From Patescibacteria group bacterium (GTDB lineage: Bacteria > Patescibacteriota > Patescibacteriia > UBA2591 > JABMQE01): 53,167 nucleotides of DNA. Position 1 is the stretch's first letter. Every line of letters begins with the position of its first letter. Below are positions 1 through 53,167 of this stretch, piece by piece. Position numbers and translations under genes: made by a program. The stretch is taken from assembly GCA_018896645.1 (NCBI GenBank), contig JAHIMF010000040.1, positions 1-53,167 of the forward strand, read 5' to 3'. The notes under the pieces were generated by a model. That model saw nothing but the letters and a program-made list of their open reading frames with translations. It did no database searches and had not been told where the DNA came from.

Positions 1-116
1 TTAATGCTTTTTTGCTTTAATGCTTTAATGCTTTTTTGTTTTAATGCTTTAATGCTTTAATGCTTTTTTGCTTTAATGCTTTTTTGCTTTAATGCTTTTT
101 TGTTTTAATGCTTTAA
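1..116. repeat. spacer word array (aatgcttt family), right arm
   Basis: About 14 units of the words taatgctt / ttttttgc in head-to-tail order. It is the reverse complement of the cattaaag arrays at 37908 and 39404, so this is probably the right arm of a spacer hairpin whose left arm lies outside the window. No gene is seen in 1-184. Confidence 0.75.
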
Positions 117-123
117 TGAAGTC

Positions 124-158
124 TGTGGATAGTTTTTTTGTAGCTTTTATGGTATAAT
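124..158 (+). promoter_or_regulatory. candidate promoter with upstream TGTGGATA box
   Basis: A perfect TATAAT at 153-158 is preceded by TGG (extended -10). An 8/9 match to the TGTGGATAA box lies at 124-132. No good -35 hexamer is visible. It would start transcription near 165, about 210 nt before the first gene of the secretion operon. Confidence 0.45.
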
Positions 159-184
159 TTATACAGGACAATTTATAATTGTAA

Positions 185-262
185 ATGGCTAAAGTCGGTG
201 TATTCATGACTAGTATTATTATTTTAACTCCGCCTTGTTTTTGCGGTAAGTTTTGGATATAG
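185..262 (+). CDS. possible 25-residue leader ORF
   Basis: This short ATG-to-TAG frame starts MAKVGVFMTS and contains PPCFCGK. It lies about 20 nt downstream of the candidate promoter start and ahead of the secretion operon. It includes a small CCGC/GCGG hairpin at about 222-242. Nothing recognisable is encoded and there is no Shine-Dalgarno. It may be a leader peptide or chance. Confidence 0.15.
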   Translation: MAKVGVFMTSIIILTPPCFCGKFWI

Positions 263-264
263 AA

Positions 265-372
265 ATAAAGTAGAAATAGAGAAATTAAGAAATTAAGAAA
301 TTAGAAATAAAGGGTAGGGTTGATGGTTAGAAATAAATTTTCTCAATTTCTCAATTCCTCAATTTCTAAACC
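265..372. repeat. spacer hairpin (gaaattaa / aatttctc words)
   Basis: The left arm repeats gaaattaa and agaaataaa. The right arm repeats aatttctc and aattcctc, its inverse. The right arm ends 3 nt before the ATG at 375. Related words recur at 36022-36057. Confidence 0.6.
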
Positions 373-374
373 CC

Positions 375-3300
375 ATGCACATAGAAGTCCGAAAAAAAGC
401 AATCAACTTTCTTAAAATCCGTCGTCCCTGGTTAGCAACGGTTGTCTTTTTTTCGGTTTTTTGTTTGGCCCTTCTGATTAGCCAGCCAGCTTTTGCCTTT
501 AATCTTCCGTGGGAGAGCCAGATTTTAGGTTTTTTCGGTACCATCCTCTTATTCCTTATTGGTCTTTTGGGTAAACTTTTAATGGTGGTGATTGACATTT
601 TGATTAAGATTGCCGCTTATGGTGATTTTGTTAATTCCGGGGCCGTGGCTAAGGGTTGGGTAGTTTTGCGGGATGTTTGCAATATGTTTTTTATTGTGAT
701 TTTGTTGGTTACGGCTTTTTCCACGGTTTTAAGTATTGAGAGATATTCGTACAAACGTCTTTTGCCCATGCTTTTGATTATGGCGGTTTTGATAAATTTT
801 AGCAAAACCATTGCCGGGGTTTTTATTGATATGGCCCAGGTAGTGATGATGACTTTTGTTAATGGTTTTAAGTATGCCGCGGCTGGTAATTTAACCACTG
901 CGTTTGGTTTACAGGGTTTATTAAAATATAAAGACAATGTAGAAGACGTCGACCTTTCTGGTACACTTGCCTCTTTAGTTTTAGCTTTAATTATGCTTCT
1001 TATCGCCGTAATTGTTACAGCTGTGATTGCGGCGGTGTTGATTATTAGAATTATTGCTTTGTGGATTTTGGTTGTGGTTTCGCCCATTGCCTATTTAGCC
1101 GCTGCCGCGCCAGGCGGCCAGAAATATTCTGGCATGTGGTGGAGTAATTTTACTAAATATGTAACCATCGGCCCAATTTTAGCGTTTTTCTTGTGGCTTT
1201 CTTTTGCCATTATGGGAGACTCTAATGATATCGATACTATAAAGACTAAGTATGGAGGCGGCAAGGATGCGAAAGGAAACGAAACAAGCATTTCTGCGGC
1301 TGCTTCCGAGGCCAGTAGTTCGGAAAATATGCTGGGTTTTGCCATTGCCATTGCGATGTTAATGGGTTCTTTAATGGCAGCCCAACAGTTAGGCGGCGTG
1401 GCTGGCAGTATGGCTGGTAAGTGGCAAGGGAAGATTTCCGGGGCAGGGAAGGCGGCGTTGGGGGGGTTTGGAGCGGCTAGATATGCAAAAAGGAAAGCAT
1501 GGGAGGGTACAAAGGCTGTGGCGGGATCTGGTTGGAAAGCGACAAATATTCCGGCAGCTGCCTCTGCTTTAAAAGAGTGGGGTTTAGGGAAGGTTAAAAT
1601 GGATACAAAGTCAAGAGAAAAAAGAGCTAAAGCAGACGAATTGCGTCGAGCTAAATGGCAACAAAGAGTTGGGGTAGATACCCATGCAGTAGCAAGGGTT
1701 AAGGCCAGGCAAATAGAAGAAGGAGCTGACGAGAAGAAAAAGGCAGGGGTGAATACTTTGTCTTCAGTAGACAAGGAACTTAAAAAAGCTACTGGTATTG
1801 ACAGAGAGATGCTGATAGTATTAAAAGCAAAATTACAAGGGTTTAAAGATGAAAGAGAAATAGAGGAGGCTGTTGGTGGTGATAAAGTATTGGATGCATT
1901 AGTAAGAGCACAACTTAAAGATGAGGATCTTAAAAGGCCGCAGTATGATGAAGATGATAATTATATTAATAAACACGAGAAAGTTAGAGAGGATATGAAA
2001 GGCAAGAGCCAAACTGATGTTGCTCGAATAGTTAGTAAGGTAACTAAGGGTGTAATGGTTGACAGTGAAGGGCATATTGGTTCATCGTATATTGCTAATC
2101 AATTGCAAGGGATGACTGATGATCAATATGATAGGTTAGATGCTCAAAGTCAGGAAGACGTTTTGAAGTCTTTAGCGTTTTTGGCTACTAATAAGAAGGC
2201 TCAAGAAGCTCATGATGTGAGTGGCGATGAGATGAAAAAAATGTATGAAAAAAGATTACACCAAAGTCAGACAGTCACAGATAGAGATGGTAGGATTAAA
2301 TTTGATAGATTTGGTGTGGAAATGCAAAGAGTAACTAATGGCGAGGATTTAGGCGTAAGCGTTTTAGGGAGCGAAATAGAGAAGGAACAGGAAGAAAGGA
2401 ACAGAAAAGATATCGTGAAAAAGCAAGCGCGGGAACGAAAAGAGGCAGTTAAAGTGGCCGGTGAATCTGGCAGAACGGTTAATATAAGGCAGGAAGAAAG
2501 GAAGATGAGTGATATGGATAAAGCAATGATGCGGATTGCTGATAAAGCAGGAGCAGACAAGGGAAAAATTTTTGAAGAATTAGCAGAAGCGGTGAGCAGA
2601 GACGATATTGACATTAAAGAAGTGGAGAAAAAATTAGAAGAAGCAGAGAGGATTCTTTTAAAAAATGCCAACGGGGAGGAGGGTTCGGCCGGGGTTTTGG
2701 ACGAGAATGGCAAAGCTCTTTCAGAAAGGAATTTAGTTGATAGGCATATAAATCAGGTTCGGAAAATTATAGGTAAAACCAAGAAGTCAGCTGAAGAAGG
2801 AAAAACAAAAGGAGAGGAAGAAATTGAGAAAGAAATAAAAGAATTGGAAGGAGAATTAGAAGAAGTTAAATTGTACAGCGATTATGGAACTACTGGCAGT
2901 GATTCAACGAAAAAGGCAATAGAGTTGGAAGCTAACATAAAAGAGAAAAAACAGGCTGCGGTTTCTATAGGGCAGACTTCAGCAAGGGAGAGAGGAATAC
3001 CAATTAAAGAAGAGACTAAAAGGGCAGTTCAGAATTTTAGTAAAATATATAGTTCAAAGCAGGAGAGAATCGCGGATTTAGAGCAAGGCATTTATGATAG
3101 ATCAATCAGGCCAGAAATTGAAGAAGGTCTGTCTGGCGTCAGAACTAATATGGAGTCGTTAGGCAAGAAAGTTATGAGCACTCAAGAAAGGACTGAGGTG
3201 ATAAAAAAAGAAAGATTGGCTTTGGACAATATCGTTAGCAAGCTTTCAACAACAAATTTTGATTTTGGTATTCCAACCAGATACCCAGAGCTTTTAGATA

Positions 3301-3500
3301 AGAACAGAAAATTAGGAAAAGCCATGAAAGGGTTGATGGAAAAATTTGATAGAGTTACATTAGGGGAGATTTTAGAAAGAATTAAAGAATTTGAGAATGA
3401 TGTTGCATCAGGCAGTTATAATGATTATGAGCGGCTGGGCACTTTAGAGTCGCCGCTGGAGGAGATAAAGCGGACGTTTAAGAAAAAGAACACCAATTAA
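375..3500 (+). CDS. VirB6/TrbL-like type IV secretion membrane protein with long coiled-coil tail
   Basis: A 1041-residue protein, probably the inner-membrane channel component of the type IV secretion-like machine encoded downstream. An N-terminal hydrophobic segment (about 19-42) looks like an uncleaved signal or first membrane helix. Further membrane segments lie near 51-80, 96-120, 128-155, 196-246 (two helices) and 264-282, with another at 318-345 that is rich in Gly, Ala and Met. From about 400 to the end it is highly charged and Lys/Glu-rich with heptad-like stretches, predicted cytoplasmic coiled coil. The membrane topology and the position before PrgI and VirB4 match CPR proteins annotated as TrbL/VirB6-like; the tail is not recognised. 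The ATG at 375 follows the spacer hairpin without a Shine-Dalgarno. Confidence 0.7.
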   Translation: MHIEVRKKAINFLKIRRPWLATVVFFSVFCLALLISQPAFAFNLPWESQILGFFGTILLFLIGLLGKLLMVVIDILIKIAAYGDFVNSGAVAKGWVVLRDVCNMFFIVILLVTAFSTVLSIERYSYKRLLPMLLIMAVLINFSKTIAGVFIDMAQVVMMTFVNGFKYAAAGNLTTAFGLQGLLKYKDNVEDVDLSGTLASLVLALIMLLIAVIVTAVIAAVLIIRIIALWILVVVSPIAYLAAAAPGGQKYSGMWWSNFTKYVTIGPILAFFLWLSFAIMGDSNDIDTIKTKYGGGKDAKGNETSISAAASEASSSENMLGFAIAIAMLMGSLMAAQQLGGVAGSMAGKWQGKISGAGKAALGGFGAARYAKRKAWEGTKAVAGSGWKATNIPAAASALKEWGLGKVKMDTKSREKRAKADELRRAKWQQRVGVDTHAVARVKARQIEEGADEKKKAGVNTLSSVDKELKKATGIDREMLIVLKAKLQGFKDEREIEEAVGGDKVLDALVRAQLKDEDLKRPQYDEDDNYINKHEKVREDMKGKSQTDVARIVSKVTKGVMVDSEGHIGSSYIANQLQGMTDDQYDRLDAQSQEDVLKSLAFLATNKKAQEAHDVSGDEMKKMYEKRLHQSQTVTDRDGRIKFDRFGVEMQRVTNGEDLGVSVLGSEIEKEQEERNRKDIVKKQARERKEAVKVAGESGRTVNIRQEERKMSDMDKAMMRIADKAGADKGKIFEELAEAVSRDDIDIKEVEKKLEEAERILLKNANGEEGSAGVLDENGKALSERNLVDRHINQVRKIIGKTKKSAEEGKTKGEEEIEKEIKELEGELEEVKLYSDYGTTGSDSTKKAIELEANIKEKKQAAVSIGQTSARERGIPIKEETKRAVQNFSKIYSSKQERIADLEQGIYDRSIRPEIEEGLSGVRTNMESLGKKVMSTQERTEVIKKERLALDNIVSKLSTTNFDFGIPTRYPELLDKNRKLGKAMKGLMEKFDRVTLGEILERIKEFENDVASGSYNDYERLGTLESPLEEIKRTFKKKNTN

Positions 3501-3525
3501 AAATATATGAATATGGCGATGGCGG

Positions 3526-3531
3526 TATAAT
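3526..3531 (+). promoter_or_regulatory. possible -10 element
   Basis: TATAAT preceded by GG in the 79-nt spacer between the VirB6-like gene and the next gene. A start near 3538 would give a leader of about 40 nt. No convincing -35 is visible. Confidence 0.3.
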
Positions 3532-3579
3532 GGTTGGGTTTTTTGGAAATAGTGGAAATTTATTAAGTGTTATAGTATT

Positions 3580-5148
3580 ATGAATTATTCAAAAGAAAAA
3601 ATTGAAGAATTTTTAACTTCTAACAGGACCCAAATGGAGGTTAAAAATTTGATTACTAAATTTAGTTTAAATGAAGATTCCGATAAGATTCTATTTTTTA
3701 TTAGAGAGGTTTCCCAAGGAAAGCGGAAGTTTAATTTAATGCCTTTGTTTTTGAATACAGAATTAGATATTGAATTTCGCAGGGCAGTGGATATCGGCTA
3801 TGAATTTATTCAACAAATTTTTAAGCCTATAGAAAAGGATTTAGAAAATTATTTTGCCGGCCAGAAAAGCCAGAAAAGAAAAGTACAGGATATACAAAAA
3901 ATAAGCGGAAAAACTTCTACAGATAAAGACCAAGCCCAGGCAGAAACCCAAGAAATAGACCAATTAAAAACCAGTATGCCGCGGACAGCAGGGGGTGCTC
4001 TTAATCATGAACAAATTGCAAGCCAAATTTTTGAAAAATTAAAATTTTCCACTCAAAACAAGGTTCTGGAATCCCGTTTTAAAAATGTTATTATTGCTTT
4101 TCTTAAAGATATCCGCGGCGCCATAGAGACCCGCGAAACCTTAATTCGTTCGCAAAAGGTAGGCGGATTGGGATTTAAAGAGCCACAAGCTGATAAGATA
4201 ATGGCTACTCTAAAACAGGAGGCGAAAAAAATAGCCAGCAAGGCGGAGTTAAGGAGCCAAGTTAGGTCAGCGGATAGACACTTGGTGTCTCGGAAGACAC
4301 CAAGTGTCTTGGGGAGCGAATTGGCTCAGCTAATCGTTGGCGGAAGGGCAATACCGCCAGCCAGGCCGGAGACAGAAAAAATAGCCAAGGGAAAAGTTAC
4401 GGAAAAGTTTAGAAAAGAATTTGAACAAGTAACCGAGATTGCTAAAAATCATTATCCGTTAAAAATGGAACCAGGGCGAACCCTGGAGGTGCCAGAACAA
4501 CTTAAGTCTGGACACAAAATAGAGGCACCAGAAGGGCCGCAAAAGCACAAAATACCACAAAAACACGAAGTGCCGCAAAAGGCTGGGTTAGAGACGAAAC
4601 CAGAGATGGCTAAGCCGCGGCGGATTATTTCGGATTTATCAAAAAGACAAGGAACCCAAACTCCAGCGGTCAAACCAGAGCCAAAAGAACCGCAGCCAGT
4701 CATACCCAAACAACAGCCAGCACCGACAACAGAGAGACCAAAGCCAACTATTAAGCCATTCAAACCCAGATTTGATAACCTAGTTCCTTCAGATCAAACT
4801 TCAGACTGGCAACCAAAGTCAAAATTAGTAGGTCCGATTGAAGAAATTCGAGGCTTGACCTTGGCGGATTTTAGACGATGGTCAGAAGATCCGGAAAAAT
4901 CAGCCGAGCGTTTAAAGGAAAAAATAGAACTCTTGGCTGAAGAATCTTTAGAAAAGCAGGCTTTAGGTGTCAGGGCTTGGCGGGCCTCGGAAATTTATAG
5001 TCTTTATTTAGAGATTGGTCAAGAAAGTATGGAGCAGGGAAAATCAGTAGAACAAATAATTAATGAGAGTAAAGCCGAAGGCAAGGAGCCTTTGAGCCGG
5101 GCGGAATTTGAAGCGATTGCGGACTTGAACAGGGAGTTGCGGTTTTAG
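3580..5148 (+). CDS. hypothetical proline-rich protein of the secretion operon
   Basis: A 522-residue soluble protein of unknown function. Residues 1-95 look helical and globular. Residues 100-230 are helical and charged. Residues about 300-410 are Pro/Lys/Gln-rich and low in complexity, with small internal repeats (KHKIPQ, KHEVPQ). The C-terminal part (about 425-522) is again globular and starts near IEEIRGLTLADFRRW. No signal peptide or membrane segment is seen. It lies between the VirB6-like and PrgI genes, so a cytoplasmic or accessory role in the same machine is inferred from context. A perfect palindrome of 2x15 bp is embedded in frame at 4276-4309. Confidence 0.6.
   Translation: MNYSKEKIEEFLTSNRTQMEVKNLITKFSLNEDSDKILFFIREVSQGKRKFNLMPLFLNTELDIEFRRAVDIGYEFIQQIFKPIEKDLENYFAGQKSQKRKVQDIQKISGKTSTDKDQAQAETQEIDQLKTSMPRTAGGALNHEQIASQIFEKLKFSTQNKVLESRFKNVIIAFLKDIRGAIETRETLIRSQKVGGLGFKEPQADKIMATLKQEAKKIASKAELRSQVRSADRHLVSRKTPSVLGSELAQLIVGGRAIPPARPETEKIAKGKVTEKFRKEFEQVTEIAKNHYPLKMEPGRTLEVPEQLKSGHKIEAPEGPQKHKIPQKHEVPQKAGLETKPEMAKPRRIISDLSKRQGTQTPAVKPEPKEPQPVIPKQQPAPTTERPKPTIKPFKPRFDNLVPSDQTSDWQPKSKLVGPIEEIRGLTLADFRRWSEDPEKSAERLKEKIELLAEESLEKQALGVRAWRASEIYSLYLEIGQESMEQGKSVEQIINESKAEGKEPLSRAEFEAIADLNRELRF
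4276..4309. repeat. perfect 15-bp inverted repeat inside a coding region
   Basis: AGACACTTGGTGTCT, four bases, then AGACACCAAGTGTCT. The 15-bp arms are exactly complementary, and each arm is itself almost palindromic. It is translated in frame as part of the 522-residue protein (around DRHLVSRKTPSVLG). Confidence 0.85.
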
Positions 5149-5193
5149 ACGAGAACAGCGTATTTTTTTAATCATAGTTGGTAGCGGTTTTCG

Positions 5194-5338
5194 GTGTTTA
5201 TTGTAACTCGTTGTAACTAGCTCGTCTCGCTGCGGCTCGCCTCGCGTAATACAATAGTAATACAGTGGTAACTCAATTGTATTACTATCGTATTACAACT
5301 GTATTACAATTGAGTTACAACGAGTTACTACGAGTTAC
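5194..5338. repeat. spacer hairpin (gtaactcg / gtaatacaa words)
   Basis: The left arm has words tgtaactcg and gtaatacaa, interrupted by a GC-rich block at about 5219-5246. The right arm carries the inverse words ttgtatta and gagttacaa. It fills most of the 248-nt spacer before the PrgI gene. Confidence 0.7.
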
Positions 5339-5396
5339 CCTAAGATTAAAAAATAGAAAAATTTGGTAATCCACTTAAATATAATAACATCCACGC

Positions 5397-5834
5397 ATGC
5401 AGCAATTCACCGTTCCCCAATTTATAGAAAGAGAAACCCAAGTGATTGGCAAGATTAGCGTTAGGCAATTTTTATTGCTGATGGTCGGCGGCGGTTTTAT
5501 TTTTTTGAGTTTTAAGCTGTCAGATTTGCCGTTATTCTTTGTGCAAGCTATAATTATTATAGGCCTCACGGTTCTTTTTGCTTTTGTTAGGATTAATGGC
5601 CAGCCCTTTCATTATTTTTTACTAAATTTTTTGGAGACCCTTAAACGACCAAACTCCAGGGTCTGGAACAAGGCAAAATTTGGGGCCCAGGAAAGCGCAA
5701 TGGTAAAAGAATCCGAAGACAAAGACCAGACCAAAGATCAAAAAAGGCGGAGCAAGGGTCCGTTATCTGTCTCGCAACTCTCCCGACTTTCTTTAATCGT
5801 TGATACCGGGGGGGCTTATCGGGAAGAGGAATAA
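5397..5834 (+). CDS. PrgI family membrane protein
   Basis: A 145-residue protein with the PrgI family layout: a short N-terminal motif (QFTVPQFIERETQVIGKIS), two adjacent membrane segments at about 24-41 and 47-65, then a soluble tail starting FAFVRINGQPFHYFL. PrgI proteins are small components of Gram-positive-type and CPR type IV secretion or conjugation systems, encoded beside the VirB4 ATPase as here. The C-terminal 50 residues are charged and of low complexity. The ATG at 5397 fixes the conserved N-terminus. No Shine-Dalgarno is visible. Confidence 0.8.
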   Translation: MQQFTVPQFIERETQVIGKISVRQFLLLMVGGGFIFLSFKLSDLPLFFVQAIIIIGLTVLFAFVRINGQPFHYFLLNFLETLKRPNSRVWNKAKFGAQESAMVKESEDKDQTKDQKRRSKGPLSVSQLSRLSLIVDTGGAYREEE

Positions 5835-5867
5835 CATTTAAACATTTTAATATTTAAACATGAAAAC

Positions 5868-5964
5868 AAGGGAACAAAATTGTTAAATTGCTACATTGTT
5901 GATTACATTGCTAAATTGTTATACCGTCACGATTTGACCGAAAGCAATTTAACAATTTAACAAT
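5868..5964. repeat. spacer element A, copy 1
   Basis: A word array (taaattg, caattta) around a core at 5923-5951 containing accgtcacgatttgaccg. The whole element reappears in inverse orientation at 10745-10877 with extra aaattgct units. Confidence 0.8.
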
Positions 5965-5986
5965 ATAGCGAGTATTGTATTTAATG

Positions 5987-5992
5987 TATAAT
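5987..5992 (+). promoter_or_regulatory. possible -10 element before the VirB4-N gene
   Basis: TATAAT 18 nt before the ATG at 6010, just after spacer element A. If used, the mRNA leader would be only about 10 nt. No -35 hexamer is clear. Confidence 0.3.
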
Positions 5993-6009
5993 AGCGTTGG
6001 TAGTATCTT

Positions 6010-6684
6010 ATGCCTAAATTAGCCAAATCAAAACCAAAACATTCCACTCAGCAGTTCCTTGATATTGCAGAAATTCGTGATGATGTGGTGATAATGAAAG
6101 ACGGGAGCTTGCGAGCGGTGATATTGGTTTCCTCTATCAATTTTGCCCTAAAAAGCGAGGAAGAACAGAATGCCATTGTGGGCGCTTATGTAGGCTTTTT
6201 GAATTCAATAGATTCCCCTTTGCAAATTGTGATTCAATCGCGGAAATTAGATATTGATGCCTATCTGGAGGACTTGCAGCGAGTGGGGAAGGAGCAGAGC
6301 AATGAATTGCTCAAAATGCAAACCCAAGAATATGTCCAGTATGTTAAAGAGTTAGTAGAGATGAGTGAGATTATGACAAAACATTTTTACGCAGTGGTAA
6401 GTTATAATCCTCTGGCGGACAAGCATCAAGGGTTTTTCACTCGCCTGTTCGGAGTTTTTGCGCAAGCCAGAAAGATTAAATTAAGCCAGAAAAAGTTTGC
6501 AAAAGACCGGGAAGAATTATCCAAGAGAACAGGTTTTATTATTAATTCGCTTACTAATATGGGCCTTGGCGCGGCCCCGCTGGATTCCCAGAGTTTAATT
6601 GAGCTTTATTATAAAACATATAATCCCGAGATCAGTGAAGACCAGAAGATGGTGGACGTTGATAAGCTTAGACTAGGGGAGTAA
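6010..6684 (+). CDS. TraC/VirB4 N-terminal-like protein
   Basis: A 224-residue protein that begins like the N-terminal domain of TraC/VirB4-type proteins (FLDIAEIRDDVVIMKDGSLR, then a predicted ferredoxin-like fold up to about residue 120). It has no Walker motifs. It is immediately followed by the full VirB4 ATPase. CPR secretion loci often carry this separate TraC-domain protein between PrgI and VirB4, which is the basis for the call. It is probably cytoplasmic or membrane-associated; its exact role is unknown. It stops at 6684 before a 300-nt spacer. Confidence 0.65.
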   Translation: MPKLAKSKPKHSTQQFLDIAEIRDDVVIMKDGSLRAVILVSSINFALKSEEEQNAIVGAYVGFLNSIDSPLQIVIQSRKLDIDAYLEDLQRVGKEQSNELLKMQTQEYVQYVKELVEMSEIMTKHFYAVVSYNPLADKHQGFFTRLFGVFAQARKIKLSQKKFAKDREELSKRTGFIINSLTNMGLGAAPLDSQSLIELYYKTYNPEISEDQKMVDVDKLRLGE

Positions 6685-6689
6685 CGTAG

Positions 6690-6935
6690 GTTAATAGAGT
6701 TAATAAAGGCAAGCGCGAAATAATTGATAATTAATAATTGATAATTGTTGATAGTTGGCAGATTAGATGTTAATAGAGTTAATAAATAGTTAATAAAAGT
6801 TAATAACGAAGAAATTAAGAAATTAAGGGATAACGAGAACATTGTTAATAAAGTTAATAAAAAGACGGAATGTTTCACAAATTTATTAACTCTATTAACC
6901 CTATTAACAATTTATTAACCATATTTTATTAGCCA
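6690..6935. repeat. spacer word arrays (gttaataa family)
   Basis: The 304-nt gap between the VirB4-N and VirB4 genes contains no gene. It holds words gttaata/agagttaat on the left and attaactctattaacc on the right, forming an imperfect long hairpin. A smaller aattgataa array lies at 6719-6750. Confidence 0.7.
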
Positions 6936-6988
6936 CATCATTTTTAAGATGATAAATAAAAATATGAAAGATGAACATATAATAAATT

Positions 6989-8908
6989 ATGGCTTTTAAA
7001 CCAACAACAGAACAACCTATAAAAGTAGGGGAAAAACAGGAGATCACGACTACCGAAAAATTGAGAAAGGAACAGGAGGGGGTGCAAGTGGAAAAAGAAA
7101 CCCTTAAAGCAGAACAGGCTTATCTTCAGGGAACAGCTGTAGTAAGGGATTTGATTGCCCCGACCTCTATGCAGATTACCCCGCATCATTTAGAGTTAAA
7201 TGATAAGTTTGTGCGTACTATATTTGTAGTCACCTATCCGCGATATGTAGCGGTTGGCTGGTTTGCGCCAATCATCAATTTGAGCGCGCCTTTGGATATC
7301 TCTATGTTTTTTTATAAAATTGAGAGTTCGTATATTCTTAAAAAATTAAGAAATAAGGTCGGGCAGATCGAAGCTGATTTGGCTGCAGATTTGGATAAAG
7401 GGGCCCCAAGAGACCCGGTCAAAGAGACAGCCCTAAGGGATGTTGAAGATTTACGGGATTCTTTGACTCAAGGCACCGAATATTTTTTCCGGTTTGGACT
7501 ATATGTTACTATTTATGCCAATACCAAAGAAGAGTTAAACACCCTTAGCCGACGGGTTGAAGAGGCCCTGGGCTCCAAACTAATTTTTACTAAGCGGGCT
7601 TTGTTTCAAGTAGAGCAGGGTTTTAACTCCACCTTGCCATTGGCTAACGACGAGTTGCAGATTGGTTTTAATATGAATACTTCGCCTTGCGCGGCTTCGT
7701 TTCCTTTTGTTTCCAGCGATCTTTCCAGTGATAACGGCATTTTATATGGCATAAATCGCCATAATAACAGCCTGATTCTTTTTGACCGTTTTTCCTTGCA
7801 GAACGCCAACGCAGTAGTGTTGGCCACTTCTGGCGCGGGTAAAAGTTACGCAGTTAAGTTAGAGGTTTTAAGAAGCATGATGTTGGGTACTGAAGTGATT
7901 ATTATTGATCCAGAAATGGAATATAAACATTTATCAGATGCGGTTGGCGGCGCTTATATCAACATTTCTTTGAATTCCGATTCCAAATTAAATCCCTTTG
8001 ATCTGCCCAGACCGACTGGCGGAAAGATTGATACAGCCAGTATCCTACGTTCAGCAGTAATCACCTTGAAGGGTTTGTTAAAAATAATGATTGGTGTGCG
8101 TGATGAAAATGGCCGTCCTGATTTTACGCCATCCGAGGATGCTTTATTAGACAGGGCCCTTTTAGAAGCATATGCCAAGGTTGACATTACGGCTCAGACC
8201 AACCTCAACCAGGAGGTTAATCCGCCTGTGATGTCGGATTTACTGGATGTTTTAGAGAGTATGTCTGGCGGTGATGATTTGGCGGCCCGGCTTAAAAAAT
8301 ATACTGAAGGCACATTTTCTGGCTTGCTTAATAGTCCAACGAATATTGATGCTCATAATCAGCTAGTTGTTTTTTCGGTGCGGGATTTAGAGGACGAGTT
8401 GCGGCCAATGGCAATTTATACGATTGTCAATTACATTTGGAACATTGTTCGCAGTGAGACAAAAAAGAGAATTTTAACTATTGATGAAGCTTGGTGGTTA
8501 ATGCAACATGAAGATAGCGCTAAATTTATTTTCGCGTTGATAAAACGTTGTCGGAAATATTATTTGGGTGTTACCACTATTACCCAAGATATTAATGATT
8601 TTTTAAGGTCCCCTTATGGCCAGGCCATTGTTAATAATTCGGCAATGCAGTTATTGCTGAAGCAATCCGCCTCGGGCATTGATTTGATTGCTGAGACATT
8701 TAAATTGACTCAAGGTGAGCGGTATTTATTATTAGAATCTGGCGTGGGGGAAGGCATTTTCTTTGCCGGCGCTAAGCATGCGGCCATCAAAGTCGTTGCT
8801 TCTTATACGGAAGACCAGTTGATTACTTCTGATCCGCGGCAGTTGCTAGAGATTGAAATTGCGAAAAAAGAGTTTGAGGAGGAGATGGGGGCGGCAGGTG
8901 GTACATAA
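6989..8908 (+). CDS. virB4: VirB4-like secretion ATPase
   Basis: A 639-residue VirB4/TraC-family ATPase, the cytoplasmic motor of the type IV secretion-like system. An N-terminal domain (about 50-260) precedes the RecA-like motor. Walker A is GAGKS at 282-286 and Walker B is LTIDEAWW with D499/E500. A downstream motif QDINDFLRSPYGQAIVNNS matches the family's conserved C-terminal helix region. Length is typical for CPR and Gram-positive VirB4. There is no membrane segment. Neighbours PrgI, VirB6-like and VirB2-like support a complete but minimal machine. No coupling protein or relaxase lies in this window, so secretion, DNA uptake or conjugation cannot be separated. Confidence 0.9.
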   Translation: MAFKPTTEQPIKVGEKQEITTTEKLRKEQEGVQVEKETLKAEQAYLQGTAVVRDLIAPTSMQITPHHLELNDKFVRTIFVVTYPRYVAVGWFAPIINLSAPLDISMFFYKIESSYILKKLRNKVGQIEADLAADLDKGAPRDPVKETALRDVEDLRDSLTQGTEYFFRFGLYVTIYANTKEELNTLSRRVEEALGSKLIFTKRALFQVEQGFNSTLPLANDELQIGFNMNTSPCAASFPFVSSDLSSDNGILYGINRHNNSLILFDRFSLQNANAVVLATSGAGKSYAVKLEVLRSMMLGTEVIIIDPEMEYKHLSDAVGGAYINISLNSDSKLNPFDLPRPTGGKIDTASILRSAVITLKGLLKIMIGVRDENGRPDFTPSEDALLDRALLEAYAKVDITAQTNLNQEVNPPVMSDLLDVLESMSGGDDLAARLKKYTEGTFSGLLNSPTNIDAHNQLVVFSVRDLEDELRPMAIYTIVNYIWNIVRSETKKRILTIDEAWWLMQHEDSAKFIFALIKRCRKYYLGVTTITQDINDFLRSPYGQAIVNNSAMQLLLKQSASGIDLIAETFKLTQGERYLLLESGVGEGIFFAGAKHAAIKVVASYTEDQLITSDPRQLLEIEIAKKEFEEEMGAAGGT

Positions 8909-8937
8909 GCATAGTTTTGGCTTGGTAATTTTATAAT

Positions 8938-9372
8938 TTGGATTTAAGATTAAAAGTTAATAGAGTTAATACAGTGGTTAATAAAGTTAATAAAAGAAAA
9001 GAAACGCCTTACAAGTTTTATCAATTGGATATTTGGAAAGATGGTTACAAATTAGCAATGGAGGTATATGATATAACCGACAAATATCCTTCAGAAGAAA
9101 AATATGCACTTACCAGCCAATCAAGAAAGTCAGTCAATTCCGTGATTGCTAATATTGCCGAAGCTCATGGTCGCTACCGCTATGCTGACAAAATGAGAGT
9201 CCTATATATTGCAAGGGGAGAGGTTCAAGAAACCCAAAGTCACTTAGCGGTTGCTTGGGGAAGGAAATATATTGATATTAAAACTTTTCAAAATCTAAGT
9301 CGTCGTTATGAGAAATTAAAAATAGGAATTAACAATTACATCAATTCCATACAGAGAAAACAAAAACAATAA
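8938..9372 (+). CDS. four-helix-bundle protein (23S rRNA IVS protein family)
   Basis: A 144-residue frame. From about residue 25 on (FYQLDIWKDGYKLAMEVYDIT, then SVNSVIANIAEAHGR and RGEVQETQSHL) it matches the small four-helix-bundle family first found in intervening sequences of 23S rRNA. The biochemical role is unknown; a nucleic-acid-related function is inferred for the family. The start is uncertain: only TTG (8938), GTG (8974) or TTG (9025) are available, and the first codons are translated spacer repeat (8956-8993). The gene sits inside the loop of a gttaata-type spacer hairpin, within an otherwise continuous secretion operon, which suggests insertion. Confidence 0.75.
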   Translation: MDLRLKVNRVNTVVNKVNKRKETPYKFYQLDIWKDGYKLAMEVYDITDKYPSEEKYALTSQSRKSVNSVIANIAEAHGRYRYADKMRVLYIARGEVQETQSHLAVAWGRKYIDIKTFQNLSRRYEKLKIGINNYINSIQRKQKQ

Positions 9373-9418
9373 ATAATGGATTTATTAACCTTATTAACTT
9401 TATTCACCCTATTAACAA
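8956..9418. repeat. gttaata spacer hairpin carrying a gene in its loop
   Basis: The left arm at 8956-8993 matches 17802-17839 at 37 of 38 positions. The right arm at 9381-9404 matches 17851-17874 exactly. At 17802-17888 the two arms are only about 11 nt apart; here they enclose the four-helix-bundle gene. Confidence 0.75.
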
Positions 9419-9422
9419 CATC

Positions 9423-10022
9423 ATGTCTAAACGAACCAAAATAATTCTAACTATCATCATCACAATCCTTCTGGTATTGTTGGTATTTATAATTTACCTG
9501 AATTACGAGAATATATTAGAGCTGTTTGAGAATCAGCCAGTTGTTTTAACCAACCAAGAGAAAGAGATGCCAGAGGAATCACCGGGTTTGCCGGAAGAAG
9601 GGGCGCCCATAATGCCACCGCCAATAGCTGTCAGCCCAGAAGAAGTCAAACGAGGTCAACTCGCTCAATTTTCCTCATCATTTGCCGAAAAGTTTGGCAG
9701 CTATTCTAGCCAAAATAATTATCAGAATTTTAAAGAATTAAAAGTATTTATGACGCCTCAAATGTGGTCTTGGGTTGAAAATAATCTTATTATTTCCGGG
9801 GAAGGTGATAAAGATATTTATTATGGCCAAACCACCAAAGCCCTTTCCACGCAAGAGAATAGTTATGATGCGGTTGGCGGCAACGCAGAGTTTTTAGTTA
9901 AATGCCAGCGGCAGGAAGCCGGGGACAATTTTGTAAACCCCCGCGTGTATTATCAAGACATTACCATTGAGCTCGAGCGATATGGCGATAATTGGCTGGT
10001 AGCTGCTGCTTACTGGCAGTGA
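9423..10022 (+). CDS. single-pass membrane protein, VirB8-like (tentative)
   Basis: A 199-residue protein with a short cytoplasmic N-terminus, one membrane helix (about 7-26), a Pro/Glu-rich linker (about 45-80) and a compact C-terminal domain (about 85-199) ending ITIELERYGDNWLVAAAYWQ. The architecture (one helix plus an NTF2-like periplasmic or extracellular domain) is that of VirB8 and its CPR counterparts. Position after VirB4 supports an assembly-factor role. The sequence call rests on topology and the final strand pattern, not on a diagnostic motif. It stops with TGA, showing TGA is a normal stop here. Confidence 0.5.
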   Translation: MSKRTKIILTIIITILLVLLVFIIYLNYENILELFENQPVVLTNQEKEMPEESPGLPEEGAPIMPPPIAVSPEEVKRGQLAQFSSSFAEKFGSYSSQNNYQNFKELKVFMTPQMWSWVENNLIISGEGDKDIYYGQTTKALSTQENSYDAVGGNAEFLVKCQRQEAGDNFVNPRVYYQDITIELERYGDNWLVAAAYWQ

Positions 10023-10023
10023 T

Positions 10024-10103
10024 CACCACTAGAGCATGAAAGCACTAGAGCATTAAAGCAAAATTGCTTTCATGCTTTCATGTTTTAATGTTTTAATGAA
10101 TAT
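10024..10103. repeat. spacer hairpin (gcattaaa / gctttcat words)
   Basis: The left arm reads agcatgaaagcactagagc and attaaagc. The right arm reads gctttcatgctttcatg and ttttaatg. It fills the 81-nt spacer, whose last word abuts the next start codon at 10104. Confidence 0.65.
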
Positions 10104-10736
10104 ATGGCAAATGAAGAAAAGCAAATTAGACCAGAGCAAGAGCCAGATGTAAAGCGGAAATTAGAATGGCAAAAAAGGCAAGCAGGTTCTATCCAGCCCA
10201 TAGGCGACATACCTTCGAGGGAGGCAGAACAGGGAGGGGGAAAACAGGAAAGAGAAGCTCAAGAAAAGAGTTTAGACCAAGAACAGCCAGAATTAAAATC
10301 TACTGGCGAGCGGCATTTGGCCCAGATTTTAAAAAATCAGCGCGAAAAGGCTTTGCATTCGCAGAAAGCTAAGCAGGCGCAGCAAAAATTGGAAAGCATT
10401 GAAGGTGTAGAGAAAACATATAAAGGGATTAAGAATATTATTCGCGTAATAAAAATGGTTACCGGCGGGCTTGGTTCAATTGGTGAGATTTTTGCCTCTG
10501 CTCCCTCGTTTATTTTGATCGCACATCTGGAATGGCTGTATTCGTTCTTTAATAAAAAATATAAAATTGCCTGGTGGGAAAAAGCTTTTGTTCTGATTGC
10601 TGATTGCATTATTGGTTTGATTTTCTTGTTTGTTGTTTTACTGGTGGCAATCCTGGCTTATGTTTTTGCAAATCCCATAGAGACAGTTAAAGAAATAGGG
10701 CTTGGGGGCCTTAAGGAAATAATAGGAGGGGAGTGA
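10104..10736 (+). CDS. hypothetical membrane protein of the secretion operon
   Basis: A 210-residue protein. The N-terminal half (1-105) is hydrophilic, Gln/Glu/Lys-rich and probably coiled coil. The C-terminal half has two or three hydrophobic segments (about 115-140 weak, then about 160-190 strong). It ends with an amphipathic segment rich in Gly. No known domain is recognised. It lies between the VirB8-like and VirB2-like genes, so membership of the secretion machine is inferred. The protein has a stop TGA at 10734-10736. Confidence 0.55.
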   Translation: MANEEKQIRPEQEPDVKRKLEWQKRQAGSIQPIGDIPSREAEQGGGKQEREAQEKSLDQEQPELKSTGERHLAQILKNQREKALHSQKAKQAQQKLESIEGVEKTYKGIKNIIRVIKMVTGGLGSIGEIFASAPSFILIAHLEWLYSFFNKKYKIAWWEKAFVLIADCIIGLIFLFVVLLVAILAYVFANPIETVKEIGLGGLKEIIGGE

Positions 10737-10744
10737 TGCAGAAA

Positions 10745-10877
10745 ATATTGTTACATTGTTACATTGTTACATTGTTAAATTGCTTTCGGTCAAATCGTGA
10801 CGGTATAACAATTTAGCAATTTAGCAATTTAGCAATGTAATCAACAATGTAAAAATTTAACAATTTTGTTCCCTTGC
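10745..10877. repeat. spacer element A, copy 2 (inverted)
   Basis: The reverse complement of 5868-5964, including the core (10774-10802), with three instead of one aaattgct units and extra attgttac units. This shows that copies vary by word number. Confidence 0.8.
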
Positions 10878-10905
10878 TTTAATGTTTTTATGCTTTCATG
10901 TTTTT

Positions 10906-11514
10906 ATGTTCAAAGACAAACTTTCTAAAATTTCAGAGCTCCTTAAAAATAAAAAAGTCGGGGTTTTTTGTGATGACTCTAATCTTTATCATGCTTATCA
11001 AAAATATGGCTGACGCATTGATTTTGGGAAGTTTAGAAAGTTATTAGAAGATAGCTGTGATTTAAAATTTATTCATTATCACCTTGCAATTCCTGATAAA
11101 AGCGATAATGTATTTTTAGGAACAAAAAGATTCTTGGCTAAAATAGGGCGGTTCGTCACCTTGAAGAAGAAGCCAATAAAATATACGCCAATTGCCGGCA
11201 AGGTGATGAAAAAAGCCGATGTTGATGTTGAGATTACTATAGATGTTGTTAGGAATGTTGACGATTTAGATGTAGTTATAGTGGTTAGTGGAGATAGTGA
11301 TTTTGTTGAGCTCAAAAATTATGTTGTTTATGATAAAAAGAAAGGCATTTTATTTATTGGCTATGAAGAAAATATGGCTTGGGAATTACGGCAGTGCTGG
11401 CACCTTTATTTAAATAGGATTAAAAATGAGGTGATTTTGAGACAAAAAAACAAGCCCCGGGTTTTATCCCGGGGTAGCGTTGCTGTTCCTTGGTCAAAAG
11501 GCCAAGGAAAGTGA
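10906..11514 (+). pseudogene. NYN-domain (LabA-like) putative ribonuclease gene interrupted by in-frame TGA
   Basis: Reading from ATG 10906, 35 codons (ending NLYHAYQKYG) are followed by TGA at 11011-11013, and the same frame continues for 166 codons. The whole reads as one NYN-domain protein of the PIN-like LabA/DUF88 group, usually a metal-dependent RNase. D23/D24, N26 and S128-GDSDF-133 supply the acidic site. The paralogue at 13374 has Trp at the TGA position (TLGWKISYEKL versus KYG*RIDFGKF), so a TGG-to-TGA change is likely. The gene may be dead, read through, or a sequencing error. A shorter product could start at TTG 11134 but would lack the first catalytic acids. The last 20 codons run through the hairpins of the antisense RNA at 11444-11527. 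The first seven codons equal those of the gene at 11711. Confidence 0.7.
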
Positions 11515-11527
11515 TATCAATATCACT
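11444..11527 (-). ncRNA. candidate structured small RNA antisense to the NYN gene 3' end
   Basis: The minus-strand promoter at 11534-11561 would start an RNA near 11527. It then has a 7-bp hairpin (GTGATAT/ATATCAC), a 10-bp hairpin with arms 11486-11495 and 11500-11509, and a 7-bp CCCCGGG/CCCGGGG hairpin (11455-11474). The last is followed four bases later by seven U (11444-11450), a Rho-independent terminator. Predicted length is about 84 nt. No matching family is recognised. The same arrangement follows the second NYN gene. Confidence 0.55.
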
Positions 11528-11533
11528 ATTACA

Positions 11534-11578
11534 AGTATAGCAGGTTTATAAAAAAAGTCAAGCTTTAGATGTGGATAA
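11534..11578 (-). promoter_or_regulatory. sigma70-type promoter with upstream TTATCCACA box
   Basis: On the minus strand: TTATCCACA (11570-11578), 8 nt, TTGACT (11556-11561), 16 nt, extended -10 TGCTATACT (hexamer 11534-11539). The layout is almost the same at 13962-14007. Confidence 0.65.
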
Positions 11579-11584
11579 CTGACG

Positions 11585-11714
11585 AACATTAAAATACGAG
11601 AACACCAGAACATTAAAACACGAGAACATGAAGTCATTAAAGCAATTTGTTTTAATATTTTAATGTTTTAATGATTTCTTGCTTTAATGTTTTAATGCTT
11701 TTATGCTTTTATGT
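11585..11714. repeat. spacer hairpin (cattaaaa / acgagaac words)
   Basis: The left arm has aacattaaaa and cacgagaac. The right arm has ttttaatg and gctttaatg words. The last word overlaps the start codon and first codons of the gene at 11711. The 20 nt from that ATG are identical to the 20 nt from ATG 10906. Confidence 0.65.
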
Positions 11715-13006
11715 TCAAAGACAAACTTTCCAAAACCTTTTTACTAATTATTATTTTACTGGTTGTTGTCCAAGCAGGGATTTTGTTGTTGGTTAATACT
11801 GTTTATGCGGCAGATGAGAATGCGGGGTTGTGGTGGACAAAAGAGGAGTGTGCCAAAAAATGCGGAGAACTTTTAGCTAAAGAGGGCAAATCACCCGTTG
11901 ATAATCATAATTTTTTCTCAGAGGGTGGTTGTATTGATAAAGATATTGGAGATACAAATCAAGGCGTAATTTGTCTTGTGCCCCCCCCAGAAGTTAAATT
12001 AAGCGTTCCTCTAAATAGCCTTGAAACCCAAACAGTTCGAGGTATTGGCGATTATATTGCAAAGCTTATTGAATGGTCTATTATCACACTTTCTATTTTA
12101 GCCGTGGTAATGATTATGGTGGCTGGGTTTCAATGGATTGCCGCGGCTGGCAATTCCGCTACTATTGGTAAAGCAAAGTCTCGGATAATGAATGCGATTA
12201 TTGGCTTGGTTTTGGCTTTGGGGAGTTTTGTTTTGTTAAATACTATTAATCCTAAATTGGTTGAGTTTGAGGGGGTGAAGGTTAAGATGATACCGACGAT
12301 ACATCAGAGTGCGATGTGGTGTAAGGACTTGAGTTTGACGGAGAGCTTAACCTTAAAATGTAAAACCGAGGGAGCTTGTGATCTTCCCCAAATTACTATT
12401 AAGAAGGATGACAATAAACACGATGATATAGGGTCATGTGGGAAAGAATATGTGTCTACATATGCAATAGAAGAAACTAGAAATATAACCTGTTTAGGTA
12501 ACGATTGCCAACCAACTGGCGAAAAATGCCTTGCCAAGCAGGAAGATGAGGATTATGCTTGTGTGCAGGTCACCATTTATGGGGATTTGAAAGGAAATAA
12601 GAAAGTACGGGAAATTTGGGCTTATGCAGAATGCGAAGAAGAAATAAAAGTACTGGGTGTAGAGGGGATGGTTTTAGGAAATGGGTCATCCTATGCTTTC
12701 GGACTTAATGTGATTGATTTGGAAGAGTATTGTTGTAAAGCACGGGGGTTAGAACATTGCGGAGGCGACTCCATGGCAAAGGGTTTTTTCTTGGGTGTAT
12801 TGATGGAGGATAACTGGGATACTGATGATTGGATTGCTATTGATGCGGATGGGAATGCTTTTCTGAATGAGAAGGGTGAGAATGTAATACCAGCCTATGT
12901 TTCAGAACACTGGCGTGATGAGTGGATTGGTTTATTTCTTTTAGAAGGACAGATAGATGTTGGCGTGAAAGTAGATATTGATACTACGGATATTAAAAAT
13001 AGATAA
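11711..13006 (+). CDS. VirB2/TrbC-like pilin-type membrane protein with large Cys-rich C-terminal domain
   Basis: A 431-residue protein. A signal peptide (about 10-34, ending VYAA) is followed by a short Cys-containing segment. A VirB2/TrbC-type two-helix hairpin follows (about 116-145 and 150-180: IGDYIAKLIEWSI, AGFQWIAAAGNSATIGKAK, ALGSFVLLNTINPK). Ordinary VirB2 pilins end here at about 100-120 residues. This one carries a further 240-residue extracellular domain with about ten Cys, suggesting disulfides, and acidic C-terminal segments. The role is probably a structural or tip subunit of the secretion apparatus. A run of eight C at 11981-11988 lies in the coding sequence. Confidence 0.65.
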   Translation: MFKDKLSKTFLLIIILLVVVQAGILLLVNTVYAADENAGLWWTKEECAKKCGELLAKEGKSPVDNHNFFSEGGCIDKDIGDTNQGVICLVPPPEVKLSVPLNSLETQTVRGIGDYIAKLIEWSIITLSILAVVMIMVAGFQWIAAAGNSATIGKAKSRIMNAIIGLVLALGSFVLLNTINPKLVEFEGVKVKMIPTIHQSAMWCKDLSLTESLTLKCKTEGACDLPQITIKKDDNKHDDIGSCGKEYVSTYAIEETRNITCLGNDCQPTGEKCLAKQEDEDYACVQVTIYGDLKGNKKVREIWAYAECEEEIKVLGVEGMVLGNGSSYAFGLNVIDLEEYCCKARGLEHCGGDSMAKGFFLGVLMEDNWDTDDWIAIDADGNAFLNEKGENVIPAYVSEHWRDEWIGLFLLEGQIDVGVKVDIDTTDIKNR

Positions 13007-13014
13007 ATTTTTTA

Positions 13015-13097
13015 GCCGACATGCGGTTACGCAACGGCAGCGCAAAATAAAACGACTTACGGCATACACACAACGGCTCCACGTAGAACATGGAGCC
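13015..13097. repeat. REP-like element, copy 1
   Basis: A GC-rich element starting gccgacatgcggttacgcaa and ending in the hairpin GGCTCCA/TGGAGCC (13075-13097) with GTAG in the loop. It is closely similar to 14036-14119. It lies just after the VirB2-like gene. Confidence 0.75.
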
Positions 13098-13210
13098 AGC
13101 AAGCAGCAAGTTAATATAGATAGTTTTTAATGGTGCAAATAGTCTTCCAAGTAAACTCTAGTTAATGGTGCAAATGGTGTAAATGCACCATTAGAGCTTT
13201 TCCGCCCCCC

Positions 13211-13307
13211 GCTGGCTCTTGGTTCTACCCCGCTGGCTCTTGCCCCCGCTGGCTCTTGGTTCTACCCCCGCTGACATCCCCGCTGGCTCTTGGTTCCACC
13301 AAGAGCC
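13211..13307. repeat. tandem half-hairpins of the REP element
   Basis: Four repeats of GCTGGCTCTTG(GTTC) at about 13210, 13232, 13249 and 13282. The last forms the perfect hairpin GGCTCTTGG-ttcca-CCAAGAGCC (13285-13307). The 367-nt gap 13007-13373 contains these repeats and no other gene. Confidence 0.75.
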
Positions 13308-13373
13308 GATATGTGGAGAAGGACAGGAATTAGTGTTTTAAAGAATTTCATTTTAAAACAAAGTTTAAAAAAC

Positions 13374-13883
13374 ATGATTTCAAAATATATCAAAGGAAAA
13401 GTTTATGTTTTTATAGATGTTGAGAATGTTTTTTATTCACAGGATACATTGGGCTGGAAAATTTCTTATGAAAAACTGATTAAATATTTTAAATCAGAGT
13501 GTGGGGATAATACAAAATGTTTTGCTTATACTGGAGTTGACAAAAATAATTCCGGACAGAAAAAATTTCTTGATATGCTTGATATTAATGGATACATTTT
13601 GAGAACAAAAGAGATAAAAAAGATTAACACAGGGCATGAAAGATATAAATGGAAAAGTAATTTAGATGTAGAGATTGCTTTAGAAATAGTGGAGTTAAGG
13701 GAGAGTTACGATACTGCCATTTTAATGAGCGGTGATAGTGATTTTGCCGCGCCCATAGATAAAATAAAAAAAGATAGAAAAAGAATTATTGTGATGTCCA
13801 CTAGAGGTAGGGTAGCAAGAGAACTCATAGAAAGAGCTAAATTTGTTGATTTAAGGAAATTAAAAACAATAATTAGCCAGTAG
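13374..13883 (+). CDS. NYN-domain (LabA-like) putative ribonuclease
   Basis: A 169-residue NYN-domain protein with a PIN-like fold. The first acidic motif is FIDVEN (D15, N18) and the second is MSGDSDF (S119-D123), followed by an INDP-like C-terminal strand (IVMSTRGRVARELIERA). Proteins of this group are usually single-strand RNases; the substrate is unknown here. The ATG at 13374 is preferred, because extending to 13290 would translate the REP hairpin. Its paralogue at 10906 is interrupted. A convergent minus-strand small RNA unit lies 20 nt downstream, as at the paralogue, hinting at a functional pair. Confidence 0.8.
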   Translation: MISKYIKGKVYVFIDVENVFYSQDTLGWKISYEKLIKYFKSECGDNTKCFAYTGVDKNNSGQKKFLDMLDINGYILRTKEIKKINTGHERYKWKSNLDVEIALEIVELRESYDTAILMSGDSDFAAPIDKIKKDRKRIIVMSTRGRVARELIERAKFVDLRKLKTIISQ

Positions 13884-13903
13884 TTAGAGAAACTCATCAT
13901 AAA

Positions 13904-13955
13904 TAAAAAAATCTGGAGCTATCCCCTTGCGGGGATACTCCAGAGTGTTATCACA
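13904..13955 (-). ncRNA. candidate short hairpin RNA downstream of the second NYN gene
   Basis: The promoter at 13962-13989 would start an RNA near 13955. It has a small GTG-ataa-CAC hairpin, then a strong stem TCTGGAG(t)ATCCCC / GGGGAT(ag)CTCCAGA with a GCAA tetraloop (13912-13944), followed by seven U (13904-13911). Predicted length is about 52 nt. The stem plus U-tract is a good Rho-independent terminator in the minus direction only, so it does not serve the NYN gene. Confidence 0.55.
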
Positions 13956-13961
13956 TTAAAC

Positions 13962-14007
13962 AGTATAGCATACCCATATTTTTTGTCAACCCCCACTATG
14001 TGGATAA
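13962..14007 (-). promoter_or_regulatory. sigma70-type promoter with upstream TTATCCACA box
   Basis: On the minus strand: TTATCCACA (13999-14007), 9 nt, TTGACA (13984-13989), 16 nt, extended -10 TGCTATACT (hexamer 13962-13967). It is the best promoter match in the window and points to the ncRNA at 13904-13955. Confidence 0.7.
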
Positions 14008-14016
14008 CCTCCCGCT

Positions 14017-14119
14017 GGCTCTTGGTTCCACCAAGAGCCGACATGCGGTTACGCAACGACTGTGCAAAACGGAACGACTAACGGCATACGCATAACGGCT
14101 CCAAGTAGAACTTGGAGCC
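14017..14119. repeat. REP-like element, copy 2 (two hairpins)
   Basis: Starts with the perfect 9-bp hairpin GGCTCTTGG-ttcca-CCAAGAGCC (14017-14039) and ends with the perfect 9-bp hairpin GGCTCCAAG-tagaa-CTTGGAGCC (14097-14119). It is REPIN-like and lies 36 nt upstream of the transposase ATG at 14156. Confidence 0.8.
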
Positions 14120-14155
14120 AGCAGCCCAGCAACCAAACACCCACACTAACAATCA

Positions 14156-14710
14156 ATGACCATAAAAAATATGCCATCACCCAGAATTCATATTAACGAT
14201 AAACGGTTAGTACATTTTATGACAATAACTGTAATTGAATGGATAGACATTTTTACTTCGGATAAATATTTCAAAGTACTATCCAACAGTTTAAATTATT
14301 GTGTAAAAAATAAAGGATTGATTGTGTATGCATTTGTTTTTATGACCAACCATACACACCTTATTGTTGCGGCTCAAGATGATTTAACTGTGTCGATTAG
14401 AGATTTTAAACATTACACAACAACAGAAGTTAAGAAATTACTTAAGTTAGATAATCGTCATTATATTTTAAGATTGCTGGAGCATTCGTATTCAAGGAAA
14501 AAAGGAAGTGAATTTCAAATTTGGCAGCGGGAAAATTATCCGGAAACAATAACAACTGATAAGTTTTTAGTTGAAAAAGTTGATTATCTTCATAATAATC
14601 CGGTTGTGAAGGGCTATGTATTAAAACCAGAATGGTGGCACTATTCTTCAGCAGGTTTTTATGTGGGACAGAGGGCATGCCCGGTTAATCTGACCTATGT
14701 GTTTGATTAA
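14156..14710 (+). CDS. REP-associated tyrosine transposase (RAYT, IS200-like Y1 family)
   Basis: A 184-residue Y1 (HUH) transposase. The metal-binding HUH motif is H66-T-H68 in MTNHTHLIV. The probable catalytic tyrosine is Y144 in DYLHNNPVVKGYV. This arrangement and length match REP-associated tyrosine transposases (TnpA-REP), which act on single-stranded hairpin repeats. Two-hairpin GC-rich repeats with GTAG in a loop lie directly upstream (14017-14119), with partial copies at 13015-13307, so they are the likely substrate. No insertion sequence ends enclose the gene itself, typical for domesticated RAYTs. The start could also be ATG 14171. Confidence 0.8.
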   Translation: MTIKNMPSPRIHINDKRLVHFMTITVIEWIDIFTSDKYFKVLSNSLNYCVKNKGLIVYAFVFMTNHTHLIVAAQDDLTVSIRDFKHYTTTEVKKLLKLDNRHYILRLLEHSYSRKKGSEFQIWQRENYPETITTDKFLVEKVDYLHNNPVVKGYVLKPEWWHYSSAGFYVGQRACPVNLTYVFD

Positions 14711-14773
14711 TTTGTACTATTAATACATAATGGTGTATTTTATAAACCATATTTATAAAAATACTAAACCAAC

Positions 14774-15838
14774 ATGTTCAAGCCCAAATATACAATTACC
14801 CATCCTATTCTTAATAATTTTTTGGACATCGCCGAGGTGCGGTCATTGGTTTTACATACTTTGATATTACCTCGCGAGGAAGCCAGGTTAAGGCGAGAGG
14901 CCTTGGTGCGGATGATTCATTCTTCAACGAGCATTGAAGGAAATATTTTAAATCGTTATGAAGTGGAAAAAGTGTTGGCCGGTAAAAAAGTGGATGCGCC
15001 CAAGCGAGATGTTTTTGAAGTCAAAAATTATCGCGATGCTTTGCATTATGTTTTCCAATTCATCCAAAAGAAAAAGCCAATTACAATCCAGACAATTCTA
15101 GAAATTCATCGATTAGTTACCAAAAATACCCTTACTCAAGATAAATGTGGAAAATTCAGAAAAGACAAAGTTTATGTGGTGAGCCGTCGAGGCAGTAAAA
15201 TTATTAAAGTATCATATACTGGCCCTGACGCTAAACAGGTTCCAAAATTAATTAAAGATTTAGTGGTTTGGCTTAAGAAAACTAAACAAGATAATATTTG
15301 CCCGATAATTGTCGCTGGATTAGCCCATTCAGAAATCGCGGCTATTCATCCTTTTGCTGATGGCAATGGCCGGACAGCGAGAATTTTAGCTACTTTGATT
15401 CTTTATCAGCGAGGTTATGACTTTCGGAAACTATTTGCTTTAGAAGATTATTATAATCAAGATAGGCCGGCCTATTATAAAGCCATTCATCTGGGTAAAA
15501 ATTATCAGGAACGTCTACAAGCTGATTCAACCAACTGGCTGGAATATTTTATCAGTGGTTTTAATTTTGAGATGCGGAAAATAAAAGATAAAATAATTCC
15601 CTTGAGTTTGGATGTAAAAATGCGCAAAAAACTTGGCGGTCCGGTTTATTTGGATAAGAAGCAAATCAAGATTGTTGACTTTATGATGACAATGGGTCGA
15701 ATTGACAGTAATGATGTGGTGGATATTTTTAATATTGATAAAAGAACGGCTCAACGTTATATCAACGAAATTCTCAAGACAAAATTAATAAGAAAAGAAG
15801 GTCAGGGACCAGCCAGTTTTTACACATTAAATATTTGA
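14774..15838 (+). CDS. Fic family protein (AMPylase-type)
   Basis: A 354-residue Fic protein. The catalytic loop is HPFADGNGRTAR starting at H192. The N-terminal inhibitory helix motif STSIEGN (S53, E55-G56-N57) places it with class II autoinhibited Fic proteins. The C-terminal region (about 290-354) looks like a winged-helix domain (DIFNIDKRTAQRYINEIL). Fic enzymes usually transfer AMP from ATP to a protein hydroxyl; the target is unknown. It stands alone, downstream of the transposase gene and separated from it by 63 nt. There is no antitoxin-like neighbour, consistent with built-in inhibition. Confidence 0.85.
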   Translation: MFKPKYTITHPILNNFLDIAEVRSLVLHTLILPREEARLRREALVRMIHSSTSIEGNILNRYEVEKVLAGKKVDAPKRDVFEVKNYRDALHYVFQFIQKKKPITIQTILEIHRLVTKNTLTQDKCGKFRKDKVYVVSRRGSKIIKVSYTGPDAKQVPKLIKDLVVWLKKTKQDNICPIIVAGLAHSEIAAIHPFADGNGRTARILATLILYQRGYDFRKLFALEDYYNQDRPAYYKAIHLGKNYQERLQADSTNWLEYFISGFNFEMRKIKDKIIPLSLDVKMRKKLGGPVYLDKKQIKIVDFMMTMGRIDSNDVVDIFNIDKRTAQRYINEILKTKLIRKEGQGPASFYTLNI

Positions 15839-15990
15839 TGTCGCGATTTTTGTCGCGATTTTGTCGCTTTTGCAAAATTAACTTCTGATGCTTAATGAGC
15901 CGCATTTGAGCCAGTAATTATTTGTTTTAAATATTTGATTGCGGGATTTTCTGCGGGATAATTGCGGGATTGTAGATGTCCGTTATTTGT
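15839..15990 (+). repeat. short direct repeats in the fic-ORF6N gap
   Basis: tgtcgcgatttt occurs twice plus a third partial copy (15839-15870). gcgggat occurs three times (15951-15969). tgtccgt occurs twice (about 15977-15995). Nothing else is seen in the 195-nt gap. Confidence 0.6.
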
Positions 15991-16033
15991 CCGTATAGCG
16001 AACCAACTGTTCAAAAATAAAACAACAAAAATT

Positions 16034-16549
16034 ATGTCCACGAAAATTATTATTCCCAGTGAAAGAGTAACCAATAAAATTATTTTTATTCGCGGCAGAA
16101 AAGTGATGCTTGATCAGGACTTAGCCGAGCTTTATGGCGTTGAGACAAAAGAACTTAAAAGGGCCGCAAGAAGAAACACCTCCCGTTTCCCGGTTGATTT
16201 TATGTTTGAGTTAACACTGGAGGAGTATCAATTTTTAAGGAGCCAATTTGGCACCTTAAAAAGAGGCGAGCATGCAAAATATTTACCGTATGCATTTACC
16301 GAACAAGGAGTGGCTATGCTTTCCAGCGTTTTGAACAGCGAGAGAGCAATTCAGGTTAACATTCAAATTATTAGGATTTTCATAAAACTAAGAGAGATGC
16401 TCTCAACTCACAAAGAATTACGGGAGAAGATTGAGAAAATGGAGAAGAAATATGATAAACAATTCAGAGTAGTATTTGAGGCGATAAAGCGATTGTTGGA
16501 TAAGAAGTCAGAGCCAACAAAAGAAATAGGATTTAAAGAAAAAAAATAG
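16034..16549 (+). CDS. ORF6N domain-containing protein
   Basis: A 171-residue protein with an N-terminal ORF6N domain (about 8-95: IIFIRGRKVMLDQDLAELYG, AVKRNxxRFPxDFMF-type segment, YAFTEQGVAML). A charged helical tail (about 110-171) looks like coiled coil. ORF6N domains are found in phage anti-repressor-like proteins and in many CPR genomes; DNA binding is inferred. The start is ATG 16034; a TTG frame extending to 15962 runs into the repeats. It forms part of the accessory island with Fic and RAYT genes. Confidence 0.8.
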   Translation: MSTKIIIPSERVTNKIIFIRGRKVMLDQDLAELYGVETKELKRAARRNTSRFPVDFMFELTLEEYQFLRSQFGTLKRGEHAKYLPYAFTEQGVAMLSSVLNSERAIQVNIQIIRIFIKLREMLSTHKELREKIEKMEKKYDKQFRVVFEAIKRLLDKKSEPTKEIGFKEKK

Positions 16550-16560
16550 ATAATATTTTT

Positions 16561-17793
16561 ATGACTTTCAACTACAAAAAATTTTTCATCCTGCTTGGCT
16601 TCATACTGATAGTTCTTGCTCTGGGCTATGGGATTTATTATGCGTTTTTTAGAAAGCCAGTACCTGGACCATTGGTCAATGTGAATGAAGAGTACCCAGG
16701 AATGCTGCCGAATATCGGGCCATATGTTAATCAGCCGCCGTATGTAGAAGTTAATGAAGGATTGCCGCCGGTTACAGAAGTGCCAATTAAAGAAGAAGAG
16801 CCGTCAGAAATTGCTCAAGGAGGATTGACCGAGGTTAAAGAGGTGACAGCTGTGCGGGCCGAAGGAGCAATGGCGCAGGCTGATGGAACAATAGCTTATT
16901 ATAATCGCGATGAAAGCAAATTTTATCGAATTGGTCCGGATGGCGAGCCAATGCCTTTGACTGACAAATTGTTCCATCAAGTGAGCAAAGTTAATTGGGC
17001 GCCCAATGCCAGCCGGGCGGTTTTAGAATATCCCGATGGTTCCAAAATAATGTATGATTTTGACAATGAAAAACAATATACTCTGCCGAAACAATGGGAA
17101 GATTTTTCTTTTGCTCCTTCTTCTGACGAGATTGTTTTTAAACATCTGGCCCAGGATAAAGAGAATCGCTGGTTAGCCGTGGCTAAAGCTGATGGCAGCG
17201 GGGCGGAAGCTATTGAACCTTTGGGCGAAAACGGCGATAAAGTTCAGGTTACCTGGTCGCCAACCGGACAAGTAGTAGCAACCTTTTGGGAATCAATGGA
17301 TGCGGAGCGCCAGGAAATATTTTTAATCGGCCTGCACGGCGAGAATTTTAAATCAATGATTACGCACGGCCGGGGTTTTGAATCTCAATGGACTCCGCAG
17401 GGAGATAAATTAGTCTACAGCGTTTATAATTCCGAAGCCGGGTTCAGGCCAACCTTGTGGGTAGCAGATGCTCAAGGGGACAGCATTGGCATGAACAGGA
17501 AATATTTAGGGGTGGATACTTGGATTGATAAGTGCACCATTGGTCGTGATAATCAGACTGCTTATTGCGCCGTGCCGAGCTATTTGCCTGAAGGCGCCGG
17601 GCTTTATCCTGATTTAGCCAATGACATTCCTGATTATTTCTATAAAGTTAATTTAAAAACCGGCACTAAAAGTTTATTAGCCCAACCTAATGGCGACTAC
17701 ACCGCCGAGTCAGTCTTTTTATCGCCGGATGAGGGATATTTATATTTTACGGATATTAATACCGGGGCGTTGAGTAAGATTAGGTTGAAATAG
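16561..17793 (+). CDS. membrane-anchored beta-propeller (TolB/WD40-like) protein
   Basis: A 410-residue protein. One N-terminal membrane helix (about 7-29) is followed by a Pro/Glu-rich linker (about 35-85). A beta-propeller-like domain then shows repeated patterns such as VNWAPNASRAVLEYPDGSK, VTWSPTGQVVATFWE, SQWTPQGDKLVYSVYN and VFLSPDEGYLYFTD. These are the PD40/TolB repeat pattern. It probably lies outside the membrane as a binding scaffold; the ligand is unknown. It starts 11 nt after the ORF6N stop, so it may be co-transcribed. A terminator follows at 17905-17930. Confidence 0.7.
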   Translation: MTFNYKKFFILLGFILIVLALGYGIYYAFFRKPVPGPLVNVNEEYPGMLPNIGPYVNQPPYVEVNEGLPPVTEVPIKEEEPSEIAQGGLTEVKEVTAVRAEGAMAQADGTIAYYNRDESKFYRIGPDGEPMPLTDKLFHQVSKVNWAPNASRAVLEYPDGSKIMYDFDNEKQYTLPKQWEDFSFAPSSDEIVFKHLAQDKENRWLAVAKADGSGAEAIEPLGENGDKVQVTWSPTGQVVATFWESMDAERQEIFLIGLHGENFKSMITHGRGFESQWTPQGDKLVYSVYNSEAGFRPTLWVADAQGDSIGMNRKYLGVDTWIDKCTIGRDNQTAYCAVPSYLPEGAGLYPDLANDIPDYFYKVNLKTGTKSLLAQPNGDYTAESVFLSPDEGYLYFTDINTGALSKIRLK

Positions 17794-17801
17794 AAGTAGA
17801 A

Positions 17802-17888
17802 GTTAATAGAGTTAATACAATGGTTAATAAAGTTAATAATAAACAATGAGTTTATTAACCTTATTAACTTTATTAACAATTTATTAAC
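17802..17888. repeat. gttaata spacer hairpin, empty form
   Basis: The left arm at 17802-17839 and right arm at 17851-17888 (ttattaacc words) are separated by a short loop. It is the same hairpin that carries the four-helix-bundle gene at 8956-9418. Confidence 0.75.
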
Positions 17889-17904
17889 CCGTCATAAAGC
17901 TAAA

Positions 17905-17930
17905 CCGTCTGGACTCCCAGACCTTTTTTT
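17905..17930 (+). terminator. Rho-independent terminator just upstream of radA
   Basis: GTCTGG-actc-CCAGAC (17907-17922), then c and seven T (17924-17930). The T-tract ends 16 nt before the radA ATG. It either ends the upstream transcript or attenuates read-through into radA. Confidence 0.75.
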
Positions 17931-17946
17931 GTTAAACTTGATTAAT

Positions 17947-19293
17947 ATGGCTATCAAATCAAACACAATCTATGAGTGCTCCAAATGCGGGGCTCAATAT
18001 CCCAAATGGCAGGGGCGATGCAGTGAGTGCGGCGCTTGGAGCACAATCGGAGAGTCGGTGGCTGCGGTGATCAGCGAACAAGCCGTTTTGGCTAAGCCGG
18101 CTCAAGTAGTAGATTTCTCACAGGTGGAGGCCAAAGACGTTGAACGGATTACTACGGGCATTAATGAATTTGACCGAGTGCTTGGCGGAGGCATTGTGCC
18201 GGGCAGTTTAGTTTTGCTTGGGGGTGAGCCGGGCATTGGCAAATCAACCCTTGTTTTACAAGTTATTTCTCGTTTGCTTGAAGGTGAGATTTCTGCCTTG
18301 CCGGCAGGCGGGCGTGAATCTCGCCTTCAGAATGTGGTGTATGTTTCTGGCGAAGAATCAGCCGAACAAATAAAATTGCGGTTTGATCGTCTTGGGCTCA
18401 AAGCGAAAAATCTAAAATTTTTAAATGAAACAGAGATTGAGATTGTTTGCGCTACGATTAGAAAAGAAAAGCCTCAAGTAGCCATTATTGATTCCATTCA
18501 AACAATGTATTCCGGTGAACTGCCTTCAGAGTCCGGCAGCGTTAATCAAATTCGTGCTTGCACGGCTAAATTAATGAAAGTAGCCAAGGAAAATAAAATT
18601 TCAATTTTTGTCATTGGCCACGTTACTAAAGAGGGAGTGGTGGCCGGACCTAAAACTTTAGAGCATCTGGTGGACACGGTATTATATTTAGAAGGCGACC
18701 GGTATCATGATTTGCGGATTTTGCGCACTGTAAAAAATCGTTTTGGCCCCACTAACGAAATCGGGGTTTTTGAGATGACTTCTCAAGGCTTAGCAGAAGT
18801 GAAAAACCCTAGTCAAATATTCATAGACAAAGCTAAGCCCGCGCGTCCGGGCGTAGCAACCACTTGTGTGATTGAGGGGAGCCGCCCCTTTTTAATAGAA
18901 GTTCAAGCATTAGTAAGCAAGACCGCCTTTGGCTATCCCCAGAGAAAAGCCTCGGGTTTTGGCCTGAATCGTTTGCAACTGTTTTTAGCGGTTTTAGAAA
19001 AGAGATATGGTTATCGGTTTGGGGATCAAGATGTTTTTATTAATGTTTCCGGAGGCTTAAAAATAAAAGAGCCAGCTTGCGATCTGGCGGTTTGTATCGC
19101 TTTAATTTCTGCCCTGAAAAATACAACCATAAAATCAGGCACAGTTATTTTTGGAGAGGTCAGCCTTTCGGGCGAAGTGCGTAAAGCTAGCCAGCAAGAA
19201 AGGCGCGTGAGCGAGGCCAAGGGTCTGGGGTATGATAATGTAGTGAGTGATGTTGATGATATCAGCAAGGCGGCTGTTGCCGCCTTAAGTTAG
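17947..19293 (+). CDS. radA: DNA repair protein RadA
   Basis: A 448-residue RadA (Sms), a RecA-related ATPase that processes recombination intermediates. An N-terminal C4 zinc finger (YECSKCGAQYPKWQGRCSECGAW) is followed by the ATPase core with Walker A GGEPGIGKST (about 92-101). The RadA signature KNRFGPTNEIG and a Lon-like C-terminal domain (about 290-448) follow. All diagnostic elements are present. The start is ATG 17947; a TTG at 17929 lies in the terminator tract. Between the ATPase strands (about residues 112-128) there is an extra EISALPAGGRESRLQ segment encoded by a 49-bp palindrome (18280-18328). Confidence 0.95.
   Translation: MAIKSNTIYECSKCGAQYPKWQGRCSECGAWSTIGESVAAVISEQAVLAKPAQVVDFSQVEAKDVERITTGINEFDRVLGGGIVPGSLVLLGGEPGIGKSTLVLQVISRLLEGEISALPAGGRESRLQNVVYVSGEESAEQIKLRFDRLGLKAKNLKFLNETEIEIVCATIRKEKPQVAIIDSIQTMYSGELPSESGSVNQIRACTAKLMKVAKENKISIFVIGHVTKEGVVAGPKTLEHLVDTVLYLEGDRYHDLRILRTVKNRFGPTNEIGVFEMTSQGLAEVKNPSQIFIDKAKPARPGVATTCVIEGSRPFLIEVQALVSKTAFGYPQRKASGFGLNRLQLFLAVLEKRYGYRFGDQDVFINVSGGLKIKEPACDLAVCIALISALKNTTIKSGTVIFGEVSLSGEVRKASQQERRVSEAKGLGYDNVVSDVDDISKAAVAALS
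18280..18328. repeat. in-frame palindromic element in radA
   Basis: Arms GAAGGTGAGATT and AATCTCGCCTTC (11 of 12 complementary) surround an inner CTGCC/GGCAG hairpin. It is translated as an extra loop in RadA. Confidence 0.8.
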
Positions 19294-19296
19294 AGG

Positions 19297-21543
19297 CTAT
19301 TCCAAGTGCACTGATTGTTCAAAATTTTCAACTTTTTCTTTAAGCCCCGGATATTGCAAAAGCTCCGGGTTTTTTTTAATAATTTTTTCTGCTTGTTCGC
19401 GGGCTTGTTTGATAATATCGTAATCAGTTAACTTAGCAATTTTTAAACTGGAAAGGAATCCCGATTGATTGGTGCCGTAGATTTCTCCGGGTCCGCGGAT
19501 TTCCAAATCTTTTTCCGCCAGCTCAAAACCATTTTTGGCCTGAATAAGCGCATCTAACCGTTTTTTTGTTTTTAAGGAAGCGGATTCTGTAAATAAAAAA
19601 CAATATGATTGATGATCGCTTCTGCCAACCCGGCCGCGAAATTGGTGGAGCTGGGCCAGGCCAAAACGGTCAGCGCCTTCAATCATCATTACTGTGGCAT
19701 TAGGCACATCAATCCCCACCTCAATTACGGAAGTGGCTACCAGAATGTCAAGTTTTCCTTTCCAAAAATCTTGACGAATTTGCTCTTTTTCTTTGGTTTT
19801 AAGTTTACCGTGCAAAAGTCCGACGCGCAGGTGAGGAAAAATTTGCTTATCTATTTTTTCATGCTCGGCTGTTGCCGCTTTAACTCCAAGCTTATCAGAT
19901 TCCTCAATCAGCGGACATATCACAAACACTTGCCGGCTGGCTTTGATTTGTTCCTGGATAAAATCATAAGCCTTTTGCCTATTAGTTGGGTCCACAATTT
20001 TAGTGGTAATGGGCTTGCGGCCAGTTGGCATTTGGTCAATCACTGAAAGGTCAAGGTCGCCGTAAAGCGTCAGGGCGAGAGAGCGGGGGATGGGCGTGGC
20101 GGTCATTGAGAGGAAGTGGGGGGTTATTGAAGTCTGATGGGATTGATTTTGTTGGGGTGGGATTTTATTACCTGAAGATTTTAATTCATTGTTCGATTGT
20201 TCTATTGTTCGATTGTTAAGGTCTGATTGTTGTTTTAACTTCTTGCGTTGCTCTACGCCAAAGCGGTGTTGTTCATCAACGATAACTAGATCCAGTTTTT
20301 CAAATTTTACATCCTCTTGGATTAAGGCATGAGTGCCGATTATGAAATCTGACTTCAATAAGCCATCTTTCTTTTTTACGCTCTTTTCCGTTCTTGTGTA
20401 AATATCAACTTTAATTCGTTTATCATTCTTTCTTGCCTTATCCATTCTTCCGACTTCATTTTGTCCCACTTCATTATTTTTGGAATTTGGAATTTGGAAT
20501 TTATTTGTATCTTGTATCTTGTTAATTATTGTTTCTTGTTTTAGAATTTTTTTAATGTTCTCATAATGCTGTTTAGCTAAAATCTCTGTGGGCGCCATAA
20601 GGATTGTCTGAAACCCGCTCCAGATTACATTAAGCGCGGCAATCACGGCTACCATGGTTTTACCGCTGCCAACTTCGCCTTCCAGCAAGCGATTCATTGG
20701 AGTATTTTTTTCTAAATCCTTAATAATTTCCCAGGCGGCTTTTCGTTGGGCATCTGTAAGTTTGAATGGCAAAGAATCAACAAATTTTTTAGTTTTTTCT
20801 TTGTGAAACTGGATGGCAGATGCTTTTAATTTTTGGAGCTCTTGTCTGGTGCGCTCGCTTTGAAGTTGGATTAAAAAGAGTTCGTCAAATTTGAGCCGGG
20901 TCTGAGCTTTTTTAAGCATGGCTTGAGAGGCCGGGAAGTGGATTTGTGAAAGAGCCTGGGATAGGTCTATAAGTTGTAATTCTTTTTTTGTTTCAGCTGG
21001 CAGAAAATCAGCCACCTGCTTAGTGAGCGGCAATGCGGTTTTTGTTAAAAAGCGAATTTGCTTTTGGGTGAGATGTTCCGTAACCGAATAAATCGGCACC
21101 AGTCTTGCTGTGTGTGTTGTTTCTTTTTTCCAGGCTTCAATTTTTTCATACGAAGGATTTATGAACTGAATGCCCCAGTTATCATAATCAACTTTGCCGG
21201 CAATATAGACTTGGTCGCCGGGTTTTAGAACTTTAGTGAGGTAAGCTTGGTTAAACCAAATAACTTTGATTTGTTCGGATTCGTCAGCCACAATTGCTTC
21301 GGTAATAATTTTTCTTTTGACAGGGCTGCGTTTATTTTGGATGATTTCAATCCTGCCTTTGATGGTGGCGGTTTGCTCGGGCTGAAGCTCGGCAATGGGT
21401 AAAATTTTACTAAAATCATCATAGCGAAAAGGGTAGTAAAATAATAAATCCCGGGCAGTTTCAAGGCCGAGTTTTTTGAGACGAGAGGCAGTTGTTTTGC
21501 CCACGCGAGTGAGCTCGCTGACTGGGGTGGTTAGAGATAGCAT
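19297..21543 (-). CDS. recG: ATP-dependent DNA helicase RecG
   Basis: A 748-residue RecG, which remodels stalled forks and Holliday junctions. An N-terminal wedge (OB) domain (about 55-160) precedes helicase motifs: GEVGSGKT (Walker A), VIVDEQHRFG (DEQH box), SMTATPIPRSLALT (motif III), VEVGIDVPNA and QFRGRVGRSDHQS (motifs V/VI). The start ATG is at 21543; upstream in-frame codons lie in a spacer repeat. It is convergent with radA (4 nt apart). Two extra segments with no counterpart in usual RecG, about residues 335-378 and 440-470, are encoded by spacer-type words (20477-20521 and 20184-20220). Confidence 0.93.
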   Translation of the reverse strand: MLSLTTPVSELTRVGKTTASRLKKLGLETARDLLFYYPFRYDDFSKILPIAELQPEQTATIKGRIEIIQNKRSPVKRKIITEAIVADESEQIKVIWFNQAYLTKVLKPGDQVYIAGKVDYDNWGIQFINPSYEKIEAWKKETTHTARLVPIYSVTEHLTQKQIRFLTKTALPLTKQVADFLPAETKKELQLIDLSQALSQIHFPASQAMLKKAQTRLKFDELFLIQLQSERTRQELQKLKASAIQFHKEKTKKFVDSLPFKLTDAQRKAAWEIIKDLEKNTPMNRLLEGEVGSGKTMVAVIAALNVIWSGFQTILMAPTEILAKQHYENIKKILKQETIINKIQDTNKFQIPNSKNNEVGQNEVGRMDKARKNDKRIKVDIYTRTEKSVKKKDGLLKSDFIIGTHALIQEDVKFEKLDLVIVDEQHRFGVEQRKKLKQQSDLNNRTIEQSNNELKSSGNKIPPQQNQSHQTSITPHFLSMTATPIPRSLALTLYGDLDLSVIDQMPTGRKPITTKIVDPTNRQKAYDFIQEQIKASRQVFVICPLIEESDKLGVKAATAEHEKIDKQIFPHLRVGLLHGKLKTKEKEQIRQDFWKGKLDILVATSVIEVGIDVPNATVMMIEGADRFGLAQLHQFRGRVGRSDHQSYCFLFTESASLKTKKRLDALIQAKNGFELAEKDLEIRGPGEIYGTNQSGFLSSLKIAKLTDYDIIKQAREQAEKIIKKNPELLQYPGLKEKVENFEQSVHLE
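20184..20220. repeat. spacer words (gttcgattgttctatt) inside recG
   Basis: The words cattgttcgattgttctattgttcg are the same as those of spacer element B at 35007 and 41657. They are translated on the minus strand as LNNRTIEQSNNE between the DEQH and TAT motifs. Confidence 0.75.
20477..20521. repeat. spacer words (ggaattt, gtatctt) inside recG
   Basis: Three ggaattt units followed by two tgtatctt units. The same words make up the spacer at 22290-22435. Translated on the minus strand as an IQDTNKFQIPNSK insertion. Confidence 0.75.
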
Positions 21544-21578
21544 AATTTTAGTTGTTGTTGTGAGCAAGGCCGCAACTT

Positions 21579-21668
21579 TGTCATTGCAAGGCGGGCAAAG
21601 GAGCGACCAAAGCAATCCCATCTTCAACGTTGTCAATGACATTGATTGTTATGTCGTCCGCAATGACA
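21579..21668. repeat. TGTCATTGC inverted-repeat element
   Basis: Arms TGTCATTGC (21579-21587) and GCAATGACA (21660-21668) bound a 90-bp element in the recG upstream spacer. It resembles dispersed 'TCATTGC...GCAATGA' repeats common in bacterial genomes. A minus-strand TATAAT for recG lies beside it at 21675-21680. Confidence 0.65.
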
Positions 21669-21701
21669 GGAATGATTATAGTTTAGCAGAAATTTTGTAA
21701 T

Positions 21702-21735
21702 AAAAAAAGAGCGAAGGGACCAAGCCCAACGCTCT
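21702..21735 (-). terminator. Rho-independent terminator of the 101-residue gene
   Basis: Read on the minus strand: AGAGCG-TTGGGcttggtCCCTT-CGCTCT followed by TTTTTT (21702-21707). It lies 26 nt after the stop of the gene at 21761-22066. Confidence 0.8.
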
Positions 21736-21760
21736 AGTTTTTAAAAGATCGAGATTTTCT

Positions 21761-22066
21761 TCATGAGATGTGGACTGTGGTCAGCTGGCCATCTTTTTTT
21801 TGAACAATGACATCGCCGGTGAAAATGTACCCCGCTTTTTCGGGATAGAATTTTCGTTTACCCTCCAGGCCGCTAAGATAGATAAAGAAACCCTCTTCAT
21901 CTTGGCGTAACGGGACCGCCTCTCCCTTATGTTCCTCATATTCATATAATTCAATTTCTTCATCCACTTGTTCTACAGCGCAAACCCCTCTAAAGAAACC
22001 CTGCTGAGACAACTCTCTAACAATTTCCGATTCAGCAGGACCTCTCATATTGCCTAAATACGCCAT
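21761..22066 (-). CDS. hypothetical 101-residue acidic protein
   Basis: A small soluble protein, not recognised. It starts MAYLGNMRGPAESEIVRELSQQ, has an acidic middle (VDEEIELYEYEEHKGE) and a probable beta-rich C-terminal half. Expression signals are unusually complete for this window: a strong Shine-Dalgarno (ggaggg, 7 nt before ATG), its own terminator, and an inverted repeat upstream (22124-22160). That suggests a highly or conditionally expressed single gene. Function cannot be assigned. Confidence 0.7.
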   Translation of the reverse strand: MAYLGNMRGPAESEIVRELSQQGFFRGVCAVEQVDEEIELYEYEEHKGEAVPLRQDEEGFFIYLSGLEGKRKFYPEKAGYIFTGDVIVQKKDGQLTTVHIS

Positions 22067-22123
22067 GGTAATGCCCTCCTTTTGTTTTGGGGTTGATGCG
22101 GTGGTGAGACATCTTTCTCCTAA

Positions 22124-22170
22124 GTGTTATTCTAATACTATATTATTTTGAAAATAACACAAGTGGATAA
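22124..22170 (-). promoter_or_regulatory. inverted repeat and TTATCCAC box upstream of the 101-residue gene
   Basis: GTGTTATT (22124-22131) and AATAACAC (22153-22160) form an 8-bp inverted repeat around a likely minus-strand promoter region (TTGTGT and TAGTAT-like hexamers). A TTATCCACT sequence (22162-22170 on minus), an 8/9 match to the box found before other promoters, adjoins it. Confidence 0.45.
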
Positions 22171-22213
22171 TTTTTTATGCTTGATGCCAACATTTTTAAT
22201 GCCAAATAATAAC

Positions 22214-22289
22214 TGGCGTGCCTGGCAGGATTTGAACCTGCGACCCCCAGCTCCGCAAGCTGATGCTCTATCCCCTGAGCTACAGGCAC
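22214..22289 (-). tRNA. tRNA-Arg (anticodon GCG)
   Basis: A full cloverleaf on the minus strand: acceptor GTGCCTG/CAGGCAC, D arm GCTC...GAGC, anticodon stem TCAGC/GCTGG with loop TTGCGGA (anticodon GCG, codon CGC), T arm GCAGG-TTCAAAT-CCTGC, discriminator G and encoded CCA. Confidence 0.93.
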
Positions 22290-22435
22290 ATAAGTTAAGA
22301 TACAAGGATGCAAGACACAAGTTACAAAAAAATTTCAAGAAACAAATCTCAAATTTCAAGCAGCCCAGTTTATATCTTGAAATTTGTAATTTGGAATTTT
22401 TTTGTATCCTTGTTTTTTGTATCTTGGATCCTTGT
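22290..22435. repeat. spacer hairpin (acaagatac / atttcaag words)
   Basis: The left arm has aagatacaaggatgcaagac and atttcaag. The right arm has cttgaaatttgtaatttgg and ttgtatcttggatccttg. It fills the whole spacer between tRNA-Arg and the next gene. Confidence 0.7.
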
Positions 22436-22939
22436 TTATAATTTCAACCGTCGACTCAAAACATCAGCGAACGGTTCCTCTTCTTTAGTTAAATCTTCAT
22501 CAAGAAAGTCCAAAAGAACCTTTCGCACATCAAGGGGGTTTTGTTTTTCTAGGGGAATTCGTAAGTCCGGTTTAACAGAAGACTTAAATGAGATATAAAG
22601 ATTTTTTACTTCTGGCGGTTCGTAAATAAGCCAGAAATTTTTGAGCGATTTGTAATTATAAAATTTTTCACCAATTTGCAGGCCGTCTTCAGTGACTTCA
22701 AGGCGAATATCTAGCGGCTGGCGTCGGGAGTGCAGATACATAATTACAGCGCTCATAATAATAATGATAGCGAAAAGAAGATTGAGCGTGAAAAAACAGT
22801 AAACCAAGAGGCCGGCCATCACCAAGCCAATCCAAAAATACCAACTCTTGCTTCGTTCATATTGAGTGAATTCTGGAAAATTCCAAGAGAGCAAGATTTT
22901 GCCGTGAGGAGACTTTTTTGTTTGTTCTTGATTTGGCAT
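22436..22939 (-). CDS. hypothetical membrane protein (two helices, PH-like tail)
   Basis: A 167-residue protein. After a short hydrophilic N-terminus (LLSWNFPEFTQYERSKSWY), two adjacent membrane helices span about 33-52 and 54-68. A soluble beta-rich C-terminal domain (about 75-167: LEVTEDGLQIGEKFYNYKSLKNFWLIYEPPEVKNL) has the look of a PH-like (bPH/DUF) domain. Similar short proteins are widespread in CPR genomes, but the function is unknown. It is driven by a good minus-strand promoter at 22995-23023. Confidence 0.65.
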   Translation of the reverse strand: MPNQEQTKKSPHGKILLSWNFPEFTQYERSKSWYFWIGLVMAGLLVYCFFTLNLLFAIIIIMSAVIMYLHSRRQPLDIRLEVTEDGLQIGEKFYNYKSLKNFWLIYEPPEVKNLYISFKSSVKPDLRIPLEKQNPLDVRKVLLDFLDEDLTKEEEPFADVLSRRLKL

Positions 22940-22994
22940 AGGAGGGGTGTATAAGTTATTGGTTATAGGTTATTTAGTTATGGCTTATGGTTAC

Positions 22995-23023
22995 AGTATA
23001 GCTTAAAATCAGCATAAAGGCAA
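22995..23023 (-). promoter_or_regulatory. sigma70-type promoter for the 167-residue membrane protein
   Basis: On the minus strand: TTGCCT (23018-23023), 17 nt, TATACT (22995-23000). It would start near 22988, about 49 nt before the ATG at 22939. Its -35 lies only 8 bp from the divergent tRNA promoter. Confidence 0.65.
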
Positions 23024-23031
23024 ATCCGTGA

Positions 23032-23060
23032 TTGACAAGGGACGGTTTTAGGGTTATTAT
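23032..23060 (+). promoter_or_regulatory. sigma70-type promoter for the tRNA-Ser genes
   Basis: TTGACA (23032-23037), 17 nt, TATTAT (23055-23060). The predicted start is near 23067, three bases before the first tRNA-Ser. Confidence 0.8.
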
Positions 23061-23069
23061 GTATAAAGT

Positions 23070-23159
23070 GGAGAGGTGCCTGAGTGGTTGAAAGGGGCAC
23101 CCTGCTAAGGTGTTAGCCGCGCAAGTGGCTCGTGGGTTCGAATCCCACCCTCTCCGCCA
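23070..23159 (+). tRNA. tRNA-Ser (anticodon GCT)
   Basis: A class II tRNA with a long variable arm: acceptor GGAGAGG/CCTCTCC, anticodon loop CTGCTAA (anticodon GCT, codons AGC/AGT), variable arm, T arm GTGGG-TTCGAAT-CCCAC and encoded GCCA. Confidence 0.95.
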
Positions 23160-23194
23160 CACGAAGCTCTGCATTAGCAGAGCGAAGTGTGGCG
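23155..23194 (+). promoter_or_regulatory. hairpin that pairs with the tRNA-Ser 3' end
   Basis: CGCCACAC (23155-23162, containing the tRNA's encoded CCA) pairs with GTGTGGCG (23187-23194), enclosing a second perfect stem GCTCTGC/GCAGAGC. It is followed by atttt. It may be a 3' processing or weak terminator structure between the two tRNAs. Confidence 0.6.
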
Positions 23195-23207
23195 ATTTTA
23201 AGATAAT

Positions 23208-23297
23208 GGAGAGGTGGCAGAGTGGTCGAATGCGACAGTCTTGAAAACTGTTGGGCCTTCACGGGTCTCGTGGGTTCGAATCCCACCCTCTCCGCCA
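23208..23297 (+). tRNA. tRNA-Ser (anticodon TGA)
   Basis: A class II tRNA with the same acceptor and T arm as the upstream tRNA-Ser: anticodon loop CTTGAAA (anticodon TGA, codons TCN), long variable arm and encoded GCCA. It lies 48 nt downstream and is probably co-transcribed. Its 3' end can also pair with downstream TGGCG (23322-23326). Confidence 0.95.
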
Positions 23298-23382
23298 TGC
23301 CGAAGCCCGAAGGGCATAGGGTGGCGAAAAGGGACGCTCAGCGTCTTGCCAACTCAAAACAAACGTGGCGACCCGGTAACAA

Positions 23383-23412
23383 AACGCTCCAACAAAATTG
23401 GCGCGTTTTTTT
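23383..23412 (+). terminator. Rho-independent terminator after the tRNA-Ser genes
   Basis: AACGC-t-CCAA-caaaa-TTGG-c-GCGTT followed by TTTTT (to 23412). A strong stem with a U-tract on +. Confidence 0.8.
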
Positions 23413-23727
23413 GTCTCAATTTACTCTTGGCACGAAAAATACAAGCAGGAAAAATTCCCTGCCTGCCGGTAAAGCTGACACAGCTAAGCAAAAGTTCAGC
23501 CTATCTCTGTGTAGGCAGGCTTTCCCTCAACCCTCATTTTTACCCGTCCGTAGTTTTAACGAAGGATGGCCTTTTTGCTTTTTTGTTTCAACGCTCGCAG
23601 GGCGGGCGCGGCGGCTTTAGAGAAAGAGAAAAAAAAGAGTCGCCCTTGCCTGCCCGCTCATAGCGTCGCGAAGGCGGGACCCAGCCAATCCATTCGCGGG
23701 CAACGCTAAGAACCCCCTTTATTTTTG
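23413..23727. other. 315-nt gap without a gene; structured and repeat-bearing
   Basis: No credible coding frame. It contains a nested stem GCCTGCC/GGCAGGC enclosing ACACAG/CTGTGT (about 23460-23522) and a CCCGCT...GGCGGG palindrome (23653-23678) of the family also found inside mod, res and comF. It is GC-richer than the neighbouring spacers. Confidence 0.5.
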
Positions 23728-23756
23728 TTGCCAGAAATTAAAATATTTGGTATCAT
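23728..23756 (+). promoter_or_regulatory. promoter of the restriction-modification cassette
   Basis: TTGCCA (23728-23733), 17 nt ending TGG, TATCAT (23751-23756). The start would be near 23763, giving a leader of about 50 nt that contains the palindrome at 23800. Confidence 0.65.
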
Positions 23757-23799
23757 AGCAATAGATTACCGAAGATACATCGCTATTACTTTAATTATA

Positions 23800-23811
23800 G
23801 TAATATATTAC
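23800..23811. promoter_or_regulatory. probable operator GTAATATATTAC
   Basis: A perfect 12-bp palindrome ending one base before the ATG of the XRE regulator. A likely autoregulatory site, as for C-proteins of restriction-modification systems. Confidence 0.5.
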
Positions 23812-23812
23812 A

Positions 23813-24025
23813 ATGAAGTCAAACAATAAATCCATAATAGCGGAAAATATAAAGAAATACCGTAACAAGTTAGGTGTTTCCCAAGATCGGCTCTCAAAAT
23901 TAGCCGATGTGACCTATAACACGATTATTAAAATTGAGTCTGGCGCAAATAAAAATCCGACAATAGAAACTTTGTCTAAAATTGCCAAAGCTCTTAGTGT
24001 TGGCGTTGATGATTTAATAAAGTAA
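23813..24025 (+). CDS. XRE-family transcriptional regulator (controller-like)
   Basis: A 70-residue protein that is a single HTH_3 domain: IAENIKKYRNKLGVSQDRLSKLADVTYNTIIKIESG, then TIETLSKIAKALSVGVDDLIK. Size and position, 4 nt before mod, are those of controller (C) proteins that time expression of restriction-modification genes. The 12-bp palindrome just before the ATG is a plausible binding site. A scrap resembling its last ten residues (ALGVTLDDLI) occurs after res at 28916. Confidence 0.85.
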   Translation: MKSNNKSIIAENIKKYRNKLGVSQDRLSKLADVTYNTIIKIESGANKNPTIETLSKIAKALSVGVDDLIK

Positions 24026-24029
24026 AATT

Positions 24030-26003
24030 ATGAACAATAACGGCATACATCGTAAAAAGGATTCGGCGCGGATTGTCTGGGACTCAAAGCCCCACCGCGC
24101 GCCGAACCCCAAAGACATTGAATTTCAAACCGCGGAGGTGGTGCTTCCTAATCCCGAGACTGCCGGGCAGTTGCCGATGTCTTTCCGCGATAATCTTCTC
24201 GGCGAAGAAGAACTGGACAAGCAGAAAATGAACCGCCTTATTTGGGGCGACAATCTGCTGGCGATGCAAGCGCTTTTGAATCAGGGCTATGAGGGCAAAA
24301 TAAATCTTATCTACATTGACCCGCCGTTTGATTCTAAAGCGGACTATTCGCATAAAATAAAACTCCCCGCCTCCGCAAATGCTACGGCGGGCAAGGGCGA
24401 TTTCGAATTTACAAAAGAGCCGAGCGTAATTGAACGGCTCGCCTACAAGGACACTTGGGCCGGCGGCACGGACAGCTATTTGGATATGCTCTACCCGCGC
24501 CTGCAACTGATGAAGCGCCTTCTCGCGCCGGACGGTTCAATTTATGTGCATCTTGATTGGCATATCGGGCATTATGTAAAAGTGATGATGGATGAGATTT
24601 TTGGGAAAGATAATTTTATAAATGAGGTTGTTTGGAAAAAATATTCTGGGGTAAAGAATCAGGCTAGTCAAAAATTTACCACCCAAACTGACAGTATATT
24701 TCTGTATTCAAAAACGGATAAACACATTTTCAATCAACTATACCGAGAAATGACTGAAGGGTATATTAAAGGCGAGTATAAATATACCGACGAAACAGGC
24801 AGGAAATATGCACTTTTGCGAGGCCGAGGATACCAACAGTCAGGGCAAAATAAACGAAAATATTTAGATGAAGCAAAAGGTGCGCCCATAACAAGTTTGT
24901 GGGACGATGATGATTTGCAATTAAATACATCCAGCGCGGAACGTACCGATTATGATACTCAAAAGCCAATTTCTTTACTCGAAAGAATAATAAAAACATC
25001 AACCGATGAGAATAATCTTGTCGCAGATTTTTTCATTGGTTCCGGCACCACTCTTGCTGTTGCCGAAAAACTCAACCGCCGATGGATTGGATGCGAACTT
25101 GGCAAAGTTGGTATACAGGTTGCGCGCGGGCGGCTTGTTGAGCAAAAATCAAAACCATTTCTGATTGAAAATATCGGCAACTATCAGCGCGAGATGATTT
25201 ATCTTGGCGGGGCGCGGATTTACGAAATGCAGAAAATCATTTTGAAACTATACGGCGCAGAGCCAATGGCAAACCGCAAGGATTTGGGCGTAAGAAAAAC
25301 CGAAGATGGAACATTGGAACTGGTTTATTGCGGCTATCCGGACAGAGCAGTCGCGGCGCATAAGATTGAGGATTTGGCGATGGAAGCGCAGACACTTGAC
25401 GGCGCGGGATATAAACGGCTCGTAGTGTTGGCGTGGGATTATGAATATAATTTTGACGAATTACTCTCGGCGCGCGTTAAAGCTGCAGGCAAGGATATAA
25501 AAACGGAAATTGTCAGTCGCCAAATCCCGCCAGACATTTATGAGTATTTGAAACAGGCAAAATCCGAACAAGACATTGAACGGCTCTCGGACAAAGTGAA
25601 GTTTTTGGAAAAGCCGTATTTGAAATTAAAAAAGCCGGAGGTGAAAGGCAATTCGGTCGCCATTGGCATTGAAAAGTATGTGCTATACGATTTTCCGCTC
25701 GGAAACGGGAAGAAAGCAGATGAAGATCGCGAGGAATTGATGCGCCTTGTTAAAGATAATTTTGCTATATTGATTGACTATTGGGCCGTGGATTGGGATT
25801 ACGACGGACTCACTTTCAAAAGCCAATGGCAAGATTTGCGCGGTTTGGGACGAAAGACAAAAGTGGTGACGACGAAAAAAGAGCATACCTATCCCTCGAC
25901 TGCGCTCGGGACAGGCGAAAAAGCGGGAAAACATACTATTGCTGTGCGCGTAGTGGATATTTTCGGCAACGACGCAACAGCAACGATTGATATTAAGACA
26001 TAA
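24030..26003 (+). CDS. mod: type III restriction-modification methyltransferase (Mod)
   Basis: A 657-residue adenine-specific DNA methyltransferase of the beta class. Motif IV is DPPF (97-100), and motif I is DFFIGSGTT around 333-341 in the C-terminal half. The order DPPF before FxGxG and the partner res gene identify a type III Mod, which methylates and provides target recognition. The target recognition domain lies between the motifs (about 200-300). A long C-terminal part (about 400-657) follows. An in-frame palindrome at 24366-24391 encodes PASANATAGK. Start ATG 24030, 4 nt after the regulator stop; no Shine-Dalgarno. Confidence 0.9.
   Translation: MNNNGIHRKKDSARIVWDSKPHRAPNPKDIEFQTAEVVLPNPETAGQLPMSFRDNLLGEEELDKQKMNRLIWGDNLLAMQALLNQGYEGKINLIYIDPPFDSKADYSHKIKLPASANATAGKGDFEFTKEPSVIERLAYKDTWAGGTDSYLDMLYPRLQLMKRLLAPDGSIYVHLDWHIGHYVKVMMDEIFGKDNFINEVVWKKYSGVKNQASQKFTTQTDSIFLYSKTDKHIFNQLYREMTEGYIKGEYKYTDETGRKYALLRGRGYQQSGQNKRKYLDEAKGAPITSLWDDDDLQLNTSSAERTDYDTQKPISLLERIIKTSTDENNLVADFFIGSGTTLAVAEKLNRRWIGCELGKVGIQVARGRLVEQKSKPFLIENIGNYQREMIYLGGARIYEMQKIILKLYGAEPMANRKDLGVRKTEDGTLELVYCGYPDRAVAAHKIEDLAMEAQTLDGAGYKRLVVLAWDYEYNFDELLSARVKAAGKDIKTEIVSRQIPPDIYEYLKQAKSEQDIERLSDKVKFLEKPYLKLKKPEVKGNSVAIGIEKYVLYDFPLGNGKKADEDREELMRLVKDNFAILIDYWAVDWDYDGLTFKSQWQDLRGLGRKTKVVTTKKEHTYPSTALGTGEKAGKHTIAVRVVDIFGNDATATIDIKT
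24366..24391. repeat. CCCGCC...GGCGGG palindrome inside mod
   Basis: CCCGCC (24366-24371) and GGCGGG (24386-24391) with an inner GCA-aa-TGC stem, translated in frame as PASANATAG between motif IV and the following helix. Confidence 0.7.
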
Positions 26004-26007
26004 TTAT

Positions 26008-28896
26008 ATGGCAAAGAAAATCAAAAATAATCCGCTCAACGAATTGCCGCTTGCCGCCGCGCTTGAGGGTGAAGTCCGCGCTTGGGCGGATCAGGGCTGG
26101 CAGGGCGTAACGCAAACTACCTACGAACTTTTGGCGTATTGGTTTAATCGCGGGGAAGAAACTGATGAAAAATTTCACGATTGCCAGCGCCGAGCAGTAG
26201 AGACGATTATTTACTGCCACGAGGTTTTGGGTATTGAGACGCTGAAGCAGGCATTTGAAAAATTTGCTCCCGAAGCGCTGGCGGCAAGCGCGGCTCTTTC
26301 GGAAGAAGTAGAGAGTCTGCCATTTGCGAAATACTGCCTCAAGATGGCAACTGGAACCGGCAAGACCTGGGTTTTGGCCGCGCTTTTGGTGTGGCAATAT
26401 TTCAATGCATTGAATAACGAACGGCCGGGCAAACTTGCCCGCCGTAGCCTCGGCGCAGGCGGGTACTCCGCGCATTTTTTGCTTGTCGCGCCTGGACATG
26501 AAGTATTGAACCGATTGCTGGATATGTTTTTGGGTAAGCACGACCCGAAAACCGGCAACCGCGATAAATCAAAATCGGATTTTGAACGGCCGCTTTTTAT
26601 GCCCGAAGGCGAGCGTTTTCGCAATCGTTTCCACTTGCAGATTTTGGAACCAGCGGATATTCGGCCAAATTTTACACCGCCGGACGAGCCGTTTGCGTAT
26701 ATTACAAATTGGCAGCAGTTTCGTTTGAACGAATCCAGCAATTTATGGGACCAACTAACTGGCGCTGATGTGGAGGAACAACCGCGCGGCGAGATTATTG
26801 CCGATTTCCTCTCCGAGTATTCGGATTTGATAATTTTTAATGACGAAGCGCACCATGTCCACGGGGCTAAAACCGCCAAGGGCGAGGAATTAGTGTGGCG
26901 AAAATTTCTAACCGTTTTGTATAGCCGAATGGCGGAAAAACGCGGCGGCGAGAAAGGCGCATTTTTACAAATTGATTTTTCCGCCACCCCTTTTTACGGA
27001 AGCGCGGAGAAAAAAGAGTATTTCCCCCATATTGTTTATGATTTTAATTTGGTGGAAGCAATGAAGGCAATGCTCGTCAAGCAGATATTTTTGGAAGAAC
27101 GGCAGTCGCTTGCTGGCGCTGGATTGAAAGCGCTTAAACCAACGGCCGAAAGAGAGCAACCGGACGATGACCACACGCGCGGGAAAATTGTTGGTTTATC
27201 CGAAGAACAAAAACTACTTTTGGATATCGGCAGAAAGAAATTAGAGCAAATCGCTGTTGAGTTTCGCAGAAAAGAATTGGATAAAAAACCTGTGCTTTTC
27301 GTGTTGGCAGAAAATACCGAAGTTGCGGATTTGGTGGCAGAGCATTTGGCGAATTTAACCGACGAGCGCGGCAGAAACTATCGTAATCAGATTCTCGTGA
27401 TACATTCCAAAGTGAAAAAGGGCGGCGGGACAGAACTAACCGATAAAGAATGGGAGGAATATCGGCTGCCGCTTGAGACATTAGATGAACCGGAAGAAAT
27501 AAATCCCGTTAGAGTGGTGGTAAGCGTTTTGATGTTGCGCGAGGGTTTTGATACTCAAAATGTCGCGGTTATTGTTGTTTTAAGAAGCGAAAATATGGTT
27601 AATTTGCTTTTGGAGCAAATCGTTGGTCGCGGTGTTCGGCTGATGTTTCCAAAATATAAATATCCAGAACTTGCGGATTTGAAGCGAGAAGCGCGGGAGG
27701 ATGTGATAAATAAGCGTGTGCCCAAAAACTCTTTTGATTTTCTGTTTGTTGTTGAACACCCAGAATTCAGAAAGTTTTACGAAGAACTACAGAAACAAGG
27801 ATACGCGATCGGTATCGGCGATTCTTCGGGCACGGGAACAACCGGGGATTTGGTTTTGTCGGAAGCTACGCCGGAGAGAATTAAAAAATATGACCTCTCT
27901 TGGCCGATACAAGTGTATGAGCAATCGCCCAAATTTGATTTTTCCGCTATAGATATTTCAAAACTGCCAAAATATTCAATCCCGTTTGAAACACTTAAAA
28001 AACAACTTTCCCAAATCGCCGTTACTGAAACGAACGCCGAGACCGGAGGAAAAATCAAAACATGGAAACTAGATAACAAGTATTTCGATTATGCCCATTT
28101 CTTACGCCAAGCAACGATGGCGGTAGCTTCCGAGCGTGGCGCGCATATTCTCACGAGCAAAATGGCGGATATTACCGGAATTATTGATGAGTATGTGAGT
28201 AAATACATATTCGGTGGCGAAATCGATTTTCAAAAATCAGAAAATTATACGGTTCTCAATTATGCGCCACTTTTTGATTTCGTCGTTGGGAGCGTCAAAA
28301 GGATTTTGCTTGACGGACTCGGCGCGATTCAATACGAAGTAAAGGCGGGGAAAGTCGGCAGGTTAAACGATGTAAAAAAGATATATGTGCGCGAGTCGCT
28401 CTCTGTTCCTGTGGAGCGTTGTATTTATCCGCTTTCCGCATATTCACGATTAGGAGAAGGTTTTGAGAAAAAATTTATGGAAGAAACTTTGGACAAGTCC
28501 GCCGAGGTAGAGGCGTTTGGTAAAATTCAGCAGAGAAAACATCCGCTTAATATTTCCTATCGTGATAAAGACGGGATCAAGCGCGACTATTTTCCAGATT
28601 TTATTATCAAGACGAAAGATAAAATGTATATTGTGGAAACAAAAGCTGAAGATGAAATACAGAAAGCGGAAGGCAGCGAAAAAAACTTGATCGTTTTGAA
28701 GGCGCGCGCGGCGGTGAGTTGGTGCAAAACGGCAAGCCAAGTAGCGTTGCCAGACCAGCCGCAAGATTGGGAATATTTTATGCTTTCCGAAAAAACATTC
28801 AACGAAAACCGACAACTGGGTTTTGACTCGTTGGCAGGATTGGGGAGATTAGATTTGGAACGACTTTTGTTGAGTGAGGCAGGGAAATTGTTTTAG
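26008..28896 (+). CDS. res: type III restriction enzyme (Res)
   Basis: A 962-residue ATP-dependent endonuclease subunit. Superfamily 2 motor: Walker A ATGTGKT (about 114-120), DEAH box at 279-282 (FNDEAHHVHG), IDFSATPFYG (motif III) and QIVGRGVRLMFP (motif VI). The C-terminal nuclease domain has PD-863/864 and E877-T-K879, the PD-(D/E)XK site. It works with Mod to cleave DNA between two inversely oriented unmethylated sites. Start ATG 26008, 4 nt after the mod stop. In-frame palindromes at 26427-26463 add a GKLARRSLGAGG segment. Confidence 0.92.
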   Translation: MAKKIKNNPLNELPLAAALEGEVRAWADQGWQGVTQTTYELLAYWFNRGEETDEKFHDCQRRAVETIIYCHEVLGIETLKQAFEKFAPEALAASAALSEEVESLPFAKYCLKMATGTGKTWVLAALLVWQYFNALNNERPGKLARRSLGAGGYSAHFLLVAPGHEVLNRLLDMFLGKHDPKTGNRDKSKSDFERPLFMPEGERFRNRFHLQILEPADIRPNFTPPDEPFAYITNWQQFRLNESSNLWDQLTGADVEEQPRGEIIADFLSEYSDLIIFNDEAHHVHGAKTAKGEELVWRKFLTVLYSRMAEKRGGEKGAFLQIDFSATPFYGSAEKKEYFPHIVYDFNLVEAMKAMLVKQIFLEERQSLAGAGLKALKPTAEREQPDDDHTRGKIVGLSEEQKLLLDIGRKKLEQIAVEFRRKELDKKPVLFVLAENTEVADLVAEHLANLTDERGRNYRNQILVIHSKVKKGGGTELTDKEWEEYRLPLETLDEPEEINPVRVVVSVLMLREGFDTQNVAVIVVLRSENMVNLLLEQIVGRGVRLMFPKYKYPELADLKREAREDVINKRVPKNSFDFLFVVEHPEFRKFYEELQKQGYAIGIGDSSGTGTTGDLVLSEATPERIKKYDLSWPIQVYEQSPKFDFSAIDISKLPKYSIPFETLKKQLSQIAVTETNAETGGKIKTWKLDNKYFDYAHFLRQATMAVASERGAHILTSKMADITGIIDEYVSKYIFGGEIDFQKSENYTVLNYAPLFDFVVGSVKRILLDGLGAIQYEVKAGKVGRLNDVKKIYVRESLSVPVERCIYPLSAYSRLGEGFEKKFMEETLDKSAEVEAFGKIQQRKHPLNISYRDKDGIKRDYFPDFIIKTKDKMYIVETKAEDEIQKAEGSEKNLIVLKARAAVSWCKTASQVALPDQPQDWEYFMLSEKTFNENRQLGFDSLAGLGRLDLERLLLSEAGKLF
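26427..26463. repeat. two adjoining palindromes inside res
   Basis: GGGCAA-ac-TTGCCC (26427-26440) overlaps CCCGCC-gta-GCC-tc-GGC-gca-GGCGGG (26438-26463). Both stems are perfect and both are translated. Confidence 0.8.
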
Positions 28897-28915
28897 GCGG
28901 CGCGCCAGCTTTGCG

Positions 28916-28951
28916 GGCGCTCTTGGTGTTACTCTTGATGATTTAATCTAA
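28916..28951 (+). pseudogene. scrap of an XRE-type regulator C-terminus
   Basis: The frame GALGVTLDDLI* ends at TAA 28949-28951 and resembles the end of the regulator at 23813 (KALSVGVDDLIK). It is too short for function. It may be a scar of recombination at the right edge of the restriction cassette. Confidence 0.35.
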
Positions 28952-28980
28952 GCAAACTAACTGGCAATCAAATAAAATCA

Positions 28981-29394
28981 ATGAAACCTTACGCAAAAAG
29001 TAAAGAAGTTGTTCTTGAAAAAAGCGTTAAAGGTGAACTCTATATAAACGGAAGTAAAGCTAACCTCAAACGCCTACTAATCAATCTTATTCATAACGCC
29101 ATTGATTACAACAAGCCGCGAGGAAAAGCGACAGTGTCTTTGCGGGCAAGTGGAAATCAAATTGAATTAAAAATTGTGGACACAGGCATTGGCATTAAAA
29201 AAGAGGATTTAAAAAATATTTTTGACCGTTTTTATAAAGCAGATCAAGCGAGAATTAAGCAATCAGGCGGAGCCGGACTTGGCCTTTCCATTGTAAAGGA
29301 AATTGTTGAATTACATAATGGAACAATCGAAATAAAAAGCGAAACAAATGTGGGCACTGAAATTACTGTTATGCTGCCGTTGGTTTATTCATAG
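28981..29394 (+). CDS. truncated sensor histidine kinase (ATPase domain only)
   Basis: A 137-residue HATPase_c domain: N box NLIHNAIDYNK, G1 DTGIGIKKEDL, F box FDRFYK, G2 GGAGLGLSIVKEI. Full kinases carry a HisKA dimerisation domain with the phospho-accepting His and usually a membrane sensor upstream; none is present. In-frame codons continue upstream only to a TGA at 28939. The truncation point coincides with the end of the restriction-modification cassette, so the 5' part was probably lost when the cassette inserted. It could bind ATP but cannot autophosphorylate. Confidence 0.8.
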   Translation: MKPYAKSKEVVLEKSVKGELYINGSKANLKRLLINLIHNAIDYNKPRGKATVSLRASGNQIELKIVDTGIGIKKEDLKNIFDRFYKADQARIKQSGGAGLGLSIVKEIVELHNGTIEIKSETNVGTEITVMLPLVYS

Positions 29395-29481
29395 AATCTT
29401 CATTTTAATATTTTATACTAAAAACAAAGTTGATTTTTTTATTTGAAAAAAATTTTATAAAAGATCGCAAAGTAAGAATAT

Positions 29482-30366
29482 ATGCTAAAACAACTGACTA
29501 AATCAAAGAGAGTGTTAATTTTAATCATAATTTTTGCTGTTTTATTTTTGTCTTATTTTGGATACACAAAAATATATCAAAAAAGAAATATTCTAACTCT
29601 GCCAAGCACTTTGCACGAAATTTCCGGCATATCATATTTTGATAAAAATATAATTATTTGCGAGCAGGATGAGCTGGGCGATATATTTTTTTATGACTTG
29701 AAGAAAAAGGAGATTATTAACAGGATTAATGTTGCCTCGCCGGGGGACCTTGAAGACATCACACTAGCGAATAATGATTTTTACCTACTCCGTAGTGATG
29801 GTCTGTTATACGAACTCACAAATTATCCGTCGAAGCCTACAACTACTTTATATAATTTAGACCTTGGAGCAAATAATAGCGAGGGGCTGACCTTTGATAG
29901 AAAAATTAATAGTTTGCTCATTTCAACCAAAAGCAATGTTGGCAACACTAAAACTGAAAAAAAATCTAACAAAGATGAACGTTGGATTTATGCCTTTGAT
30001 TTAGCCACTAAAAAGTTAAAGGAAAATCCGTTTTTGATTGTCAATGTCAATGATATTATAAGTTTTATGCAGAATTCAAGCAGGGATATAGCCACTAATA
30101 ATAAAGGCAAAATTAAAATTCATTTTAGACCATCAGGCCTCGAGGTTAATCCAGAATCTGGCAATATTTATATCCTCTCCAGCATTGATAATTTACTGGC
30201 AATTTTTGACCGTCAAGGTAAAGTTTTGTCAATTGAACAATTAGACCCGGACATATTCAATCAGCCGGAAGGGATCACCTTTGACAGCAATGGGGATTTG
30301 TTGATTTCCAATGAGGGCGGTAAGGGCGAGCCAAGTTTAGTCAGGCTGAAACCAAAGGAATTTTAA
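29482..30366 (+). CDS. SdiA-regulated-like beta-propeller membrane protein
   Basis: A 294-residue protein. An N-terminal membrane anchor (about 10-28) is followed by a domain with the SdiA-regulated / YjiK-like beta-propeller pattern: LPSTLHEISGISYFDKNIIICEQDE, GDLEDITLANNDFYLLRSDGLLYEL, NSEGLTFDRKINSLLIST, PSGLEVNPESGNIYILSS and QPEGITFDSNGDLLISNEGG. Such proteins are extracytoplasmic and may bind metal or act as phosphoesterase-like enzymes; activity is not shown by the sequence. It is followed 27 nt later by a lipoprotein gene, a probable two-gene operon ended by the terminator at 30918. Confidence 0.7.
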   Translation: MLKQLTKSKRVLILIIIFAVLFLSYFGYTKIYQKRNILTLPSTLHEISGISYFDKNIIICEQDELGDIFFYDLKKKEIINRINVASPGDLEDITLANNDFYLLRSDGLLYELTNYPSKPTTTLYNLDLGANNSEGLTFDRKINSLLISTKSNVGNTKTEKKSNKDERWIYAFDLATKKLKENPFLIVNVNDIISFMQNSSRDIATNNKGKIKIHFRPSGLEVNPESGNIYILSSIDNLLAIFDRQGKVLSIEQLDPDIFNQPEGITFDSNGDLLISNEGGKGEPSLVRLKPKEF

Positions 30367-30393
30367 AATATTTTTATACCTATCTAAAAATTT

Positions 30394-30906
30394 ATGAGAA
30401 TAATAAGCGGGGCCATTTTTCTATTTTTAGGATTATTTTTTATAACCGGTTGCAGCCAAAATCGTCCTAATAAACTATATATAAATGAGTTTATGGCCAG
30501 CAATAGTTCATTTTCTACAGATGAATTCAACGAGAATGACGATTGGATTGAAATTTATAACCCGAATTCTCATCCAGTTGATATTGGAGGAATGTATATT
30601 TCAGATAGCAAAAATAATCTAACAAAACAGCAAATTCCTACAACTGCATCTGAGCTAACCACAATTGAACCCAATAATTTTTTGGTTCTTTGGGCTGATG
30701 GGCAAACCGAACAAGGTGCTTTGCATCTTGGCATAAAACTTTCTAATTTGGGAGAGGATTTGATTTTAACGGCGCCAAATGGCTTTATTGTTGATTCTTA
30801 TAATTACAATTCTCAAAAGGCAAATGTTTCTATGGGACGCAAACCTGATGGCAGTAATAATTGGGTGACTTTTGAAACACCTACGCCCAGTGCTTCAAAT
30901 AATTGA
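30394..30906 (+). CDS. lipoprotein with lamin-tail (LTD) domain
   Basis: A 170-residue protein with a lipoprotein signal peptide (lipobox FITGC, Cys20) followed by one LTD domain: LYINEFMASNSSF, NDDWIEIYNPNSHPVDIGGMYISD, NFLVLWADGQ, LHLGIKLSNLGEDLILTAPNG. LTD domains in bacteria occur on secreted and membrane proteins and are thought to mediate binding; the ligand is unknown. The mature protein would be lipid-anchored on the outer face of the membrane. Confidence 0.85.
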   Translation: MRIISGAIFLFLGLFFITGCSQNRPNKLYINEFMASNSSFSTDEFNENDDWIEIYNPNSHPVDIGGMYISDSKNNLTKQQIPTTASELTTIEPNNFLVLWADGQTEQGALHLGIKLSNLGEDLILTAPNGFIVDSYNYNSQKANVSMGRKPDGSNNWVTFETPTPSASNN

Positions 30907-30917
30907 TTTTTCCATTA

Positions 30918-30987
30918 CGGTATTTTTTATTTTTCACGATTATGTTGACAATATCGTGAAAACCGGATTTTCGTCAAAAAAATACCG
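30918..30987. terminator. bidirectional terminator between convergent genes
   Basis: Outer stem CGGTATTTTTT/AAAAAATACCG and inner stem TTTTCACGAT/ATCGTGAAAA. It has T-tracts on both strands and lies between the lipoprotein gene (+) and comF (-). Confidence 0.75.
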
Positions 30988-31032
30988 CCAGTTTAAAAAA
31001 CTTCTAAAACTTTTCAAACTCTTCAAACATTT

Positions 31033-32025
31033 TCAATCCCTTGCCAAACAAAATACCCAAACCTCTTTCACTCCAGCTATTTTCAAAGCTTTCGCCGCCG
31101 CATTAGTAGTTGCTCCGGTAGTCAACACATCATCAATCAGGACAACAGTCCTGTTTTTTATTTGTATGTCATTATTCAATTCGGCCGCATCGTCATTCGT
31201 AGCATTTGCCTGCCCGCCATCAAGTTCGCTCGCAGGCGAAGTTGGGCGGGTAGATTCGGATATAATTCGCCTGCCCTGCTCTCGAGAGCCTCCCTTCGGT
31301 CTTGAGCTCAGGGTCGAAAGACGACCCTCATGGAGAGGAGCGGAGTCGAAGGGTAGATTCGGATTAGTATTAATTTCAAAGGCGTTTTTTATATTGGCTT
31401 CCCGGTCCTTGCTTTTTAGCTTCATCTGGGCGCTGGTATATCTTTTACGAATTAAAACATTAGCGGCCACTGGCCAGCCAAGGTATTTTCCCAATCCACG
31501 GGCCAAAATTTCAGCTTGATTAAAACCCCGTTCGCGCAGGCGTTTGGAGTGAAGAGGAACAGGGATGAGGAGAGGCGTATTGTTTTTGGAATATGACGCG
31601 AACAAAAATCCCGGCGCCATTTTCAGGAGCATCAAATTATACGGACTCAAGCCTTTTTTTAAAATTGATTTTGGCAGGATATGATTTTGAAGTTGTTTTA
31701 AAAATTTTGCCATCAACCAAGCCAGGGGTGGACCTAAACCAGTAATAAATTTGTATTTAAAAACATGAATCGCTTGTTGGATTAAATCGTCTTCATAAGA
31801 AGCAGCGCACATAGCGCCGTTAATATAGGTTTTACCCAAGCACTCTTTATGGGTTTTGCCAAAAATCGTTGGTTTGCCGCAGACTATACAGGGAAAATCG
31901 GTTTTCGTGGTGATTGCCATTAAACAATCATTACAAAGCCAAAAGCCTTGTTTGCCGCAGCCCAGACATTCAATCGGGAACAGGCAGTCCATCGAGGATT
32001 TTATTATCCATTTAATTACATTCAT
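31033..32025 (-). CDS. comF: ComF family phosphoribosyltransferase-like protein
   Basis: A 330-residue ComF protein, related to competence protein ComFC. An N-terminal zinc finger has C20/C23, C31/C34 and C46/C49. The conserved PVPLHSKRLRERGFNQAEILA segment and the PRPP-loop-like VVLIDDVLTTGATTNAA follow. ComF family proteins are about 220-240 residues; here an extra 73-residue stretch (about 218-290, low-complexity, SSRPKGGSREQGRR and PTSPASELDGGQANA) splits the domain just before the PRPP motif. It is encoded by palindromic repeats (31213-31352). Activity depends on whether this loop is tolerated. A link to DNA uptake with the pilus locus nearby is inferred. Confidence 0.85.
   Translation of the reverse strand: MNVIKWIIKSSMDCLFPIECLGCGKQGFWLCNDCLMAITTKTDFPCIVCGKPTIFGKTHKECLGKTYINGAMCAASYEDDLIQQAIHVFKYKFITGLGPPLAWLMAKFLKQLQNHILPKSILKKGLSPYNLMLLKMAPGFLFASYSKNNTPLLIPVPLHSKRLRERGFNQAEILARGLGKYLGWPVAANVLIRKRYTSAQMKLKSKDREANIKNAFEINTNPNLPFDSAPLHEGRLSTLSSRPKGGSREQGRRIISESTRPTSPASELDGGQANATNDDAAELNNDIQIKNRTVVLIDDVLTTGATTNAAAKALKIAGVKEVWVFCLARD
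31213..31352. repeat. palindromic repeat cluster inside comF
   Basis: CCCGCC (31213-31218) pairs with GGCGGG (31245-31250) around an inner TTCGC/GCGAA stem. A second hairpin AGGGTCG/CGACCCT spans 31310-31328, and a ggagtcgaag word ends the cluster. It is in frame and accounts for the extra loop in ComF. Confidence 0.75.
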
Positions 32026-32112
32026 GATTAACGATTTAAAAAAAGTTAGCCGAAGCTAACTTTTAAATTTATCATTTGCCATTTTTCATTTATCATTTTT
32101 GGTGATTGATTA

Positions 32113-32210
32113 ATAGGGTTGTTAATAAAGTTAATAGAGTTAATAATTCAATTTTTTTATCAATTTTATTAACTATTATATTAACCTTATTAACAACATA
32201 TTAATTCCAT
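32113..32210. repeat. spacer hairpin (gttaataaag / attaacctt words)
   Basis: gttgttaataaagttaatag on the left and attaaccttattaacaac on the right, around an AT-rich loop. It lies in the 283-nt gap between comF and clpC, which has no gene. Confidence 0.7.
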
Positions 32211-32308
32211 CAGATGATAAATGATAATATGCCAAATGGATAAATTTTTTGAGTACCCAGTCAGAGCAGTCAAGACTGCCTAACCACTGTCAAAACAGCG
32301 TCGAAATA

Positions 32309-34975
32309 TTAATCTTTCTCCAACACCAGCTTCTTCCCTTTATAATCCACCTTGACTATATCACCTTTGTTAAACTCATCCTTAAGCAATTTTTCGGCCA
32401 AAGGATTTTCAATTAAATCCGAGACGGTTTTTCTGATAGCCCGGGCGCCTTGGTCCGGGCTAAAACTATATTGGGCAATAAATTTTTTAGCCGAAGTTGA
32501 AATATTGATGCCCAAATGGCGCTCGGTTAATTTTTCGGCCAGGTCATTTATTTGGAGCTCAACAATTTTTTGCAAGTCAGAGAGTCCGAGCGGTTTAAAA
32601 AAGATGGTTTTATCAATGCGGTTTAAAAATTCTAGATTAAATTTTTTCTTGAGTTCGGTTGAGATTTTTTCTTTAAGATTTTCAAAATCAACAGTTTCTT
32701 GGGAGCCAACCGAGGAAAACCCAATGGCTTGTTGGCGATTAAATTCGTTCAAGCCGACATTGGAAGTCATAACAATAATAGTGTTTTTGAAATTTATTTC
32801 TTTACCCGTGGCATCAGTCAAGCGGCCATCTTCTAAAATTTGTAAGAGCAAGTTATGAATTTCAGGATGAGCTTTTTCAATTTCATCAAAAAGAATAAGA
32901 GAATAAGGCTTGTTTTTTACAGCCTCGGTTAATTTGCCGCTTTCGCGATAACCTACATAACCAGCCGGCGCGCCAATGAGTTTGGAGATACTAAAGCCTT
33001 CGGCAAATTCGGACATGTCAAACCTGATCAGAGCATGCGGGTCGTCAAAAACCGTTCTTGCCAAAGTCAAAGCTAATTCGGTTTTACCGACACCAGAGGG
33101 CCCCAAGAATATAAAAGAACCTAAAGGCCTTTTAGGGTCAGCCAGGCCAATAAGATGTTTGCGGATGGAGCTTGAGACCTGGGAAATAGCTTCGGTCTGG
33201 CCAATAATTTTCTTTTTTAATTCTTTTTCTAATGATATAAATTTTTGTTTGTCGCCCAAGGAAAGAACACTAAGCGGCAGGTTGGTAATTTGAGCGACTA
33301 TTTTAACGACATTTTTTTCGGTGATTTTGCCGATCATTTTTGTCTGGCTTTTTTTGATTTTTTCTTTAAGTTCAAGAATACCTCGGGTGATTTCGTTTTC
33401 CCTTTTTTTAAAGAAGAGCGCTTGGTCAAAATTTTCTTCTTTAATAGCCAACTGCTTGTTTTCTATCAATTTCTTTTTAATATCTTCAAATTTGGCAAGT
33501 TTTTTTAATAGAGGATCAGCCCCGGATTTAACTTTGACTTGGGAGGAGGCTTCATCAAGCAGGTCAAGGGCTTTGTCGGGAAAGAACTTATTTTTAATAT
33601 AACGTTCACTCAAATGGACCGCGCTTTCAATGGCTTCGTTAGTAATGTGTACCCGGTGGTATTTTTCGTAATTTTTTTTGACCCCGCCCAAAAGCTCAAT
33701 GGTTTCTTCAATTGAGGGTTCGTTCACAAAAATAGTTTGAAACCTTCGCTCCAAAGCAGAGTCTAGTTCAATAAATTTTTTGTATTCAGCCGGAGTGGTG
33801 GCGCCGATTAAGCGAATTTCACCTTTGGATAAAGCGGGTTTTAAGAGGTTGGCGGCATCAAGGGTGCCACTGCTGGAGCCAGCGCCAACGATATTGTGGA
33901 CCTCATCAATAAACAGAATAATTTGGGGATTAGCTTTGACTTCTTCAATAACCTGTTTAAGTCGATTCTCAAATTCACCGCGATAGATTGAGCCGGCTAA
34001 GAGTAGGCCCATATCTAGGGTAATAATTTTTTTGCGGGCCAAGATCGCGGGCACTTCGCCTTGGGTAATTTTTTTTGCCAGGCCTTCAACAATCGCTGTC
34101 TTCCCAACGCCGGGGTCGCCAATGAGCAAGGGATTATTTTTAGTCCGGCGGGCTAAAATATTAATCAAGCGGTCAACTTCTTGCTCCCGGCCGATTAAAG
34201 GGTCAATATTTTGTTGAATTTTTTCATCAGTTAAATCGCAGGAAAAGAATTTTAGAATTGAGCGATCAGGCACAGCTTCGGGTTCTTTGGCCGCTACATT
34301 TTGTCCGGCGCTTGATTTTGAAAAAGGGTCGGTTATTTCGGAAAACTTAGAAGTGGTTTCAAGAATATTTTTTAAGTGGCGCGTTAATTGGCTGGGAGCA
34401 ATGTTGCTTTTTGATAGTATCTGGCTAACAAAATCATCATTTAATTCTAAAACTCCAAAAAGCAGGTGCTCGGTACCAATATATTTATGTTTAAAAGAAG
34501 CGGCACAGCTAATTGCTTTTTGGATAATTTTTTTTAAGTGCGGTGATAATTTGATATCAATCAATTTTGTCGCCTTTTCGTTTTTTTTGTTGATTTCCGT
34601 TGAGTTGAATTCAAATAAAGGATTTTTAATGATGGTGGTTAACCTATCATCAGGGCAGTGATTTTTTCGATCTAAAGCTGACGATTGCTGTGCCGGGCGA
34701 TTATTATTTTTGGGCGGAGCCAGCTCCTGATTGATAATTTTTTTAAAATTTTCGTCCAAACCATTTTTTTCCAGAATTACTTGTTTGATACTAGTGAGTT
34801 TAATTCCTGTTTTCTCCAGAATCTTGGCGCTTAAACTGCCTTTTTGCTCAATCAAGGAAATTAAAACATGCACAGGCTCAACTGTTGAGCCGTTTAGTCT
34901 GTTAGCTAAAAATTGAGCTCGAGAAAGAGTTCGGAGAGAGTTGGTAGTGAAAATTTGGAGGATAGGGTTTGTCAT
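32309..34975 (-). CDS. clpC: ATP-dependent Clp protease ATP-binding subunit ClpC
   Basis: An 888-residue double AAA+ unfoldase of the ClpC type. An N-terminal Clp_N repeat pair (about 5-75 and 145-205) is separated by a low-complexity linker. First AAA+ module: GDPGVGKT at 286-293 and IILFIDEVHNIVG. A short UVR-like coiled coil follows (about 500-555), too short for the ClpB middle domain. The second module has GPSGVGKT at 625-632 and LILFDEIEKAHPEI, then the C-terminal D2-small domain. It unfolds substrates for ClpP; clpP is not in this window. It starts at ATG 34975, directly after spacer element B. Confidence 0.9.
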   Translation of the reverse strand: MTNPILQIFTTNSLRTLSRAQFLANRLNGSTVEPVHVLISLIEQKGSLSAKILEKTGIKLTSIKQVILEKNGLDENFKKIINQELAPPKNNNRPAQQSSALDRKNHCPDDRLTTIIKNPLFEFNSTEINKKNEKATKLIDIKLSPHLKKIIQKAISCAASFKHKYIGTEHLLFGVLELNDDFVSQILSKSNIAPSQLTRHLKNILETTSKFSEITDPFSKSSAGQNVAAKEPEAVPDRSILKFFSCDLTDEKIQQNIDPLIGREQEVDRLINILARRTKNNPLLIGDPGVGKTAIVEGLAKKITQGEVPAILARKKIITLDMGLLLAGSIYRGEFENRLKQVIEEVKANPQIILFIDEVHNIVGAGSSSGTLDAANLLKPALSKGEIRLIGATTPAEYKKFIELDSALERRFQTIFVNEPSIEETIELLGGVKKNYEKYHRVHITNEAIESAVHLSERYIKNKFFPDKALDLLDEASSQVKVKSGADPLLKKLAKFEDIKKKLIENKQLAIKEENFDQALFFKKRENEITRGILELKEKIKKSQTKMIGKITEKNVVKIVAQITNLPLSVLSLGDKQKFISLEKELKKKIIGQTEAISQVSSSIRKHLIGLADPKRPLGSFIFLGPSGVGKTELALTLARTVFDDPHALIRFDMSEFAEGFSISKLIGAPAGYVGYRESGKLTEAVKNKPYSLILFDEIEKAHPEIHNLLLQILEDGRLTDATGKEINFKNTIIVMTSNVGLNEFNRQQAIGFSSVGSQETVDFENLKEKISTELKKKFNLEFLNRIDKTIFFKPLGLSDLQKIVELQINDLAEKLTERHLGINISTSAKKFIAQYSFSPDQGARAIRKTVSDLIENPLAEKLLKDEFNKGDIVKVDYKGKKLVLEKD

Positions 34976-35006
34976 GGCTTTTAAAAATACAAGAATAAAC
35001 TGCTAT

Positions 35007-35150
35007 ATTGTTCTATTGTCCGATTGTTCTATTGTTTAACTGTCAACAATTGAGCAATCGAACAATCGAGCAATGAAGTGTTAAGACAATTTAACAATGT
35101 TTGTTTATTTTTATATTATTTTATTTTTATATTTTTAACAAGCCTAAGAT
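35007..35150. repeat. spacer element B, copy 1 (upstream of clpC)
   Basis: Positions 35007-35100 are the exact reverse complement of 41657-41750 (94 of 94). Similarity continues on both sides: a tttttatattatttta array toward 35150, and an agtttatt...tttttaaaa segment that runs to the clpC start codon. Confidence 0.92.
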
Positions 35151-36018
35151 TTTCGTAAACCAAGAAAGTAAATAAGGCGGCTAGAGGAGGAACAATGAAA
35201 AGCGCGACCAGTGGCCCTAAAAGCGGTATTATATTAACTAATATCGCAGCCAAAGATAAAAGCAGGAAAAAGATAACTAGTTTGGAAAAAATAGCGAACC
35301 AATAACCGCGAGTTAAGCGCCAGCTATTTTCCAATGCTTGGATAATTTTTTGATTTTCAATAAGCACTAAGTACGGCGCAGGAAATAATTTTATACTCAT
35401 CCAAAATAGGCAACCTAATGATAAAAGAGTCAGAACCCCCAAAGCGATTACGGCAGTTTCATTAGTTAAAACTTCCCTGGGGGTCGCCAGGGCGTAAAGC
35501 AGGCCAAGGGCGATAAGAGGCAGGCTGGCTATCAGTCCAGTTAAAATTTTAACTAGCATAAAGGGCAATAATTTTTTGAAAGCTTTAAGAATGATATCTT
35601 TTAAAGATAGCTTTGTTCCCAAATTATAGATTTTTAGAATGAGAGAAGCTTGGAATAAAAGCTTAGTAATGATTTGAGCTAAGATAAATATCACATAAGT
35701 GATAATTAACGGTAATCCGATGCTTATAAAAGAGGAAAATTTTTGATTTACTTCCTGGATGCTTGATGAATCCCAAACAGTTACGAGAGAGATGCCAATG
35801 GCAATGATACTGAAAATAAAGAAGGCAGCCACAAAAATTGTCGTGAGGAGTATTAAACTTTTAGCATTTTGTTTAAATAGATTTAAACAAGTGGAGAGCA
35901 GCCAGGCAAGGGTTTTGAATTTTGGCCGTGAATATAGGGGCGGAACAAGGGGTGGGTTAGGGGATTGCGTGGGAGGCGGGTAAGCGTTTGTTTGATTTTG
36001 TTGTTGGTTTTCGAACAT
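35116..36018 (-). CDS. hypothetical multi-pass membrane protein
   Basis: A 300-residue protein. A Pro-rich N-terminus (NAYPPPTQSPNPPLVPP) is followed by six predicted membrane segments at about 49-75, 95-122, 150-178, 190-208, 240-262 and 265-290. The motif ENSWRLTRGYWFAIF before the last pair is typical of membrane proteins related to the glycerophosphoryl diester phosphodiesterase membrane domain/DUF975-like group. Function is unknown. It is upstream of clpC on the same strand and separated by the spacer element. Confidence 0.6.
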   Translation of the reverse strand: MFENQQQNQTNAYPPPTQSPNPPLVPPLYSRPKFKTLAWLLSTCLNLFKQNAKSLILLTTIFVAAFFIFSIIAIGISLVTVWDSSSIQEVNQKFSSFISIGLPLIITYVIFILAQIITKLLFQASLILKIYNLGTKLSLKDIILKAFKKLLPFMLVKILTGLIASLPLIALGLLYALATPREVLTNETAVIALGVLTLLSLGCLFWMSIKLFPAPYLVLIENQKIIQALENSWRLTRGYWFAIFSKLVIFFLLLSLAAILVNIIPLLGPLVALFIVPPLAALFTFLVYENLRLVKNIKIK

Positions 36019-36021
36019 TTT

Positions 36022-36243
36022 AAGGAAATTAAGAAATTAGAAATTAAGAAATTGGGAGCTCTAATCATCTCTAATGAGCTCGAATATCTCGAATAGTAGT
36101 CGGAGTGACAAAACGGGCCGCCTTTCGGCCCCGAGCTCTCCTCGAGTCTGCCGTTCGAGGCTCTGAGGAGCCCTCAGGCTCTCGAAGAGAGTCTCGGAGT
36201 CGAAGACAAGGCCGAGGGGCAGTGAGTTTTGTTATTACTGGAG
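36022..36243. repeat. gaaattaa words and a large nested GC-rich palindrome
   Basis: 36022-36057 has gaaattaa words as at 265-372. 36092-36243 is a nested element: outer ACAAAAC/GTTTTGT, inner GGGCCG-ccttt-CGGCCC (36115-36131) and CTCGAG/ggagtcgaag-type words also seen in comF. The 273-nt gap has no gene. Confidence 0.6.
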
Positions 36244-36291
36244 ACTATGATAACGAAGCTCGCAAACTCGCTTCGTCAGTCCATTAGTTTT

Positions 36292-37188
36292 TCATGCCAT
36301 CCGCCTCAACGCCCTCACTCTTTCCTCAATCGGCGGATGCGTGGAAAAAAGTTTAGCCATACCCTTGCTCGCCTTGGCGCCAAAGGGGCTGGCAATATAC
36401 AGATGAGCTGTGGCATTGTTGGCGCGGAGCAGGGGTTGTCCAGAGGAAGAAATTTTTTCTAAAGCCCGGGCTAGGCCTTCTGGATAGCGGGTGAGCAAAG
36501 ATGCGGAAGCATCAGCTAAAAATTCTCTTTTTCGCGAGATAGCCAATTTTATCAGTTGAGCGATGAGGGGAGAGAGAATCATCAAAATAATTCCCACAAT
36601 CATTAAAATCATTCCCAATTGACCGCCCGAACGGCTGTTACGACGTCGTCCCCCGCCAAAAAACTGGATGCGCCAGAACCAATTTGCCAGCAAAGCAATA
36701 ATCCCAACCAGAACAACAACCAGAGTCATTAGCCTCATGTCGTAGTTTTTAATATGCGAAAGCTCATGAGCAATCACTCCTTCCAGCTCTTCGTTTTCTA
36801 GACGTTCTATGATTCCAGTAGTCAGAGCAACAGAGGCATGTTTGGGGTCGCGGCCAGCGGCAAAAGCATTGGGAGCCGGGTCGTTGATTATGTAGATCTT
36901 GGGTACTGGCAAGCCAGCAGTAATACAGAGGTTTTCCACCATTCGGTACACATAAGGATTGTCTTGTTTAGCAAGGGGTTTAGCGCCGGCAGTCCAAAGA
37001 GCAATCTTGTCGCCCTGGTAATAGCCTACAAGAGCCATGAGAACAGAAATTATCAGAGCTAAAACTAAGCCCCAATAACCGAATTCTGTAAGTTCGCCAA
37101 AAGCCCAGCCGATCCCGGCGATAATTATAATGAATAAGGCGATGAGGATTATTGAACGACGTTTATTGGATTCTATTTGTCGATACAT
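36292..37188 (-). CDS. htpX: zinc metalloprotease HtpX
   Basis: A 298-residue M48 membrane protease that degrades misfolded membrane proteins. Two N-terminal membrane helices (about 13-35 and 37-55) are followed by the HExxH zinc site (H141-E-L-S-H145, GVIAHELSHIKNYD), two more hydrophobic segments (about 155-172 and 193-215) and the downstream Glu in SRKREFLADASAS. All catalytic elements are present. It is in an operon with lemA (76-nt spacer), the usual CPR and bacterial pairing. Confidence 0.93.
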   Translation of the reverse strand: MYRQIESNKRRSIILIALFIIIIAGIGWAFGELTEFGYWGLVLALIISVLMALVGYYQGDKIALWTAGAKPLAKQDNPYVYRMVENLCITAGLPVPKIYIINDPAPNAFAAGRDPKHASVALTTGIIERLENEELEGVIAHELSHIKNYDMRLMTLVVVLVGIIALLANWFWRIQFFGGGRRRNSRSGGQLGMILMIVGIILMILSPLIAQLIKLAISRKREFLADASASLLTRYPEGLARALEKISSSGQPLLRANNATAHLYIASPFGAKASKGMAKLFSTHPPIEERVRALRRMA

Positions 37189-37190
37189 TG

Positions 37191-37262
37191 ATTAGTAATA
37201 AAGTAATAAAGTAATAAAGTAAATAGGTACTCGATTACTTAATTACTAGTTTACTTAATTAC
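37191..37262. repeat. spacer hairpin (gtaataaa / attacttaat words)
   Basis: Three gtaataaa units on the left and attacttaattactagttta on the right. It occupies the whole lemA-htpX spacer. Confidence 0.7.
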
Positions 37263-37264
37263 TT

Positions 37265-37822
37265 TTAGAACTTAACCTTAACATTCTCCCGTTCACCGGC
37301 TTCCGTAATTTCAAAGAATTCAAACTTTTCAAATTTCAACATTCCTGCCACCACATTGTTGGGGAAGACTTCAATCTTCGTGTTAAAGTCGCGAACATTG
37401 CCGTTGTAAAATCTTCGAGACGCTTGGATTTTATTCTCGGTGTCAGAGAGTTCATCTTGCAACTTAGCAAAATTTTCACTGGCTTTAAGGTCAGGATAAT
37501 TTTCCGCTACAGCAAAAAGAGTTTTCAATGTTCCGCTTAAAATGTTTTCTGCTTTGCCTTTTTCTTCTGGCGAGCCGGCTTGCATAGCTTGAGTGCGGGC
37601 TTTGGTAACCTTTTCAAAAAGTTCACGCTCATGCTTGGCATAGCCTTTTACGGTTTCTACTAGATTAGGAATAAGATTGTAACGCCGTTTAAGCTGGACA
37701 TCAATATCAGACCAAGCTTCGCGAGTTCGATTCCGAAGTTTAATTAGTCCGTTGTAAACCGCAATTAACCAGAGAATAGCTATGACAATTACTCCTCCAA
37801 TGATCCAAAATAAGATGTTCAT
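37265..37822 (-). CDS. lemA: LemA family protein
   Basis: A 185-residue LemA protein with one N-terminal membrane helix (about 3-23) followed by the family's long helical bundle: [43 protein letters not shown], then [43 protein letters not shown]. Length and motifs are standard. Its molecular role is unknown; it is regularly encoded beside htpX, as here, suggesting a shared membrane quality-control function. A promoter with good hexamers lies at 37877-37906. Confidence 0.93.
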
Positions 37823-37876
37823 AGGGTGTTTTAAAGTTAATAATTAGATTATTTAATTTGTTGACTTAGCAAATTT

Positions 37877-37906
37877 ATTATATAATAAAAGCAAGGGTTT
37901 TGTCAA
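37877..37906 (-). promoter_or_regulatory. sigma70-type promoter of lemA-htpX
   Basis: On the minus strand: TTGACA (37901-37906), 18 nt, TATAAT (37877-37882). It would give a leader of about 47 nt to the lemA ATG. Confidence 0.7.
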
Positions 37907-37907
37907 T

Positions 37908-38090
37908 AAAACATTAAAGCAATAAAGCATTAAAACATTAAAGCAATAAAGCATTAAAGCAATAAAACATTAAAACAAAAAAACATTAAAACAAAAAAAC
38001 ATTAAAGCAATAAAACAATAAAACATTAAAACAATAAAACAAAAAAACATTAAAACAATTTGCTTTAATGCTCTCGTGCTTTAATGCTCC
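37908..38090. repeat. spacer word array (cattaaag / caataaaa)
   Basis: About 18 units of cattaaag, caataaag, caataaaa and caaaaaaa, then aatttgctttaatg and an inverse right arm (gctctcgtgctttaatgc). It lies in the 350-nt divergent gap between lemA and pilM, which contains no gene. Confidence 0.8.
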
Positions 38091-38095
38091 CACTG

Positions 38096-38136
38096 TTATC
38101 CACATGTTTCTTGTTTTAACTAATCTATGGTATAAT
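38096..38136 (+). promoter_or_regulatory. pilM promoter with TTATCCACA box
   Basis: TTATCCACA at 38096-38104 and an extended -10 (TGG then TATAAT at 38131-38136). The -35 is weak (TTCTTG or TTGTTT region). The start near 38143 would give a leader of about 30 nt without a Shine-Dalgarno. Confidence 0.6.
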
Positions 38137-38172
38137 TCTAACATAAAGAGTTAAAAAAGCTTTGACTTATTT

Positions 38173-39399
38173 ATGGGTTTATTTTCTAAAAGTAAAAGTT
38201 ACTTAGGCGTGGATCTTGGCACCGCCAGTGTTAAAATTATTGAGCTGGCTAACCAGGATGGCAAGCCGCGGCTTTTAACTTATGGCTATCTAGATTGGTC
38301 AACCGATATCATGAGAAACACCGCGCCTGAAGCAAAGAATAAGGTTGCTGCGATGATTAAGGCCATTTGTGAAAAATCACAAACTCGGAGTCGCAAGGCG
38401 GTTACGGCCCTGCCGAGTTTTTCAGTATTCAACTCCATCATCAATTTGCCAAGAATGTCCAAAAAAGATTTATCCTCGGCTATTTACTGGGAAGCCAAGA
38501 AGTTTGTGCCAATGCCAATAGAAGAGGTGATTTTAGATTGGAAGATTTTAGAGCCAGAAATTTCTAGCAATTATCACACCATAGATAACAAAAAGAAAGA
38601 AGAGTATTTTGTCAAAAATCAGGAAATGGCTGATTCTGACTTTAAAAATAAATCCCCAAAAGAAAATAACGAACCCTCTCAAAAAAGTGATAATAAAAAT
38701 TTACGCATCCTTTTGACTGCCGCCCCTAAGAATTTGGTTAAAAAGTATATTGATATTTTTGAGCAAGCCGAGCTCGAACTTTTGAGCTTGGAAACAGAGT
38801 CTTTTGCTTTGGGTCGCAGTCTTGTTGGGGGAGACAGGGCCACGGTAATGGTTATTGACTTGGGGGCAACCACCACTGACATTATAATAATGAAATCCGG
38901 TATTCCGCTTTTAAGCCGCAGTATTGATATAGGCGGCATGACCATTACTAAATCTATAGTGAATACTTTAAATATAGGCGAGAAGCGGGCCGAGCAGTTC
39001 AAGCGGGACATTGGTATTTCTTTGGCGGCGGCTGCCGGTTCTTTGGCAGATCAGACCCAAGGACAACTTTCTAATGGGTTTAATTCCGCGGCTAAAGGAT
39101 GGGGAGGGGTACCGCGGGCCATCCGAGAGGTTATGGATTCATTAATTAATGAAATTCGTTATTCGTTAGATTTGTATCAAACCCAAAGCGGCGAACATGT
39201 AGAGAAAGTCATCCTTTCTGGCGGTTCAGCATTTTTACCAAATTTATCTGAATATTTTGCACAAATGCTTGAGATTAAGGTTTTTATTGGTGATCCTTGG
39301 AGTCGGGTAATTTATCCAACAGAACTAAAATTTTCGCTTGAAGAGCTGGGCCCATGCTTTGCCGTAGCTATTGGTCTGGCAATGAGAGAGATAGAATGA
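38173..39399 (+). CDS. pilM: type IV pilus assembly ATPase-like protein PilM
   Basis: A 408-residue actin-like PilM, the cytoplasmic scaffold that binds the N-terminal tail of PilN. Phosphate and nucleotide motifs are YLGVDLGTASVKIIEL, VMVIDLGATTTDIIIM and VILSGGSAFLPNL. A central insertion (about 135-172, Asn/Lys-rich) is longer than usual. It is the first gene of the pilus locus pilM-pilN-pilO-PilP-like-pilB-RR-pilT-pilC. It has its own promoter just upstream, so this promoter probably drives at least the first genes. Confidence 0.92.
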   Translation: MGLFSKSKSYLGVDLGTASVKIIELANQDGKPRLLTYGYLDWSTDIMRNTAPEAKNKVAAMIKAICEKSQTRSRKAVTALPSFSVFNSIINLPRMSKKDLSSAIYWEAKKFVPMPIEEVILDWKILEPEISSNYHTIDNKKKEEYFVKNQEMADSDFKNKSPKENNEPSQKSDNKNLRILLTAAPKNLVKKYIDIFEQAELELLSLETESFALGRSLVGGDRATVMVIDLGATTTDIIIMKSGIPLLSRSIDIGGMTITKSIVNTLNIGEKRAEQFKRDIGISLAAAAGSLADQTQGQLSNGFNSAAKGWGGVPRAIREVMDSLINEIRYSLDLYQTQSGEHVEKVILSGGSAFLPNLSEYFAQMLEIKVFIGDPWSRVIYPTELKFSLEELGPCFAVAIGLAMREIE

Positions 39400-39403
39400 A
39401 ATA

Positions 39404-39648
39404 TCATTAAAGCATTAAAGCATTAAAGCATTAAAGCATTAAAGCATTAAAGCAAAAAAGCATTAAAGCATTAAAGCATTAAAACAAAAAAGCATTAAAG
39501 CAAAAAAACAAAAAAACAAAAAAGCATTAAAGCAAAAAAGCATTAAAGCATTAAAACATTAAAACATTAAAGCAATTTGCTTTAATGTTCTCGTGCTCTC
39601 GTGCTTTAATGTTCTCGTACTCTCGTGCTCTTGTGTTTTAATGTCTTA
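39404..39648. repeat. largest spacer word array (cattaaag / caaaaaag)
   Basis: Six contiguous cattaaag units, then mixed cattaaag, caaaaaag, caaaaaaa and cattaaaa units to about 39575. The short aattt loop and an inverse right arm (gctttaatg, ttctcgtgc words) follow and end at the pilN start codon. The 250-nt gap between pilM and pilN holds nothing else. Confidence 0.85.
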
Positions 39649-40887
39649 ATGCGTATGACAGATATCAATTTTTTACCCGAAGAGCTTCGGGAAAAAGAAA
39701 AAAAAGAAAGAGCATTCAGTAAAATCAGAAAAGGAGGGGAAAAAGTTGAATTAACTCAACCCCTACCCCAGACGGAAGAGAAAATACTGAAAATTAAGCC
39801 CTTATCTCGGCGGCCTGGTTTTTTATTGAAGACAAAGATAGCCCTGGGTTCAATCCTTTTAAAATTAAAAAAGAAGAAGCCTCACCAACAAGAACCAAAA
39901 AAAGGAGACGGAGATAATTTGAAATCCCCAGAGCCCGATAGTGGAGCGCAACCGGAAGAAGGACAGGAGAATTTTTGGCAAGCCGCCTTCCGGGCAGAAC
40001 CCAAGCCCCAGATAGAGCCAATATCTTTCCCCAAAGAAACTTTGTCGGAGCGCGCTAACCCCCCCCTCCCCCCCCCAAAAGCGGTGGTCACACCCAAAAA
40101 AATTGTTATGGCGGCCAAGAAAGAATTTCCTAGTGAAAGCAGGGCAGAAGAGGGCAAACAACCCCAGAAGAATTTGCTTCTAACGTTTAAAAAGGGGCTG
40201 GTTTCGCTATTCTTAAAAAGTAAAAGAATTGGCATGAAGACCAAAAGCAAGGAGAAACGCTTTACCTCGGGGGAAGGGTTGGCCAAGCAAAGGTCATCAG
40301 AGATGTCGGTTAATTTAGTGCCATTGGAAATTTTTCTGCGCGATCGCCTGAAAGAGAGGATAGCGGTTTTACTGTTGGTAAATTTGGGTTGTTTGGTAAT
40401 CATTGGATTAGTTTATTTAGTCATTTTATCCGCTCAACCCGCGCCTTCAGACACATCAGACACAATAGAGCAACTGGAAAAACAGGTGGGTGCGATAGAT
40501 GAGCAGATAGCCGAACTCCGAGAAGCTCAACATCAATATTACCAAATCCAAAATAAAATTGAACTGGCAAGGGAACTGTTTGATAATCATGTTTATTGGA
40601 CAAAGTTTTTTAAGTTTATAGAAGAGCACACAATGCCCGAGGTGGCCTATCTAAGTTTTGGCGGTGACGTGGGGGGAGCCGTGAATCTGAATGCTGTGGC
40701 CCTGGACTATTATACCCTAGCCCAGCAATTAGTTGTTTTGCAAGAAGCGACTGATTTTATAGGTTCGGTGGAGATTAACTCGGCCTCTCGGGTAACGCTA
40801 GATAATCAGGAGGAGGGGGCCGAGGAAGAAGCTTCATTGGTGAATTTTAATATCAGATTAGGAGTCAAACCCGAGGTTTTTAAATAA
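39649..40887 (+). CDS. pilN: PilN-like pilus assembly protein with long N-terminal extension
   Basis: A 412-residue protein. It starts with the PilN signature TDINFLPEELREKEK, the PilM-binding motif. A long low-complexity Pro/Lys/Glu region follows (about 25-210), absent from usual PilN (about 180-220 residues). The ordinary PilN part comes next: a second SVNLVPLEIF motif (about 222), one membrane helix (about 245-268), coiled coil and a ferredoxin-like domain. The duplicated NFLP/NLVP motif suggests two PilM-binding sites. The region has C8-T-C9 at 40059-40076. The start is ATG 39649 or 39655. Confidence 0.8.
   Translation: MRMTDINFLPEELREKEKKERAFSKIRKGGEKVELTQPLPQTEEKILKIKPLSRRPGFLLKTKIALGSILLKLKKKKPHQQEPKKGDGDNLKSPEPDSGAQPEEGQENFWQAAFRAEPKPQIEPISFPKETLSERANPPLPPPKAVVTPKKIVMAAKKEFPSESRAEEGKQPQKNLLLTFKKGLVSLFLKSKRIGMKTKSKEKRFTSGEGLAKQRSSEMSVNLVPLEIFLRDRLKERIAVLLLVNLGCLVIIGLVYLVILSAQPAPSDTSDTIEQLEKQVGAIDEQIAELREAQHQYYQIQNKIELARELFDNHVYWTKFFKFIEEHTMPEVAYLSFGGDVGGAVNLNAVALDYYTLAQQLVVLQEATDFIGSVEINSASRVTLDNQEEGAEEEASLVNFNIRLGVKPEVFK
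40059..40076 (+). repeat. C8-T-C9 tract within pilN
   Basis: Eight C, one T and nine C encode NPPLPPP. Long homopolymers like this are slippage-prone and could switch the frame before the PilN membrane helix. Confidence 0.85.
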
Positions 40888-40905
40888 ATTATTATCACAC
40901 TTGTT

Positions 40906-41577
40906 ATGCCCCAGGAAACCCTCAACAGCAAACAAACAAAGAATATAAGTTTGATTGTTGTTAATTATTTTAAATTTGTCTTGATTGCAAGCATTATTTT
41001 AGTTTTTGCTTTGGGCTATTTTTTGTTTTTGAGGCCAAGATTTAAACAAACCGAACAAGGACCGAGCGAAAGGCAGCAAGTTTTAGAAACCCAACTGTCA
41101 GCTAAAATCAAGACTTTAACGCAGCTGCAAGGATTTAGAACCATGTTAGATAGCTTGTCTGATGAGAACAAACGGCGGTTGAATATTTTTTTGCCGAGTG
41201 AAAAGGAGACCCCAGAATTATTTGTTCAGTTGAATGCTTTGGCGAGAGAGAATAATTTATATTTGGATTCAATAGAAATTAAAGAGGTTGGAGATGCTAA
41301 AATAGGAACCTCGCCCTCTTTGCCAAATCGGGAGGACGAGGCAGCCGCTGGCCCGGATCAGGCAGAATTAGACCCGGCTTTATTGGGCAGCGATGCCAGC
41401 TCTCTTAAATTTTTAGATATTAACCTTAGCTTATCGGGTGGCCATTACTTTGATTTAAAAAATTTCTTGCAAGACGTGGAAAGAAATTTGAGGCTTCTAG
41501 ATGTTACCTCGGTTAATTTTATTGGTGAGGGCGATTCTTTTGTGGTTAATATGGGGGCATACTATATAGAAGAATAA
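40906..41577 (+). CDS. pilO: PilO-like pilus assembly protein
   Basis: A 223-residue protein with one membrane helix (about 22-44), a coiled-coil stretch (about 50-100, with LETQLSAKIKTLTQLQGF) and a C-terminal ferredoxin-like domain (LNALARENNLYLDSIEI, then LDINLSLSGGHYFDLKNFLQDVERNLRLLDV). This is the PilO plan; PilO pairs with PilN to form the inner-membrane alignment ring of the pilus. A Pro/Asp/Ala-rich linker (about 145-170) interrupts the domain. It starts 18 nt after pilN. Confidence 0.85.
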   Translation: MPQETLNSKQTKNISLIVVNYFKFVLIASIILVFALGYFLFLRPRFKQTEQGPSERQQVLETQLSAKIKTLTQLQGFRTMLDSLSDENKRRLNIFLPSEKETPELFVQLNALARENNLYLDSIEIKEVGDAKIGTSPSLPNREDEAAAGPDQAELDPALLGSDASSLKFLDINLSLSGGHYFDLKNFLQDVERNLRLLDVTSVNFIGEGDSFVVNMGAYYIEE

Positions 41578-41584
41578 CTAAAGC

Positions 41585-41779
41585 AATCAAAAATAAAATA
41601 ATATAAAAATAAAATAATATAAAAATAAAATAATATAAAAATAAAATAATAAACGAACATTGTTAAATTGTCTTAACACTTCATTGCTCGATTGTTCGAT
41701 TGCTCAATTGTTGACAGTTAAACAATAGAACAATCGGACAATAGAACAATGCAACAGTTTATTTTTATATTTTTAAAAC
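41585..41779. repeat. taaaataa array plus spacer element B, copy 2
   Basis: 41585-41652 is a tandem taaaataatataaaaa array. 41657-41750 is the exact inverse of 35007-35100. The last 29 nt (cagtttatttttatattttt...) resemble those before clpC and end at the ATG at 41780. Confidence 0.9.
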
Positions 41780-42133
41780 ATGTTATCCAGAAAAAAATTA
41801 GATTATAAAAAAAAGTTGATTTACACCATAATTATCCTCTTGAATTTTTCCATAGTAGGTTATTTGGTGTTTGCCAACCTTTTAAGAAAGCCCGCGGTTC
41901 CGTCTCCTTTGGATATGCCAGACGTCTATTCGGACGAAATGATTGAAGGGGCAGCAACACCGGTGACTGATTATTCGCAAGCGCCGGCTGTCGGGGAAGG
42001 GGCCGCTGTTTTGGTTTTTGATGATCCGATGTTTCGTGGTTTAAAGATATTTGGTAATTTACCGATCAAAATTGACAAGGTGGGCCGGACTAACCCCTTT
42101 GATTTATTCGAGGCGGCTATACCTAAGGAGTGA
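41780..42133 (+). CDS. PilP-like small membrane protein (tentative)
   Basis: A 117-residue protein: basic N-terminus, one membrane helix (about 14-33), Pro/Asp-rich linker, then a short C-terminal segment MFRGLKIFGNLPIKIDKVGRTNPFDLFEA. The position after PilO and the 'GR-NPF' motif recall PilP-type pilotin partners, but it lacks the full PilP beta-domain. It is not securely recognised; assembly of the pilus is inferred from the operon. Start ATG 41780, just after spacer element B. Confidence 0.5.
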   Translation: MLSRKKLDYKKKLIYTIIILLNFSIVGYLVFANLLRKPAVPSPLDMPDVYSDEMIEGAATPVTDYSQAPAVGEGAAVLVFDDPMFRGLKIFGNLPIKIDKVGRTNPFDLFEAAIPKE

Positions 42134-42195
42134 TCGAGTCAACCCCAGGATTAAGGTTGAAAAAAGTTAAAGGTTCGTCATTTAAGTCTAGTAAA

Positions 42196-42418
42196 AGATT
42201 TACTATTCGTTATTTACTATTTACTATTCATCACGAATTATGACGAATAAATAGAGAATGATAGTATCGGAAAAAACATTAAATGGGACAAAGTAAGAAT
42301 AATAGAAGCAAGGAAAAAGAATACTATCAGCCAAAGGCTTGGACCAGAGGCCCATCCGCCTTTGGAGGAGACCAGCCTTTGGCTGGAATAATAAATAGTA
42401 AATAATAAATAACACGAT
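42196..42418. repeat. spacer words (ttactattt / aaatagtaaataa) before pilB
   Basis: ttactattcgttatttactatttact on the left and aataaatagtaaataataaat on the right enclose a loop with a second hairpin (gccaaaggct...agcctttggc). Related words recur at 44150-44245. The 285-nt gap has no gene. Confidence 0.7.
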
Positions 42419-44143
42419 ATGTCAAAGGATTTATTTCAATATTTAGTAAACGCTGGTTTAATTGACCAAACTCGATTGCCAAAGCTGGAGCAGGGATTGG
42501 CTAGCCGGCAGGTTTTGGAAATAGAAAGATTTTTATTAAAAAATAAACTTGTTTCTCCCAAGGCCTTTTTAAAAGCGAAATCCGAATTTTTTCATCTGCC
42601 TGCCTTAGAGATGACTCCTAAACTTATTACTGAAGAGATTTTGGGAATTATTCCGGAGCAATTAGCAGATAATTACAAAATGGTCGCTTTTGACAAACAG
42701 GATAATGTTTTAAAAGTGGCTATCTCGGACCCCAGTAATCTGCGGGCCAGAGAGGCGGTAGAGTTTATTGCTCGTGGTAAAAATTTAAAATTAGAATATT
42801 TTGTTGTTTTTGAGAAGGATATTGATACAGCATTAAGGCAGTACGGCAATCTAAAAGTTGAAGTCAAGGAGGCCCTGGAACAGGCTGAAGACAAGTTCGC
42901 CGCCACCGGCAAAGAGCCTATCAAAGAGGAGCTTGACGAAGTTATTAAAAGCGCGCCGGTTTCCAAGATGGCCTCGGTTATATTTAGGCATGCGGTTGAG
43001 GGCCGAGCGAGCGATATCCACATTGAAGTAGATCAAGAAAAAAGCCGAGTGCGTTATAGGATTGATGGAAAACTGCATACCTCTATTGTTCTGCCAAAAT
43101 ATATTCATGCCGCGCTAGTTTCCCGCATCAAAGTTTTAGCCAATTTAAAAATTGATGAGAGCAGAATTCCCCAAGACGGTCGCATTCGTCAAAAAATAGC
43201 TGGTAAGCAAATTGATTTTCGGGTTTCCACCCTACCCTTAATTGACAATGAAAAAGTGGTGATGCGGGTCTTGGAAACTTCATTAGGCGCCCCAAGTTTT
43301 GACGAATTGGGTTTTAGCGGTATGGGTTTAAAGATTATACAAAAAACCTTAAAAGAACCCTACGGCCTATTTTTGGTGACTGGACCAACCGGGAGTGGTA
43401 AATCGACAACGCTTTTTTCGGCCCTAAGCGAACTGAACAATGAGGAAATTAACATTACCACGCTTGAAGATCCGGTTGAGTATTATATTGAGGGCGTGAA
43501 TCAGTCACAAATTAATACTAAGGTGGGCTTTACTTTTGCTACTGGTTTACGTTCTATCCTTAGACAGGATCCGGATATCATTATGGTGGGCGAGATTAGG
43601 GATAATGAGACTGTTGAATTAGCTATTCATGCCGGATTAACAGGCCACCTTGTGTTGGCCACTCTTCATACCAATGATGCTGTCAGTGCAATCCCTCGGC
43701 TGATGGATATGAAGGCCGAGGCATTTTTGCTTTCCACCACAGTAAATGTTGTAGTAGCCCAACGTTTAGTAAGAAAAATTTGTGAACATTGCCGTCAAGA
43801 AATCGCGGTGCCAAGACGTTTGCAAGAGGAAGCACATAAAGAGCTGGGTAATATTCCCATACTGAAGGACTATTGGTCCGGAGGATTGGATAACTTAAAA
43901 TTCTATCGAGGAAAAGGATGCAGTCACTGCGGCGGCATGGGCTATCAGGGCCGGATTGCCATTTTTGAGGTATTGGAGATAACGGATAAATTAAAAGAAA
44001 TTATTGCGGCGGGCTATCCTGCGGAGGAGGTAAAAAAGGAAATCCTAAGACAGGAGATGCTTTCTATGAAACAAGACGGAATAATTAAAGCCCTTAAAGG
44101 GCTGACCGCGCTGGAGGATATTCTGGAGGTGACCGCAACCTAG
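42419..44143 (+). CDS. pilB: type IV pilus assembly ATPase PilB
   Basis: A 574-residue GspE/PilB extension ATPase. An N-terminal MshEN/N1-like domain (about 1-150) precedes the motor. The motor has GPTGSGKST (322-330), TLEDPVEY, DPDIIMVGEIRD (Walker B region) and TGHLVLATLHTNDA (His box). The tetracysteine zinc site is C455/C458 and C501/C504. All catalytic residues are intact. It powers pilus polymerisation together with PilM and PilC. Confidence 0.95.
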   Translation: MSKDLFQYLVNAGLIDQTRLPKLEQGLASRQVLEIERFLLKNKLVSPKAFLKAKSEFFHLPALEMTPKLITEEILGIIPEQLADNYKMVAFDKQDNVLKVAISDPSNLRAREAVEFIARGKNLKLEYFVVFEKDIDTALRQYGNLKVEVKEALEQAEDKFAATGKEPIKEELDEVIKSAPVSKMASVIFRHAVEGRASDIHIEVDQEKSRVRYRIDGKLHTSIVLPKYIHAALVSRIKVLANLKIDESRIPQDGRIRQKIAGKQIDFRVSTLPLIDNEKVVMRVLETSLGAPSFDELGFSGMGLKIIQKTLKEPYGLFLVTGPTGSGKSTTLFSALSELNNEEINITTLEDPVEYYIEGVNQSQINTKVGFTFATGLRSILRQDPDIIMVGEIRDNETVELAIHAGLTGHLVLATLHTNDAVSAIPRLMDMKAEAFLLSTTVNVVVAQRLVRKICEHCRQEIAVPRRLQEEAHKELGNIPILKDYWSGGLDNLKFYRGKGCSHCGGMGYQGRIAIFEVLEITDKLKEIIAAGYPAEEVKKEILRQEMLSMKQDGIIKALKGLTALEDILEVTAT

Positions 44144-44149
44144 TTACTA

Positions 44150-44245
44150 GTTATTATTTATTATTTACTATTCAAATATAATAAAATTAAGACTTCGGGA
44201 TTCGTGAAAAGAATAGTAAATAATGAATAGTAAATAATAAATCAG
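44150..44245. repeat. spacer hairpin (tttactatt / aatagtaaataa words)
   Basis: ttattatttattatttactattcaa on the left and gaatagtaaataatgaatag on the right. It fills the pilB to response-regulator spacer and shares words with 42196-42418. Confidence 0.7.
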
Positions 44246-44251
44246 AAGGGT

Positions 44252-44632
44252 ATGCATCCCCAAAAATTTAAAATTTTACTTATTGAAGACGACTCCTTTT
44301 TAGCTAATCTTTATATTGGTAAGTTTAGTAATGAGGGTTTTGCGGTTATCCGGGCCAGTCATGGCGAAGAGGGTTTGACATTAGCCAAAAAGATTAGGCC
44401 GCGAGCGATTCTATTGGATTTGCTTTTGCCGGGTTTGGACGGGTTTTCTGTGCTTCAGAGTCTTAAGAAGGACCTGGCCACCCAAGAGATTCCAGTGATT
44501 GTTTTAACTAATTCAGGCGAAGAAGAAAATATTAATAAAGCTTTGGACTTGGGAGCAGCTGATTATTTAATCAAGGTTAATTTTTTGCCTTCCGAGGTCG
44601 TCGAGAAAGTCAGAGGAGTTATAGCTGAATGA
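44252..44632 (+). CDS. single-domain response regulator (CheY/PilG-like)
   Basis: A 126-residue receiver domain: acidic pocket E12/D13/D14, phospho-acceptor D56 (AILLDLLLPGLDGF), T86 and K108. No output domain. Its location between pilB and pilT suggests it controls pilus motors in the manner of PilG/PilH, an inference from context. No partner kinase is in this locus; the only kinase remnant (28981) lacks its His domain. A gaagg sequence just before the ATG may serve as a weak Shine-Dalgarno. Confidence 0.88.
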   Translation: MHPQKFKILLIEDDSFLANLYIGKFSNEGFAVIRASHGEEGLTLAKKIRPRAILLDLLLPGLDGFSVLQSLKKDLATQEIPVIVLTNSGEEENINKALDLGAADYLIKVNFLPSEVVEKVRGVIAE

Positions 44633-44678
44633 TTTTAAATTACATAGGGGACAGAAAATGCTTAATTTATAGATCGGT

Positions 44679-44769
44679 TAATAGGGTTAATAAAGTTGTT
44701 AATAAGGTTAATAGACCCGTCGTCGTTATTAACCATTGTATTAACTTTATTAACAACTTTATTAACTAA
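44679..44769. repeat. spacer hairpin (gttaataa / attaacttt words)
   Basis: ggttaatagggttaataaag on the left and attaactttattaacaac on the right around a gacccgtcgtc loop. It lies in the 210-nt gap before pilT, otherwise without features. Confidence 0.7.
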
Positions 44770-44842
44770 GCTTGGTCGTTCCAACAACCAATTTCAGAAT
44801 AGACCCCAATAATTTTTTTCTTTAATTATTTATACAAATCCC

Positions 44843-45913
44843 ATGCAGGCGCAAGATAAAATTATTTTGGATAAAATGCTAACCAGTATTGCTGAACAGC
44901 GAGCTTCGGATTTGCATTTCCTGGTGGGCAGCCCCCCCGTATTACGGACAGATGGTCGATTGAAGCCGCTTACTAATGAAATTGTGATAACATCAGATTT
45001 CATTGAGCAAGTTGTGTTTTCTATTTTAAATAAAGATCAGCAAGAAAAGCTGACCAAAGAGCGGGAAATAGTCATAGGTTACGATTTTAAGCCGGGTTTG
45101 CGTTTTCGAGTGAGTGTTTTTTATCAAAAAGGAAACTTGAGCGCTTCTTTTAGGTTGATTGTTACCCCGATAAAGACCTTGAAAGAATTGGGTATGCCAG
45201 CAGTAGTACAAGAGTTTGTTAAATCTAAAAAGGGTCTTTTGCTGGTTAGCGGCCCCTTTGCTTCTGGGAAATCAACAGTTATTGCGGCGATGATTGAAAC
45301 AATAAATAAAAGTAAGTCACGGCATATCGTGACCCTGGAGGAGCCGATTGAATATGTATTTACTAATGATAAAAGTATTATTGAACAGCGGGAGATAGGC
45401 CGAGATGTTACTTCTGTAATGCAGGGCCTGGAATTTTTGGAGGAGGGAGACGCAGATGTCATAGTAACTCCGGAAGTGGAGGAACCGGAGGTGTTTTTGC
45501 AGCTTTTGGACTTGGCGGAATCGGGTCGTTTTGTTATTTCTCAGTTAGCCTTGGATTCCGTTCATAAGGCAATGGAGCGCATCAACAATATTTTTCCTAA
45601 AGATAAGCAGGATTTACTGAGGTTGATGCTGGGAGATAATCTGGTGGGAATATTAAGTTTGAGATTACTGCCGCGTTTGGGCGGCGGATTAATTTCTATA
45701 CCAGAAGTTCTAAAAGTCAATTCAGCTGTTCGTTCGATAATCAAGGAGGGCAAGTATTATCAGCTACGGAACCTCATGCAAATTTCTCAAGCCGAAGGCA
45801 TGAAAACATTTGATCAATCATTGGTTGAATTAGTGAGCAGCGGACAGATTCTTTTGGAAGTTGCCCTTGAGCAGGCCAGTGACCCGGCAAGTTTTAGAAC
45901 AACGGTTAGATAG
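44843..45913 (+). CDS. pilT: atypical PilT-like pilus ATPase
   Basis: A 356-residue PilT/PilU-family protein: N-terminal domain with ASDLHFLVGSPPVLRTDGRL, Walker A GPFASGKS (137-144) and Asp box LEEPIEYVF. The Walker B region reads DVIVTPEVEEPEVF (from D205) instead of the usual DVILVGEMRD. The Glu is kept (E211), but Gly, Arg and Asp are lost. The His box (normally ATLHTN) reads ISQLALDSV. It may therefore hydrolyse ATP poorly or act as a non-motor partner of another PilT. It sits between the response regulator and pilC. Confidence 0.85.
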   Translation: MQAQDKIILDKMLTSIAEQRASDLHFLVGSPPVLRTDGRLKPLTNEIVITSDFIEQVVFSILNKDQQEKLTKEREIVIGYDFKPGLRFRVSVFYQKGNLSASFRLIVTPIKTLKELGMPAVVQEFVKSKKGLLLVSGPFASGKSTVIAAMIETINKSKSRHIVTLEEPIEYVFTNDKSIIEQREIGRDVTSVMQGLEFLEEGDADVIVTPEVEEPEVFLQLLDLAESGRFVISQLALDSVHKAMERINNIFPKDKQDLLRLMLGDNLVGILSLRLLPRLGGGLISIPEVLKVNSAVRSIIKEGKYYQLRNLMQISQAEGMKTFDQSLVELVSSGQILLEVALEQASDPASFRTTVR

Positions 45914-45917
45914 AAAT

Positions 45918-46005
45918 AAAATAATATAAAAATATAAAAATAGACGAGACGAGATAAATTTTTATTATTTTATTTTTATATTATTTTATTATTTTATTTT
46001 ATATT
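45918..46005. repeat. spacer hairpin (taaaatataaaaa / tttttatatt words)
   Basis: Left arm ataaaataatataaaaat and right arm tttttattattttattttta around a gacgagacgag loop. It fills the pilT-pilC spacer. Confidence 0.7.
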
Positions 46006-46009
46006 CCCA

Positions 46010-47215
46010 ATGATATTTCATTATCAAGCAAAAGACAATGAAGGACTTCTGGTGAACGGTACCGTAGAAGCCAATAATGAAAAAGTAGCAATAGAGAGCC
46101 TGCGCGAGAAGGGCTATACTATTGTTGGCCTAGAGCCAGGGGAAGAGACCCCAAAGACAGCAGGGTTTTTGGCTGTGCTTAATAGAGTTAAAAGAAAAGA
46201 GATTGTTATTTTTTCCAGGCAGTTGGCAGTAATGGCGGCGGCTACCGTGCCCATTGTTCAGGCCCTAATGATTTTGGTCAAGCAAACCAAGAATCCCGTT
46301 TTGAAACTAATAATCTCCGAGGTGGCTGATGATGTTGATGGCGGTTCTAAACTATCTAGCGCTCTGGGCCGCCACCCCAAAGCTTTTTCCAATTTTTATG
46401 TCAGTATGGTTAAGACCGGCGAGACTTCCGGCAAGTTATCAGAGGTTTTGAATTATTTGGCGGACCAGGAAGAAAAAGATTATGATTTGGCAGCCAAAAT
46501 TAAGGGGGCGATGATTTATCCGATTTTTATAGTTTCTGGCTTGGTTTTAGTGGGGGCCGCGATGATGATTTTTGTAATCCCTCAATTAACCGCTATCCTA
46601 AAAGAATCAGGGGCAGACCTGCCTTTATCTACCAGGGCTTTGATTGGCTCCAGTGATTTTTTTTCTGCTTATTGGTGGATTATACTGATTGTTTTAGTGG
46701 CGGGAGCAGTAGGTTTTAAATTGCTGTTAAAGATTGCCAAATTAAGATATTTTTTTGACTGGTTGAAACTAAGGATGCCGATTTTTGGCAAACTTTTTCA
46801 AAAAATTTACTTAGTGCGTTTTACAAGGAGTATGTCCACCTTGGTTGTTGGCGGCGTTGCCCTGCCCGCGGCTCTAGACATTGTTAGCGAAGTAGTTGGC
46901 AACAGGGTTTACCATGACTTGGTTATTGAGACTAACAGGGAGGTTCGGGATGGTAATCCCATGGTTTCGGTTTTTGCTAAAAGTAAGGCAGTGCCACCGA
47001 TGCTCTCTCAGATGATAGGCGTGGGCGAACAGACCGGCAAGCTGGATGAGGTTTTAAATCGACTTGGTGATTTTTATGCCCGCGAGGTTGACAATATGGT
47101 TACTAATTTGGTGACTTTAATTGAGCCTTTGATTATGATTTTTATGGGCGTGGGCGTGGGTATTATGGTAGCTGCGATTTTATTGCCGATGTATAATTTA
47201 GCGTCAAGCTTTTGA
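46010..47215 (+). CDS. pilC: type IV pilus inner-membrane platform protein PilC
   Basis: A 401-residue GspF/PilC protein with two T2SSF domains (about 65-190 and 270-392), each ending in membrane helices (about 168-192, 220-240, 370-395). Conserved segments: FSRQLAVMAAATVPIVQAL, KTGETSGKLSEVLNYLADQEEKDY, and in the second domain VRFTRSMSTLVVGGVALPAAL and GVGEQTGKLDEVLNRLGDFYAREVD. It forms the membrane base turned by PilB. Length and topology are normal. Confidence 0.94.
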   Translation: MIFHYQAKDNEGLLVNGTVEANNEKVAIESLREKGYTIVGLEPGEETPKTAGFLAVLNRVKRKEIVIFSRQLAVMAAATVPIVQALMILVKQTKNPVLKLIISEVADDVDGGSKLSSALGRHPKAFSNFYVSMVKTGETSGKLSEVLNYLADQEEKDYDLAAKIKGAMIYPIFIVSGLVLVGAAMMIFVIPQLTAILKESGADLPLSTRALIGSSDFFSAYWWIILIVLVAGAVGFKLLLKIAKLRYFFDWLKLRMPIFGKLFQKIYLVRFTRSMSTLVVGGVALPAALDIVSEVVGNRVYHDLVIETNREVRDGNPMVSVFAKSKAVPPMLSQMIGVGEQTGKLDEVLNRLGDFYAREVDNMVTNLVTLIEPLIMIFMGVGVGIMVAAILLPMYNLASSF

Positions 47216-47216
47216 T

Positions 47217-47380
47217 TTATTTTACTAATTTACTAATTTATTGGATTATGGTTGGTGATGAACGCAAAGAAGGTTCGTATGCATCGATTGAGAATTTAAA
47301 TAAAATTAGAGCATATTTATTAGAAAAACAAAAAAAATAAATTAATAAATTAGTAAATTAATAAATTAATAAATTAAACC
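47217..47380. repeat. spacer hairpin (ttactaatt / taataaatta words) with a small frame in its loop
   Basis: The left arm ttttactaatttactaattt (47220-47241) and right arm of aaattaataaattagtaaatt type (47338-47378) enclose a 90-nt loop that holds the frame at 47248-47340. Confidence 0.65.
47248..47340 (+). CDS. possible 30-residue peptide in a spacer loop
   Basis: ATG-to-TAA frame starting MVGDERKEGSYASIENLNK and ending LEKQKK. It fills the loop of the spacer hairpin between pilC and the surface protein gene. Composition is protein-like (helical, charged), but there is no recognised family and no Shine-Dalgarno. Confidence 0.25.
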   Translation: MVGDERKEGSYASIENLNKIRAYLLEKQKK

Positions 47381-47381
47381 A

Positions 47382-50300
47382 ATGTTAAAAACTACAATCC
47401 TAAAAATTTTAAAACATCCCCGAGTTGTATTTTTAATGATTGTATTATTGCTTGTTCTGGGCAGTTTAATTAAGGCGGTGACTGCGGCTTGGACCGAACC
47501 AACGGCTGATCCACCGGATGAGAATGTAGCCGCGCCGATCAACATCTCGGATATTGCTCAATATAAAAAGGGAGCGCTTAGTATTGGAGTGGATGTCTTA
47601 CCAGTAGAAACATTGGAAGTTGCAGATATAACGGGTGGCACAGCCCGTGTTCGAATTTCAGACATTGTCCAAAACCCCGAGCTTCAACTTCAATATGGGA
47701 GTGGGCCAGATGAGCATTGGGCGATTTATAGTAATCAGGATAATGCAGATAGTTTAAATATTTGGAGTTATAATGCTGGCAGTGGCGGCAACAGAGTGAC
47801 GATTCTTCAAAACGGCAACGTGGGGATTGGGCCGACAAATCCGAGCGAGAAGTTGGAAGTATCTGGAAATATAAAAGCTTCGGGTACGATTTGTGATAGT
47901 GTTGGCTGTATTGGTGGCGGTGTTGCTGGTGGTGGTAAAACCGGCCCAACCCTGATCGTGGCTGCTAATGATTCCAATGACAAAACCAGGGCGGATTATG
48001 TCTGTGATGGGACAGATGATGAAGTCCAGATTAATCAGGCAATTAGCGCCCTTCCCGCGGCAGGCGGGACCGTGTATCTGCTTGAGGGAACTTATGTAGT
48101 TAATCCTCAGACCTTGATTTCTGGGACAACCTACTATGCTATTAGTTTGAATTCAAATGTGGCTCTTATTGGTTCAGGCGCAGGAACCGTGATAAAATTA
48201 AAGGATAGCTGGAACGGCAATGGCCGCCTTATAAATGCTAATACAAAAAACTCAATCCTATTGCAGAACTTCAAGATTGATGGGAACAAGGGCGGTCAGT
48301 CAGGAGGAAGTCAAGATGGCATTGTGTTCACCACTGTCACTAAATCCAAGATTAATAAACTCTGGGTAGAGAATGTTGATGTAGAGGGCATTGCTTTTAA
48401 ATCCTCTTCTAATAACAATATCATTTCTAGCTGCCATTTTGTTTCTAACAGTGGCAGCGCTATTGATTTTACCTCCGGGTCTTATAACATCATATCCGGC
48501 AATAATATTCAGTCAAGCGGCGGCAGCGCTATTGATTTTACCTCCGGGTCTTATAACATCATATCCGGCAATAATATTCAGTCAAGCGGCGGCAGGGCTA
48601 TTGAGCTTAAGGGCAGTGGCAATGATTATAACATCATTTCCGGCAATAATATTCAGTCAAGTAGCAATGCCGGGATAGATATTTGTGGCGGCGCTGATTA
48701 CAATACCGTCTCTAATAATAATGTTTCTGCTAATGCGCGCGGTATAGTTATTTATAACAGTAGTGACAGTAATACCATTTCCGATAATGTTATTGTCTCG
48801 AATAGTTCATACGGTATCCAAGTGCATACTGGGAATTATAATGCCATTGTTGGCAATACGCTTAATAATAATGGCGGAACCGGCACTGCTTCTTCTATAC
48901 ATCTGGATACAGCGGATACCACTCTTATTTCATCCAATAATATCTATGATTCAGCAGGCACTGGCTATGCAATCAAGATTGGCGCTGGCGCCGATAACAA
49001 CATCCTGGTCGGCAACCGCTATTCCGGCACAGGCGCTTCTTCAATCAAAGATCAAGGCATTAACACGATCTACAACGCCCAGCTAGCTGGCTCGTCAGGA
49101 AGCGACTTGATACTTAAAAGCTCCGGCAACGTCGGCATCAACACAACAGCCCCCGCGGCTAAATTAGTAGTCAAGGGGGATATGACCGCCTCTAAGGTCA
49201 ATAAGGTAATCGTGGTGGATGGGGTCACCTATAGTGCGGATGGCTCGGGGATTCAAGCGGCCATCAATGCCTTGCCAGCTGGAGGCGGCAAAGTCTTTCT
49301 GCCTGAAGGAACCTATACGATTAGCGCAACTTTAACCCTGGCCTCCAATGTTATCCTGGAGGGTGCAGGTAAGACCGCCACTATCCTCAATCTGGCTAAT
49401 GGAGTTAATGCCGCGGTTATCTCGGCTACAAATGCCAGCAACATCCGCATCGCCCTTTTAAAGATAGATGCCAACAATACCAACAATAACTGCAGCCACT
49501 GCCATGGCCTTTATTTAACTAACGTGGATTACTCCACCATCGACAATATCTGGTTAGAGGACTGTGAGGACGATGCTATCTACTTCTATAGTGGCTCCAA
49601 TAACAACGCGGTGACCAACTCTACCTTCAATGCCAATGCCGAGAGTGCTATTCATGTCTACTCTTCATCCTATAACACTATTGCCAACAACAATGTAGTT
49701 TCCAATGGCGACCGGGCGATTGAGCTTTATCCTTCCTCTACCTATAATACGGTTTTGGGAAACATTCTGAATTCTAACTCCGGCACTGCCGTCCATCTTT
49801 GCGCTTCATCGAATTATAACGTCGTCGGCGATAATGTGATTAAAGGTAACAGAAACGGGATAACACTAGATAGGGGGTGCCATAACAATACTATTACCGG
49901 AAACAACCTTAGCGCCAATACAGGTTACGGTATTGCGCTTACTTCTTGTGGCGGAGATAATAATGTGATTTCCAACAATGTTATCTATGATAATGGTGCC
50001 GCCGGCGGTTATTCTGGCATCTATTTAGCCAATACGAATGATGGCTCAGACAACAATATTATTGCCTCCAATGTTATCTACGATTCCGCAGGGACTGGAT
50101 ACGCCATAAATATCTCTGGCTCCTATAATGATAACAATGTCCTTGTTGGCAACCGAATCACCGGGTTTGCCTGGACCACAAGCAAGATTAGAGACCTAGG
50201 CGCAGCCACCATCTATAATGCCCAGTTAGTGGAGGACCACTTGGTGCTTAAACCCACTGGCAACGTCGGCATCGGAACAGCAAAACCAACTAATAGCAGA

Positions 50301-50912
50301 TTGGTTATTGAAGGTGATGGCGGCGGTTCTTATCAGGGACAATCAGGCTATGACGTTTCCATTGAAGGTAAATTGTATGTTACCGCCGGTTGTGCTGGAG
50401 ATATTACTTGTTCAGATATTGCGGAATTTATATCAGCGCCAAAGGATGAGCCGTTTGAATCCGGAGATGTGGTTATTATTAATCCTGGTTCCAAAGAGTA
50501 TGTCACAAAATCATATAAGCCATTTGATTCACGGGTTGCTGGTATCTTTTCTGCCCAGCCAGGTTTGTTAATAAGAGGAGGGGAGGGCATGAGTTTTGGT
50601 AATCCTGATTTTAGCAAGCACGGTGCTTTTGAGCATAATGGCTCCATACCCCTAGCTTTAGCCGGTCAAGTCCCAGTCAAAGTCACAAGTAAAAATGGTT
50701 TTATTAAGAAAGGGGACTTGCTTACAACCTCTTCAATCCCCGGCCATGCGATGAAATTTGCCTTGTTAGAGTTTACTGGCGAAGAGTCTTCGCAAGAATT
50801 GGCTAATAAACTCAATAAAAATGAACAAAGGAGAAATTCAATCCTTGGCAAAGCCCTGGAAGCCTGTTATGAGATTACTTGTAAAATCATGGTTTTGGTG
50901 ACTTTACAATGA
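47382..50912 (+). CDS. giant surface protein with two right-handed beta-helix domains
   Basis: A 1176-residue secreted or surface protein. An N-terminal signal or anchor helix (about 15-34) precedes the common CPR start of such proteins (WTEPTADPPDENVAAPIN). Two pectate-lyase-3/NosD-type beta-helix domains follow (about 190-560 and 610-960), each opening with AISALPAAGGTVYLLEGTY or AINALPAGGGKVFLPEGTY and built of repeats like NxIISGNNIQSS. GNVGIGTAxP motifs separate the modules. A C-terminal domain (about 1000-1176) has DIAEFISAPKDEPFESGDVVII, SRVAGIFSAQPG and LALAGQVPVKVTSKNG. It probably binds or cleaves polysaccharide or serves as an adhesin. An exact 69-bp tandem duplication is at 48453-48590. 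Confidence 0.75.
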   Translation: MLKTTILKILKHPRVVFLMIVLLLVLGSLIKAVTAAWTEPTADPPDENVAAPINISDIAQYKKGALSIGVDVLPVETLEVADITGGTARVRISDIVQNPELQLQYGSGPDEHWAIYSNQDNADSLNIWSYNAGSGGNRVTILQNGNVGIGPTNPSEKLEVSGNIKASGTICDSVGCIGGGVAGGGKTGPTLIVAANDSNDKTRADYVCDGTDDEVQINQAISALPAAGGTVYLLEGTYVVNPQTLISGTTYYAISLNSNVALIGSGAGTVIKLKDSWNGNGRLINANTKNSILLQNFKIDGNKGGQSGGSQDGIVFTTVTKSKINKLWVENVDVEGIAFKSSSNNNIISSCHFVSNSGSAIDFTSGSYNIISGNNIQSSGGSAIDFTSGSYNIISGNNIQSSGGRAIELKGSGNDYNIISGNNIQSSSNAGIDICGGADYNTVSNNNVSANARGIVIYNSSDSNTISDNVIVSNSSYGIQVHTGNYNAIVGNTLNNNGGTGTASSIHLDTADTTLISSNNIYDSAGTGYAIKIGAGADNNILVGNRYSGTGASSIKDQGINTIYNAQLAGSSGSDLILKSSGNVGINTTAPAAKLVVKGDMTASKVNKVIVVDGVTYSADGSGIQAAINALPAGGGKVFLPEGTYTISATLTLASNVILEGAGKTATILNLANGVNAAVISATNASNIRIALLKIDANNTNNNCSHCHGLYLTNVDYSTIDNIWLEDCEDDAIYFYSGSNNNAVTNSTFNANAESAIHVYSSSYNTIANNNVVSNGDRAIELYPSSTYNTVLGNILNSNSGTAVHLCASSNYNVVGDNVIKGNRNGITLDRGCHNNTITGNNLSANTGYGIALTSCGGDNNVISNNVIYDNGAAGGYSGIYLANTNDGSDNNIIASNVIYDSAGTGYAINISGSYNDNNVLVGNRITGFAWTTSKIRDLGAATIYNAQLVEDHLVLKPTGNVGIGTAKPTNSRLVIEGDGGGSYQGQSGYDVSIEGKLYVTAGCAGDITCSDIAEFISAPKDEPFESGDVVIINPGSKEYVTKSYKPFDSRVAGIFSAQPGLLIRGGEGMSFGNPDFSKHGAFEHNGSIPLALAGQVPVKVTSKNGFIKKGDLLTTSSIPGHAMKFALLEFTGEESSQELANKLNKNEQRRNSILGKALEACYEITCKIMVLVTLQ
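48453..48590 (+). repeat. exact 69-bp tandem duplication in the surface protein gene
   Basis: Two identical 69-bp units (48453-48521 and 48522-48590) encode two identical 23-residue beta-helix rungs (GSAIDFTSGSYNIISGNNIQ...). Identity at DNA level indicates a recent event. A third, diverged rung follows. Confidence 0.92.
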
Positions 50913-51055
50913 TATATATATTTGCTTAAAATTATAATGGGTGCTAAAATAAGAAACCAAAGTTAATTATTAATTTGGGAGGTGAGGAGTCTTTACCGTG
51001 ACATTTAAAACTTATGGAAACTTTAAATAATTATACTCAAAACTAAAATGAAGTG

Positions 51056-51084
51056 TTGAAATTAAACTTTAAAATGGTTATAAT
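51056..51084 (+). promoter_or_regulatory. promoter of the toxin-antitoxin pair
   Basis: TTGAAA (51056-51061), 17 nt, TATAAT (51079-51084). The predicted start is near 51091, 5 nt before the ATG at 51096, so the mRNA would be almost leaderless. Confidence 0.75.
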
Positions 51085-51095
51085 ATAATAAACTC

Positions 51096-51338
51096 ATGAA
51101 CAACCAACTTACAAAAAATATAACTTTACCAAAAATCTTGATTCGCAAACAGCAAGGGGTGGTAGTTTTGCCTTTGAGAGAGTACAAAGAGTTTTTGAGG
51201 TATGAGCTGAAAAAAGAAAATATTGATGAAATTGTCGAGGAAGGACTAAAAGAAGAAAAAGCAGGAAAGACTGAATCAATGGAGAGCTTTCTTAAGAGAG
51301 ATCACCCAAAACTATATGAAAAACATTATAGAGATTAA
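51096..51338 (+). CDS. putative antitoxin of a RelE-type module
   Basis: An 80-residue acidic protein: a strand-rich N-terminus (ITLPKILIRKQQGVVVLPLREYKEFLR), then an amphipathic acidic helix region (IDEIVEEGLKEEKAGKTESMESFL). This fits the Phd/YefM-like plan of an N-terminal DNA-binding part and a C-terminal toxin-binding helix. It overlaps the downstream toxin gene by 23 nt, normal for toxin-antitoxin pairs. The family assignment is by context. The promoter at 51056 is probably autoregulated. Confidence 0.65.
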   Translation: MNNQLTKNITLPKILIRKQQGVVVLPLREYKEFLRYELKKENIDEIVEEGLKEEKAGKTESMESFLKRDHPKLYEKHYRD

Positions 51339-51588
51339 GGTTGGTTCTCGATATAAAAAATCGTTTAGGAGGCTTTCTTTGAGGATACAAAAAGAAGCTC
51401 TCCAAAAAATAAATATTTTTAGAGTCAATCCATTTGACCTTCGATTAAAAACCCACTCATTGTCTGGAAAATCAAAAGATTGCTTGGCTTTCTGGATTAC
51501 ATATTCTTATCGGGTTAAATTCATTTTTCTCTCTAAGAGAGAAGTTTTGTTTTTAGATGTTGGTACTCACAGGATTTATAAGAGATAA
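51316..51588 (+). CDS. RelE/ParE superfamily toxin (mRNA interferase-like)
   Basis: A 90-residue protein with the RelE fold pattern: basic helices (SRYKKSFRRLSLRIQKEALQKI), FDLRLKTHSLSGKSKDCLAFWITYSYRVKFIF, and the C-terminal motif VLFLDVGTHRIYKR, a version of the 'D-GTHD-VYR' ending of YafQ/HigB-like toxins. It is probably a ribosome-dependent mRNA endonuclease held in check by the upstream antitoxin. Translation is coupled by the 23-nt overlap. Confidence 0.75.
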   Translation: MKNIIEIKVGSRYKKSFRRLSLRIQKEALQKINIFRVNPFDLRLKTHSLSGKSKDCLAFWITYSYRVKFIFLSKREVLFLDVGTHRIYKR

Positions 51589-51619
51589 CCCCATTAACAT
51601 TTTTTGTGAGTTTGAATTT

Positions 51620-51848
51620 ATGGAGATTACTTACGACTCAGGAGCTGATGCTTTAAACATCACTCTAAAAAAAAGGAAAAGTAGCCAAAACCGTGGAACT
51701 TGCTCCAGAGATAGTTTTAGATTTGGATAAATCCGGCAACCCACTTTATTTGGAAATTATTGGAGCCAGCGAGAGAATAGGCCAGAAAAGAGTCAGTGAG
51801 GTAACAATGAGGCATTTAGTTCCACAGGCAGTGCTATTAGCTCAATAG
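51620..51848 (+). pseudogene. DUF2283 family gene with a +1 shift in an A8 run
   Basis: From ATG 51620 the frame encodes MEITYDSGADALNITLKK, the DUF2283 N-terminus. After the run of eight A (51667-51674) the family continues in the next frame: GKVAKTVELAPEIVLDLDKSG, then NPLYLEIIGASERIG and a tail to TAG 51848. Removing one A joins the two halves into 75 codons. Unshifted translation ends about 20 codons later in unrelated sequence. It could be a pseudogene, a slippage-corrected gene or a sequencing error. DUF2283 genes often accompany small toxin-antitoxin modules; function is unknown. Confidence 0.75.
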
Positions 51849-51895
51849 TTATTCAAGACATCCAAGGTCATTGAATGATACCAGATGTCCGAGGT

Positions 51896-51925
51896 AAAGC
51901 CAGCCCTTTCAAGCGGCTGGCTTTT
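51896..51925 (+). terminator. Rho-independent terminator
   Basis: AAAGCCAGCC (51896-51905) pairs perfectly with GGCTGGCTTT (51915-51924), followed by T. It ends the toxin-antitoxin/DUF2283 transcript. A weaker stem ACATC/GATGT lies just before it (51859-51887). Confidence 0.8.
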
Positions 51926-51939
51926 AGCTTGAGGGGGGT

Positions 51940-51983
51940 TGTGGATAAATCGCCTTGACAGCTTCAACTTTTTGCTATAAGAT
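51940..51983 (+). promoter_or_regulatory. ATPase gene promoter with TGTGGATAA box
   Basis: TGTGGATAA (51940-51948), 6 nt, TTGACA (51955-51960), 17 nt, TAAGAT (51978-51983). The leader to ATG 52013 is about 23 nt and repeats the phrase aactttttgc seen in the promoter spacer. Confidence 0.6.
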
Positions 51984-52012
51984 ATAAGCAGAAAGTTTAA
52001 CTTTTTGCCACT

Positions 52013-53167
52013 ATGTTAAAACAACTATTACCGCGGACAATCCTGTTGGAAATTGCCAAGAACTTGGATAATCCCCAGGCTTTAATAATTGTCGGTTCGC
52101 GGAGAACAGGAAAGACGTCCTTATTATACCTAATTAGGGATTTACTAATTCAGAAAAAAAAAGTCCAATCAAAAAATATCCTTTATTATGACTTGGAAAA
52201 CGAAATCATCAGGCAGGATTTTCAAGTTAAAAATTTTGATTTAATCGCAAAAAATTTATTAGCCAAAACAAGCGCAAAGAAAAAATCATTTGTTTTGCTT
52301 GACGAAATTCAATATTTAGACAATCCAGCCGGGCTCCTTAAATATCTGAATGATCATTACGGACAATTAAAATTTATTGTTTCTGGCTCTTCGTCTTTAA
52401 AGATAAAAGAAAAATTTAGCGATTCAATGGTTGGCAGAAAAAAGGTTTTTCAGCTTCATCCTTTAAGTTTTAAGGAATTTTTAGAATTTAAAGAAAAACA
52501 AGAATATCTTAAATTGCTGCCCAAAGTTGATTTAACTAATTTAAAAATTAGCTGTTTTGAATTATTGCCGAGCAGTAAGCAGGAGATTCAAAGATTGTTT
52601 TTAGAACTTTTAACTTATGGCGGCTATCCGGAAGTTGTTTTAGCTCCTGGCGAGCTTGAAAAAAAAGAAATATTGTCAGAAATTTATACTTCTTACCTGC
52701 AAAAAGACATTAATTATTTATTTGATATTGACAATGTTGAAAAATTTAATAAATTAGCCCAATTGTTTTCGAGTCAAATTGGCAGCTTGGTAAATTTTTC
52801 TGAATTGGCCAATACTCTGGGCAGCGCCCGAGCCACAATTGATAGATACTCCTTTTTACAGGAAAACACTTTTCTTTTAGAATTTTTAAAACCGTTTTCA
52901 TCTAACCTTAGAAAAGAATTAACAAAAATGCCGAAAGTTTTTTTTGAAGACACTGGTTTGCGCAATAGGATAGTTAACAATTTTAGTCAGGACGAATTAA
53001 GGCCAGATATTGGAGTTTTGGCTGAAAATTTTATTTATTCTGAATTAAAAAAATCTTATAATCTGCCATTATATTTTTGGCGAACGAAAAGTAAATCCGA
53101 AATAGATTTTGTTCTAAAGCTCCCAGAAGAATTATTGCCAATCGAAGTTAAATACCAAGACCTCAAA
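52013..53167 (+). CDS. AAA ATPase with DUF4143-type C-terminus (cut by window end)
   Basis: 385 codons are visible and the frame is open at the window edge. N-terminal AAA_14-type ATPase: Walker A IIVGSRRTGKTSLLY (about 24-38), Walker B KKSFVLLDEIQYLDNP, sensor-like FIVSGSSSLKI. Then come the DUF4143 features: FKEFLEFKE, TYGGYPEVVL, YLQKDI, a winged-helix-like segment and the nuclease-like end FWRTKSKSEIDFVLK...IEVKYQ. Such proteins are common in mobile and defence-rich regions; the substrate is unknown. It has a strong promoter of its own. The C-terminus is probably only a few dozen residues away. Confidence 0.85.
   Translation, partial: MLKQLLPRTILLEIAKNLDNPQALIIVGSRRTGKTSLLYLIRDLLIQKKKVQSKNILYYDLENEIIRQDFQVKNFDLIAKNLLAKTSAKKKSFVLLDEIQYLDNPAGLLKYLNDHYGQLKFIVSGSSSLKIKEKFSDSMVGRKKVFQLHPLSFKEFLEFKEKQEYLKLLPKVDLTNLKISCFELLPSSKQEIQRLFLELLTYGGYPEVVLAPGELEKKEILSEIYTSYLQKDINYLFDIDNVEKFNKLAQLFSSQIGSLVNFSELANTLGSARATIDRYSFLQENTFLLEFLKPFSSNLRKELTKMPKVFFEDTGLRNRIVNNFSQDELRPDIGVLAENFIYSELKKSYNLPLYFWRTKSKSEIDFVLKLPEELLPIEVKYQDLK

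What the first reader, a model, noticed from the sequence alone, without database searches (positions are those of the whole stretch)
11444..11578. Small structured RNA unit antisense to the 3' end of an NYN ribonuclease-like gene
A complete minus-strand transcription unit lies where only gene tail and spacer are expected. It has a TTATCCACA box, TTGACT-16-TGCTATACT, three successive hairpins and a seven-U terminator, about 84 nt in all. The last 20 codons of the NYN frame are simply the hairpins read in the other direction. Because the same unit occurs after the second NYN gene, a pair of NYN RNase and dedicated structured RNA is plausible. It could be an RNA substrate, an RNA inhibitor (type III-like) or an antisense regulator.
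Basis: partly seen in the sequence, partly recalled or inferred. Interest (0 to 1): 0.8.

Follow-up and report, generated by a model that had tools for sequence, protein, structure and literature searches.

The report
RNase genes paired with facing RNAs
In this tiny, uncultured bacterium and about a hundred relatives, genes for a NYN-type RNA-cutting enzyme carry at their tail end a short, folded RNA made from the opposite strand, a recurring two-part module that looks like an RNA-controlled toxin and that I did not find described.

Summary
On the minus strand, 11578-11444 holds a TTATCCACA box, TTGACT-16-TGCTATACT, three hairpins and a terminator (fold z -4.5; none of 200 shuffles as stable). 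A second unit, different in sequence but identical in layout, faces the second NYN gene (14007-13905).

A protein-only search for one accessory NYN subfamily gave 53 loci; 47 of 50 readable ones have a convergent small RNA of one covarying family (CM R1; not in Rfam). From the RNA side, 79 of 102 R1 hits in 380 genomes of the phylum abut a convergent NYN gene; several of the 21 orphans keep NYN gene stumps. Strict promoter-plus-terminator units face 28/51 NYN but 5/207 other ORFs (p=1e-18). Homologues of both window NYN proteins also have a facing RNA. In two genomes an NYN-RNA module sits in frame inside an intein.

Best reading: a two-component module in which a constitutive structured RNA restrains a NYN RNase, working like type III toxin-antitoxin but not a member (wrong fold, gene order, no repeats). 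Direct inhibition is inferred, not shown. NYN1 carries an in-frame TGA, so here the RNA may have outlived its enzyme.

The parts
11570..11578 (-). TTATCCACA box (DnaA-box-like) upstream of the -35 element
   Evidence: the same box precedes promoters genome-wide, 17 TTATCCACA-N-TTGAC against 0 in controls
11534..11561 (-). promoter TTGACT-16-TGC-TATACT of the RNA
11444..11527 (-). predicted small RNA W1, about 84 nt: three hairpins and a U7 terminator; its 3' part (AACGCUACCCC..GGGGCUU) is shared with the RNAs facing NYN1 homologues L199 and L200
   Evidence: no Rfam match
10906..11514 (+). NYN1 gene (NYN/PIN-like RNase) with an in-frame TGA at 11011-11013; its last codons overlap RNA W1
   Evidence: Pfam NYN 7e-17
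13999..14007 (-). TTATCCACA box of the second unit
13962..13989 (-). promoter TTGACA-16-TGC-TATACT of the second unit
13905..13957 (-). predicted small RNA W2, about 52 nt, one bulged hairpin-terminator; homologous RNA faces the NYN2 homologue in L140 (60% identity)
   Evidence: z -5.5
13374..13883 (+). NYN2 gene, intact, conserved D15, N18, D98, D121, D123
   Evidence: Pfam NYN 2.7e-27; alignment A5

Best explanation
The unit is the RNA half of a two-gene module: an accessory NYN-fold RNase gene followed, on the opposite strand, by a short structured RNA with its own strong promoter and terminator. Shown here by sequence: the pairing, the convergent layout, the RNA's conserved fold, and its recurrence with different RNA families for different NYN subfamilies. 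Inferred: the RNA is made constitutively, binds its cognate NYN protein as a structured ligand or decoy and keeps the RNase off. If the RNA is lost or out-titrated (loss of the locus, infection, stress), the RNase cleaves cell or invader RNA. The module would thus act as an addiction or abortive-infection unit that works like type III toxin-antitoxin.
For: Protein-side test: 47 of 50 readable NYN loci in diverse candidate-phyla bins have an R1 RNA facing the NYN 3' end, and 2 more have a unit by promoter and eye. RNA-side test: 79/102 R1 hits in 380 genomes abut a convergent NYN, RNA 3' end mostly -54 to +20 nt from the stop. Control: 28/51 NYN vs 5/207 other ORFs, Fisher p=1e-18. The RNA is structured: 79.6% of cells paired vs 64.7% shuffled, covariation 0.511 vs 0.244, all 13 pairs with two-sided changes (alignment fitted to the model); same trend on the unfitted alignment. 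Unpaired parts are among the best conserved: 5' AUCACNA and apical GG-UUYNGU-CC, which a bare terminator does not need. RNAs differ by NYN subfamily: R1, an R2-like set, W2/L140, W1/L199/L200. Deletion pattern: 21 orphan RNAs, several keeping NYN N- or C-terminal stumps (L178, L218, L237, L253, L263), as expected when a harmful enzyme is lost and a harmless RNA stays. NYN-RNA modules in frame inside two inteins suggest a retention function. Housekeeping LabA-like NYN genes lack the unit.
Against: No transcript, toxicity or binding data. About 9 of 40 NYN genes without an R1 hit show no visible unit, so the pairing is not absolute. The RNAs are not tandem repeats as in type III. The overlap with the NYN 3' end also allows an antisense or termination role. 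NYN1 of the window is probably broken.
Confidence: 0.55

Rival explanations
1. The RNA is the NYN enzyme's partner or natural substrate in an effector particle: NYN trims or carries it and is guided or activated by it, not inhibited.
For: Cognate RNA families follow NYN subfamilies; conserved unpaired 5' tail and loop; NYN enzymes can process RNA, for example CRISPR-associated NYN (PMC11346440). In the same genome, RNAs with the same promoter have 10-18 nt complementarity to neighbouring tRNA-like genes, so RNA targeting by this promoter class occurs.
Against: No variable guide-like segment is visible in R1; RNAs persist without NYN, which a mere cofactor would not be expected to do.
Confidence: 0.2
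2. The RNA is a cis-antisense regulator or collision/termination element for the NYN mRNA (type I-like or 3'-end control).
For: RNA overlaps the NYN stop region in many loci and by about 70 nt in NYN1.
Against: No complementarity to the NYN 5' region or body beyond chance (6.00 vs 6.07 nt); the best conserved parts (5' tail, loop) often lie outside the overlap or are not needed for pairing; W2 lies about 22 nt beyond the NYN2 stop and does not overlap it; RNAs persist after NYN deletion.
Confidence: 0.17
3. An ordinary terminator plus a chance or general promoter, without a role in NYN function.
For: The TTATCCACA-TTGAC promoter type is used elsewhere in the genome, including a dnaG-like gene; hairpins near gene ends are common.
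Against: 28/51 vs 5/207 control, RNA-side co-localisation, covariation and conserved unpaired sequence across about 100 RNAs.
Confidence: 0.03

Closest known systems
Type III toxin-antitoxin systems (ToxIN, CptIN, TenpIN)
   Same: A putative endoribonuclease paired with a small structured noncoding RNA, family-specific pairs, patchy spread
   Different: RNA is on the opposite strand after the gene with its own promoter; mostly a single unit (occasionally 2-3), no tandem repeats; NYN/PIN fold instead of the ToxN/MazF-like fold (PMC5086642)
DUF3800 RNA motifs (Weinberg et al. 2017; recalled, paper not held)
   Same: Several unrelated RNA motifs, each lying next to genes of one poorly known protein family; in this very genome a DUF3800 gene on contig C64 has a convergent RNA from the same promoter type
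   Different: Partner here is NYN; no Rfam family matches the RNAs
Type I toxin-antitoxin systems
   Same: Antisense-strand small RNA beside a possibly toxic gene
   Different: No pairing with the translation start region; the protein is a soluble RNase-like protein, not a small hydrophobic peptide
NYN-domain RNases (LabA/DUF88, MARF1, CRISPR-associated NYN, PDB 2qip)
   Same: Pfam NYN domain and conserved catalytic aspartates
   Different: None of these was found described with a facing small RNA; housekeeping LabA-like paralogues here lack it

Membership tests
Type III toxin-antitoxin | toxin is an endoribonuclease | not testable with these tools
   NYN domain with conserved D/N/D/D residues; activity not measured
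Type III toxin-antitoxin | toxin has the ToxN/CptN (MazF-like) fold | tested here: not met
   Pfam NYN, nearest solved chain 2qip, NYN-type
Type III toxin-antitoxin | RNA antitoxin lies upstream in a bicistronic operon, separated from the toxin by a terminator (PMC5086642) | tested here: not met
   RNA is convergent and downstream with its own promoter; only contig C76 shows an RNA-like leader with terminator upstream in sense
Type III toxin-antitoxin | antitoxin RNA made of short tandem repeats | tested here: not met
   single unit in most loci; 2-3 units in L092, L107, L128, L131
Type III toxin-antitoxin | RNA neutralises a toxic protein by direct binding | not testable with these tools
   needs expression and binding assays
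Type I toxin-antitoxin | RNA pairs with the toxin mRNA to block translation | tested here: not met
   complementarity to own NYN 5' region 6.00 nt vs 6.07 for others; only 3'-end overlap exists
NYN domain family (Pfam PF01936) | profile match above the curated cut-off | tested here: met
   NYN1 62.7, NYN2 96.5 bits vs 24.2
Rfam families (release 15) | match above gathering score | tested here: not met
Anti-phage defence (PADLOC) | match to a model of a known or candidate defence protein | tested here: inconclusive
   NYN2 matches LabA-like NYN 3.6e-12 and candidate HEC-09 8.5e-12; no system context tested

The most novel reading that the evidence does not exclude
A widespread, apparently undescribed class of RNA-protein module in candidate-phyla bacteria: NYN RNases each controlled by a cognate convergent small RNA, in at least four RNA families, spreading as compact addiction cassettes that can even sit in frame inside inteins in place of a homing endonuclease. 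It would be a new type of toxin-antitoxin or defence system with its own gene order and toxin fold.
Probability: 0.5. Interest if true: 0.9.

Novelty: new variant of a known kind. Interest (0 to 1): 0.8.

Why it matters
Candidate-phyla bacteria have few characterised noncoding RNAs or toxin-antitoxin systems. A covarying RNA family found in 91 of 380 sampled genomes of the phylum, locked to one RNase family, is directly testable in E. coli with two short genes. If the RNA neutralises the RNase, it adds a new architecture (convergent RNA, NYN/PIN-fold enzyme) to RNA-antitoxin systems. The intein-embedded copies would be selfish elements that may keep themselves by addiction instead of homing.

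Tried and rejected
Treated the second unit as a sequence copy of the first: rejected, only the layout is shared. Rfam scans of the window unit and of relatives: no family. TGA as a sense codon in NYN1: rejected, TGA ends 7 of 28 window ORFs. Antisense to the NYN start region: at chance. A short peptide encoded in the RNA (some R1 RNAs hold ATG..TAA): seen by reading the sequences, not conserved. Viral contigs and phage records: no relatives of R1-type or NYN2 proteins; plasmids: only about 30% identical NYN proteins in alphaproteobacteria. Several genome-contig hits are labelled Omnitrophota, Rhizobium or similar; short contigs, binning error possible, so no host-range claim is made. The claim 'NYN never without RNA' was tested on 40 NYN hits and dropped: 9 have no visible unit. 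Papers: none found that describes NYN plus a facing small RNA, in an open-access library only. No structure prediction was run; Pfam and PDB profile matches sufficed.

Full report
OBSERVATION. The RNA folds far better than shuffles (z -4.5, 0/200). The unit's promoter type, TTGAC-N14-TGNTATACT, occurs 12 times in the 1.33-Mb genome and never in the reversed control; TTATCCACA-N(4-20)-TTGAC occurs 17 times against 0. The box and promoter are thus a genome-wide promoter style, not special to this locus. What follows the 12 strict promoters is telling: a small RNA with terminator facing an NYN gene (this unit, the second unit, contig C3), upstream of an NYN gene in sense (C76), facing a DUF3800 gene (C64), six beside odd tRNA-like genes, and one in front of a dnaG-like gene.

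THE PAIRING IN THE OWN FAMILY. NYN paralogues were found in the own genome and in one relative of another genus. Accessory ones at C40 (two), C3 and C41, and G001 C118 and C26, all have a convergent promoter-hairpin-terminator unit at the 3' end. The LabA-like NYN gene near an rpsO-like ORF (C12, G001 C32) has none.

PROTEIN-SIDE TEST. A scan of 84,980 genomes with two NYN paralogues (A2) gave 53 loci, mostly candidate-phyla bacteria. In 47 of the 50 readable ones an RNA of one family, R1, lies on the opposite strand at the NYN 3' end; L125 and L133 have a unit by promoter and eye; L138 has none; L126, L130 and L136 could not be read. R1 was built from most of these loci, so the independent tests are the next two.

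RNA-SIDE TEST. R1 was searched in 380 genomes of the phylum: 91 have it. All hits to E about 1e-4 were fetched and re-scanned. Of 102 hits, 79 abut a convergent NYN ORF, 2 are at contig ends, 21 have none. Among the orphans, several still show NYN stumps: L237 and L218 an N-terminal NYAFIDSQ, L263 a FAFIDS remnant, L178 and L253 the C-terminal LRKKL region. The enzyme was deleted and the RNA kept.

CONTROL. A strict automatic scan (promoter at least 9/12, then a hairpin with T-run within 30-110 nt) finds a convergent unit at 28 of 51 NYN ORFs and 5 of 207 other ORFs in the same loci (Fisher p=1e-18).

STRUCTURE. On the unfitted alignment A3 (47 RNAs), 76.4% of cells pair against 67.9% in shuffles, covariation 0.449 against 0.292 (0/500). 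On A4 (102 hits, fitted to the model) 79.6% against 64.7% and 0.511 against 0.244, with all 13 pairs showing two-sided changes. The unpaired 5' AUCACNA and the apical GG-UUYNGU-CC are among the most conserved positions. A bare terminator does not need either.

OTHER RNA FAMILIES. NYN2 homologues carry other convergent RNAs. The closest, L140 (60% identity), has an RNA sharing AAUGUGAU, CUCUGG and AGCUCCAGAUUUUUU with W2, including the same single bulged A, while the inner helix is completely replaced. NYN1 homologues L199 (48%) and L200 (38%) have facing RNAs sharing AAYGNUACCCC-hairpin-GGGG with the 3' part of W1; the two 5' hairpins of W1 look like an insertion. Among 40 NYN genes of the C41 type without a listed R1 hit, about 30 have a convergent unit by inspection, many of a second family (AAUCAYGAGGGAGAA-ACGACC-stem-CUACGUG-stem-ACGCCUCCC), 1 is at a contig end and 9 have none visible.

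INTEINS. In L199 and L146 the NYN domain lies inside an intein (Pfam Intein_splicing 1.7e-34 and 2.9e-31, NYN nested), with the RNA unit read backwards in the same open frame. A third genome (G341) has an NYN hit in a long ORF that also holds an intein C-terminal motif, not checked further.

MECHANISM. The module pairs a likely metal-dependent RNase (conserved aspartates) with a constitutive-looking, structured, cognate RNA. RNA kept after enzyme loss, occurrence in several unrelated copies per genome, and residence in inteins all fit an addiction module. Pairing in trans with the NYN start region is not supported. Direct inhibition by the RNA is the most likely step but is inferred. Substrate, cofactor or guide roles remain open, as does 3'-end antisense control.

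MEMBERSHIP. By the review of type III systems (PMC5086642) the operon order, repeat structure and toxin fold are not met, so this is not a type III member although it may work like one. A parallel exists in DUF3800-associated RNA motifs, recalled from the literature and not tested here; one DUF3800 gene in this genome has the same convergent arrangement.

THE WINDOW COPY. NYN1 has an in-frame TGA at 11011-11013 (codon 36), which is a stop here, so the pair at 11444 may be an RNA that has outlived its enzyme, or the base may be an assembly error. NYN2 is intact and is the better candidate for experiments. It lies between two REP-like repeats next to a REP-associated transposase.

LIMITS. All evidence is from sequence. 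E-values from the home-made model are rough. Several counts of units were made by eye. The paper library is open access only.

Noticed in passing
L032 (contig C37) 3100-4770 minus; L033 (C87), L034 (C79), L035 (C5): Six odd tRNA-like genes (one called with a four-base anticodon) each lie beside a small RNA from the same promoter type that is antisense to their anticodon region or arms: 10-18 nt exact complement, the best match always the own partner (shuffle maxima 9-11). The three C37 modules overlap, on the other strand, a 707-codon open frame of a surface-protein-like gene. Possibly tRNA-like toxins with antisense RNA antidotes; function unknown.
   Followed up: partly
L199 1300-2260; L146 1000-1800: NYN domain nested in an intein in place of a homing endonuclease, together with a convergent RNA unit kept in open frame.
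   Followed up: partly
L038 (contig C64) 870-1580: DUF3800 gene with a convergent structured RNA (about 115 nt) from the same promoter type.
   Followed up: partly
window 13014-13101, 14036-14123, 14156-14710: 88-nt palindromic REP-like repeats flank NYN2 and lie next to a REP-associated tyrosine transposase (NF047646); related repeats occur beside the C3 NYN gene and on C16 and C20.
   Followed up: partly
window 1-120, 11585-11715, 37856-38128, 39365-39645: Intergenic arrays of degenerate 8-nt units (GCTTTAAT and relatives), often meeting head to head.
   Followed up: no
window 11570, 13999, 38096, 51940 and 17 places genome-wide: DnaA-box-like TTATCCACA, in either orientation, sits just upstream of many -35 elements.
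   Followed up: partly
window 11011-11013: In-frame TGA at a tryptophan position conserved in relatives of NYN1.
   Followed up: partly
L036 (contig C76) 1194-1850: NYN gene preceded in sense by the same promoter and a terminator hairpin, the only type III-like gene order seen.
   Followed up: no
window 14774-15838, 15962-16549, 11711-13006, 6989-8908: Fic-domain protein, ORF6N-domain protein, type IV secretion pilin and TraG-like ATPase near the NYN genes: a mobile or conjugative region.
   Followed up: no
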